A stretch of 40,121 bases of DNA, from the IMG/VR virus record IMGVR_UViG_3300021138_000071, positions 1 through 40,121 of that record, one strand, 5' to 3'. Every line of letters starts with the position of its first letter. Within the stretch, counting starts at the first letter, position 1. The position numbers and the translations under genes are program-made. Shown in pieces: positions 1 through 40,121 of this stretch. Below the pieces are notes generated by a model, which made no database searches, was not told where the DNA came from, and saw only the letters and a program-made list of their open reading frames with translations. This stretch comes from a virus.

Positions 1-1661
1 GCTACTGCGCCTTCTGTTGCTACAGTAGCTGCACCGCCACCGGCGCCTTTCTTTAGAGTTTCGAGAACGCTTCCTCCCCAGCCTGATATTTTACCACTAT
101 ACTTAAATAACGCAATAGTTAATGCACCAAGCGCAAAGGTATTCAATGCTAATGCAGCCGCATAGGGGTTTACGATATTTGAAAGTTTGGTCGTTATAAC
201 ACCAAAATTTCTACTTGCATCTCTCATGAATTTCACAAAACCCAGAGTAGAATCATCTTTGGGTTTGGTTGCTTCATCTGCCTCAGCCGCACGCTGACCT
301 GCAGTTTTTCCTTCTGCTGCATTAGCCATTTGTCTGCGAACTTCTTCAGACTCTACGGTCATACCCTGGCTTTGTGCAAATTGAGCAGCGTTGCCACTGA
401 ATTTTACTGTGCTCCCGAATATCTGATTCCTTATGTCACCGGCTTTTAATTGGTCTTCTTGATACTTGGCTATGGCTTTAGAAACGTCTGCCTCTCCTTT
501 TTCATTTCGCATGGACAGATACTGCTCAAAATCTCGTTGCATGTTGGGATTGCTTGCTAAATTAGCGGCACCAAGTTTGCTGTGCAATGTTCCAGTTGAA
601 ATCAATTCCATCGCACCTACATATTGCATAGAATTTTTATCGCCGCCCCCTTGTCTAAGGGCTTCTGCAAGCAATGCCTTTTCCATGTCTAGTCGTGCTT
701 TAATCTCATCTGCTTTTTTAGTTGCGTCTGGAGTATTAAGCTTTCTAAGTCTTGCTTCTTCTTTTGACAACTCATTTTGATGTTGCTGTATTTGAACTGT
801 TCTAGATGCTTCTTCTTGTTGCTTTTTCTGTTGTTCAACACTTTGACCTGTAAGAGTTGACAACTTAGTTAAATTATCTAAATAATTTCCAGTAGCGTCT
901 GCTAAGGTTTTTTGGTTTTTAGTAAAAGTACTAAGAGACTGACCAGTTGATACCAAATAACCTACAGTGTCTGCTTGCGCTTGAGTATATTCTTCCTGAC
1001 TATACCCTAACGATCTATACTTATCCATTTGTTCTTTGATTACTTTACCGCCTTCAGAGTACATGTCGGTAAGTTTACCAAATTTATCAAGTGCGCCTTT
1101 TGTAGTCCCTCCCAATGCTATCATATTACCGTTCAATGACTTGAACGCATTGCCAAACTTTGACATGTTTTCAGAAGTATAACCAGCATTAGTTGCTAGA
1201 GTTACTAACTCTTTATATGTCTGTGACGCTCCTATGCCCGCTTTGGCAAGGTCGTCATAAGTCTCCATAATTTTATCAGCTTGTTTGGTTAGTGAGCCGG
1301 CAAGAGCGGTTAGAGCACCGGTTACCATTACTAATCCCTGCCCAAACCCCGGTATCAGTTTAACTACGCTAGCGAGACCATCATGCATTGAGTCAACGCC
1401 GCTTTGGTATTTGGCAAGCCCTGATGTTTGTGCGTTTAATGCCTGACCAAAACTTGAAAGCCCTTTAGTTACTCCACTTTTTAAGTTGTCTATTGCACTA
1501 TTAAGAGAGTCTATGCGACGTTCTAAATCACGCTGCTTTTTCTCAGCTATGGCTTGAGCTTCAGAGTAAGCGGATGTAACGCCCGTACTTTTTCTTATCG
1601 CATCGTTAAATTTGGTAAACGCTTCAAGTAACTCGGGTGTTATAGGATTTTCTTCTGCCAT
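1..1661 (-). CDS. Tail tape-measure-like structural protein (C-terminal part cut off by the window)
   Basis: The frame opens at ATG 1661 and stays open to the window edge (553 codons seen, no stop). A GGAT stretch lies just upstream as a weak ribosome site. The protein starts MAEENPITPELLEAF. It has a Gln/Lys/Glu-rich, coiled-coil-like N-terminal section, long helical Gly/Ala/Ser/Lys segments, a hydrophobic patch near residues 85-120 (IPGFGQGLVMVTGALTAL) and another near 505-530 (AAALALNTFALGALTIALF). Long helices with hydrophobic membrane-like segments are typical of tape measure proteins, which set tail length and are ejected through the tube. It lies divergently next to gp26/gp51-like genes, whose lambda-type counterparts chaperone the tape measure, which supports the call. 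I see no single diagnostic motif, so another large virion protein is possible. Confidence 0.58.
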   Translation of the reverse strand, partial: MAEENPITPELLEAFTKFNDAIRKSTGVTSAYSEAQAIAEKKQRDLERRIDSLNSAIDNLKSGVTKGLSSFGQALNAQTSGLAKYQSGVDSMHDGLASVVKLIPGFGQGLVMVTGALTALAGSLTKQADKIMETYDDLAKAGIGASQTYKELVTLATNAGYTSENMSKFGNAFKSLNGNMIALGGTTKGALDKFGKLTDMYSEGGKVIKEQMDKYRSLGYSQEEYTQAQADTVGYLVSTGQSLSTFTKNQKTLADATGNYLDNLTKLSTLTGQSVEQQKKQQEEASRTVQIQQHQNELSKEEARLRKLNTPDATKKADEIKARLDMEKALLAEALRQGGGDKNSMQYVGAMELISTGTLHSKLGAANLASNPNMQRDFEQYLSMRNEKGEADVSKAIAKYQEDQLKAGDIRNQIFGSTVKFSGNAAQFAQSQGMTVESEEVRRQMANAAEGKTAGQRAAEADEATKPKDDSTLGFVKFMRDASRNFGVITTKLSNIVNPYAAALALNTFALGALTIALFKYSGKISGWGGSVLETLKKGAGGGAATVATEGAV

Positions 1662-1670
1662 TTTTTATCC

Positions 1671-1680
1671 AATAAATATA
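1671..1680 (+). promoter_or_regulatory. Candidate T4-type late promoter upstream of gene 26
   Basis: AATAAATATA matches the T4 late -10 box (TATAAATA) at seven of eight positions. The predicted start near 1684 gives a leader of about 50 nt that carries a good ribosome site (AAGGAT, 1721-1726) before ATG 1733. The same core precedes other structural genes here (10028, 19296), and the window encodes the matching sigma factor gp55. It also lies in the leader of the divergent gene at 1661, where I found no clear promoter. Confidence 0.5.
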
Positions 1681-1732
1681 ATAAGTATTTAGTTACCAAA
1701 TATATACTCATTTTTTACACAAGGATAATTCT

Positions 1733-2554
1733 ATGAGCGACAACCCTCTTAAGCAGTATTTTAGAAGACCAGCTATTTATTTAAAACTACCCAGTGCTGG
1801 ACAAGGGTATGAGCCCGGAGTATTAGAACTGCCTCACAATGGAGAATTGCCAATTTACCCAATGACTGCAATAGATGAAATCACTGCTAGAACCCCAGAC
1901 GCACTTTACAACGGTACCGCTGTTGTAGAAATCATGAAAAGTTGCCTTCCAAATGTTAAAGATCCTTGGGAAGTGTTTAGTTCAGATTTAGATGCGATTA
2001 TGATAGGAATCAAAGTTGCTTCTAATGGAAATGACATAGAAATGGAAAGCGAATGTCCTAAGTGCAAAGAAACTGGTAAGTACGGTGTTAACTTGGCTGC
2101 TATGCTAGCCCAACTAAAATCTGGGGATTACACTAAAGAACTGAATATACATGACTTGTATTTCAAGTTTAGACCGCTAAAGTTCAAAGAAATGAATGAT
2201 ATCAACTTAAAGCAATTTGAAATACAAAAAACACTATTCCCTACAGATACAGACACTGAAGAGCAGCGCAACAAGAAAAATAAAGATGCACTTAAAGTAG
2301 TAACTGATTTAACTATTGATGTGCTATCAAAGGCTATTGAGTACATCAAGACACCAATTGGCATAGTATCAGAAAAGCCATTCATCTTAGAATTCTTAAG
2401 AAATTGCGACCGTCTTACTTACAACAAAGTAAGAGATTACACAACTGAACTTAAAGATCAAACTGAAATGCCACCACTAGATATCGTATGTGTTAATTGC
2501 AGTCATCCCTATAAGTCTAAATTTACCCTAAACGTCACTGATTTTTTCGAATAA
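1733..2554 (+). CDS. 26: Baseplate hub assembly protein gp26 (T4_baseplate family)
   Basis: 273 aa, ATG start with AAGGAT seven bases upstream. The sequence (MSDNPLKQYFRRPAIYLKLP...) resembles the gp26 family of T4-like phages, which takes part in making the central hub of the baseplate. Two CxxC pairs are visible (C108/C111 and C253/C256), which could form one zinc ribbon joining the middle and the end of the protein. It is longer than T4 gp26 (about 208 aa). The gene ends in GAT TTT TTC GAA TAA; the T-run is a -1 slippery site, so a fraction of ribosomes probably make a longer product fused to the next ORF. Family call is firm; the metal site is inferred from cysteine spacing. Confidence 0.83.
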   Translation: MSDNPLKQYFRRPAIYLKLPSAGQGYEPGVLELPHNGELPIYPMTAIDEITARTPDALYNGTAVVEIMKSCLPNVKDPWEVFSSDLDAIMIGIKVASNGNDIEMESECPKCKETGKYGVNLAAMLAQLKSGDYTKELNIHDLYFKFRPLKFKEMNDINLKQFEIQKTLFPTDTDTEEQRNKKNKDALKVVTDLTIDVLSKAIEYIKTPIGIVSEKPFILEFLRNCDRLTYNKVRDYTTELKDQTEMPPLDIVCVNCSHPYKSKFTLNVTDFFE

Positions 2555-2590
2555 GGCTTCTTAATATGGCACCCGCAGCCATTAAGAAGC
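2542..2590 (+). promoter_or_regulatory. Programmed -1 ribosomal frameshift signal joining gp26 and the gp51-like ORF
   Basis: Slippery heptamer T TTT TTC sits at 2542-2548 in the gp26 frame. After a 6-7 nt spacer, a perfect 10-bp stem follows: GCTTCTTAAT (2556-2565) pairs with ATTAAGAAGC (2581-2590), possibly with a G-U pair below and an inner GGC/GCC (2568-2570/2578-2580). The -1 frame has a TGA at 2539-2541 and is then open through the whole downstream ORF. The shift can therefore only occur between 2542 and the gp26 stop at 2552, exactly where the heptamer is. The product would be about 348 aa (272 of gp26, six linker residues RIRLLN, then 70 aa). Confidence 0.72.
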
Positions 2591-2778
2591 TGTTGGACGG
2601 GTATGAAAAAGAATGCGAAGATATAAAAAAGGGAGCCATAACTATGGCATGGTATATGCGTGGCGGTGTTTCCTACCAAGATATCCTCAACATGTCTTCT
2701 TCCGAACGGGAAGAAATCAATAAACTTATTGAGTCCAACTTAGAAACAACTAAGAAAACACAATTGCCGTTCTTCTAG
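2566..2778 (+). CDS. 51: gp51-like baseplate hub assembly / tail assembly chaperone domain
   Basis: 70 aa; visible core WYMRGGVSYQDILNMSSSER, then NLETTKKTQLPFF at the C-terminus. This size, position after gp26 and LPFF ending fit the short gp51-like hub assembly proteins annotated in cyanophage-type T4-like phages; T4 gp51 itself is much longer. It can be read two ways: as its own ORF from ATG 2566 (AAGG at 2553-2556 as ribosome site), or as the extension of gp26 by -1 frameshift, in which case it plays the part of the T domain of lambda gpGT. The ATG lies in the loop of the frameshift hairpin, so independent initiation may be poor. The identity as gp51 rests on context and recollection of the family, not on a strong motif. 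Confidence 0.58.
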   Translation: MAPAAIKKLLDGYEKECEDIKKGAITMAWYMRGGVSYQDILNMSSSEREEINKLIESNLETTKKTQLPFF

Positions 2779-2789
2779 TGCGCCAAAGA

Positions 2790-3285
2790 AAGACGAACTA
2801 CGTTCGTCTAAGACCTCACTTCGTTCGGTCTTGTTTTTCTTTTAAAGTTATTCAACTCTATTTTACAATTTTTTATTCTTCTTTTATTATTGACTGGAAT
2901 GATATCTTGCACATGCAGCTCAGAGCCCATGGTAGTGCTATTCAGAACTACCCATGGACGAAAGTTACATGCAGTCGTCGCTCCGATGTTTATCCCCCGT
3001 ATAACTAGCCCGTTCGTACTGCTATACGCCACCGGTTGCTCTGTAAGGTTTAATGGGGTCGTAGTGAAGTGATTGGCTTCAGGCCAATGTTAAGCAACGC
3101 ACATTCTATAACATCAAAACATAGTAGTTATAGACTTGTTCAGGGTTCGCTTTTTGTCGATTGCCCTGTCGGTGTGCCGATGTCTTGCTTTGTACAAGAC
3201 ATCCTACTCCAGATCCGCAGGCTACTGGCTTCCCAGGCTTGCTCAAGGAGAGTCAGGGTACCCTGACCAGACGAGTTTTGTAGCT
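2790..3285 (-). ncRNA. Candidate large structured non-coding RNA, class not recognised
   Basis: No ORF here looks like a protein. By hand count 2941-3240 is about 48% G+C, richer than the surrounding AT-rich genes, and it is packed with complementary segments. Seen (plus coordinates): 3252-3267 palindrome GTCAGGGTACCCTGAC; 3179-3187/3195-3203, 9 bp; 3225-3228/3233-3236, 4 bp; 3141-3145/3164-3168, 5 bp; 3105-3112/3127-3134, 8 bp; 3072-3077/3083-3088, 6 bp; 3035-3040/3093-3098, 6 bp enclosing the previous one; 2998-3003/3023-3028, 6 bp; 2927-2936/2947-2957, 10 bp with one bulge; 2892-2896/2972-2976, 5 bp enclosing the last. The minus strand is preferred because a promoter lies at its 5' end, its loops are purine-rich, and an A-rich tail leads into the terminator. 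ACATGCAG occurs twice (2911, 2967). Large phage RNAs such as GOLLD or ROOL are the obvious comparison, but I do not recognise their motifs. Confidence 0.5.
2791..2843 (+). terminator. Tandem-hairpin terminator between converging transcripts
   Basis: First hairpin: AGACGAAC (2791-2798) pairs perfectly with GTTCGTCT (2802-2809). Second hairpin: AAGACC (2810-2815) with GGTCTT (2827-2832), followed by GTTTTTCTTTT (2833-2843). In the plus direction this is a good intrinsic terminator 13 nt after the gp51-like stop. Read from the minus strand, the first hairpin is followed by TTCTTT, so it could also end the candidate RNA coming the other way. Confidence 0.7.
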
Positions 3286-3291
3286 GTAGGT

Positions 3292-3320
3292 ATAATACCG
3301 GTTGAGCTTTATTAGGGCAA
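3292..3320 (-). promoter_or_regulatory. Sigma70-like promoter for the candidate RNA
   Basis: On the minus strand: -35 TTGCCC (3320-3315), 17-nt spacer, -10 TATTAT (3297-3292). That is 4/6 and 5/6 matches to consensus at the ideal spacing. Predicted start is near 3285. It sits three bases beyond the stop codon of the upstream nuclease gene and points away from it into a region without genes, which is the placement expected for a separate RNA gene. Confidence 0.5.
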
Positions 3321-3322
3321 AG

Positions 3323-3910
3323 TTAGAGCTGTTGACTTGGTGTCTGTTGAGCTGTAGTAACGGTTAAATAAGGTGAGCTGTTTAAATTTGTGTTAGTGTT
3401 AGTTGCGCCGCAATATGCAGCAAAAATATCTCGGTTGTGTTTGAAAAAGTTATCGAATTCTAAGATAACCCAATCCTTATGATTAGAACTGGTGTAGTAT
3501 AGAAAATGATCTGTGACCCAAGTGTATTTACTTTGAAGCGCAACAAAACGGCCTTTGCGGTTAAATTTCATAAAAAGTACGCTAAGATCGTCTGGTTCTG
3601 CCACATCCATCATCTGTGCTAACCAGCTGTCAAGAATTTTACATCCCCCGGCTAGTACTTGATGAAATGGAAAGTCAGCATAACTTTTACATTCTGCATT
3701 TAATTTAGAGAAACTTTGTCCTGGAACAATGTCTCCCTTGAAACTTCTGATCTGTCCTTCGTGTAAAACTTGAGTTCTTGTTTGATTCTTGCCACCGATA
3801 TAAGCACCCGAGCCCGGAGCCCTAATAAAAGACTCTCCGTATAACTCAGATAAGAAACTAGCGACTTCTCGCTCAAAACCTGAACCTTTCGCTTTCTGTG
3901 GGCTAGCCAT
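3323..3910 (-). CDS. PD-(D/E)xK-type nuclease, Holliday-junction-resolvase-like
   Basis: 195 aa, ATG with an AAGAAAG stretch upstream, two bases after the stop of the HNH gene, so co-transcribed and probably coupled. The order KGSGFEREV (residues 8-16), RAPGSGAY (30-37), GDIV (about 59-62) and AECKSY (about 72-77) gives the E...D...ExK pattern and the R..GSG element typical of Hjc/RecB-like resolvase folds. A role in branched-DNA processing would suit its place downstream of genes 47 and 46, but the substrate cannot be read from the sequence. The last 35 residues are Asn/Thr/Gln-rich and look disordered. Alternative: a DNA-degrading or intron-type nuclease of the same fold. Confidence 0.62.
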   Translation of the reverse strand: MASPQKAKGSGFEREVASFLSELYGESFIRAPGSGAYIGGKNQTRTQVLHEGQIRSFKGDIVPGQSFSKLNAECKSYADFPFHQVLAGGCKILDSWLAQMMDVAEPDDLSVLFMKFNRKGRFVALQSKYTWVTDHFLYYTSSNHKDWVILEFDNFFKHNRDIFAAYCGATNTNTNLNSSPYLTVTTAQQTPSQQL

Positions 3911-3912
3911 TA

Positions 3913-4551
3913 TTATATTTCTTTCTTGTTTTTACAGTTGTCACCGTGCCAACGATGAAACATGTTAATACTTATACTCTTACCGCAGTGCCCACATATT
4001 TTTTTGATTTGTGAGGTGTGTCTGCCTTCGGCTAACATTTTTTCATTTATACTGCCACCTAAGAAGTGATGCTTACCTTCAGCTACTAATTGTTTAGCTA
4101 ATTTTCGTTGAATCTCTCCGCCGACAAAGGGATTTGTCCCTTCTTCTACTCTTTTTAGATTTCTTGCTCTGGTAATCTCTCCGCTATTCAAGAAATGATG
4201 AGTCCCGTTTTTTACGCGGTCTGAGCTAATACTTGAGCCGTCAGGTCTTTTTAATAGATGGTGAGATCCGTTATTAACCCGTAACTCAGCGGATTTAGAA
4301 GCGATATAGGATAATTCTTCGGCTGACAACTTCAATCTTCTTGCTAGTAAATTACACGCTCCCCAATCACCCTGAGAAAAATGTATATCGTAGTGTTCTT
4401 TAATGGTAACCAATTTCAGATTTGATATGTCATTGTTTTCATGATTACCATCAATGTGATGAATGTCCATAGGCTTACCGTCAGCATCCCGAGGAATAGC
4501 ACCGAAGTGTTGTTTATAAATATTGCGGTGGTTATTATGTGGACTTAGCAT
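3913..4551 (-). CDS. HNH homing endonuclease with NUMOD3-like repeats
   Basis: 212 aa. The HNH core is at residues 29-57 (DIHHIDGNHENNDISNL then KEHYDIH). Behind it are five short repeats of the kind NGSHHLL, NGTHHFL, EGTNPFVGG, EGKHHFLGG, EGRHTSQ (about residues 92-178), the pattern of NUMOD3-type DNA-binding modules in phage endonucleases. A C-terminal CGHC...HRWHGDNC element may bind zinc. It lies between gene 46 and the PD-(D/E)xK gene in the same orientation and is not inside a gene, so it is a free-standing homing endonuclease. There is no clear ribosome site before the ATG; the 38-nt gap to gene 46 holds an AT-rich hairpin. Confidence 0.85.
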   Translation of the reverse strand: MLSPHNNHRNIYKQHFGAIPRDADGKPMDIHHIDGNHENNDISNLKLVTIKEHYDIHFSQGDWGACNLLARRLKLSAEELSYIASKSAELRVNNGSHHLLKRPDGSSISSDRVKNGTHHFLNSGEITRARNLKRVEEGTNPFVGGEIQRKLAKQLVAEGKHHFLGGSINEKMLAEGRHTSQIKKICGHCGKSISINMFHRWHGDNCKNKKEI

Positions 4552-4566
4552 GATATTAGTTATGAT

Positions 4567-4588
4567 AATTTTTCATCACTGAAAAATT
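4567..4588 (-). other. Short AT-rich hairpin between gene 46 and the HNH gene
   Basis: AATTTTTC (4567-4574) pairs perfectly with GAAAAATT (4581-4588) around a 6-nt loop. No T-run follows it on the minus strand, so it is not a convincing terminator. It may mark an mRNA processing or stability site at the boundary of the homing gene insertion, but it could be chance in AT-rich DNA. Confidence 0.25.
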
Positions 4589-4589
4589 T

Positions 4590-6356
4590 TTATGCTGGTT
4601 CCCCAGATGAACTGTAGGTAGTAAAGCCGCCCTCTTTAACTACTTTCAATATGTTATCAACACGACTAGATAGTTCCTCTCTATGTGAAACCAACCAAAT
4701 AGATTTATTGCGGCGGCGAGTCATATCTTTAAGAATGGACATTGCATTTTCAACGCCGATGGTGTCTAATCCAGAATCAATTAATTCGTCAATAAATATA
4801 GTATTGATTGGGAAATATAAATTTTCCCACACATCTCTAAAAGCAAACGAAAGAGAAAGTATGAGCCTATTCATTTCTCCGCGGCTAAGGTTATAGAAAT
4901 CAAGTTCTCTACCTAATTCTGTGATCTCAACATTTAAATCATTTTGAAATACTACTTGATGTGGCAATCCAATACGATCTAGATAATGAGTTAGTCTAGC
5001 GTTTAGATAACTTAGGTTCTGATCAATAATCTTTTTACGAACAAACGAATCTTTGTTAGTTAGAAGATTTAGAATGAGTGTTTGGTGTTCTAATACTTTA
5101 GTTAAGTCATTGATAGTATCAAAACTAATTGGTTGCAATGCTTGATTTTCCATTTCTGTGATTTGTTCAGCATATGGATCAGTTTCATTACTCTTATTTT
5201 CAATTTGGTTCAAGATATTAGTGATTTGGCTAGAATGCTTAACTGCTTCTGCCTCAGTATCATAGTGAGTCTTTGGAGCACGACCTAACTTACCCAACGC
5301 ACTTAGTGCATTAGTATGCTCAGTTAGTCGCTCATTAGTAGTAGACTCTAGCGCAACCGCATCTTTAAGTGCTTTCTTTTTATCACTTAACACGGTCTTG
5401 TGCTTATCATCGTGAAATTCTTGTCCACACGCATAACAAGTATGATTTTTTAAATCATCTATTTCTTTCTTTAACTTGTCGATTGTTTTGCGTTCTTTGG
5501 ACAAATCGGTCTCACAACGAGCAATCAATTTCTTTAGATCATCGATTTGCTTGGATTTTTCATTGTAAGTAACCAAATCTTTATGTGATTGCAATTCTTT
5601 ATCAATGTCGATCTTAGTTAGGTCATCATATTCTAATGCTAACTTGTTTAAGTCTTCGTCATGTTTGTTTTGCCAAAGACGTTGGCGACGCTTGGTACTT
5701 TCAATTTGTTCTTTTACACGCTTGTTGGCTTCTTCAATAGCCTTGATGTTAAACTCTTCTTGTTGAATAGCATCTTTAGACTGTTTCACTTTTTCCTTAA
5801 GTACTTCTGCTTTTTCAGAAAGCAGAGTGATACCAAGCAACTGTTCAATTACATTGCGCTGATCGTTGGCTTTCATAGCCAAAAATGGTTCACTATAAGT
5901 ATTAAGAGCAACAGTATGCTTGAACATATCTGGAGTCATACCAATTGCTTTTTCAATATGCTCTTGTGTTTCTTTGTTTTCACCCTGAGCATCATCGGTT
6001 GATTCTTGTAAGTTGCTATTGACATAGAACTTCAAAATGTTTGGTCTACGACCACGCTCAATCTTGTATTCAACACCGTTAGCACTAAACTCTAGTGTAA
6101 CAAGCATACCCTTACCGTTAGTACGATTGATTAGATTATCTTTTCTAATACTATTAATTGGTGTGCCAAATAACGCATAACTCAACCCTTGAATAAGAGT
6201 TGTCTTACCTGTACCATTTCTAGCACCGTCACCGCCCAAGTCTAAGTTTTCACCTAGAATTAGTGTAAGTTCTTTGCTGTCAAAGTTTACCGCTTGCATT
6301 ACTTGTCCAATAGACAAGAAATTACGTAAAGTTATATTTCTAAGTACGATGCTCAT
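4590..6356 (-). CDS. 46: Recombination endonuclease subunit gp46 (SbcC/Rad50-type ATPase)
   Basis: 588 aa, close to T4 gp46 (about 560). With gp47 it forms the SMC-like nuclease complex that resects DNA ends for recombination-dependent replication. Motifs in order: Walker A with the T4-type insert (GENLDLGGDG then ARNGTGKTT, residues 35-53); a charged coiled coil about 180-305; zinc hook CYAC (307-310), a standard CxxC; returning coiled coil about 315-430; ABC signature LSRGE (490-494); Walker B TIFIDEL (519-525); D-loop DSGLD; H-loop SHRE (557-560). All key residues are present. The ATG overlaps the gene 47 stop (ATGA), so the two are translationally coupled. Confidence 0.96.
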   Translation of the reverse strand: MSIVLRNITLRNFLSIGQVMQAVNFDSKELTLILGENLDLGGDGARNGTGKTTLIQGLSYALFGTPINSIRKDNLINRTNGKGMLVTLEFSANGVEYKIERGRRPNILKFYVNSNLQESTDDAQGENKETQEHIEKAIGMTPDMFKHTVALNTYSEPFLAMKANDQRNVIEQLLGITLLSEKAEVLKEKVKQSKDAIQQEEFNIKAIEEANKRVKEQIESTKRRQRLWQNKHDEDLNKLALEYDDLTKIDIDKELQSHKDLVTYNEKSKQIDDLKKLIARCETDLSKERKTIDKLKKEIDDLKNHTCYACGQEFHDDKHKTVLSDKKKALKDAVALESTTNERLTEHTNALSALGKLGRAPKTHYDTEAEAVKHSSQITNILNQIENKSNETDPYAEQITEMENQALQPISFDTINDLTKVLEHQTLILNLLTNKDSFVRKKIIDQNLSYLNARLTHYLDRIGLPHQVVFQNDLNVEITELGRELDFYNLSRGEMNRLILSLSFAFRDVWENLYFPINTIFIDELIDSGLDTIGVENAMSILKDMTRRRNKSIWLVSHREELSSRVDNILKVVKEGGFTTYSSSGEPA

Positions 6357-7369
6357 AAGTTCTGATAAATTTCCATAAGCAGCTTAACATCAAATTCTTT
6401 ACTTTCAATGTTGCTAATTTGATCTAGTATTATCTTATCTACGCTTTCAAATTTCAACTCACCTGGGGCTAAATCTTGTGCGTGTTGGTCTGATTTAATT
6501 GGGATCAATGACATTTCTCTTAATTGATGTTCGGGAATAAATTTCTCTCGCAAGAAATTTGCTTCTTCGTATGTGATTTCATAATCTAAGTGTACTCTGA
6601 CACTAGAGCGGGGCAGCAAGAGTCCATCGGGATTTTCTAGTACATCACTTAACTTGCAGACCCTAAACACTGGCTGATTAGGCCAAGGATGGAACTCAGG
6701 TTCGCTACCCCACTCTAGTATCATCATACCTCTTTGATCGTCACCGGCATCTGCATAATTGTGCGGAAAACAATTACCTATATACCAGACATTTTGCTTG
6801 CTCTGTCTTTTATGAAAATGACCAGAGAATACTTGATCAAAACCTTTTAGTTGATCAGTATTGATTTCTCCGTGATCGGGCATTTCCACCATAGCATTCA
6901 TATAAAAATGCGGCAGTTCAAAATGCCCAAACAAATACTTGCCTTCTAGTTTCTTTAATTTCTTAAAGTCTTCACCAACTAGCCACGGAGCAATAGTTAC
7001 ATCACCGTGATTAAAAAAGTCATTTACAATAGTGATGTTGGGCAAATGCTTAGCCCACTCTACGCTATGAATGTCTCGCTTGTCACGATAGTAAAGATCG
7101 TGATTGCCCGGAATAAAATAAACTTGATCGAAATTATCGCTTAGTTTTTCTAAGGCTCGCAAACTATACTGAAGTGTTTGTATATTAATACTTGCACGAT
7201 GGTGATTCCAATCGCCCAAGAAAAAACAAGTTTCACAATTTTCACTCTTGGCTTTGGAAATAAACCAATCAACAAAATCAGCACAATCGTTATTGTGCTG
7301 AATTGAATTACTCTTGAGTCCAAAGTGAATATCAGTTAGGACTGCTGCTTTCTTAAATAAATTTGACAT
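6353..7369 (-). CDS. 47: Recombination endonuclease subunit gp47 (SbcD/Mre11-type nuclease)
   Basis: 338 aa, equal to the T4 family length. Metallophosphatase motifs are complete: D13/H15 (TDIHFG), GDWNHH (52-57), GNHD (88-91), GHF (148-150) and GHFHK (183-187), which bind the two metal ions of the nuclease site. It pairs with the downstream gp46 ATPase through a four-base overlap. The start ATG has no good ribosome site at normal distance (AAAGG is about 16 nt away), and a promoter-like sequence lies so close that the mRNA could be nearly leaderless. Confidence 0.94.
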   Translation of the reverse strand: MSNLFKKAAVLTDIHFGLKSNSIQHNNDCADFVDWFISKAKSENCETCFFLGDWNHHRASINIQTLQYSLRALEKLSDNFDQVYFIPGNHDLYYRDKRDIHSVEWAKHLPNITIVNDFFNHGDVTIAPWLVGEDFKKLKKLEGKYLFGHFELPHFYMNAMVEMPDHGEINTDQLKGFDQVFSGHFHKRQSKQNVWYIGNCFPHNYADAGDDQRGMMILEWGSEPEFHPWPNQPVFRVCKLSDVLENPDGLLLPRSSVRVHLDYEITYEEANFLREKFIPEHQLREMSLIPIKSDQHAQDLAPGELKFESVDKIILDQISNIESKEFDVKLLMEIYQNL

Positions 7370-7375
7370 CAGTAA

Positions 7376-7405
7376 AGTATACTGCCTTTAGTTAACTATA
7401 ATCAA
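7376..7405 (-). promoter_or_regulatory. Weak sigma70-like promoter candidate for genes 47-46
   Basis: Minus strand -35 TTGATT (7405-7400), 18-nt spacer, -10 TATACT (7381-7376). It would let genes 47-46 be read independently of the homing gene upstream. The predicted start falls at or next to the gene 47 ATG (7369), so either the message is leaderless or the match is by chance. Confidence 0.25.
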
Positions 7406-7429
7406 GTGTTAAGGTTACATCTATACGCA

Positions 7430-9034
7430 TTAAGATTTCCACACATATACATTATTGCCACAGTCCCATATTCTATCATAACCGCTATTTGCCATGTTTT
7501 GCCGCTCTGATAATTCTTGATCGTATTTAAGCAATCGTTTTTTTAATTTATGTTTTTGAAAATGCTGGCGACTATAGATTTTCACATAGTCAAGCGTATA
7601 ACGATATCCGGGCTTAGTTGTTCCTGTGTGCGTAAATCCTAATTTGGTGTATACATTTCCAGTAGCGTAAGAGCGGTCGGCATAGGACAATACACTATTT
7701 GGATTTTGTGTTGAGATAAAATATTTAAATAATTTGCTGGCCCCTCCCACTACAGTATGCCCCAAAATAGTTGAAAACCTTAGCAATTCCCACTGCGCTT
7801 TATTTCCAAATCTGCACCTTCCAAAACTCATCGCACTCATTAATTTTGAATTTGAATCAAAAAGTCCGATATTTACTGTATTTCCTCCGCAATTGCCTTG
7901 CAAATGAGTAGCGTCAAAAAAGTCATTTGCTGTTTTTCTTTCTATAACCTTAACAGTAGTATCTCTCGCAAAGACTCGCGCTGCTATCCCCATCTTCACA
8001 CTCAGCAAGGATTCAATTATTGGACGTTTATCATTCCAATCATGCTCCCAGATGTGCAACAATTGTATAGATTGGTTACTACAGTCAATAGTTTTTTGTA
8101 CATGATACTCCTTCCCACGACCCCGTGACTCGCTATGCCAATACGTACCGTTACACTCTATTGCCAAGTTTAATTTAGGTAAATATATGTCTAATTGACG
8201 GTTAGTAAGGACCGACCAATCTGATTGTATGATATCTTCTGAAGAGTAAGTAGATTTGACATAATCTACGACTGATTGTTCAAAGTAATTTGTCTTGAAC
8301 GTTGGTAAAACTAACCCTAATTCGTTAACTTTACTATATATTGGGTAACGTGATATCCCATACCTAGAGGCTAGCTCAGACACCGGCGCTGTCATTATTT
8401 CTGTTTTAAAAATTTCATCGTCGGTCATAAACAACAATGCTTCGGGAGAATAATGATTTTTTATCCAAGTTTCTGCTTGTTTGGTTCTGATAGTTTTTAC
8501 CTTAGCAGGGTTATCAACGCCGTACTTATCCACGAATGCCTGCTTCATCCTTGCTTTCCCCGTTGCTGACTGAGTAGGATATGCAGCACCAAAAGTAATG
8601 TTATTGGCATCAGTTACTCTATTGGTAAATTCTTCCGTTTTGCTGTAATGATCTACTCCATACCTTTTACGAGAAGTATTTTTAATTTTATCACTCCAAT
8701 CGGCTTCTTGTGAATGCCACTCAGGCAATCCCTTGCTAACTCTATCTAGTTTTTTTGTCGCAACGGTGTATTTTGCTGTACACTTTTTGCTGCAATACTG
8801 ACGATACCTTCGCAAGTCGTCATGCCAAGAAAGACTATTCCCACATTCACATGTGGGAATATCACAGCAGTTTTTTTCTGCATGGAATAATATTTGTCTA
8901 GGCTTAACTGATTTGATTTTATCACTGACTGTGCAATAGATATCGCTAAAATTAGAATTTAACAAATCATTATATAGCAATCTCTTTTGCAACTTAAATG
9001 CGATTATCTCATCTGTGATTGTATTGCCCGACAT
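7430..9034 (-). CDS. Free-standing homing endonuclease: zinc finger, Vsr-like nuclease, GNAT-like C-terminal domain
   Basis: 534 aa; AGAGAG ribosome site 6-7 bases before the ATG. Residues 62-85 hold four cysteines (CEC...CSKKC), a zinc-finger pattern. Residues about 120-185 contain repeated RYGVDHYS / KYGVDNPAK elements, as in phage Hef-type endonucleases. Residues about 280-335 (LDIYLPKLNLAIECNGTYWH then IQLLHIWEHDW) match the Vsr-like core of the EDxHD homing endonuclease group, with D282 and E293 as likely catalytic acids. Residues about 360-480 (WELLRFS, GGASKLFKYF, SYADRSYATG, YTKLGF) look like an acetyltransferase-type fold that accompanies these enzymes. It sits between 55 and 47 in the same direction, 14 nt after 55, and probably spreads by cutting that site in related phages. 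Confidence 0.75.
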   Translation of the reverse strand: MSGNTITDEIIAFKLQKRLLYNDLLNSNFSDIYCTVSDKIKSVKPRQILFHAEKNCCDIPTCECGNSLSWHDDLRRYRQYCSKKCTAKYTVATKKLDRVSKGLPEWHSQEADWSDKIKNTSRKRYGVDHYSKTEEFTNRVTDANNITFGAAYPTQSATGKARMKQAFVDKYGVDNPAKVKTIRTKQAETWIKNHYSPEALLFMTDDEIFKTEIMTAPVSELASRYGISRYPIYSKVNELGLVLPTFKTNYFEQSVVDYVKSTYSSEDIIQSDWSVLTNRQLDIYLPKLNLAIECNGTYWHSESRGRGKEYHVQKTIDCSNQSIQLLHIWEHDWNDKRPIIESLLSVKMGIAARVFARDTTVKVIERKTANDFFDATHLQGNCGGNTVNIGLFDSNSKLMSAMSFGRCRFGNKAQWELLRFSTILGHTVVGGASKLFKYFISTQNPNSVLSYADRSYATGNVYTKLGFTHTGTTKPGYRYTLDYVKIYSRQHFQKHKLKKRLLKYDQELSERQNMANSGYDRIWDCGNNVYVWKS

Positions 9035-9048
9035 TATATTCTCTCTGT

Positions 9049-9939
9049 TTATTCATCAGAGGAAATCTTCATATCGCGCATTTGCCTAGTGAAACTTGGA
9101 GTTAAGTTATTCATTTCAAGAATGTCATCGCGTATATTTTGATTTCTCTTTTCTGTATTTAGCACACGACAGAAAGAATTGGTGATAGCCGCTGTGTAAT
9201 AAGCAAATGGATTAGAAGACCTGGCTTCATTGAATCTTAACCCAACATAAGTTAATTGCAGAATGGCTGAGTTACGCATTTCATCGTTGTAAGTGTAACC
9301 TCTCCAGTTAAATTTCATTGCGTACTTTTCGCAAAGCATGATATACATACGGGCTAACTTATCGGTGATCTGTCCGTGATCTTTAGAGAACTCTCCAGTC
9401 TTTACGCCGCCCCGCCAATGAGATTTACCTACGCAGTATGGATCGCCGTTTTCGTCAATTTTAAAATGCTGAAATGGTGGGAAGTTTACTTTGACATGAA
9501 CCATGTCATCTACTGCATCTTTAGTGCTTGGATCTTCCAAATCATCAAATAGATTTTCTTCACTATCTTCAAATTCAAAAATATCTTTGGCTGTTTTCTT
9601 TTTGACTACTTTTCTGGGCTGCTTAGCAGCAACAGGTACATGATCCCAAGTCATTACTCGGAAAATCAAATCAGTAGTAGGGATATCTTTGTGGGTTAGT
9701 TTTTCGTCTTTACCTACAGAAAGCCTAGTAGCCCTAAGTTCTTTGGCTTCTTTGATCTTACTAGCCTTGCACATTGCTTTTAGTGCAGAGTCTAGATTGT
9801 CGCTAGAAGTATCTATGATTAGGTCATAGACGTTGTATTCTTGTTTGGTAAAGCAGCAATATGAAGTTTTGCTGGCGTGAATTTCTTTTAAAATGTCTTT
9901 ATTGTTTAGATAATTGACAGGTTTCTTTGCTATAGACAT
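9049..9939 (-). CDS. 55: Late-transcription sigma factor gp55
   Basis: 296 aa. ATG 9939 (MSIAKKPVNYLNNKDILKEI) is chosen because AAGGA lies five bases upstream and the promoter -10 covers the alternative TTG at 9966. The C-terminal part carries the sigma region 2 core: ITDKLARMYIMLCEKYA (191-207), NWRGYTYNDEM (211-221), NPFAYYTAAITNSF (243-256), then EKRNQNIRDDIL (263-274). This part binds core polymerase and reads the ATAAATA late -10 box. T4 gp55 is 185 aa; here about 110 extra residues lie between the N-terminal YLNNKD element and the core, including an acidic Asp/Glu stretch near 120-145. Transcribed from its own sigma70 promoter, opposite to the late operon it should activate. Confidence 0.9.
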   Translation of the reverse strand: MSIAKKPVNYLNNKDILKEIHASKTSYCCFTKQEYNVYDLIIDTSSDNLDSALKAMCKASKIKEAKELRATRLSVGKDEKLTHKDIPTTDLIFRVMTWDHVPVAAKQPRKVVKKKTAKDIFEFEDSEENLFDDLEDPSTKDAVDDMVHVKVNFPPFQHFKIDENGDPYCVGKSHWRGGVKTGEFSKDHGQITDKLARMYIMLCEKYAMKFNWRGYTYNDEMRNSAILQLTYVGLRFNEARSSNPFAYYTAAITNSFCRVLNTEKRNQNIRDDILEMNNLTPSFTRQMRDMKISSDE

Positions 9940-9965
9940 AATTTCCTTGTTATTGTGATAAAACA

Positions 9966-9994
9966 ATATTACACGACATGTTGGATAATGTCAA
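9966..9994 (-). promoter_or_regulatory. Sigma70 promoter for gene 55
   Basis: Minus strand -35 TTGACA (9994-9989, perfect), 17-nt spacer, -10 TAATAT (9971-9966, 4/6). Predicted start near 9959, giving a leader of about 20 nt that contains the AAGGA ribosome site. This suits an early or middle gene read by unmodified host polymerase. Confidence 0.6.
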
Positions 9995-10027
9995 TAAGTT
10001 ATTGATTAAATTGGGGGTTTTTTGAAC

Positions 10028-10037
10028 GATAAATATA
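10028..10037 (+). promoter_or_regulatory. T4-type late promoter for the tail/baseplate operon
   Basis: GATAAATATA contains seven of eight bases of the T4 late box TATAAATA and lies 42 bases before the first structural gene. Predicted start near 10041; the leader carries an AAAAAGAGAA ribosome site. No sigma70 -35 is placed for it, as expected for gp55-dependent promoters. A weak inverted repeat AGACA/TGTCT flanks the start region (10040-10058). Confidence 0.65.
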
Positions 10038-10078
10038 CGAAGACAGTCTATTTATGTCTGGAAAAAGAGAACTAACAT

Positions 10079-11449
10079 ATGGCAACAGGGTCGGCTACAA
10101 AAACTACTAATAGCGGTTGGACAGTAACAACAGTTTATGATACAGCCACATCACAAGGGGTAATGACTTTTACTGGGCCAAATGGAGAAGTCGTTACTTA
10201 TACTTCCGGTGCTGGTCAGGGCACCATCGAAAGTGCCTTTCAGGCTGCAGGAATACCGATACCTAATGGACTTGCCCTTACAGGATTGTCTACGCTTACG
10301 GCTGCTAGATTTTATGCAAACCAGGCAGCACAAGCCGGGGCATCCGAATCAGCGGCTACCCCGGTTTCGCCTGTTGCAGACACTACAGCAAATGCAGCAC
10401 AGACAACCGCGGTAACTGATTCAGGCGCAAACGCCACTCCAACCCAAGGAACGACACCAGAAACTCCGCCGGCTGACACGCTACAAGAAGTGCAGGTAAC
10501 GGCACAACCTGTTCCAACTCAAGGAACAGAACCTCTTCCCGTACCGTCTGGTGATTTAGGAGAAATTGTTGTAACAGCACCCCGAGATACAGGTGAAGAC
10601 ACTGATAGTTCTTCCGATTCAGAAAGTGACGGAATTAGCGGAGATGAACTTAGCGCCCAAGAACAGGCTGCACTACAAGAGGCTACTAATTTTGCATTAG
10701 GTAGAGATTGGAGAGTAAGATTAGCATTGGCTCCGGGATCTAATTATCTTTACAACGCTAACCCTCCAGGAATATTGGGCCCCTTAAAAGCCACACAAGG
10801 TGTTATATTTCCGTACACTCCAGATATTCAGGTTGCGTATACAAGCAACTACGAATCGCTTGCCCTTACGCACAGTAACTACAAGATATTTCAATACCAA
10901 AGCAGCGGAGTAGATCAGGTAACAATCTCATGTCCATTTACTGCTCAAGATACTAGCGAAGCACTTTATCTTTTAGCAGTAATACATTTTTTCAGAACTG
11001 CAACAAAGATGTTTTATGGTCAAGATCAAGATCCTGTTTCAGGTCTACCCCCTCCTTTGTGCTATCTGTACGGTTTAGGAGCATTTCAATTTGACAATCA
11101 CCCGCTAGTAATTAGCAACTTTACTTATTCTCTACCCAACGAAGTAGACTATATAAGAGTAAGTACAAACACTGTTCAACCTGGTGTAGGAACTACTGGT
11201 AGTAATTTTCCTACTAGTTTACCTGAACTAATACAACAAACTCGTTTAGGAAGTATAGCACCGGGGGGCACGGTACAACCTGTTGATTTTGGGATACCTA
11301 GTACCGGAACTGTTCCTGCTACTTATGTACCAACTATGATGACCATGTCAATTACTTGCTACCCAATCGTAAGCAGAAATGACATTAGTAATAACTTTAG
11401 CGTTAAGAAATATGCAACCGGTGAACTGACAACTAGAGGATTTTGGTAA
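10079..11449 (+). CDS. 48: Baseplate tail-tube cap/initiator protein (gp48/gp54-like) with disordered N-terminal extension
   Basis: 456 aa. Residues about 205-456 are the conserved part (GVIFPYTPDIQVAY near 240, then ALTHSNYKIFQYQ, FFRTATKMFYGQD, LPNEVDYIRV), resembling cyanophage-type tube-cap proteins, which start the tail tube on the baseplate. I cannot separate gp48 from gp54 by eye. Residues about 85-200 are rich in Ala, Thr, Pro, Gln, Asp and Ser and look disordered; they contain two TonB-box-like motifs (EVQVTAQP and EIVVTAPR). First gene of the late operon; its TAA overlaps the next ATG (TAATG), so gp53 is coupled. Confidence 0.65.
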   Translation: MATGSATKTTNSGWTVTTVYDTATSQGVMTFTGPNGEVVTYTSGAGQGTIESAFQAAGIPIPNGLALTGLSTLTAARFYANQAAQAGASESAATPVSPVADTTANAAQTTAVTDSGANATPTQGTTPETPPADTLQEVQVTAQPVPTQGTEPLPVPSGDLGEIVVTAPRDTGEDTDSSSDSESDGISGDELSAQEQAALQEATNFALGRDWRVRLALAPGSNYLYNANPPGILGPLKATQGVIFPYTPDIQVAYTSNYESLALTHSNYKIFQYQSSGVDQVTISCPFTAQDTSEALYLLAVIHFFRTATKMFYGQDQDPVSGLPPPLCYLYGLGAFQFDNHPLVISNFTYSLPNEVDYIRVSTNTVQPGVGTTGSNFPTSLPELIQQTRLGSIAPGGTVQPVDFGIPSTGTVPATYVPTMMTMSITCYPIVSRNDISNNFSVKKYATGELTTRGFW

Positions 11450-11763
11450 TGTCGAATCAAGCAATATATCCTGCTTCAAGCAGTTATTACAGCACTGATA
11501 TTTTTAACAACAAGTTTTTGGATATCATGCAGTATCGTCCAATACCTAGTTTAAATTCGGACATTTATTATATTATACCCCCTGTATATCAGTATAGACC
11601 TGATTTACTAGCATATGACTTATATCAAGATCCTCGTTTGTGGTGGGTCTTTGCACAACGAAATCCAAACAGACTAGGGCCTGATCCTTATTTTAATTTC
11701 GTAGCCGGGCTAGGAATATACGTGCCACAATTGGCAACTTTAAAACAGACTTTAGGTATCTAA
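11449..11763 (+). CDS. 53: Baseplate wedge subunit gp53
   Basis: 104 aa from ATG 11449, which overlaps the previous stop and has AGAGGA (11434-11439) upstream; a TTG two codons earlier is less likely. The motif series IMQYRPIP, YRPDLLAYDLYQDPRLWWVF, RNPNRLGPDPYFNFVAG and IYVPQ is typical of the gp53 family that locks neighbouring wedges together in the baseplate. Shorter than T4 gp53 (196 aa), keeping mainly the conserved core. Confidence 0.86.
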   Translation: MSNQAIYPASSSYYSTDIFNNKFLDIMQYRPIPSLNSDIYYIIPPVYQYRPDLLAYDLYQDPRLWWVFAQRNPNRLGPDPYFNFVAGLGIYVPQLATLKQTLGI

Positions 11764-11766
11764 TTC

Positions 11767-14700
11767 GTGACTACTGTTACTAATCCAATGACGACCACCA
11801 TTGATTTAGGTGAAGGTAAGACAGCCTATGTTACTACCGAACTTGATCCCAATACTGGTTCATACACAACTACTGTAAATATCCCTGCATTTGGAGTTAG
11901 TTATCAAGGAACTCCCCAAAGTGTAATGAACCAACTGTCAAACTTGAATAATCAATTAGTTGAGAATAATGAAATCGAACCCAGCGGTGATGTAAACATT
12001 AACCTATCAACGGTAGTTCCTCAAGCAATAACAAGTCAACAATTTAATATTGGAAAATTAGTCAACGCTCCCAATACTGACGCTGCTACCCCTGTACCCG
12101 CTCCTGATATTCCAACTACAACGGGAAATTATAGTACTTCAACTACTACGACTACAACGACTACCGCGCATACAGGTGGCGGCTCTGTTATAACTTCAGT
12201 CAATCCTGACGGCACTATAACAAAAACTGTAGTGCCTGGTCAAAACAGCACAGTTACAACAACTACAACAGAGAGTGCTAATCCCGATTCATCTCCGCAA
12301 CCTCTGCCAGCAGTAAACACGCCCGCACAGCAAGTAGCACCCGGATTGCAAACAACTCAAGAAAACACACCACAAATAACGGGCAGTGCTGATGAAGATC
12401 GTAATGCACAAAACGCTGCTGCTTCTAATCAACAATCGGGAGTGGTAGTTAATAATTCAGGGAATAATCCTTCAACAAGCCCGGCTAGTGCAACATCTGC
12501 TAGTAGTCCCGGGGCTACTACACAATCAACTTCATCCAGTGGTGCAGTTGGTGGATTAAATGCACCGGGTGCTAGAGTAGAAAACCCATTATCTAGTTTG
12601 GCTAGTTATAATTATATAATCAGTTTATATACTATGTCTCCTGCAGCCCACGATGCTTGGGTACAATCGGGCAAAAAAGACCCCGCTGCATTGGGCGGAG
12701 CACAAATGGGACAAGTAGCAAATGGTGTGTACCTAATATGTCAAAGCGGTGGAATTAACAACACTACTACGCAGCGCGCACCGGGATTTGAACTAGATTA
12801 CTATATTGATAATTTAAAATGCACTAGTCTTATCAATGCCAAAGCATCGGGCGGTGATTACTTCAATATAGAATTCTCTTTTACTATCACAGAACCATAT
12901 GGATTTTCTTTTATAACAAATCTAAGAAAAGCACAGTCTATATTATATAATTCACCGCAAACTACCGCATCAGGATCATCAAGCACAAATGCTGCTGGGC
13001 CACCTGCAAATCCTCTTAAAGGAATGTATATTTTAGGCATTAAATTTTTAGGATGGAATTTAGATGGTAGCCAGGCTACGGGACAAGAGCAATTTACAGG
13101 TGGAACGCTAGATGAAAATGGCACACAAAATGGGTTGTTTCAACAGTATTACGATATTCAAATAACCGGTTGCACATTTAAACTAGACGGCAGACCTGTA
13201 GTTTATAATATTACCGCAGTTCCCCTGAACACAGGTGCAGGATTAGGAACAAAGAGGGCTACGATAGATACACCAATCAGTATTGAAGGTGGTACTGTAG
13301 ATAGCGCATTTAACGGACCAACTGGCATAATAACTCAAATGAACAATAACGAAGCTAACCTGGTAAAAACTGGTAAAGCGCAATATGCAAACACATATGA
13401 ATTAACTTATTTAGGGCCAGACGTAGATTTGATAAAAAATGCAACCATAGTATCAGCCGCTGACGTAGACAAATACAAATGGGCTAACGCAGATGTGAAA
13501 AAGCCCAGTGATTCAAATGACGCTACCGCACAAAAGTCCCCACCTAACAATACTACTAGAACAGTATCGATTGGTGCCGGCACCAATATATCTGCCGCCA
13601 TAGGTAGTATTATAAAACAAAGTTCTTATTTGACTAGTGCATTAAATGCTGTTTATACAACTAGTCTTGAGCCTACCAGTCAAGGTAGTCCTGAAGCACA
13701 GACTAACGATAAACCTAAAAAAATTGCTTGGTACAACTTATCTGTAGAAACTACACAGGCTAAATGGGATATTACTAGAGGAGACTGGGTATATCATATA
13801 AGTTATGTTATAACGACATATGATACTCCTTCTATTCAAACACCTTATGCTAGTGATGCTGGAGAATATCTAGGCCCGTACAAGAGATATGACTATTGGT
13901 TTACTGGACAAAATAAAGAAGTTATGGGATTGAGTTTTAACTATGATACTTCTTACTTTTTAGGTACTCAAGACGCTTCTACGACACCTAACAATTCGGC
14001 TTCACAAAACAACAACGCACCTTACGCACCTAATAAACCGGCTGGTGGAAGCAATCAGGCTAGACTTGGATTAGGTATGATAGCACAGAATTCATATACA
14101 ACATATTTGTACGATCCCCAAGCATATCAGAGCGTACAAATGAAAATAATGGGAGATCCAGATTATCTAGTAACTTTGTCTCCACCCCCGCCAAATGCGG
14201 CAGAAGTTTATAATAAATTCTACGGTCCCGGAAAAACAATAAATCCAAAAAGCAGTCAGTGTTTCATAGAAGTTAACTTCTTAGAAGCAACAGACTACGA
14301 TAATAACACTGGTGTGTTAAATCTAAACGATCAAATATTCTTTGGATTAGGCTCTCCTAGTTCAGGAGTTACCCCTAAAGGAATCATATTCATGGTAATA
14401 CAAGTTGACAACGATTTTGTAGGCGGTAAGTTCACACAAACAATTACAATGAATGGCACGCCTTGGCCTAACATATCAAATCAGCCTAATCCTAATATAC
14501 CTAGACCAGGCACTGCTCCTAGTAATTCCGGGAACACTAGCAGTTCTGGCACAAGCACTGGATCAGGCCCTACACCCGGTAACAATAACGCAACTGCACA
14601 ATATACCGGATTACGAGGATCGGCGTATACTCCCGACGAAGCAGCGAATGCTGCGGCTTGGGCAGCAGCAACTAAAGCAGAATATTTGGCAAGTTTAAAA

Positions 14701-14862
14701 GCAGGCTCTGGTAACGGAAGCACCACACCTACACCAAAGACTACCCCAACCGGGCCTCAAGGTCAACAAGTGGCAGACGGAGACGCAAATCCAAATCCAG
14801 GTGGAACAACTACTGCATCAGGACAGCCTGCAGTCCCGCAATATATAAATTCAAGAGCATAA
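11767..14862 (+). CDS. Large baseplate structural protein, hub (gp27-position) candidate
   Basis: 1,031 aa, proposed GTG start three bases after gp53 (an in-frame ATG lies at 11788; AGG upstream favours the GTG). Residues 1-270 are Thr/Ser/Asn/Gln/Pro-rich and probably disordered. An ordered block about 272-515 starts NPLSSLASYNYIISLYT and includes ELDYYIDNLKCTSLINAKASG. A second block about 650-900 includes TQAKWDITRGDWVYHISYVI and then SVQMKIMGDPDYLV, FIEVNFLEATDYD and GKFTQTITMNGTPWP. The tail is again Gly/Ser/Thr/Pro-rich. It lies between gp53 and gp5, where a hub protein carrying the spike is needed and no separate gp27 is seen. The hub assignment is inference from position; the virion role is firmer. 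Confidence 0.5.
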   Translation: MTTVTNPMTTTIDLGEGKTAYVTTELDPNTGSYTTTVNIPAFGVSYQGTPQSVMNQLSNLNNQLVENNEIEPSGDVNINLSTVVPQAITSQQFNIGKLVNAPNTDAATPVPAPDIPTTTGNYSTSTTTTTTTTAHTGGGSVITSVNPDGTITKTVVPGQNSTVTTTTTESANPDSSPQPLPAVNTPAQQVAPGLQTTQENTPQITGSADEDRNAQNAAASNQQSGVVVNNSGNNPSTSPASATSASSPGATTQSTSSSGAVGGLNAPGARVENPLSSLASYNYIISLYTMSPAAHDAWVQSGKKDPAALGGAQMGQVANGVYLICQSGGINNTTTQRAPGFELDYYIDNLKCTSLINAKASGGDYFNIEFSFTITEPYGFSFITNLRKAQSILYNSPQTTASGSSSTNAAGPPANPLKGMYILGIKFLGWNLDGSQATGQEQFTGGTLDENGTQNGLFQQYYDIQITGCTFKLDGRPVVYNITAVPLNTGAGLGTKRATIDTPISIEGGTVDSAFNGPTGIITQMNNNEANLVKTGKAQYANTYELTYLGPDVDLIKNATIVSAADVDKYKWANADVKKPSDSNDATAQKSPPNNTTRTVSIGAGTNISAAIGSIIKQSSYLTSALNAVYTTSLEPTSQGSPEAQTNDKPKKIAWYNLSVETTQAKWDITRGDWVYHISYVITTYDTPSIQTPYASDAGEYLGPYKRYDYWFTGQNKEVMGLSFNYDTSYFLGTQDASTTPNNSASQNNNAPYAPNKPAGGSNQARLGLGMIAQNSYTTYLYDPQAYQSVQMKIMGDPDYLVTLSPPPPNAAEVYNKFYGPGKTINPKSSQCFIEVNFLEATDYDNNTGVLNLNDQIFFGLGSPSSGVTPKGIIFMVIQVDNDFVGGKFTQTITMNGTPWPNISNQPNPNIPRPGTAPSNSGNTSSSGTSTGSGPTPGNNNATAQYTGLRGSAYTPDEAANAAAWAAATKAEYLASLKAGSGNGSTTPTPKTTPTGPQGQQVADGDANPNPGGTTTASGQPAVPQYINSRA

Positions 14863-14863
14863 T

Positions 14864-16375
14864 ATGTTAGACAATACCTCCAATCCCAGAAGCATACCTA
14901 AAGCATACAAGATAGACTCAGGAGGTGCTGCAACAGTACCTGTACCTGTATTTGCAGTAGTAAAAGATAACATTGATCCAACTCGTTCAGGAAGAATTCG
15001 TGTTTACATTTCTGGTATCACAGTAAAGCCACCTGAAGATCCTAGCAGTTGGACTACTGTATCTTTTTTAAGTCCTTATTTTGGTAGTGTACAAGGTGAC
15101 TCTAATAACACAGGTTACGGCACGTTTAAAGGCAACCCAAGTTCTTATGGCATGTGGATGGCTCCGCCTGATATAGGTTCTACAGTACTGTGCATTTTTG
15201 CTAATGGTGATCTTAACTATGGATTTTATGTAGGAGCAGTCCCTAACGCTGACGCCTTACAAATGATTCCTGCAATTGGAGCAGTTGATAATGTAGTTCC
15301 TAATCAAGGTGAAGCGCAAAGTTATGGTGGAGCAACTAGACTGCCTGTAACTAATATAAATTCTAACAACACAAACTTAGCAGATAGTCCAGATTTTTTA
15401 AGCGCACCTAAACCAGTTCATAGTTATTCAGCAGCAGTTATGTTTCAACAGGGCGTGCTTAGAGATCCAGTTAGAGGTCCTATATCATCTAGTGCGAATA
15501 GAGAAACTCCTAGTAGAGTAGGTTGGGGAGTTAGCACTCCAGGAAGACCTATATACCAAGGTGGTTATGATGATACTTCTGTTGCTGCAAATTTAGATGC
15601 TAGTAAAGGTGAAAAACTACAAGTAGTTTCTCGCCGAGGTGGCCATACAATCGTAATGGATGATGGTGACTTGATTGGTAGAGATCAACTTATCAGAATA
15701 AGAACTGCTTTAGGTCATCAAATTACAATGAGTGATGACGGACAGACTTTATTGATACTTCACTCAAATGGTCAATCATATATTGAATTAGGTAAAGAAG
15801 GCACAGTCGATATCTACTCTACTAATTCATTTAATGTAAGAACACAAGGTGATCTTAATTTACACGCAGACAATAATATTAATATTCATGCTATGAAAAC
15901 GCTTAATATACAAGCAAAGGCTATGAATCTTAATTCTGAAACTACATATAATCAGCGAGTGGGTTCTGATTACGCAGTAAGCGCGGCAGGCAAATTTACT
16001 GTATTAGCAGGTGGAGCATTAAGTATAGGAGCAGGTGGCGATGGATCATTTGCTGCTGGCGGGATAGCATATATCAACGGCAGCAAAGTAAATTTAAACA
16101 CTGGACAAACAGGAACTCAACCTCAAGCAGTCAAGCCTATACCTATAGTAGCACAGACAGACACGCTACACGATGCAACAAAGGGTTTCATAGCAGCACC
16201 TGCAAAATTACTGACTATCGTTTCACGCGCTCCTGCTCATATGCCTTGGGCTAATGCAGGTCAGGGTGTAAATGTAAAGGTTAAATTAAGCGCATCAAGT
16301 CAGTTGCCCTCTGCTCCCTCTACAGCATTAAATAATGTTAATAATACTGCCTCTTCAAATGGTACTGGAGTATAA
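14864..16375 (+). CDS. 5: Baseplate central spike gp5 (OB fold plus beta-helix, no lysozyme domain seen)
   Basis: 503 aa. Residues about 25-135 form the OB-fold entry (VPVFAVVKDNIDPTRSGRIRVYI, then GMWMAPPDIGSTVLCIFANGDLNYGFYVG), as in gp5 and VgrG. Residues about 255-405 are a repetitive beta-helix (GHTIVMDDGD, LHSNGQSYIELGKEGTVDIYS, DLNLHADNNINIHAMKTLNI, VSAAGKFTVLAGGALSIGAGG), the triple-stranded needle. T4 gp5 has a lysozyme domain between these parts; here the 140-255 stretch is Ser/Asn/Pro-rich and lacks a T4-lysozyme-type E...D/C...T pattern. The C-terminal 100 residues are not like T4 gp5. Gene spacing is one base from the previous stop and zero to the next gene, so tightly coupled. 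Confidence 0.85.
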   Translation: MLDNTSNPRSIPKAYKIDSGGAATVPVPVFAVVKDNIDPTRSGRIRVYISGITVKPPEDPSSWTTVSFLSPYFGSVQGDSNNTGYGTFKGNPSSYGMWMAPPDIGSTVLCIFANGDLNYGFYVGAVPNADALQMIPAIGAVDNVVPNQGEAQSYGGATRLPVTNINSNNTNLADSPDFLSAPKPVHSYSAAVMFQQGVLRDPVRGPISSSANRETPSRVGWGVSTPGRPIYQGGYDDTSVAANLDASKGEKLQVVSRRGGHTIVMDDGDLIGRDQLIRIRTALGHQITMSDDGQTLLILHSNGQSYIELGKEGTVDIYSTNSFNVRTQGDLNLHADNNINIHAMKTLNIQAKAMNLNSETTYNQRVGSDYAVSAAGKFTVLAGGALSIGAGGDGSFAAGGIAYINGSKVNLNTGQTGTQPQAVKPIPIVAQTDTLHDATKGFIAAPAKLLTIVSRAPAHMPWANAGQGVNVKVKLSASSQLPSAPSTALNNVNNTASSNGTGV

Positions 16376-18808
16376 ATGGCTGACGACTCATCAACTGAAA
16401 CTAACACCGCAGAAACAGGTGCAGTAATACCTGCAGTAGACCTTACATCACTGCCGGTTACTGCTCCCGTTATAGCGTCTCAACCAGATACGCCACCGGT
16501 TAGTGATTCAATTGATAAGACTGCAACAAGCGCACTATTGGGAACAATGCAACAAACGGTCGCAACTGACCCTAATCTTGCGCTAGCAGCATCAACTGGT
16601 TCTACAGTAGTGAATGACGAGAATGGAGTACCCCAACTAGTCATAGGACAATATGGACAAACCCCTGATCAACTTGAAGCAGCGGGAATACTCAAGCCCG
16701 GATCAGCGCAATTAGTTAACTCAGCAATTGCCAGCGGGATAGATGTAGACACAGCCATGCCTCCAAATCTATTTACCGGGGAACAAGGTATTACTAGTTT
16801 AGATTCTTACATCAATAATCCTACAGCCCAAGCATCGGTGTCAGTAACATCGCTACAACAATCACAAACACAACTAACAGATGCCGGCTTAATTACTGGA
16901 CAAGAAGATTCTTCACAAATATCAGGAGTAGTATTGTCGGGAGCAACCGTAGGAGTTCCTGAAACGCTCGACGCTATTAACTATGTTAATTCTCAAACTC
17001 CAAACATAGAGCCTGACCCAAGTGTACTTACACAAATATCACCCGGGGGTTACGGTGTTAATTCATCGTCTCCTTTGTCATCAGTGGGAGGATCAATCAA
17101 CAGTTTTGCTTCTAAAGGAGTATCCAGTATCTCAGCGCGATTGAGTGGATCTACTGGGTCATTTGCAGGGAGCATATCAGGATCATTTAATTCGTTATCG
17201 GGCGGATCTATATCTGCATCATTTGGATCTATCTCTGGGGTATCGGGTAGAATAATGGGGACCATCAGTAAAGGTAACTTTGCGGCTGGTGCAGGCTCAC
17301 TGTCAGTTGGATCATTAAGCGGGTTAAGTTTATCACTTAGCGCACTATCAAATGTACCAAGTTTATCTAGTTTGACTGTATCAGTTAGGGGAGCATCCGC
17401 ATCGGCATTTTATGCAATAGCAGCAAGTTTTAGACCTCTACAACCAGGTGTACCTCAAAATCTAACAGTATTAGCAAAACAGGCCGCAGCAAGAACAGCG
17501 GGCGCAGCAAGCATAGGTGGATCACTATCGCTATCTAATGGATTGAAGAGTTTAACTGGTTCTATATCGGGATCATTGTCAGGTAGTATAGGGGGCGTAT
17601 CAGGATCTATTTCTTTGTCAGGTGGATTAAGCAGTATAGGTGGCTCTATTTCTGGTGCAGTAAGTGGTATAAGTGGCTCTATTTCTGGCGCAGTAGGTGG
17701 AATATCGGGAAGCATTGGAGGATTAGCAACTAGTTCCTCACTAGCAGCAGTAGGTGCAGCAACTTCAGCGATAAGTGGTACTCTTGCAATACAAGGTATT
17801 ATAGGTGGCAACTCATCTAAATCATCTAGGTCTGCACCAGGTTCACTATCTGGTACTGGAATAAGTGGATTTATACAGGCATCAACAGTGCAAAGTGTTA
17901 ATAACTTAAGACCTACTGTAGGAGGATATGCTAGTACTAGTTCTTTAGTAAACAGTGCTGGTTCAGGTTCTACAGGTCTATACCAAGCAGCATTATCAGT
18001 AAGTTCGGGAGCATTGCATGTTTCGGCAGCAGCAATGGCTAGCGGTGTTAATAATTTACCCGGGGGCGCGGGCAGTATTTCCTCTGTAGTTAACAACTCT
18101 TCTAAGTCATTAATGTCAGTTCCTGGACTAAGTTCTATTTCAAATTTGGCTAAAAAAGCCTCTGCAAGTTTGCTCAATAATATAATACCAAGTAATCCAT
18201 TTTCTACTTCAAATTTGGGAAGTAGTCTTTCAGGTGGCTTAGGAGGGGTAGAATCTATAACAAGCGGCAGTGCCTTAGTTGATGCTGCAAATTTAGGAAC
18301 TCCTGACTTAAATGCTGATCTACCAGATTTACCTGATATAGACGCAGCATCCGGAGATTTATCAAGTCTAGCAACTACTGGACTGTCTGCAGGAGACGCC
18401 GCTCAACTAGAAGCCTCTGTGTCTGCACTTGGTACAGGTGGGCCATCGCCGGTTAAAATGCCTACAGTCGCTATGAATACCGTCGATAGATCGGATCTTG
18501 TTGCAGGAATAAACGATCAACTAGGTGATCCTGGAATTCCTGCTCCAAATTTCTTAGACGATGTATCACCTGTTGCAATTGACGAACTAGACCAAGTACA
18601 GCAGCAAGAAGCCAATGCAACACAAGCAGTAGATCAAATTGATGCGTACAATATTCAAGTACAAGCAGCATATCAGTCTTATTATTTGGCTCTACAAAAC
18701 TACCCACAGGGTGATCCCAGAATCGAACAAGCGCATCAAGCGTATCTATCACTGCAAAATTCTCCAGAACTAGCCCAGTTGTACAAACAGGCTAATATAA
18801 ATGTTTAA
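16376..18808 (+). CDS. Glycine/serine-repeat (silk-like) structural protein, function unknown
   Basis: 810 aa; ATG directly after the gp5 stop with GGAG eight bases upstream. Residues about 1-220 are Ala/Thr/Pro/Gln-rich. Residues about 225-480 consist of irregular repeats of SGSISG, SGSLSG, GGISGSIGG and SGAVSGISG, reminiscent of silk or of beta-solenoid turns. Residues about 480-650 are Ser/Gly/Asn-rich, about 650-720 Asp/Pro/Leu-rich (LNADLPDLPDIDAASGDL), and the last 70 are helical and Gln/Tyr/Ala-rich. I recognise no family. Its place between spike gp5 and wedge gp25 suggests a virion protein, perhaps attached to the spike or hub. No signal peptide or membrane segment. Confidence 0.6.
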   Translation: MADDSSTETNTAETGAVIPAVDLTSLPVTAPVIASQPDTPPVSDSIDKTATSALLGTMQQTVATDPNLALAASTGSTVVNDENGVPQLVIGQYGQTPDQLEAAGILKPGSAQLVNSAIASGIDVDTAMPPNLFTGEQGITSLDSYINNPTAQASVSVTSLQQSQTQLTDAGLITGQEDSSQISGVVLSGATVGVPETLDAINYVNSQTPNIEPDPSVLTQISPGGYGVNSSSPLSSVGGSINSFASKGVSSISARLSGSTGSFAGSISGSFNSLSGGSISASFGSISGVSGRIMGTISKGNFAAGAGSLSVGSLSGLSLSLSALSNVPSLSSLTVSVRGASASAFYAIAASFRPLQPGVPQNLTVLAKQAAARTAGAASIGGSLSLSNGLKSLTGSISGSLSGSIGGVSGSISLSGGLSSIGGSISGAVSGISGSISGAVGGISGSIGGLATSSSLAAVGAATSAISGTLAIQGIIGGNSSKSSRSAPGSLSGTGISGFIQASTVQSVNNLRPTVGGYASTSSLVNSAGSGSTGLYQAALSVSSGALHVSAAAMASGVNNLPGGAGSISSVVNNSSKSLMSVPGLSSISNLAKKASASLLNNIIPSNPFSTSNLGSSLSGGLGGVESITSGSALVDAANLGTPDLNADLPDLPDIDAASGDLSSLATTGLSAGDAAQLEASVSALGTGGPSPVKMPTVAMNTVDRSDLVAGINDQLGDPGIPAPNFLDDVSPVAIDELDQVQQQEANATQAVDQIDAYNIQVQAAYQSYYLALQNYPQGDPRIEQAHQAYLSLQNSPELAQLYKQANINV

Positions 18809-18817
18809 TAAATAATA
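18807..18817 (+). promoter_or_regulatory. Late-promoter-like box immediately before gene 25
   Basis: AATAAATAATA overlaps the end of the previous gene and is identical over ten bases to the box before gene 6 (19297-19306). The predicted start would fall on or next to the gene 25 ATG (18820), giving a leaderless message. Gene 25 has no visible ribosome site. It may instead be a chance match. Confidence 0.32.
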
Positions 18818-18819
18818 CT

Positions 18820-19269
18820 ATGCCTACATACATTGGATTTTCAACGATACAAGCCAACCAACCCAGAAGCACTAATGCTAACTCTGGCAACAATGGTGGC
18901 CCGGGTAATCTAGTAAAGCCAATTTCTTACGGTAATAAGTTTAAAATAGTAGATGAACAATTGGTTTTGCGAGATTTCTTAAACGCTCTTAACATACCGT
19001 TAGGTCAAAAAGTAGGACAACCTCAGTATGGGACAACGATTTGGTCGTTTGTGTTTGAACCAAACACATCAGATACGCAATATCAATTAGAAAATGAAAT
19101 CAGAAGAATAGCAGGGTTAGATCCTAGAATTCAGTTGGGCTATGTGAAAGCATTTCCTAAACTAAACGGAATACTTTTAGAAGTACAAATGGCTGTAAAT
19201 CCATTCAACAACCCATCAGTAATAAGCATTTTCTTTAACCCGGCTAATAACTCAGCAGTATTGCAGTAA
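18820..19269 (+). CDS. 25: Baseplate wedge subunit gp25 (GPW_gp25, sheath initiator)
   Basis: 149 aa, near the T4 size (132). The family core is clear: LRDFLNALNIPLGQKVGQPQYGTTIWSFVFEP, EIRRIAGLDPRI and the hydrophobic C-terminal strand GILLEVQMAVNP. gp25 joins the wedge to the tube/sheath and starts sheath polymerisation. Its lysozyme-like label in some databases does not imply activity. The N-terminal 35 residues are an Asn/Gly-rich extension. Lies between the Gly/Ser-repeat gene and gene 6, the standard 25-6 order. Confidence 0.93.
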   Translation: MPTYIGFSTIQANQPRSTNANSGNNGGPGNLVKPISYGNKFKIVDEQLVLRDFLNALNIPLGQKVGQPQYGTTIWSFVFEPNTSDTQYQLENEIRRIAGLDPRIQLGYVKAFPKLNGILLEVQMAVNPFNNPSVISIFFNPANNSAVLQ

Positions 19270-19295
19270 CCTTTAAAAGTCGTAGTTTTTGTACT

Positions 19296-19306
19296 GATAA
19301 ATAATA
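19296..19306 (+). promoter_or_regulatory. T4-type late promoter for gene 6 and the giant gene
   Basis: GATAAATAATA, same core as at 10028. Predicted start near 19309, leader about 13 nt with only a weak ribosome site (CGGT). It lies in the 52-nt gap between genes 25 and 6, the longest gap in the late operon, which is a likely place for an internal promoter. Confidence 0.58.
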
Positions 19307-19321
19307 AAAACGGTATAAATT

Positions 19322-22300
19322 ATGGCTGTAACAAGTAATAGACAATCTAATCTTTTTGGTATTAACTATTGGCAACAAGTGTACCAAACCTACGCCGGTG
19401 CTGACTTCACCAGCTATAACTACGAAACTCTAAGAAAGAGTTTTATTGACTACCTAAAGATTTACTATCCTGAAACTTTCAATGACTATATTGAGAGTTC
19501 GGAATTTATTGCGTTACTTGATGTTATGGCATTCATGGGTCAAGGTTTAGCGTTTAGAAACGATTTGAATGCCCGTGAAAACTTCATAGACACAGCAGAG
19601 CGTAGAGACTCAGTTATCAAACTAGCCAACCTAGTAAGTTACACTGCTAAACGCAATCTAGCGGGTCAAGGGTTCTTGAAAGTAGTTAGCATACAAACTA
19701 CACAAAACATTACAGATATTAATGGCATCAACTTAAGCAATATTCCTATTTTATGGAACGATCCTGCAAACCCAAGTTGGCAAGAACAGTTCAATACAAT
19801 CATCAATGCTTGCTTGATTAATACGCAGTTTGTAGGTAGACCCGGAAACTCACAAGATATATTGGGCGTAACAACTAGTGAGTACGCTATCAGCATTCCT
19901 CCTAATAGTCTACCTATAGTACCATTCAACGCTACTATAAATGGCAACACAACTAACTTTGAGTTAACTAGCATGACCAGCGTAGGTGAAAATTATTTGT
20001 ATGAAATTCCACCTGCCCCATCTGGTAAATTCAATATCTTATACAGAAACGATCAATTGGGATACGGTAGCCCAAATACAGGCTGGTTCTTTTATTTCAA
20101 GCAAGGGTCACTACAAAATTTCCCATTTACTTTAGCGCAGCAAATTGCTAATCAGGTTATTAATATTGGGAATATTCAGGGTGTAAACAACACAGATACT
20201 TGGTTATACCAAATAAGCACAAATAATGCTTCTCCCGCACTTTGGACTCAAGTAGAAAATGTTTATGCAAACGCTTACTTGCAAGTAGCAGAAGGCTCAC
20301 AGCGAGCCATATTCTCTGTAAGTTCTGGTTTTAACGACACCGTAAGTTATGTATTTGGAGATGGAGTATTTTCAGAAATTCCTGTAGGTAATTTTACAGC
20401 ATATGTTCGTGCTGGAAACGCACTGTCATACACAATTTATCCTAGCGACATGCAAGGTTTAACAGTAGCATTCAGTTATGTTACCCGAGTAGGAACACTA
20501 GAAACTCTTACATTTAGTTTAGAACTGCAAGAAACTGTTTCAAACGCACAGGCCAGAGAAACAATTGGTGATATCAAGCAACGCGCCCCTGCAGGTTACT
20601 ACACACAAAACAGAATGGTAAACGGACAAGACTATAATAACTTCCCATACTCGTACTATAGTTCTATTATCAAGTCTCAGGCTATCAATCGTAGTTCTAT
20701 TGGCATTTCTAAGAACATAGACTTGTTAGATTCGACTGGTAAATACTCAAGCACTAATTCATTTGGTGATGACGGAGCACTATATCAAGATGCCACTCCG
20801 GGATTTTTAACCCTAACTATCAATTCTAATAGTGATATTATTGTATTCTTGACTTCTACATTATCTTCGGCTCTAGCAGACAACAGAGCAAATCAATACT
20901 ACGTACAATATTACACCAGATATTCAATCAACTCTACTACTGCGCCTAGTACAATTCTTTGGCAGACCAGTTCAGTTGACACAAGCAGCGAATCTGGTTA
21001 TTTCTACTATGTAAGCGGCGATCAAAATATTCCAGTGCAATTAGGAGTATACGCTACAAATAATTTACAGTATGTAACACAGGGTGCGCTTTGCTATTTC
21101 ACTGCTCCAACTGGTTACTATTTTGATTCATCAAACAGGTTAGTAGCAGGAGTACCTAAACCAACCGATGTTACAGGATTTTGGACTACTGTACTCAATG
21201 TAATAGGTGATGGTTCTAATAACGGAGTAGGTAGTTTTTCAAATGGAACAGGTCCTGTAGTCTTAAATGGTTATGTACCTAGCACTGCGATCTTGACTAC
21301 TGTGATTCCAGTATTCAGTAATTCGCTACCAACGGACATCATACAACAAGCAACTATCAAATTGCAATTACAATTGAGTTTTAGTTTAGTATTCAATAAC
21401 TCTATTGCAATTAACCAAGATCGTTGGTCAATTAGTTATTACGGTGATCCTAAAGCATTTGTAAATTTTGCAGCAACAGGAACTACGGGTGCAAACATTT
21501 ATACAGTCACATATAATCAATTAACTTATTACTTTGGTAGTGTAGCAGATACAAGATTTGCTCCACCTAGCAACACACTTGTTTATGATCCGTTCTCAGG
21601 AAAAACTTTGCAAGACTTTATCAATATACTACCAGTCAATACTCTTCCTAACTCATCGTATCCTTTGAGTGTTCCTGTGAAGATTAATATCGTAGGACAA
21701 ACTACAGAACCTGACGGTTACACAGACGATTTCCAAGTTGAAGTTTCTGCCACTGACGTAAATGATGCTCAACTTATATTGAATCCTGACTTCTTTAATT
21801 TTGTAACAGGTTACCAACAAGGTGGACAGAATTTTGGCATCTATGTTTTCTTTGAAAAGATTGTAGACGCATTCAATTTAACAAGACACCAAATTGTCCC
21901 ATCTTCTAGCGTAATCTATCAATATCCTACATCTACTCAAATAGAGTTAGTAAAATACGACTATCCAGTAGGACAGTTATTCTTTGCATACAATGAAGTC
22001 AACTCTTCTGGTGGGGTAGGTAATTTTTACACTACCGCGCAGAATCCATTAGTTACTACGCCAGATTACTCACTAGTGTTGCAAACCAAATACTCAGTAG
22101 AAACGGGTAGACAGGGATTAAGTTTTCAATACAGACACAATTCTAATAACACTACAAGAATTGATCCAACTACAACAAATATCATTGATTTGTATATCGT
22201 AACACAAAGTTACTACACACAATATCAAAACTATATTCAAGACACAACTGGTACAATACCTGAACCAGAAATGCCGACTATCGATGAATTAAATCAGTCT

Positions 22301-22735
22301 TATGGTCAGTTACAAGATTATAAGATGGTCAGCGATAGTCTTATACCTAATAGCGTAGTATTCAAGCCACTGTTTGGTCCTAAAGCAGATCCAGCACTTC
22401 AAGCCACTATTAAAATCGTTCCTGTTGCAGGAGTAAGCGCAAGTAATAGTGAGATTATAAGTGCAGTACTTACAGCAATGAACGAATATTTTAACATAAA
22501 TAATTGGAACTTCGGTGATACTTTCTATTTCTCTGAACTAGCAGCATATCTACATACTAATGTTGGTCAATATGTAAGTTCTGCGGTACTAGTTGCTAAT
22601 GATCCAAATCAACCGTTTGGATCATTATATGAAATTCAATGTGCTCCGTATGAGATATTCGTTAATGCGGCTACAGCGAATAACATTGTTGTGATACCTG
22701 CATTGACACCGGCAGAACTACAAATAGCGTTATAG
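19322..22735 (+). CDS. 6: Baseplate wedge subunit gp6
   Basis: 1,137 aa against 660 in T4, so strongly enlarged. The N-terminal signature is unmistakable: RKSFIDYLKIYYPETFNDYI, ESSEFIALLDVMAFMGQGLA, FRNDLNARENFIDTAERRDS, LANLVSYTAKRN. A baseplate_J-like middle contains GDIKQRAPAGYYTQNRMVNG and the dimerisation-type C-terminal end (NSEIISAVLTAMNEYFNINNW, FYFSELAAYLHTNVGQYVSS). gp6 dimers form the inner ring of the baseplate. About 450 extra residues lie in the middle (roughly 440-900), probably an inserted decoration. Eleven bases before the next gene. Confidence 0.93.
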   Translation: MAVTSNRQSNLFGINYWQQVYQTYAGADFTSYNYETLRKSFIDYLKIYYPETFNDYIESSEFIALLDVMAFMGQGLAFRNDLNARENFIDTAERRDSVIKLANLVSYTAKRNLAGQGFLKVVSIQTTQNITDINGINLSNIPILWNDPANPSWQEQFNTIINACLINTQFVGRPGNSQDILGVTTSEYAISIPPNSLPIVPFNATINGNTTNFELTSMTSVGENYLYEIPPAPSGKFNILYRNDQLGYGSPNTGWFFYFKQGSLQNFPFTLAQQIANQVINIGNIQGVNNTDTWLYQISTNNASPALWTQVENVYANAYLQVAEGSQRAIFSVSSGFNDTVSYVFGDGVFSEIPVGNFTAYVRAGNALSYTIYPSDMQGLTVAFSYVTRVGTLETLTFSLELQETVSNAQARETIGDIKQRAPAGYYTQNRMVNGQDYNNFPYSYYSSIIKSQAINRSSIGISKNIDLLDSTGKYSSTNSFGDDGALYQDATPGFLTLTINSNSDIIVFLTSTLSSALADNRANQYYVQYYTRYSINSTTAPSTILWQTSSVDTSSESGYFYYVSGDQNIPVQLGVYATNNLQYVTQGALCYFTAPTGYYFDSSNRLVAGVPKPTDVTGFWTTVLNVIGDGSNNGVGSFSNGTGPVVLNGYVPSTAILTTVIPVFSNSLPTDIIQQATIKLQLQLSFSLVFNNSIAINQDRWSISYYGDPKAFVNFAATGTTGANIYTVTYNQLTYYFGSVADTRFAPPSNTLVYDPFSGKTLQDFINILPVNTLPNSSYPLSVPVKINIVGQTTEPDGYTDDFQVEVSATDVNDAQLILNPDFFNFVTGYQQGGQNFGIYVFFEKIVDAFNLTRHQIVPSSSVIYQYPTSTQIELVKYDYPVGQLFFAYNEVNSSGGVGNFYTTAQNPLVTTPDYSLVLQTKYSVETGRQGLSFQYRHNSNNTTRIDPTTTNIIDLYIVTQSYYTQYQNYIQDTTGTIPEPEMPTIDELNQSYGQLQDYKMVSDSLIPNSVVFKPLFGPKADPALQATIKIVPVAGVSASNSEIISAVLTAMNEYFNINNWNFGDTFYFSELAAYLHTNVGQYVSSAVLVANDPNQPFGSLYEIQCAPYEIFVNAATANNIVVIPALTPAELQIAL

Positions 22736-22746
22736 GTTTAAAATAA

Positions 22747-25700
22747 ATGGCCAAAGTAATTAGAACATTAGATTTCTTACCTGAGATATTTCAGACACCC
22801 TCAAACCAACAGTTCTTGAGTGCAACTCTTGACCAACTAGTAAATCCACCTGATTTACAAAAATTACAAGGTTTCGTAGGTAACAGATTTGGTTACGGTG
22901 TTAACGCCAATGACTATTATGTTACTGAACCAGATGCTACTAGAACAAACTATCAATTAGATCCGGGCGTTGTATTCACTAAGCCAGGCACTTCAACTGC
23001 CACAGACTTTATTAGTTATCCTGGAATCTTGAATGCTATCAATGCAGCAGGTGGCTTAGCCAATAACAATAGCAGATTGTTTAATTCACAATTCTATTCT
23101 TGGGATTCATTTACTAATTTAGATCCTCTAATCAATTTTAATCAGTACTATTGGTTGCCTGAAGGGCCACCGGCAGTTACAGTAGCAGCAGCAACAGTAT
23201 TCTCAGCTGAAGATTATGTAGTAACTGCTGAGGCTAATGGATATAATATTTCAGTTCTAGGTTCGGATACGGGCAGTATTAATCCTACTATTACACTGTT
23301 GCGCGGCGGCGTATACAACTTTTATGTAAATCAATCTACTCAATTTTGGATTCAAGGTCTTCCTGGCGTACAGGGAATTGATCCAACAAATCCAAATCAA
23401 AGCGTTCGTCAAATATATGGCGTAGGCAACAATGGTGCGGAAACAGGCATAGTAACATTTACAGTTCCGCCAGCAAACGCACAACAACAATATATTCTTC
23501 CTGGAAACAACTTAGTAAGTCTAGTAAGTAATATCCCTTACGAGAATTTGAACGGACAACTAGTATCAACTATTAAAAACATAGACGGTGTAACATCATT
23601 GAATGGCATGACCGTGATGTTCTATGATACTGGTACTCCAGTAAACACCAACTTCTATAAAATTGCTTATGTGGGAGATCCTAATAATCCTACTATTAGT
23701 TTATCTGTAGTTAGTGCTATACCAGTCAATCAAAACATCAATGTAGTATATGGAAACACATATGGTGGATTGACTTTCTATTTGGATAATTCTAACAACA
23801 TAGAACAACTACCGTATATTTCAGCCCCGCTAGACACACTCTATTACCAAGACGGCAGTGATCCTACAAGAGTAGGAATGATAAGACTTATTGAGAGTAA
23901 TGTTACTAATCAATTAGATATAAACACTCAAGTATTAGGCCAAAAGAACTTCACATCAACAAATGGTGTAGTATTTACAAATGGCTTAAAAGTACAGTTT
24001 AATGGAGACGTAGTACCTTCAAGTTACTTAACTGGGCAATATTATGTACAGGGTGTGGGTACGGCTATTGAATTACTTCCTGTAAGCGATTTCATAGTAT
24101 CAGAGCCATTTACAGGTGACGTTCTTACACCTTGGGATTCTACTAATTGGGATATAGGCAATTTTTCTGACACACTGTACATACCTACATACCCTGATTA
24201 TATCACAATTGCTAGAAATTCTATCAACCGAAACCCATGGTCGCGCAGTAATCGTTGGTTTCATATTGACGTAATCAATGCTACTGCACAGTATAATAAT
24301 GATCCATCTATTGCTACTACATTTGCTAGACAAGATAACAAGGCGGCTAGACCGATCATCGAGTTTTATCCAAATCTAGAACTATTCAACTATGGTTCAG
24401 TTGGTGTAAGTGCAGTTGATTTTATTGATTTTAGAACAACTGACTGCTTAAATCTTGTCGCCGGTCAACCTGTTTATTATCCAGACGTTGATGTGTACAC
24501 TGCATATAACGCAAATGTCTTTAATCCCCCTGTACCTACTGTAGGATTCACAACACCTTCACCAATGGGTAGCATCAATGTTGCAAATATGCGAGCAGTA
24601 GCAATCAGCCCAACTGGTGTATATGTTGCAGTTGGTTATGGAACTGCTAATTCTGCTCTTTACTCTGTATCGACAGATGGTATCAATTGGACTACGCCAG
24701 CATCAATGAATGGAGTTGTTGTTCCTGCCGCCAGTATGAATTCAGTAACAGTTAATTCTGCTGGGCTTTTTGTCGCTGTGGGAGGGGCAGGTTATCCTTA
24801 CTACGCTACATCAACAGATGGCATTAATTGGACTACTCCTGCGCTGATGAACGGTAGTTCTGTTTATACTCAAATGCGCTCGGTTACTGTTAATTCGTCT
24901 GGTTTATTTGTTGCGGTTGGCAGTGACGGAAGTACTTATCCGTTGTATGCTACATCCACAGATGGTACTAATTGGACTACTCCTGCTATAATGAACGGCA
25001 GCACTAGTTTCGCTGCAATGCAAGCAGTTACTGTAAACTCTTCAGGATTATTTGTTGCTGTCGGTTATGATGGCAACCAATACCCAGTTTACGCTACATC
25101 AGTAGATGGTAGCACTTGGACTACACCTACACCGATGAATGGTACTACTAATCCGGTTCGGATGCTAGCGGTCACTGTTAATTCATCTGGGTTATTTGTT
25201 GCTATTGGAACTGATATTAATACCGGTTATCCAGTTTATTCTACTTCAACAACTGGTAGTAATTGGATTACTCCTGTAGCAATGACTGGTTCTGCTAGCG
25301 GCATAAGAATGACTGCTGTTTCAACGAACTATTACGGTTTATTTGTCGCTGTTGGGTACGACCAAAACACAGTTGATGGCGTAGCGTACAGACCAGTTTA
25401 CTCAACTTCGTTAGATGGAAGTACGTGGACTGCACCTGCTTTCATGAATAATAGTATCGATCCTGCTAATATTTATGGAGTTGCTGTAGACACAATCGGT
25501 GGATTTGTTGCTGTGGGAGACTCGGGTGTTAGCGGAGTAGTATCTAAGTCGGTAATTCAATTGCCTTCTACTTCTACTACTGTAACTGTACCAGTGGCTT
25601 CAGTTACTGGCACCCTAGAAGTAGGCATGTATATAAACGATTCTCAGAATATATTGCCACCAAATACACAAATTACTAGTATTACTAATCACTCAGGGGT

Positions 25701-28700
25701 ACTATACATTGAAGTATCTTGGCCAAATCCTACAGTACTGTCAGGAATAATCGGGGTATCACTTGTAGCCGATCCTAGCAGTAATACTAATTACGCTTTA
25801 TTCCCTGGCGCTAGAGTTATATTTGCAGCCGATCCTGCTCAAAAAGCAAAAATATTTGTTGTAAACTTCTCTACAGTTACACAAGGATCACCTCCTGTTA
25901 TTACATTAGCAGAAGCACCAGATGGTCAAATAGTAGCAGGTAATGTAGCAGCAGTAATCAGAGGATATAATAATCAAGGTTATAGTTTCTGGTACAACGG
26001 TACTGCTTGGGTACAGGCACAACAAAAGATTACCAACAATCAAGCACCATTATTTGATGTGTTTGACTCAAATGGTATAAGTTTTGGAAATCCTGCATAT
26101 TATGTTGGTACTTCATTCAAAGGATCACGTTTATTCTCTTACGCTATAGGTACTGGGCTTGCTGATAAGGTATTAGGATTCCCGCTAAGTTATAGTTCAG
26201 TAAACAATATTGGCGACATTAGTTTTGACGTATCATTCAATTCAGATACTTTTACATATGTCAACAGTTCTTCTCCTGTTACTGAAAACGTAAACACTGG
26301 ATTTGTTTATAACACAAATAGTTTAACTGACCACACTAGATTACTGGGTTGGCAAACAGCAGTAGGACCTAGCGTACAGTATCAGGTATTTGAATTTAAC
26401 TATGTAAGAAATTATGTAGTACCTAACAACGCATTCTTGTTAGATGTTGCACCAGTTGCTTCTGATGTAGAGCCTTGGCCAGTCTTAGAAGTTTACGTAA
26501 ACAATGTATTGCAACCATCTACTAACTACACTGTAACCACAACTAGTGATTCTACTACTGTAGTAATCAATATTCCAAATCAGATAACAAACACACTTGT
26601 TCAGATTTTAGTGTTAAGTGATCAAGTAAGCAAATATGCGTTCTATCAGATTCCGATCAATCTAAGCAACAACCCATTCAACACAGATATTACTGTAACT
26701 AATGTAGGTGATATTAGACGACAATACGCAAGCATATTTAATAACTGCCCAAACACAACAGGACACGTATTTGGCTCTAACAATTATAGAGACTTGGGTA
26801 ATTTAGTACCATACGGTAATGTTATTATACAGAATAGCGCATCTCTAGCATTACCTGCTACATTCTTGCGTAATCTAGATTTCAATATTTTTGATGCGCT
26901 AGCATACAATAGCAAAAAGTATGTTGAATACAAGAACCTAATCGTATACACAGTAAATAGTTACCCATTCGACCAGCGTTATGATCCAGCATATGTATTG
27001 AACACTGCTATTGATCTTATCACTGCGGCTAAAGACAGTTCTCAATCATTCTTCTGGAGTGATATGATTCCTGCCAAAGCCCCGTACGCATCAAATGCTT
27101 ATACTTTCAAAAGCAACTTAGACAGAACAGTTTATCCTTTAACACAAACTTATAATTTCAAAACAGCAAATTATAATGGTGTTTTAGTATACTTGTCTAG
27201 AACTATTAGCGGATTAACTATAACTAAGCAGCTAGTAATTAATCAAGATTATACAGTAAGTGCTACTGCACCTTCGCTAGAAATTACTATTCAATTGCTA
27301 GCAGGTGACGTTGTAACTATCAACGAATACAATCAAACTTATGGAAGTTATGTACCAAACACTCCAACTAAGTTAGGATTGTATCCTGCTTTCATACCTG
27401 AAGTAGTTTTAGATACTGGTTATCAGCAACCAACTTACTTCATCAAGGGTCACGACGGTTCTTACAACAAACTGTACGGCGATTATATTCCTGAAACAGA
27501 TACGCTTGTTGACTTTAGAGACCAAGCACTGCTTGAGTTTGAAAAGAGAGTGTATAACAATCTTAAGTTAAGCAACACTATTCCAATTCAAGCATATGAA
27601 GTTACACCGGGCTTCTTTAGAACAACTGACTATTCATACGATGAATGGTTAGAAATTTACACACCTGGATTCTTGAATTGGGTAGGACAAAACAAACTAG
27701 ACTACAAGCAACAGTACTATAATTCTTACAACCAGTATACTTGGAACTATAAGAAGACTACTAACAAAGTAGACAATAGCGTTATCGACATTGGTTACTG
27801 GAGAGGCGTGTATAGTTATTTCTACGACACAACTACTCCCAACACTACACCGTGGGAAATGTTAGGTTATAAGAACGAACCAAGTTGGTGGACTGACAGA
27901 TATGGTCCAGCACCATACACCAGCAATAACTTAGTTCTTTGGGGAGATTTAGCAGCAGGCTTAGACTGGAATAACGGAAATCCTGTTGTAATACCTAAAG
28001 CAGTTCGTAATGGATTGTTAAAAGTGTTGCCTGTAGACAGTCAGGGTAATTTAATATCACCATTCCAAAGTGTAGTGGCTAATTACTATACTCCATCATT
28101 TGAAGCAAACTGGGTAGTTGGTGACGACGGCCCAGTAGAATTCAGTTACAGACGCAGTAGCAGTTGGCCTTTCGACTTAATGCGTATTCTAGCACTCACT
28201 AAACCAGCAGAATTCTTTAATTTAGGCGCTTGGGTAGACAACTACAAATACAGCGAAGAGTTCAACCAGTACTTAGTTGGTGGCAGAAGTCACTTAGTAC
28301 CTAACGAAATTCCAGTATATGGTTCGGGCACACCTGTAACAAGTTATATTAACTGGGTAGTTGACTACAGAAAGCAGTACGGTGTTGACGCTACTACAAC
28401 AATCACTACGTTGATAAACAACTTAGATGTAAGATTAGTATACCGTTTAGCAGGATTCAGCGATCAAAACTTGTTGAATTTCTATATTCAAAGCACTAAT
28501 CCAAATAGCAATAACTCTTCATTGCTAATACCAAATGAAAGTTATCAAGTGTTATTATACAGCAACCCACCATACAGCGTGTTGCAGTACTCAAGCGTAA
28601 TCGTTCAAATCACTAATCAAGGTCAGTATGCCGTATTTGGTAATTCACAGAATTCGGCGTATTTTTCAACTCTAGTACCTAAAAACGATGGGCAGACTAG

Positions 28701-31700
28701 TACTACAAAAGTAGATTCACTTTCAGTAACAGTACCTAGAAACTTTACATCGACCGAAGAAATGGTGCCATATGGTACTATATTCCAAACTCCGCAAGCA
28801 GTTGCAATATTCTTAGCCAGTTATGGTGCTTACTTAGAAGCGAATGGTGCAACATACGAATATCAACTTGGTGCCCTACCAATTAATTGGAATCAAATGA
28901 TTTCAGAATTCTTGTACTGGGTACAAATTGGTTGGCAGCCGGGCGCAATCACTACACTAAATCCTGCTGCTTATGAACTTACAATCAATAGAGAAAATCA
29001 GATCGTACAGCCACTAAGCGTACAAGGTGCAAACTTTGTATTAAATCAAAACTTGTATCCAATCAAGAATGCTGACTTATCAATTATCAGAAATGGTACA
29101 CAGTTTAGCGTTACTCCTCTAAATCAGGGTGACACTATTAGTTATGGACAATTCAACTTGAGTAATTTTGAAAACGCTTGCGTATTCAACAATACTACAA
29201 TGTTTGGCGACACTATTTGCGATTTAGTAACTGGCTTAAGACAAAACAGATTATACTTGAGAGGGGCTAAAACTGCAAGTTGGAATGGTACATACACTGC
29301 GTCGGGCTTCATTATCAATCAAAATAATGTGGTACAATGGGATCCGGCAGCCAAGTACACTAAAGGACAAATTGTAAAATACAAAAATCAATACTGGGTC
29401 GCTCAAGATATTATACAACCAAGCGAAACATTCCAACAAAAGTATTGGTTGCTATCAAACTACAACATGATACAAACAGGTTTGTTGCCTAACTCTAGCA
29501 CTAACTCGCTAGACAGTACATATTACTACAGCAATGAACAGTCTGCACTCAATACAGACACTAACTTATTGTGTTACTCATTGATTGGATACAGACAGCG
29601 CGATTATGCTGCTATTGCTGATCTAACAGATGTAACACAAGTCAATGTTTATCAGAATTTGATCAAGACTAAGGGAAGCACTAATGCGGTTAGCGCATTT
29701 AAGGGCGCAACTTTACCTCACGGCGGCATAGATTATAACGTATACGAAAACTGGGCTATTTTGTCTAGCAATTTTGGCGGCGTGTTAAACAATAACTTTG
29801 TTCAGTTTAAACTTAACGCAGCAGAATTAAGTGGTAACCCCTTCATTGTGGGTTTAACTGACGGAGTATCTACTACTGGAGTAGAACAAGAAGTACCTCT
29901 TTACTCTTTATACAACTACAATTACAGTTCACCTCCAACCAGCCCTAATGTATTACCTACTATAAGCCAATATGTTCCATCTACATTATTCCCTGATGCT
30001 GGATATGTGAACTTCAACGACGTTAAAATGTCGTCTTACTTCTATTCTCAATTGCCTACTGCCGTAAATCAACAAGGAGTAATTATACCTCTTACAAGTT
30101 TCTACGTAGGTGATTATGTTTGGTTAGCCAATTACTTAAATCAATGGAATGTGTATACTCCAATTTCACTTGGTCAAGTTGTTGCTGTAACAAACAATTT
30201 AAATAATACTTGCACTGTAACATTCTCACAGATGCACAATTTAAAACAATATGATTTGATCGCCATAACAAACTTTAATAGTGCAGTAAACGGATACTAT
30301 ACGGTTAATAATGTTGTTGACAATTATCAGATTACTATATTGTTGTCGTTAACTTCAAGTTCTCGTCAATTAATTGGTCAAGGCGTAGGTATGTATCTGT
30401 CCCCGCAGCGTGTAACTACACCTTCGCAAATCACAAATCTTCCTTTAGATTCTTCTGAGTTTGTTAAGAACACAGTTTGGGTAGATACTAATAATGACGG
30501 TGGATGGGCAGTTTACCAAAAGAACATCAACTATCAGTTAGAAGAAGAAATCACTCAACCGCTCAATGATAGTTTGTCGTTTGGTAGTTCTGTAGTTTAC
30601 AACAGTAACTTAGGTGGCTACTTAATTGGTGACCCTAATTTAGGAAACGTATACAGATATGATCTTAACCAGGGCACGGGCGGATATGACTTATTCCAAA
30701 CATTAACTCATGCTGCATCGTTTGGTTCTTCTATGGTAAACGAAGGATCAATTTATGTAATATCACAACCTACAGGTACTCCAACTGTTTATATCTATAC
30801 TATCAACAATTCGGTACTATCAGATCAACTAATTTCATACCAGGCAGGAATCACTGCGCCTAGCGGCGTAACTAATTGGGGTAGCGCATTAGCATTATCC
30901 GGTGATACTAATTGGTTGTATATCTCAGACACCGGTCATAATAAAGTTTATGTTTACAATAAGCAAAATATATTGTTAACTGCTGGCAGTTTTGTGACAG
31001 GTGAAACGTACACTATCAACAGCATTGGTACTACAGACTTTACTGCTGTAGGTGCAATCGAAAATAAAGTAGGAATTACATTTATCGCAACAGGTGCTGG
31101 ATCAGGTACAGGCACAGCAACTCAATCTACATATAAATCTTCAGCAATCATCGATGCTACTGGATTCTTGACCACTGGTGATAACTTTGGATACTCAATC
31201 GCAACTGATTACTACGGTGATACTGTTGTGATCGGTGCACCAGATGTTGACTACAGCACTGATTATCAAAACTGGGGTTCTGCGTATGTATATGAAAGAA
31301 GTGTGCAGAATTTCATAGCACCATACACATATCCTCTTAACTCAAATCCTGCACCATCTTTCCAATTAGCATGGTCTCCGTCAGCAGTACAAGTAAGCGT
31401 TAATAGTGTTGCAGTTCAAGCAAGCGAATACTCTATTTCAGGATCTACTTTAACATACACCGGTTCTTTGACCGCGGGAGATATCATCAATGTAAGCGGA
31501 AATGTATTCACTAAAGTACAAACACTTACCACACAAAACAATCCTCAAGTAGGAGTGCAGTTTGGTCTATCAGTAGATACAACTGCTCATGCAGGTGAGA
31601 TTATTGTCGGTGCCCCATTCGAATTAACACAGCAATTAGTAGAAGGTGCAGTATACAGATTTACTAACGGTGGTGCAGAGTACGGTCAAGTATATGGCAC

Positions 31701-34700
31701 ATCACCAGTAGCAACTACTGCTACTCGCACAATACTGATTAATGGCTTTGCTGCAACTATACCTTCTGGTGCTAATGCAGCAGTAGCAGCAAACACTATT
31801 AATCAAACTAATATTATCAACATTACTGCTAGTGCAACTAGCGACAATAAACTAGTTATTAGTTTAACCAATCCTGCTTTAGCACAGGCTAATGAAAAAT
31901 TACTAGTGACGGCACTAAACAGTTCAGCATTGACTGAATTAGGAGTTAATACATACACTCAAACACAAGTTGTGCTATGCCCACATACAGAAGGGCCAAC
32001 ACAATTTGGTACTGTAGTCAAGTTCAATGAGTCGGGATCATTTGTAGCCAGTGCACCAGTTGGCACTAGATATGAAGATACGACATTTGATGTTGTAGAT
32101 TATCCTGATCAGGATACAATCTTTGACAACAATACTACACAATTTATTGAGTCGTTCCCAAATGCTGGCGCAGTTTACATGTTTGATTATTTGGGTAACT
32201 ACAACGAAACTCTACAAAATCCTGGATCATTTGTATATGCTCAAAGTGTAAATGCACCAAATCTAACATACGGTCCTCAGCCGCGTTACGGCACTGCTAT
32301 TGACTTTGTTAGCAATCGAGTTGTAGTTGGCACACCAAATATGTACAATTATGACATTAGTGCAACTACACTAACAGCCGGAGTAACATATACTATTGTA
32401 TTCGTAGGAACAACAGACTTTACTGCAATTGGTGCTGTTTCGAACACGGTTGGTGTTACATTCGTTGCTACAGGGCCGGCTTCTGGTTCAGGATTTGCTA
32501 CTGACGGTGATTTAGTAAGTTATGGTCAAGTAATTTCTTACACTAATTCTGTTGGTCAACAAGACTGGGAAGTTTACAGACAAACTGCACCAATTGTTGA
32601 TACTGCAAGAATTGGGTACATGCAGATTTTCAGCGCACAAACTAATAACACATTAGTAAACTTAGACTACTTTGATCCATTGCAGGACAAGTTATTAGGT
32701 GCAGTAGCAGAAAACATTGATGTTATTTCAAACAATGATCCTGCAAGTTACAATAATGGAAATGTAACTCAACGTGCATTAGTTTGGGGTAAAGAACATT
32801 TAGGCAATATTTGGTTTAATACTTCTAATGTTAGATTCGTAAACTATCACCAAGATGATGTAGTATATAACAGTAAGTATTGGGGTGCGGTATTCCCTGG
32901 TAGTGATGTTGCAGTATATACTTGGGTAGCAAGCAATAACCCACCTGCAAACTATCAGGGCCCGGGCACACCATATAACACTAACCTATACACGATAGAA
33001 ACTATATTAAATGCCTCACAATCAGCAGTACCTGTTTATTACTTCTGGGTAAGAAACACTAGTATTATCTTTAGTGAACAAGGAAAGACTCTATCTGACA
33101 CCGTGCTGCAATCATATATCAGCAGTCCTCAAAACTCAGGTATAAGTTACATTTCTCCAATACTACCTAATGTATTCTCAGTGTATAATTCACAGCAGTA
33201 CTTGAACGGTAATGATAGTGTGCTGAATGTGGGTTATGCTACTGGTGTGACTAACGATCAATATCACACTGAATACTCACTCATTAGAGAAAATTATCCT
33301 GATGACTTCTTGCCAGGTTTACCAACTCTAGCAAATCCTACCCCAACATTACTATATCAAAAATTATTGTATAGTTTGTCAGGCGTAGACGGAATAGGTC
33401 AAGTAGTACCAGATCCGTTCTTGCCAGTAGCAGTGCAATCTGGTGTTGCAGCACGACCAAGACAAAGTTTCTTCTTAGACAGATTCATAGCACTTCAAAA
33501 TTACATTGAATTTGCAAACAATGTAATGAGCAAGTATCCTATCACTGAAATCAGAGAAAATGCTACTTACTTGTATGCTAAAGGTCCGTTCTACGACACA
33601 TCTAATTATTGGGAGTTTATAAACTGGTGGGCACCTGGCTATGATAATTCTATCAGATCATCTACAGTAGTACCTTTCTACGCAGATTTGTCAACTTTAA
33701 GCGTTGCACCAGGTACTATTGTAAAAGTACAATCTAACGGTGCAGGTAAATCAGAGTGGTATATCTTAGTAGCTGGAAACGTTTGGAATCGCATAGGGTT
33801 ACAAAACGGCACAATTCAATTCAAGTCTAGCCTTTGGAATTACAAGGATGCAGGATTTGGTTGGGGTAATAACTTCTTTGATACTGCGTCATTCGACACG
33901 TATCCTAGTGAAGAAACTTATTGGATAGCAAGAGCATTAACTGAACAGATTTATACTAACGAATTGTTGGCTTACAGAAATAATAGTTTGATCTTATTGT
34001 TCCAGTATATTCAAAGCGAATCTGTATCTTCACAAAACTATCTTACTTGGTTGAACAAGACTTCATTAGTAGATGTTTCACACAACATCAGACAATTGCT
34101 TCCTTATGAAAACTATCAGTCTGACAATCAAGATTTCTTGGCTGGATACTTAGGAGAAGCATTACCGTATCACGTATTCATCAAAGAATTTACTTATGTA
34201 TACACTGGTTCTAACACATGGGCCGGTAATGTAATCGACTTTGATTTACCAGCACAATACAACACTACAATTGATCAGTTTGTATCACCTCAATTGGTAT
34301 ACAGTAATCCTGATAATGTTTATACATACTCACCAACGAGTCTAATTTGGCAGCAACCTGAGTACTATCAGTGGTTTACTAATTATGGAATTAGTCTGAC
34401 AGGTGAAACCAACTACTTGATCGGTGAAATAACTGCTTATTTGGGATTAGGATCTTCGGTTATTGCAGTAACAAATGCTTCAGGATTCCCATTAAATGGT
34501 GTAATCATGATTGGTGAAGAAAAGATTGCATACTCTACTGTAAACCGTGCAAATAATACTTTAACCAACTTAGTAAGAGGTTACGGTGGTACTACTGTTA
34601 GCGTTCACTTCCCTGGCGAAAACATTTATATTGACTTGCCAGCAGTTCTAGTATTGAACGGTGGCAGAGGGTACACTAATCCACCTAAAGTAACTGCTTA

Positions 34701-37700
34701 TATTGATACTTCAATTTATCCAGCACCTTCAGTACCTGCTCAATTAGAAGCAGTTATGAGTTTAGACTCGGTAGTTTCAGTAAATGTTATCGATCCAGGT
34801 AATGGATATGCAGTACTCCCACAAATCATTATAGATTACGCTGAGCAAATTGTATTTGCAAGCACAAATGTAAATGTACTGTTTAGTACTATTCAGATTC
34901 CTACACCTCTCTTACAAACTGGAGACTTAGTAAAATACGAAATGTCTCCAAACGGACAGGCTATTGGTGGAGTTGAAAACAACCAATGGTACTACATAAA
35001 CGTACTACAAAGCGCGCCTGCTGTTGTTGTAGCACTTTACACAACTTACTTAGATGCAGTAAGTGATACGAACAGAGTATTCTTCTATAATCAAGGCTCG
35101 GGAACTGGTCATACTCTGAATTTAGGCGCAAAAGCATCTGCTGTTTCTACAGCCGCGCCAATCAGAGAAAACAATATAACATTGAAGTTTGACAGAACTA
35201 GTTATAATTCTCAAGTATCAGAATGGACTCCTAATGCATTTTATGGTGCGTTCTTTACTGGGGATGCATTAAGTCAGTTACAAACTTCAAGTTCTACGCT
35301 GCCATTAAGTAGCACTCAGCCTGATATCAATTCTATATTAACTAGCGCACAAGGCTGTGTATTTGAAATCGTAGACACTGGGAACATTCAGCAAGTTGAA
35401 TGGTCTTCTTTTGTACGCACTGTGTCTGAAACTATAGCCTCAACAAATGCAATTAGATTAATTCTAAGCAGCAGTACGCTAGAAAATGCTTCAGGTTCTA
35501 CAGTTGGCATGGTTGAAGGAATGCCGGTACAGTTTAACGGTTTTGTTGGTTCAAGCGGTATTGTACCAAACACTGTGTACTATGTGAAAGAAGTATTAAG
35601 TCTTACAGACTTTACTATTTCAGCAACTTCAGGCGGCAGCACGCTTTCATTGAGCAATCAAGTAATAACTGGTGCTGGATTAAATTGCTTAGTTGCACAA
35701 GTAACTAATACTGCAACACTGACTATGAACTATCCTGGCATAAGAACTGCTACTTCGGTCACTGCTAACAGTATTGCAAAACGTGGTTACATAACTGTAC
35801 CGTTGAATTCAATTGGTACAGGTGGCACAAAGGGTATGTATTCTGGATTACCTGTATTCTTTGTAGGGAATGTATTTGGCGGAGTAGTAGCAAATCAAGC
35901 ATACTATGTCACTACGGTACTAGATAAGCAAAATTTCACAATTTCCACTAGCGCAGACCCATACACGGTACAAGTAGAAGCAACTAATAGCAGTACCAAT
36001 TATGTAACTTTGAATAGTACAACTGGACTTTCAGTTAATGATCCTATTGTTATTAACGAAATGGTTGTTGAAGGGCAAGCAGCAACTAGTTTTGGTAACA
36101 TCGTTCCTTCTACAATTTACTATGTAAGTCAAATAATCGATGGTTTTAACATAACGATTTCTACTGATTATAATGGTAGTACATTTGTGCTGTCTACAGT
36201 TTCATCCACTACTACAGTTACTGCTGGTTCTTTTGTAACAGGAGTTACTTATACTATTCTAGATTTAGGAACTACTGATTTTACTTTGATTGGTGCAGCA
36301 TCTAATACTATTGGAGTAGTATTTGTCGCAACAGGAGCAGGAACTGGTACAGGTACTGCAACTTGCCGTTCTTTTGCAACTCTAGTAAGTCAAGCAAATA
36401 CTGCACTTCTGACTACTTCTATTGGTGACATGACAATCAACTTGTCGCTACCAGTAAGTCCCGGACAAGTTAATGGTCAGTTGTTTACATTATACAAAAC
36501 ATCACAAGAATATTACCCAATTACATATACAGTTTCTAACGAATTAACTGGCTCAATTGTTGCAACTATTGCAGGGGTTAATTATGCTGCTATATCTGCT
36601 ACATATGGCACAGCAAATTTCTATGTAAACATGCCATTAAGAGTAAGTCACAATATTGGTAACTTGGTAACAGCAACTACTTACTATGTGACTAGCATTG
36701 GTGCAATAACAGTAGAAGTAACAGCAACTGCATCTTCTACAAATAGACTTACTTGCAACGATACTTCTGTACTCTACGCTAACATGCCAATCGTCTTTAG
36801 TGGTACAGGGTTAGGTGGAATCACAATTAGTCAAACATATTATGTAAAAACAATAATAGATTCAACACACTTTACTATAAGCACTACACCGAGCGGTACT
36901 GTATTAACTCTTACCAGTGACACTGGTTCTATGACAGGCACTGGAGATGCGTATGTAACACTATCGACTTCGTTGGGAGGTGGCAACGTTTCGTTATCAA
37001 GTGACTATGGCCCAGTTACATATACACAGACACCTGTCACTCTGCCTGATATAGCAGTTAATTACTTAGTAGGTGGCTACTCTGTAACTATCGTAGCCGG
37101 GGGGCAAGGAATGGCTACAACTAATGTACTAACAGTAAGCGGTACTGAAGTAGGTGGCGTATCCCCTGCCAATGACGTTACTATTGAAGTGAATGGAGTA
37201 GATAGTCAAGGATCTATAGTAAGTTTAACAGTCACGGGAACAGTACCTGCTGATTCACAAAGCAAGTATTACTTAAAAGTAACAGGAACAAATACATTTG
37301 AAGTGTATGCTGATCCGTTAATGGCAGTACCTGTAACAGGAATTGGATTCCCATACACGGGAGTAAAATCAACTACTGCAACTACAGTTACTGCTTCCAA
37401 TGACAGAGTTACTGTAGCAGATTCTACAATATTTGCAGTAAATGATTCAGTAGTATTCACTGGAGAAGTTTTCACTACAGATATTGTATTGGGTCAGACT
37501 TATTATATTAAGGCAAAACCAACATCAACTACTGTAACTATTTCTACTCTGCCTGGGGGTACTACATTAGATATAACTGCAAATGCATCTGGTTCTATGA
37601 CTATGGCTGCTTTGGGTTCGTTTGCGTTCTTGTATGAACCATTCTATTTTAACCCAAGCATTGTTAAGTTCAGCAATCAACTGTATCGCTGCATAGTTAG

Positions 37701-40121
37701 CAATAATGATTCAGAATTTGTTTATGGCAAGTGGGAACTATTAGATTCGGGTGATCGTAGAATCAACGCACTAGACAGAATTGTTGGATACTATAAGCCT
37801 ACAGTCAATATGCCTAGTTTCACGTACCATGAGACTTCACCGCTTCAGCCAGGAGTTTCAAGTGTTGACTTCTCACAATTATTGACTGGTACTACTTACC
37901 CTAACAGCACATACTTAGGTAATCCGTTCCAACCATCGCAACAGTTACCGCTGAATGTAAAACTGCAAGATCAACCATTTATTGCAACTCTGCCAGCAGT
38001 ATATGATGTACAAGGCTCAGCATTTACTTCAGGATTCGGCCCAGAAGAACTAGTACCTGGTATTGTATCTGACAATCTATCTATGATAGTTAATACGCTA
38101 CCGGGTAGTAATTGGGATCCTGCTCAATATGCACATGACGGTTATAATGTAGTATCTCTACAATTTACACCTGCTTATTCAACCCAAACTGTTTACAGTT
38201 TTGATAGAGCAGTTCAAGTGCCCGCACAAGTAGCAGTATTTGTGATTAATGGTTCTACTCAATTGTCTACTAGCATCTATAATAGCATAGATTATACTGT
38301 TGATTGGGTAAACAGTACTGTAATATTGAATAGTCCTCTAGCAGCATCTAATACTCTAAGAATAGATGTGTACGAAGTAGGCAATGGATACCAATTAGTC
38401 AAGTCAAGTACTAAGCGTGACCCTATTATACTAGATCCAGTTACTGGATTCAATGGAATTCCATTAGATTGCAACTATGCCGGTAATATCAATAACGGCA
38501 ACGGAATAGTAAGACCGGGTACGGCACCTATACAAACCAATGCTACTGCTACTATAAGCGCAACAAATTCTATTGTAGTAGACAATGTATCAAGTTTCAT
38601 ATTAAACAGTCCAATTACATTCCAAGGTAGCACTTTTGGAAACATTGTAGCAGGAACTGTGTACTATGTAAAAACAATCAGTATTGTGACAAACAGCATT
38701 ACTGTTTCTACTACATATGATATCTCAACTGGTATTGCAGGATCTACATTCCACTTAAGTGACGCGGTGGGTAGTATGGTCTGCATCATCGAAACTGGCA
38801 ACGGAGTATTCTGGAGTCCTCCAGTCGTATATCACAATGGTAATAAACTAGTTTTGGGAACTATAAATTTTGCGATTTCAACTTCAGCAAGCACAGGATA
38901 CATAACATGTAACTCTACTTCTGGATTAATAGCAAACACACCTATTAAGTTTAGCAATACAATGTTTGGTGGCGTAACTCCACAAACAACTTATTACATT
39001 TCTCATATTTTGGATTCTTATAAATTTAGTATATCTGCTACTCCTGGTGGAGCACCATTAACATTGACCGATGCAGTTGGTGGAGCATCGTTTATTACAA
39101 ACGACTATGCTGCTGCGCTTTCGGCAGACGGTTTTACAGCCAAATTAGTGTTTGCTTCACTTTATGATCCTTCAGTAGATTATATTACCTATACACTGTT
39201 TGGAGAAACAGTTCCTCAATATAGCTATACTATACCTGAAACTCAAGTCTTTTCAAATATCACAGGATCTTCATTTACTTTAACTAATTATGTAGTTGAA
39301 GATAATCCTACTAACGCTATAGTAGAAGTAAATGGCGTAAGACAAACGGCTGCACAGTACACTATCAGCAGTTTATCAAACACCATAACATTCAATACTC
39401 CTCCACCGATCGGAAGTACAGTTGCAGTAACATCATATAACTTGACTGATAATCAATACTTTAATACTCAATATGGTATTAGTGGTTCTTCTCTGTCTGC
39501 ATCTACTACAGTTATAGTATCTGCTACAACAAACACAGTATCAACTTATGACCAAAACGGCACAGTTGGATATGACACTCAATTGTACGCAGAAAATCTA
39601 AACACGCTAACACTAGATACTGGATATAACACTTCAGTGTTCACAATAGGTCAAGTGATTGTGTTCTCTGCTCCAACTATCGGCGGTATAGTAGCCGGTA
39701 AAAACTATTACATAGCACAAATAATAGATTCTTCTACGTTTACTATTTCGGAACTATTAGGTGGCGCACCAATTGCGGTAACTACTGCTACGGGAACAAT
39801 GACTGGAAATCTAAACGGCATCACAGTAGCCGCGATTACTAATATCAGTAATGTCATATCAGATCCTCTTGCTACTACAACAGTAACTGGAACATCTTCT
39901 ATAACTAACTTGATTACTTGTGCTTCAACTACTAACTTTGCTTTAAATCAAACTGTGCAGTTTGAGGCTAGTGTTATTTCCGCTACATCAATTGTTATAG
40001 GGGCAACATATAGAATTGAATCATTAGGTACAACTGATTTTACAACTATAGGTGCTGCTACAAATGCGGTTGGGGTAATCTTTATTGCTACAGGAGTGGG
40101 TACTGGTACAGGCACTGCACT
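22747..40121 (+). CDS. Giant modular virion structural protein in the gp7 position (C-terminus beyond the window)
   Basis: At least 5,791 codons; I translated the frame from ATG 22747 to the edge without meeting a stop. TAGGT 10-14 bases upstream may be the ribosome site. The N-terminus (MAKVIRTLDFLPEIFQTPSN, SRLFNSQFYSWDSF, FNQYYWLPEGPP, ITLLRGGVYNFYVN, then FWIQ) resembles the large structural protein that follows gp6 in cyanophage-type phages. Modules in order: Asp-box repeats (about residues 615-938); a long conserved aromatic-rich region with WYNGTAW and RSSSWPFDLMRILALTKPAEF (near 1810); a CBM5/12-like YTKGQIVKYKNQYWVAQ (near 2205); FG-GAP repeats (about 2610-3265); IMIGEEKIAY...VRGYGGTT (near 3925); about nine YYV...FTIS modules (from about 4258); four TTDFT modules. 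Likely a baseplate-periphery or fibre protein for host contact. T4's longest protein, gp34, has 1,289 aa. Confidence 0.85.
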   Translation, partial: MAKVIRTLDFLPEIFQTPSNQQFLSATLDQLVNPPDLQKLQGFVGNRFGYGVNANDYYVTEPDATRTNYQLDPGVVFTKPGTSTATDFISYPGILNAINAAGGLANNNSRLFNSQFYSWDSFTNLDPLINFNQYYWLPEGPPAVTVAAATVFSAEDYVVTAEANGYNISVLGSDTGSINPTITLLRGGVYNFYVNQSTQFWIQGLPGVQGIDPTNPNQSVRQIYGVGNNGAETGIVTFTVPPANAQQQYILPGNNLVSLVSNIPYENLNGQLVSTIKNIDGVTSLNGMTVMFYDTGTPVNTNFYKIAYVGDPNNPTISLSVVSAIPVNQNINVVYGNTYGGLTFYLDNSNNIEQLPYISAPLDTLYYQDGSDPTRVGMIRLIESNVTNQLDINTQVLGQKNFTSTNGVVFTNGLKVQFNGDVVPSSYLTGQYYVQGVGTAIELLPVSDFIVSEPFTGDVLTPWDSTNWDIGNFSDTLYIPTYPDYITIARNSINRNPWSRSNRWFHIDVINATAQYNNDPSIATTFARQDNKAARPIIEFYPNLELFNYGSVGVSAVDFIDFRTTDCLNLVAGQPVYYPDVDVYTAYNANVFNPPVPTVGFTTPSPMGSINVANMRAVAISPTGVYVAVGYGTANSALYSVSTDGINWTTPASMNGVVVPAASMNSVTVNSAGLFVAVGGAGYPYYATSTDGINWTTPALMNGSSVYTQMRSVTVNSSGLFVAVGSDGSTYPLYATSTDGTNWTTPAIMNGSTSFAAMQAVTVNSSGLFVAVGYDGNQYPVYATSVDGSTWTTPTPMNGTTNPVRMLAVTVNSSGLFVAIGTDINTGYPVYSTSTTGSNWITPVAMTGSASGIRMTAVSTNYYGLFVAVGYDQNTVDGVAYRPVYSTSLDGSTWTAPAFMNNSIDPANIYGVAVDTIGGFVAVGDSGVSGVVSKSVIQLPSTSTTVTVPVASVTGTLEVGMYINDSQNILPPNTQITSITNHSGVLYIEVSWPNPTVLSGIIGVSLVADPSSNTNYALFPGARVIFAADPAQKAKIFVVNFSTVTQGSPPVITLAEAPDGQIVAGNVAAVIRGYNNQGYSFWYNGTAWVQAQQKITNNQAPLFDVFDSNGISFGNPAYYVGTSFKGSRLFSYAIGTGLADKVLGFPLSYSSVNNIGDISFDVSFNSDTFTYVNSSSPVTENVNTGFVYNTNSLTDHTRLLGWQTAVGPSVQYQVFEFNYVRNYVVPNNAFLLDVAPVASDVEPWPVLEVYVNNVLQPSTNYTVTTTSDSTTVVINIPNQITNTLVQILVLSDQVSKYAFYQIPINLSNNPFNTDITVTNVGDIRRQYASIFNNCPNTTGHVFGSNNYRDLGNLVPYGNVIIQNSASLALPATFLRNLDFNIFDALAYNSKKYVEYKNLIVYTVNSYPFDQRYDPAYVLNTAIDLITAAKDSSQSFFWSDMIPAKAPYASNAYTFKSNLDRTVYPLTQTYNFKTANYNGVLVYLSRTISGLTITKQLVINQDYTVSATAPSLEITIQLLAGDVVTINEYNQTYGSYVPNTPTKLGLYPAFIPEVVLDTGYQQPTYFIKGHDGSYNKLYGDYIPETDTLVDFRDQALLEFEKRVYNNLKLSNTIPIQAYEVTPGFFRTTDYSYDEWLEIYTPGFLNWVGQNKLDYKQQYYNSYNQYTWNYKKTTNKVDNSVIDIGYWRGVYSYFYDTTTPNTTPWEMLGYKNEPSWWTDRYGPAPYTSNNLVLWGDLAAGLDWNNGNPVVIPKAVRNGLLKVLPVDSQGNLISPFQSVVANYYTPSFEANWVVGDDGPVEFSYRRSSSWPFDLMRILALTKPAEFFNLGAWVDNYKYSEEFNQYLVGGRSHLVPNEIPVYGSGTPVTSYINWVVDYRKQYGVDATTTITTLINNLDVRLVYRLAGFSDQNLLNFYIQSTNPNSNNSSLLIPNESYQVLLYSNPPYSVLQYSSVIVQITNQGQYAVFGNSQNSAYFSTLVPKNDGQTSTTKVDSLSVTVPRNFTSTEEMVPYGTIFQTPQAVAIFLASYGAYLEANGATYEYQLGALPINWNQMISEFLYWVQIGWQPGAITTLNPAAYELTINRENQIVQPLSVQGANFVLNQNLYPIKNADLSIIRNGTQFSVTPLNQGDTISYGQFNLSNFENACVFNNTTMFGDTICDLVTGLRQNRLYLRGAKTASWNGTYTASGFIINQNNVVQWDPAAKYTKGQIVKYKNQYWVAQDIIQPSETFQQKYWLLSNYNMIQTGLLPNSSTNSLDSTYYYSNEQSALNTDTNLLCYSLIGYRQRDYAAIADLTDVTQVNVYQNLIKTKGSTNAVSAFKGATLPHGGIDYNVYENWAILSSNFGGVLNNNFVQFKLNAAELSGNPFIVGLTDGVSTTGVEQEVPLYSLYNYNYSSPPTSPNVLPTISQYVPSTLFPDAGYVNFNDVKMSSYFYSQLPTAVNQQGVIIPLTSFYVGDYVWLANYLNQWNVYTPISLGQVVAVTNNLNNTCTVTFSQMHNLKQYDLIAITNFNSAVNGYYTVNNVVDNYQITILLSLTSSSRQLIGQGVGMYLSPQRVTTPSQITNLPLDSSEFVKNTVWVDTNNDGGWAVYQKNINYQLEEEITQPLNDSLSFGSSVVYNSNLGGYLIGDPNLGNVYRYDLNQGTGGYDLFQTLTHAASFGSSMVNEGSIYVISQPTGTPTVYIYTINNSVLSDQLISYQAGITAPSGVTNWGSALALSGDTNWLYISDTGHNKVYVYNKQNILLTAGSFVTGETYTINSIGTTDFTAVGAIENKVGITFIATGAGSGTGTATQSTYKSSAIIDATGFLTTGDNFGYSIATDYYGDTVVIGAPDVDYSTDYQNWGSAYVYERSVQNFIAPYTYPLNSNPAPSFQLAWSPSAVQVSVNSVAVQASEYSISGSTLTYTGSLTAGDIINVSGNVFTKVQTLTTQNNPQVGVQFGLSVDTTAHAGEIIVGAPFELTQQLVEGAVYRFTNGGAEYGQVYGTSPVATTATRTILINGFAATIPSGANAAVAANTINQTNIINITASATSDNKLVISLTNPALAQANEKLLVTALNSSALTELGVNTYTQTQVVLCPHTEGPTQFGTVVKFNESGSFVASAPVGTRYEDTTFDVVDYPDQDTIFDNNTTQFIESFPNAGAVYMFDYLGNYNETLQNPGSFVYAQSVNAPNLTYGPQPRYGTAIDFVSNRVVVGTPNMYNYDISATTLTAGVTYTIVFVGTTDFTAIGAVSNTVGVTFVATGPASGSGFATDGDLVSYGQVISYTNSVGQQDWEVYRQTAPIVDTARIGYMQIFSAQTNNTLVNLDYFDPLQDKLLGAVAENIDVISNNDPASYNNGNVTQRALVWGKEHLGNIWFNTSNVRFVNYHQDDVVYNSKYWGAVFPGSDVAVYTWVASNNPPANYQGPGTPYNTNLYTIETILNASQSAVPVYYFWVRNTSIIFSEQGKTLSDTVLQSYISSPQNSGISYISPILPNVFSVYNSQQYLNGNDSVLNVGYATGVTNDQYHTEYSLIRENYPDDFLPGLPTLANPTPTLLYQKLLYSLSGVDGIGQVVPDPFLPVAVQSGVAARPRQSFFLDRFIALQNYIEFANNVMSKYPITEIRENATYLYAKGPFYDTSNYWEFINWWAPGYDNSIRSSTVVPFYADLSTLSVAPGTIVKVQSNGAGKSEWYILVAGNVWNRIGLQNGTIQFKSSLWNYKDAGFGWGNNFFDTASFDTYPSEETYWIARALTEQIYTNELLAYRNNSLILLFQYIQSESVSSQNYLTWLNKTSLVDVSHNIRQLLPYENYQSDNQDFLAGYLGEALPYHVFIKEFTYVYTGSNTWAGNVIDFDLPAQYNTTIDQFVSPQLVYSNPDNVYTYSPTSLIWQQPEYYQWFTNYGISLTGETNYLIGEITAYLGLGSSVIAVTNASGFPLNGVIMIGEEKIAYSTVNRANNTLTNLVRGYGGTTVSVHFPGENIYIDLPAVLVLNGGRGYTNPPKVTAYIDTSIYPAPSVPAQLEAVMSLDSVVSVNVIDPGNGYAVLPQIIIDYAEQIVFASTNVNVLFSTIQIPTPLLQTGDLVKYEMSPNGQAIGGVENNQWYYINVLQSAPAVVVALYTTYLDAVSDTNRVFFYNQGSGTGHTLNLGAKASAVSTAAPIRENNITLKFDRTSYNSQVSEWTPNAFYGAFFTGDALSQLQTSSSTLPLSSTQPDINSILTSAQGCVFEIVDTGNIQQVEWSSFVRTVSETIASTNAIRLILSSSTLENASGSTVGMVEGMPVQFNGFVGSSGIVPNTVYYVKEVLSLTDFTISATSGGSTLSLSNQVITGAGLNCLVAQVTNTATLTMNYPGIRTATSVTANSIAKRGYITVPLNSIGTGGTKGMYSGLPVFFVGNVFGGVVANQAYYVTTVLDKQNFTISTSADPYTVQVEATNSSTNYVTLNSTTGLSVNDPIVINEMVVEGQAATSFGNIVPSTIYYVSQIIDGFNITISTDYNGSTFVLSTVSSTTTVTAGSFVTGVTYTILDLGTTDFTLIGAASNTIGVVFVATGAGTGTGTATCRSFATLVSQANTALLTTSIGDMTINLSLPVSPGQVNGQLFTLYKTSQEYYPITYTVSNELTGSIVATIAGVNYAAISATYGTANFYVNMPLRVSHNIGNLVTATTYYVTSIGAITVEVTATASSTNRLTCNDTSVLYANMPIVFSGTGLGGITISQTYYVKTIIDSTHFTISTTPSGTVLTLTSDTGSMTGTGDAYVTLSTSLGGGNVSLSSDYGPVTYTQTPVTLPDIAVNYLVGGYSVTIVAGGQGMATTNVLTVSGTEVGGVSPANDVTIEVNGVDSQGSIVSLTVTGTVPADSQSKYYLKVTGTNTFEVYADPLMAVPVTGIGFPYTGVKSTTATTVTASNDRVTVADSTIFAVNDSVVFTGEVFTTDIVLGQTYYIKAKPTSTTVTISTLPGGTTLDITANASGSMTMAALGSFAFLYEPFYFNPSIVKFSNQLYRCIVSNNDSEFVYGKWELLDSGDRRINALDRIVGYYKPTVNMPSFTYHETSPLQPGVSSVDFSQLLTGTTYPNSTYLGNPFQPSQQLPLNVKLQDQPFIATLPAVYDVQGSAFTSGFGPEELVPGIVSDNLSMIVNTLPGSNWDPAQYAHDGYNVVSLQFTPAYSTQTVYSFDRAVQVPAQVAVFVINGSTQLSTSIYNSIDYTVDWVNSTVILNSPLAASNTLRIDVYEVGNGYQLVKSSTKRDPIILDPVTGFNGIPLDCNYAGNINNGNGIVRPGTAPIQTNATATISATNSIVVDNVSSFILNSPITFQGSTFGNIVAGTVYYVKTISIVTNSITVSTTYDISTGIAGSTFHLSDAVGSMVCIIETGNGVFWSPPVVYHNGNKLVLGTINFAISTSASTGYITCNSTSGLIANTPIKFSNTMFGGVTPQTTYYISHILDSYKFSISATPGGAPLTLTDAVGGASFITNDYAAALSADGFTAKLVFASLYDPSVDYITYTLFGETVPQYSYTIPETQVFSNITGSSFTLTNYVVEDNPTNAIVEVNGVRQTAAQYTISSLSNTITFNTPPPIGSTVAVTSYNLTDNQYFNTQYGISGSSLSASTTVIVSATTNTVSTYDQNGTVGYDTQLYAENLNTLTLDTGYNTSVFTIGQVIVFSAPTIGGIVAGKNYYIAQIIDSSTFTISELLGGAPIAVTTATGTMTGNLNGITVAAITNISNVISDPLATTTVTGTSSITNLITCASTTNFALNQTVQFEASVISATSIVIGATYRIESLGTTDFTTIGAATNAVGVIFIATGVGTGTGTA
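24589..25560 (+). repeat. Seven tandem Asp-box-like repeats inside the giant protein
   Basis: Seven units of about 42-55 aa start MRAVAIS, MNSVTVN, MRSVTVN, MQAVTVN, MLAVTVN, MTAVSTN and IYGVAVD. Each continues G(L/V)(F/Y)VAVG or close to it, and the first six hold an Asp-box-like S(T/L/V)(D/T)G(I/T/S)(N/T)W(T/I). Seven such units suggest one closed seven-bladed propeller. The middle units are also similar at DNA level (for example gttactgt(t/a)aa near 24878 and 25027), suggesting fairly recent duplication. Confidence 0.7.
30982..31122 (+). repeat. TTDFT module, copy 1
   Basis: About 47 aa: AGSFVTGETYTI, GTTDFTAVGA, NKVGITFIATGAGSGTGTAT. Inserted between FG-GAP units 3 and 4. Confidence 0.75.
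32374..32502 (+). repeat. TTDFT module, copy 2
   Basis: About 43 aa: TAGVTYTI, GTTDFTAIGA, NTVGVTFVATGPASGSGFAT. Inserted in FG-GAP unit 7. Confidence 0.72.
35521..36210 (+). repeat. YYV...FTIS modules 1-3 of the giant protein
   Basis: Three consecutive beta modules with the pattern P(V/I).(F/I)....G.(V)...(Y)YV..(V/I).....(F)(T)IS: 35521-35682 (VYYVKEV, FTISATSGGSTLSL), 35848-35985 (YYVTTVLDKQNFTIS) and 36001-36210 (YYVSQIIDGFNITIS). Confidence 0.65.
36223..36363 (+). repeat. TTDFT module, copy 3
   Basis: About 47 aa: AGSFVTGVTYTI, GTTDFTLIGA, NTIGVVFVATGAGTGTGTAT. Shares the AGSFVTG lead-in with copy 1, but the DNA differs at many third codon positions. Confidence 0.75.
36625..37605 (+). 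repeat. YYV...FTIS modules 4-6 of the giant protein
   Basis: 36625-36720 is a short or incomplete copy (TTYYVTSIG). 36751-36948 (MPIVFSGTGLGG, YYVKTIIDSTHFTIS, LTLTSDTGSMTG) and 37381-37605 (VVFTGEVF, TYYIKAKPTSTTVTIS, GSMT) are full copies with the C-terminal GSM(T) element. Confidence 0.62.
38551..39090 (+). repeat. YYV...FTIS modules 7-8 of the giant protein
   Basis: 38551-38785 (PITFQGSTFGNIVAGTVYYV, SITVSTTY, LSDAVGSMV) and 38881-39090 (PIKFSNTMFGG, YYISHILDSYKFSIS, LTLTDAVGGAS). Same order of elements as the other copies. Confidence 0.62.
39601..39810 (+). repeat. YYV...FTIS module 9 of the giant protein
   Basis: VIVFSAPTIGGIVAGKNYYI, AQIIDSSTFTISELLGG, ATGTMTG. The last complete copy before the window ends. 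Confidence 0.62.
39988..40121 (+). repeat. TTDFT module, copy 4 (cut by window edge)
   Basis: SIVIGATYRIESLGTTDFTT, IGAATNAVGVIFIATG, GTGTGTA; same module as copies 1-3, running to the last base of the window. Confidence 0.72.

Follow-up and report, generated by a model that had tools for sequence, protein, structure and literature searches.

The 40,121-base virus record IMGVR_UViG_3300021138_000071, which we refer to as the window, probably encodes two tail assembly chaperones at one locus, a short one of 273 aa and a long one of about 348 aa, with a -1 frameshift of the lambda G/GT type at the end of a gp26-like gene giving rise to the longer form. We put the probability of this reading, of which the kinship of the window phage with T4 and with jumbo phages of the RaK2/Atu_ph07 type is a part, at roughly 93%. 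The slip cassette, its conservation, the fused reading frame and the homology between the long form and T4 gp51 can all be followed in the sequences themselves.

The gp26 ORF closes with the codons GAT TTT TTC GAA TAA, its zero-frame stop occupying 2552-2554, and after the TGA at 2539-2541 the -1 frame is open until the stop at 2776-2778 (Table 1). Joining 272 zero-frame residues to 76 shifted residues gives a product of 348 aa. A preliminary description of this DNA had placed here the heptamer, a spacer of 6-7 nt (7 nt by our reading), a perfect 10-bp stem and the -1 stop, all of which agree with the sequence base for base, and had put an ATG inside the hairpin loop, which does begin with that codon. 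Its statement that both Phe codons re-pair perfectly after the slip needs amending for the A-site codon, where re-pairing of tRNA-Phe from UUC to UUU uses third-position wobble.

Table 1. Elements of the putative frameshift cassette and of the reading frames that it joins.
Feature	Position in the window	Strand	Basis or remark
gp26-like, putative short tail assembly chaperone, 273 aa, zero frame	1733..2554	+	PF12322, phrog_150
-1 frame upstream TGA	2539..2541	+	slip confined between this TGA and the zero-frame stop
Slippery heptamer T TTT TTC	2542..2548	+	zero frame; T TTT TTN in 24/24 clade junctions
Spacer, 7 nt, contains the zero-frame stop	2549..2555	+	sequence
Stem 5' arm, 10 bp	2556..2565	+	exact reverse complement of 2581-2590
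Hairpin loop, 15 nt, opens with the sole early -1-frame ATG (2566)	2566..2580	+	sequence
Stem 3' arm	2581..2590	+	exact reverse complement of 2556-2565
-1 frame extension ('T' part), 76 aa post-shift, stop 2776-2778	2548..2778	+	18 relatives aligned; structure prediction

The protein encoded at 1733-2554 scores 46.5 bits against PF12322, the T4 gp26 family (curated cut-off 24.5), and matches phrog_150, 'baseplate hub'. Its closest named relatives in the phage collection come from Sinorhizobium phage Phosso (33.1%) and Agrobacterium phage Atu_ph07 (32.2%). Taken by itself, the ORF at 2566-2778 (70 aa) has no Pfam match at E<=1. The gp26 domain, which holds two conserved Cys pairs (C108/C111 and C253/C256), was modeled with a mean pLDDT of 87.8, and the -1 extension is predicted to form a helical hairpin (mean pLDDT 86.8). 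A fold search of the PDB with both models returned no solved structure at E<=0.001, while among viral predicted models the best named matches are baseplate proteins of the gp26 family. When solved-structure sequences were searched, the gp26 profile met designed constructs alone, at E 0.064 or worse, and T4 gp51 had no match.

Searching IMG/VR with gp26 yielded 31 loci that comprise 24 distinct junctions, the window's own sequence being one of the 24. Retention of the heptamer among relatives had been proposed as a check on the cassette, and it proved complete: a zero-frame T TTT TTN closes gp26 in all 24 distinct junctions of this clade, as T TTT TTC in 23 and T TTT TTT in one. For comparison, in ORFs from the same loci that span 150 codons or more, called mechanically and left uncurated, T TTT TTN encodes 8 of the 67 remaining Phe-Phe pairs. 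A TGA lies immediately 5' of the heptamer in 15 of the 24 junctions. From the slip codons onward the -1 extension is conserved as FFR..L, with FFR present in 18 of 19 aligned sequences. The distant clade member L030 has T TTT TTT at 4831-4837, a longer zero-frame tail (a 289-aa gp26) and FFW replacing FFR.

The principal competing explanation holds that ATG 2566 initiates the extension as a small protein in its own right, translationally coupled to the gp26 stop, the T-run being there by chance. The window does have this ATG, with AAGG upstream of it, but the codon sits in the hairpin loop, and an early -1-frame ATG occurs in just 4 of the 24 distinct clade junctions, the window included. In the other 20, the -1 frame offers no ATG, GTG or TTG between the upstream stop and the end of its sixteenth codon, so that the extension could not normally stand as an independent gene in this clade; conservation of its protein nevertheless sets in at the slip site, and the heptamer class is retained throughout. 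On these sequences, then, the extension is normally conserved in the clade as a continuation of gp26 rather than as a free gene, and the window is one of four junctions that also offer an ATG.

The heptamer extends well beyond the clade. T TTT TTN also closes gp26 in all 56 distinct junctions that come from 80 cyanophage-type contigs (the best 80 of 591 relatives), in all 4 contigs of the Aeh1/phiAS5 type and, of 18 named phages, in 16, including Atu_ph07, PBECO4, RaK2, GAP32, Ettore, SCTP-2, Aeh1, S13, EniLVp02 and S-ShM2; these sets overlap, several named phages being counted as contigs too. A nineteenth named phage, CBB, carries it as well. It is absent from Cygsa01 and Mutine of the named set and from Coodle, HMGUkp5 and K469, from 13 of 13 distinct Ackermannviridae-type junctions, and from the last 60 nt of gp26 in T4, RB43, Stupor and phage 31. 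The gp26 3' ends of Ackermannviridae (L128, L135-L149, L165, L166) retain the -1 extension but read ATTTTCATTTAA, without a T-run. Coodle reads TAATG, and Kuttervirus-type loci and HMGUkp5 read TAATTTTTG, with ATT in place of Coodle's ATG, so that making a long form or a free extension there would call for an unusual slip, for restart or for initiation at ATT. In Pseudomonas phage Cygsa01 and Vibrio phage K469 (L040, L167), which have no T-run, the gp26 stop and the extension start overlap as TAATG.

The case for separate initiation also draws on these more distant phages, namely on the TAATG overlaps without a T-run in Cygsa01, Coodle and K469, and the cyanophage-type contigs, where all 56 distinct junctions (again among the best 80 of 591 relatives) have an early -1-frame ATG and the records annotate separate genes. 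Restart may accordingly operate alongside the heptamer in the cyanophage-type contigs, and as the two could coexist, the odds given to restart and to frameshifting need not sum to one. For the window we regard separate initiation, with the T-run as a coincidence, as very unlikely.

The hairpin downstream of the heptamer was compared with two kinds of control. Against 200 dinucleotide shuffles the window hairpin has a z of -2.54, with 5 shuffles equally good. In the second comparison the 52 nt 3' of the heptamer were folded and set against 500 synonymous recodings that preserve the -1 protein, which gave a z of -3.98 for the window (row L001, identical sequence). Across the clade, 19 of the 24 distinct junctions beat synonymous recoding at p<0.05 and 22 have an energy below the mean, although the 24 tests are not independent because the sequences are related. 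The excess is not significant in L002 (p 0.058), L027 (0.184), L028 (0.162), L030 (0.519) and L025 (0.946). Outside the clade, the 19 cyanophage-type hairpins folded, out of 56 distinct junctions, all lie below the mean, 7 of them at p<0.05; for the named phages with the heptamer the corresponding counts are 12 of 16 and 5 of 16.

The same check had also called for the stem and for compensatory changes in it: the stem is retained in the 19 junctions and its first pair is exchanged between G-C (12) and A-U (5) among 17 rows, and the five junctions just listed lack a significant excess. The pair preceding the first is G-C, G-U or A-U in 15 of the 17. These rows are the window and 16 others, with the near-copies L005, L009 and L013 and the outliers L025, L027, L028 and L030 omitted, and as each was taken from the sequence's own best fold, the table displays pair types and is no proof. 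Run on a fixed-column alignment, RNAalifold gives zero pairs, as the register of the 3' arm differs by a column from one sequence to the next. Taken together, a predicted stimulatory hairpin has good support in the window's clade and uneven support outside it.

The hairpin also bears on a second alternative, in which the T-run causes RNA polymerase to gain or lose a U during transcription. Six consecutive T may in principle slip in this way, and inserting one base would give the reading that a -1 shift gives. The run, however, is six T with a C after them in 23 of 24 junctions and seven T in the remaining one; it is phased to the zero frame, and behind it, at ribosome distance, comes the hairpin that outdoes its recoded controls in 19 of 24, all of which fits ribosomal slippage better. 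We regard transcriptional slippage, too, as very unlikely. A sequencing or assembly error that split one 26+51-type gene, of the kind that commonly arises by one-base loss in a homopolymer, is already refuted by comparison, since the identical break and heptamer class recur in 24 distinct junctions and in cultured Atu_ph07, PBECO4, RaK2, GAP32 and Aeh1.

Under the frameshift reading, most ribosomes would terminate at TAA 2552 and release the short form, the gp26 of 273 aa. A minority would stall at the hairpin at 2556-2590 with tRNA-Phe on TTT TTC, slip one base back and continue to 2776, giving a long form of ~348 aa with a helical C-terminal part. We infer this slippage, the ratio of the two products and their chaperone role. 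By analogy with lambda gpG/gpGT, the short form would coat the tape measure protein, the rare long form would recruit tail tube subunits, and both would depart before the virion is completed. In the passages of PMC3004832 cited here, a table lists T4 gp26 and gp51 among the hub assembly chaperones, with gp51 absent from the particle; the same passages refer to genetic studies that put T4 gp26 in the hub, which counts against a pure chaperone role. The CBB virion list, as given in the portion of PMC5259590 cited here, has CBB_247 and CBB_251 and none between, with a mismatch in numbering such that the paper's CBB_250 is 894 aa and RefSeq gp250 is the 286-aa gp26 homologue.

T4 gp51 matches PF12322 over residues 1-201 (E=3.9e-52) and spans positions 13-280 of the 282 in the phrog_150 profile, T4 gp26 spanning 14-235. 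With the search space set to 1000, an HMM built from 31 -1 extensions matches the gp51 C-terminus in all four phages searched, namely T4, RB43, Stupor and phage 31 (E 3e-7 to 0.0022), while their four gp26 partners give no match above threshold. In phage 31 the match starts on the second Phe of the slip site (profile position 2), and in T4 and RB43 it starts at positions 10 and 11; in T4 just the C-terminal ~50 gp51 residues match the extension. By these comparisons of sequence, T4 gp51 is a full-length gp26 paralogue with the extension as its C-terminus, so that T4 gp26 is the counterpart of the short form and T4 gp51 that of the long one. Because gp51 is a whole gp26 paralogue of which the C-terminus alone matches the extension, the gp51 equivalent in the window is the fusion product and not the 70-aa ORF; a PF12322 domain followed by the C-terminal extension is found in the fusion product alone, and in no single frame.

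The preliminary description had treated the 70-aa ORF as gp51 and had cast gp26 and gp51 as a G/GT-like pair made by -1 frameshifting. The frameshifted pair is supported, with the heptamer in 24 of 24 junctions and the stem in 19 of 24, whereas the identification of the small ORF with gp51 is lost. Nor can a 26-51 junction be compared in T4, gene 51 being divergent from gene 26 there. Unlike T4, RB43 has a tandem 51-26-25 order on one strand (L131 1501-3187; these names are by similarity, the record being without them), an arrangement that appears to have arisen directly by tandem duplication.

For a tree we chose 39 rows, 31 with the frameshift and 8 of gp26/gp51; Ackermannviridae, Cygsa01 and K469 were left out because they have no heptamer to join at. 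The eight gp26/gp51 rows of T4, RB43, Stupor and phage 31 group at 93/86, within which the gp51 rows group at 100/100 and the four gp26 rows weakly, at 77/58. This group is nested in a larger one (81/93) with frameshift-keeping Straboviridae. The tree is midpoint-rooted, has long branches (RB43 and phage 31 gp26, EniLVp02) and alone does not fix the ancestral state. With the tree as a moderate witness, the simplest history would be a frameshifted ancestor and one duplication on the T4 branch, after which one copy lost the slip site and the other fused the extension.

On a wider view, which we offer tentatively and at somewhat less than even odds, this chaperone family may arrive at one and the same long protein in three ways: by an ancestral poly-T frameshift in jumbo, cyanophage and Aeh1-type phages, by a single duplication with fusion in T4 26/51, and by an unexplained third route in Ackermannviridae. 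There the extension has no T-run, and Kuttervirus-type loci are also without ATG, GTG or TTG at the stop overlap. If all three routes are real, the need for a short/long ratio becomes testable by swapping routes between phages.

The gene divergent from gp26 lies on the minus strand at 3-1661, encodes at least 553 aa and extends past the window edge. It has no Pfam or PHROG match, and a pairwise comparison with the PBECO4 virion structural protein gp524 is weak (E 2e-4). The suggestion that the cassette stands directly before a tape measure gene is thus not sustained as written. The record of the corresponding RaK2 neighbour notes similarity to tape measure protein, and gp701, to which the Atu_ph07 annotation gives the name tape measure, does not adjoin gp686. 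At 2779-3322, the ~540 bases 3' of the extension, there is no convincing minus-strand ORF, and a terminator-like hairpin lies on the minus strand at 2809-2791. Rfam at gathering thresholds and a tRNA scan of the window were both empty.

Short and long tail chaperones in T4-like phages have been described before. In the passages cited here, PRFect (PMC10885494), citing Vladimirov, Gautam & Davidson 2022 (Virology 566:9-15), gives some T4-like phages as having short and fused long chaperone genes and no frameshifting, and the Adele paper (PMC12846349), citing the same work, mentions poly-T slip signals in TAC-N genes of T4-like phages. Naming gp26 and gp51 as those short and long chaperones follows from our domain and profile comparisons, the citing passages naming no genes, and the public record of phage Stupor labels its gp26 and gp51 alike 'tape measure protein assembly chaperone'. 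The link of T4 gp26/gp51 to the chaperone scheme is therefore not new, the matter being published according to the cited passages of PMC10885494 and PMC12846349. Our comparisons add independent support for T4 gp26 and gp51 as short and long tail assembly chaperones. They also suggest that, where public phage records split the locus into a baseplate hub gene plus an 'assembly catalyst' or hypothetical protein, the two are best taken as a single frameshifted gene, and the clade hairpins form a natural set for measuring the determinants of frameshift rate.

No report of a frameshift in the window's jumbo clade was found in the portions of the literature surveyed, where Vladimirov, Gautam & Davidson 2022 is represented by the two papers that cite it, and the word 'frameshift' is absent from the Atu_ph07 and CBB papers. 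The lambda G/GT slip heptamer differs from that of the window, and the likeness that we draw to lambda is one of a probable -1 frameshift that yields a short and a long form. The cited part of a 2016 review (PMC5009743) gives the lambda mechanism and names T4 as the exception to G-T frameshifting. T4 itself has two genes, a short 26 and a fused long 51, whereas the window has a single gene with a frameshift. At the tail assembly chaperone (TAC) locus of Vandenendeviridae (phage Adele), the cited passages of PMC12846349 propose a -1 frameshift at a conserved GTTTTT with an open -1 frame, as in the window; that locus belongs to another phage lineage and lies upstream of the tape measure gene. 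The kind of system is therefore already known, and the window and its clade are well-supported new members of it with clear cis-signals.
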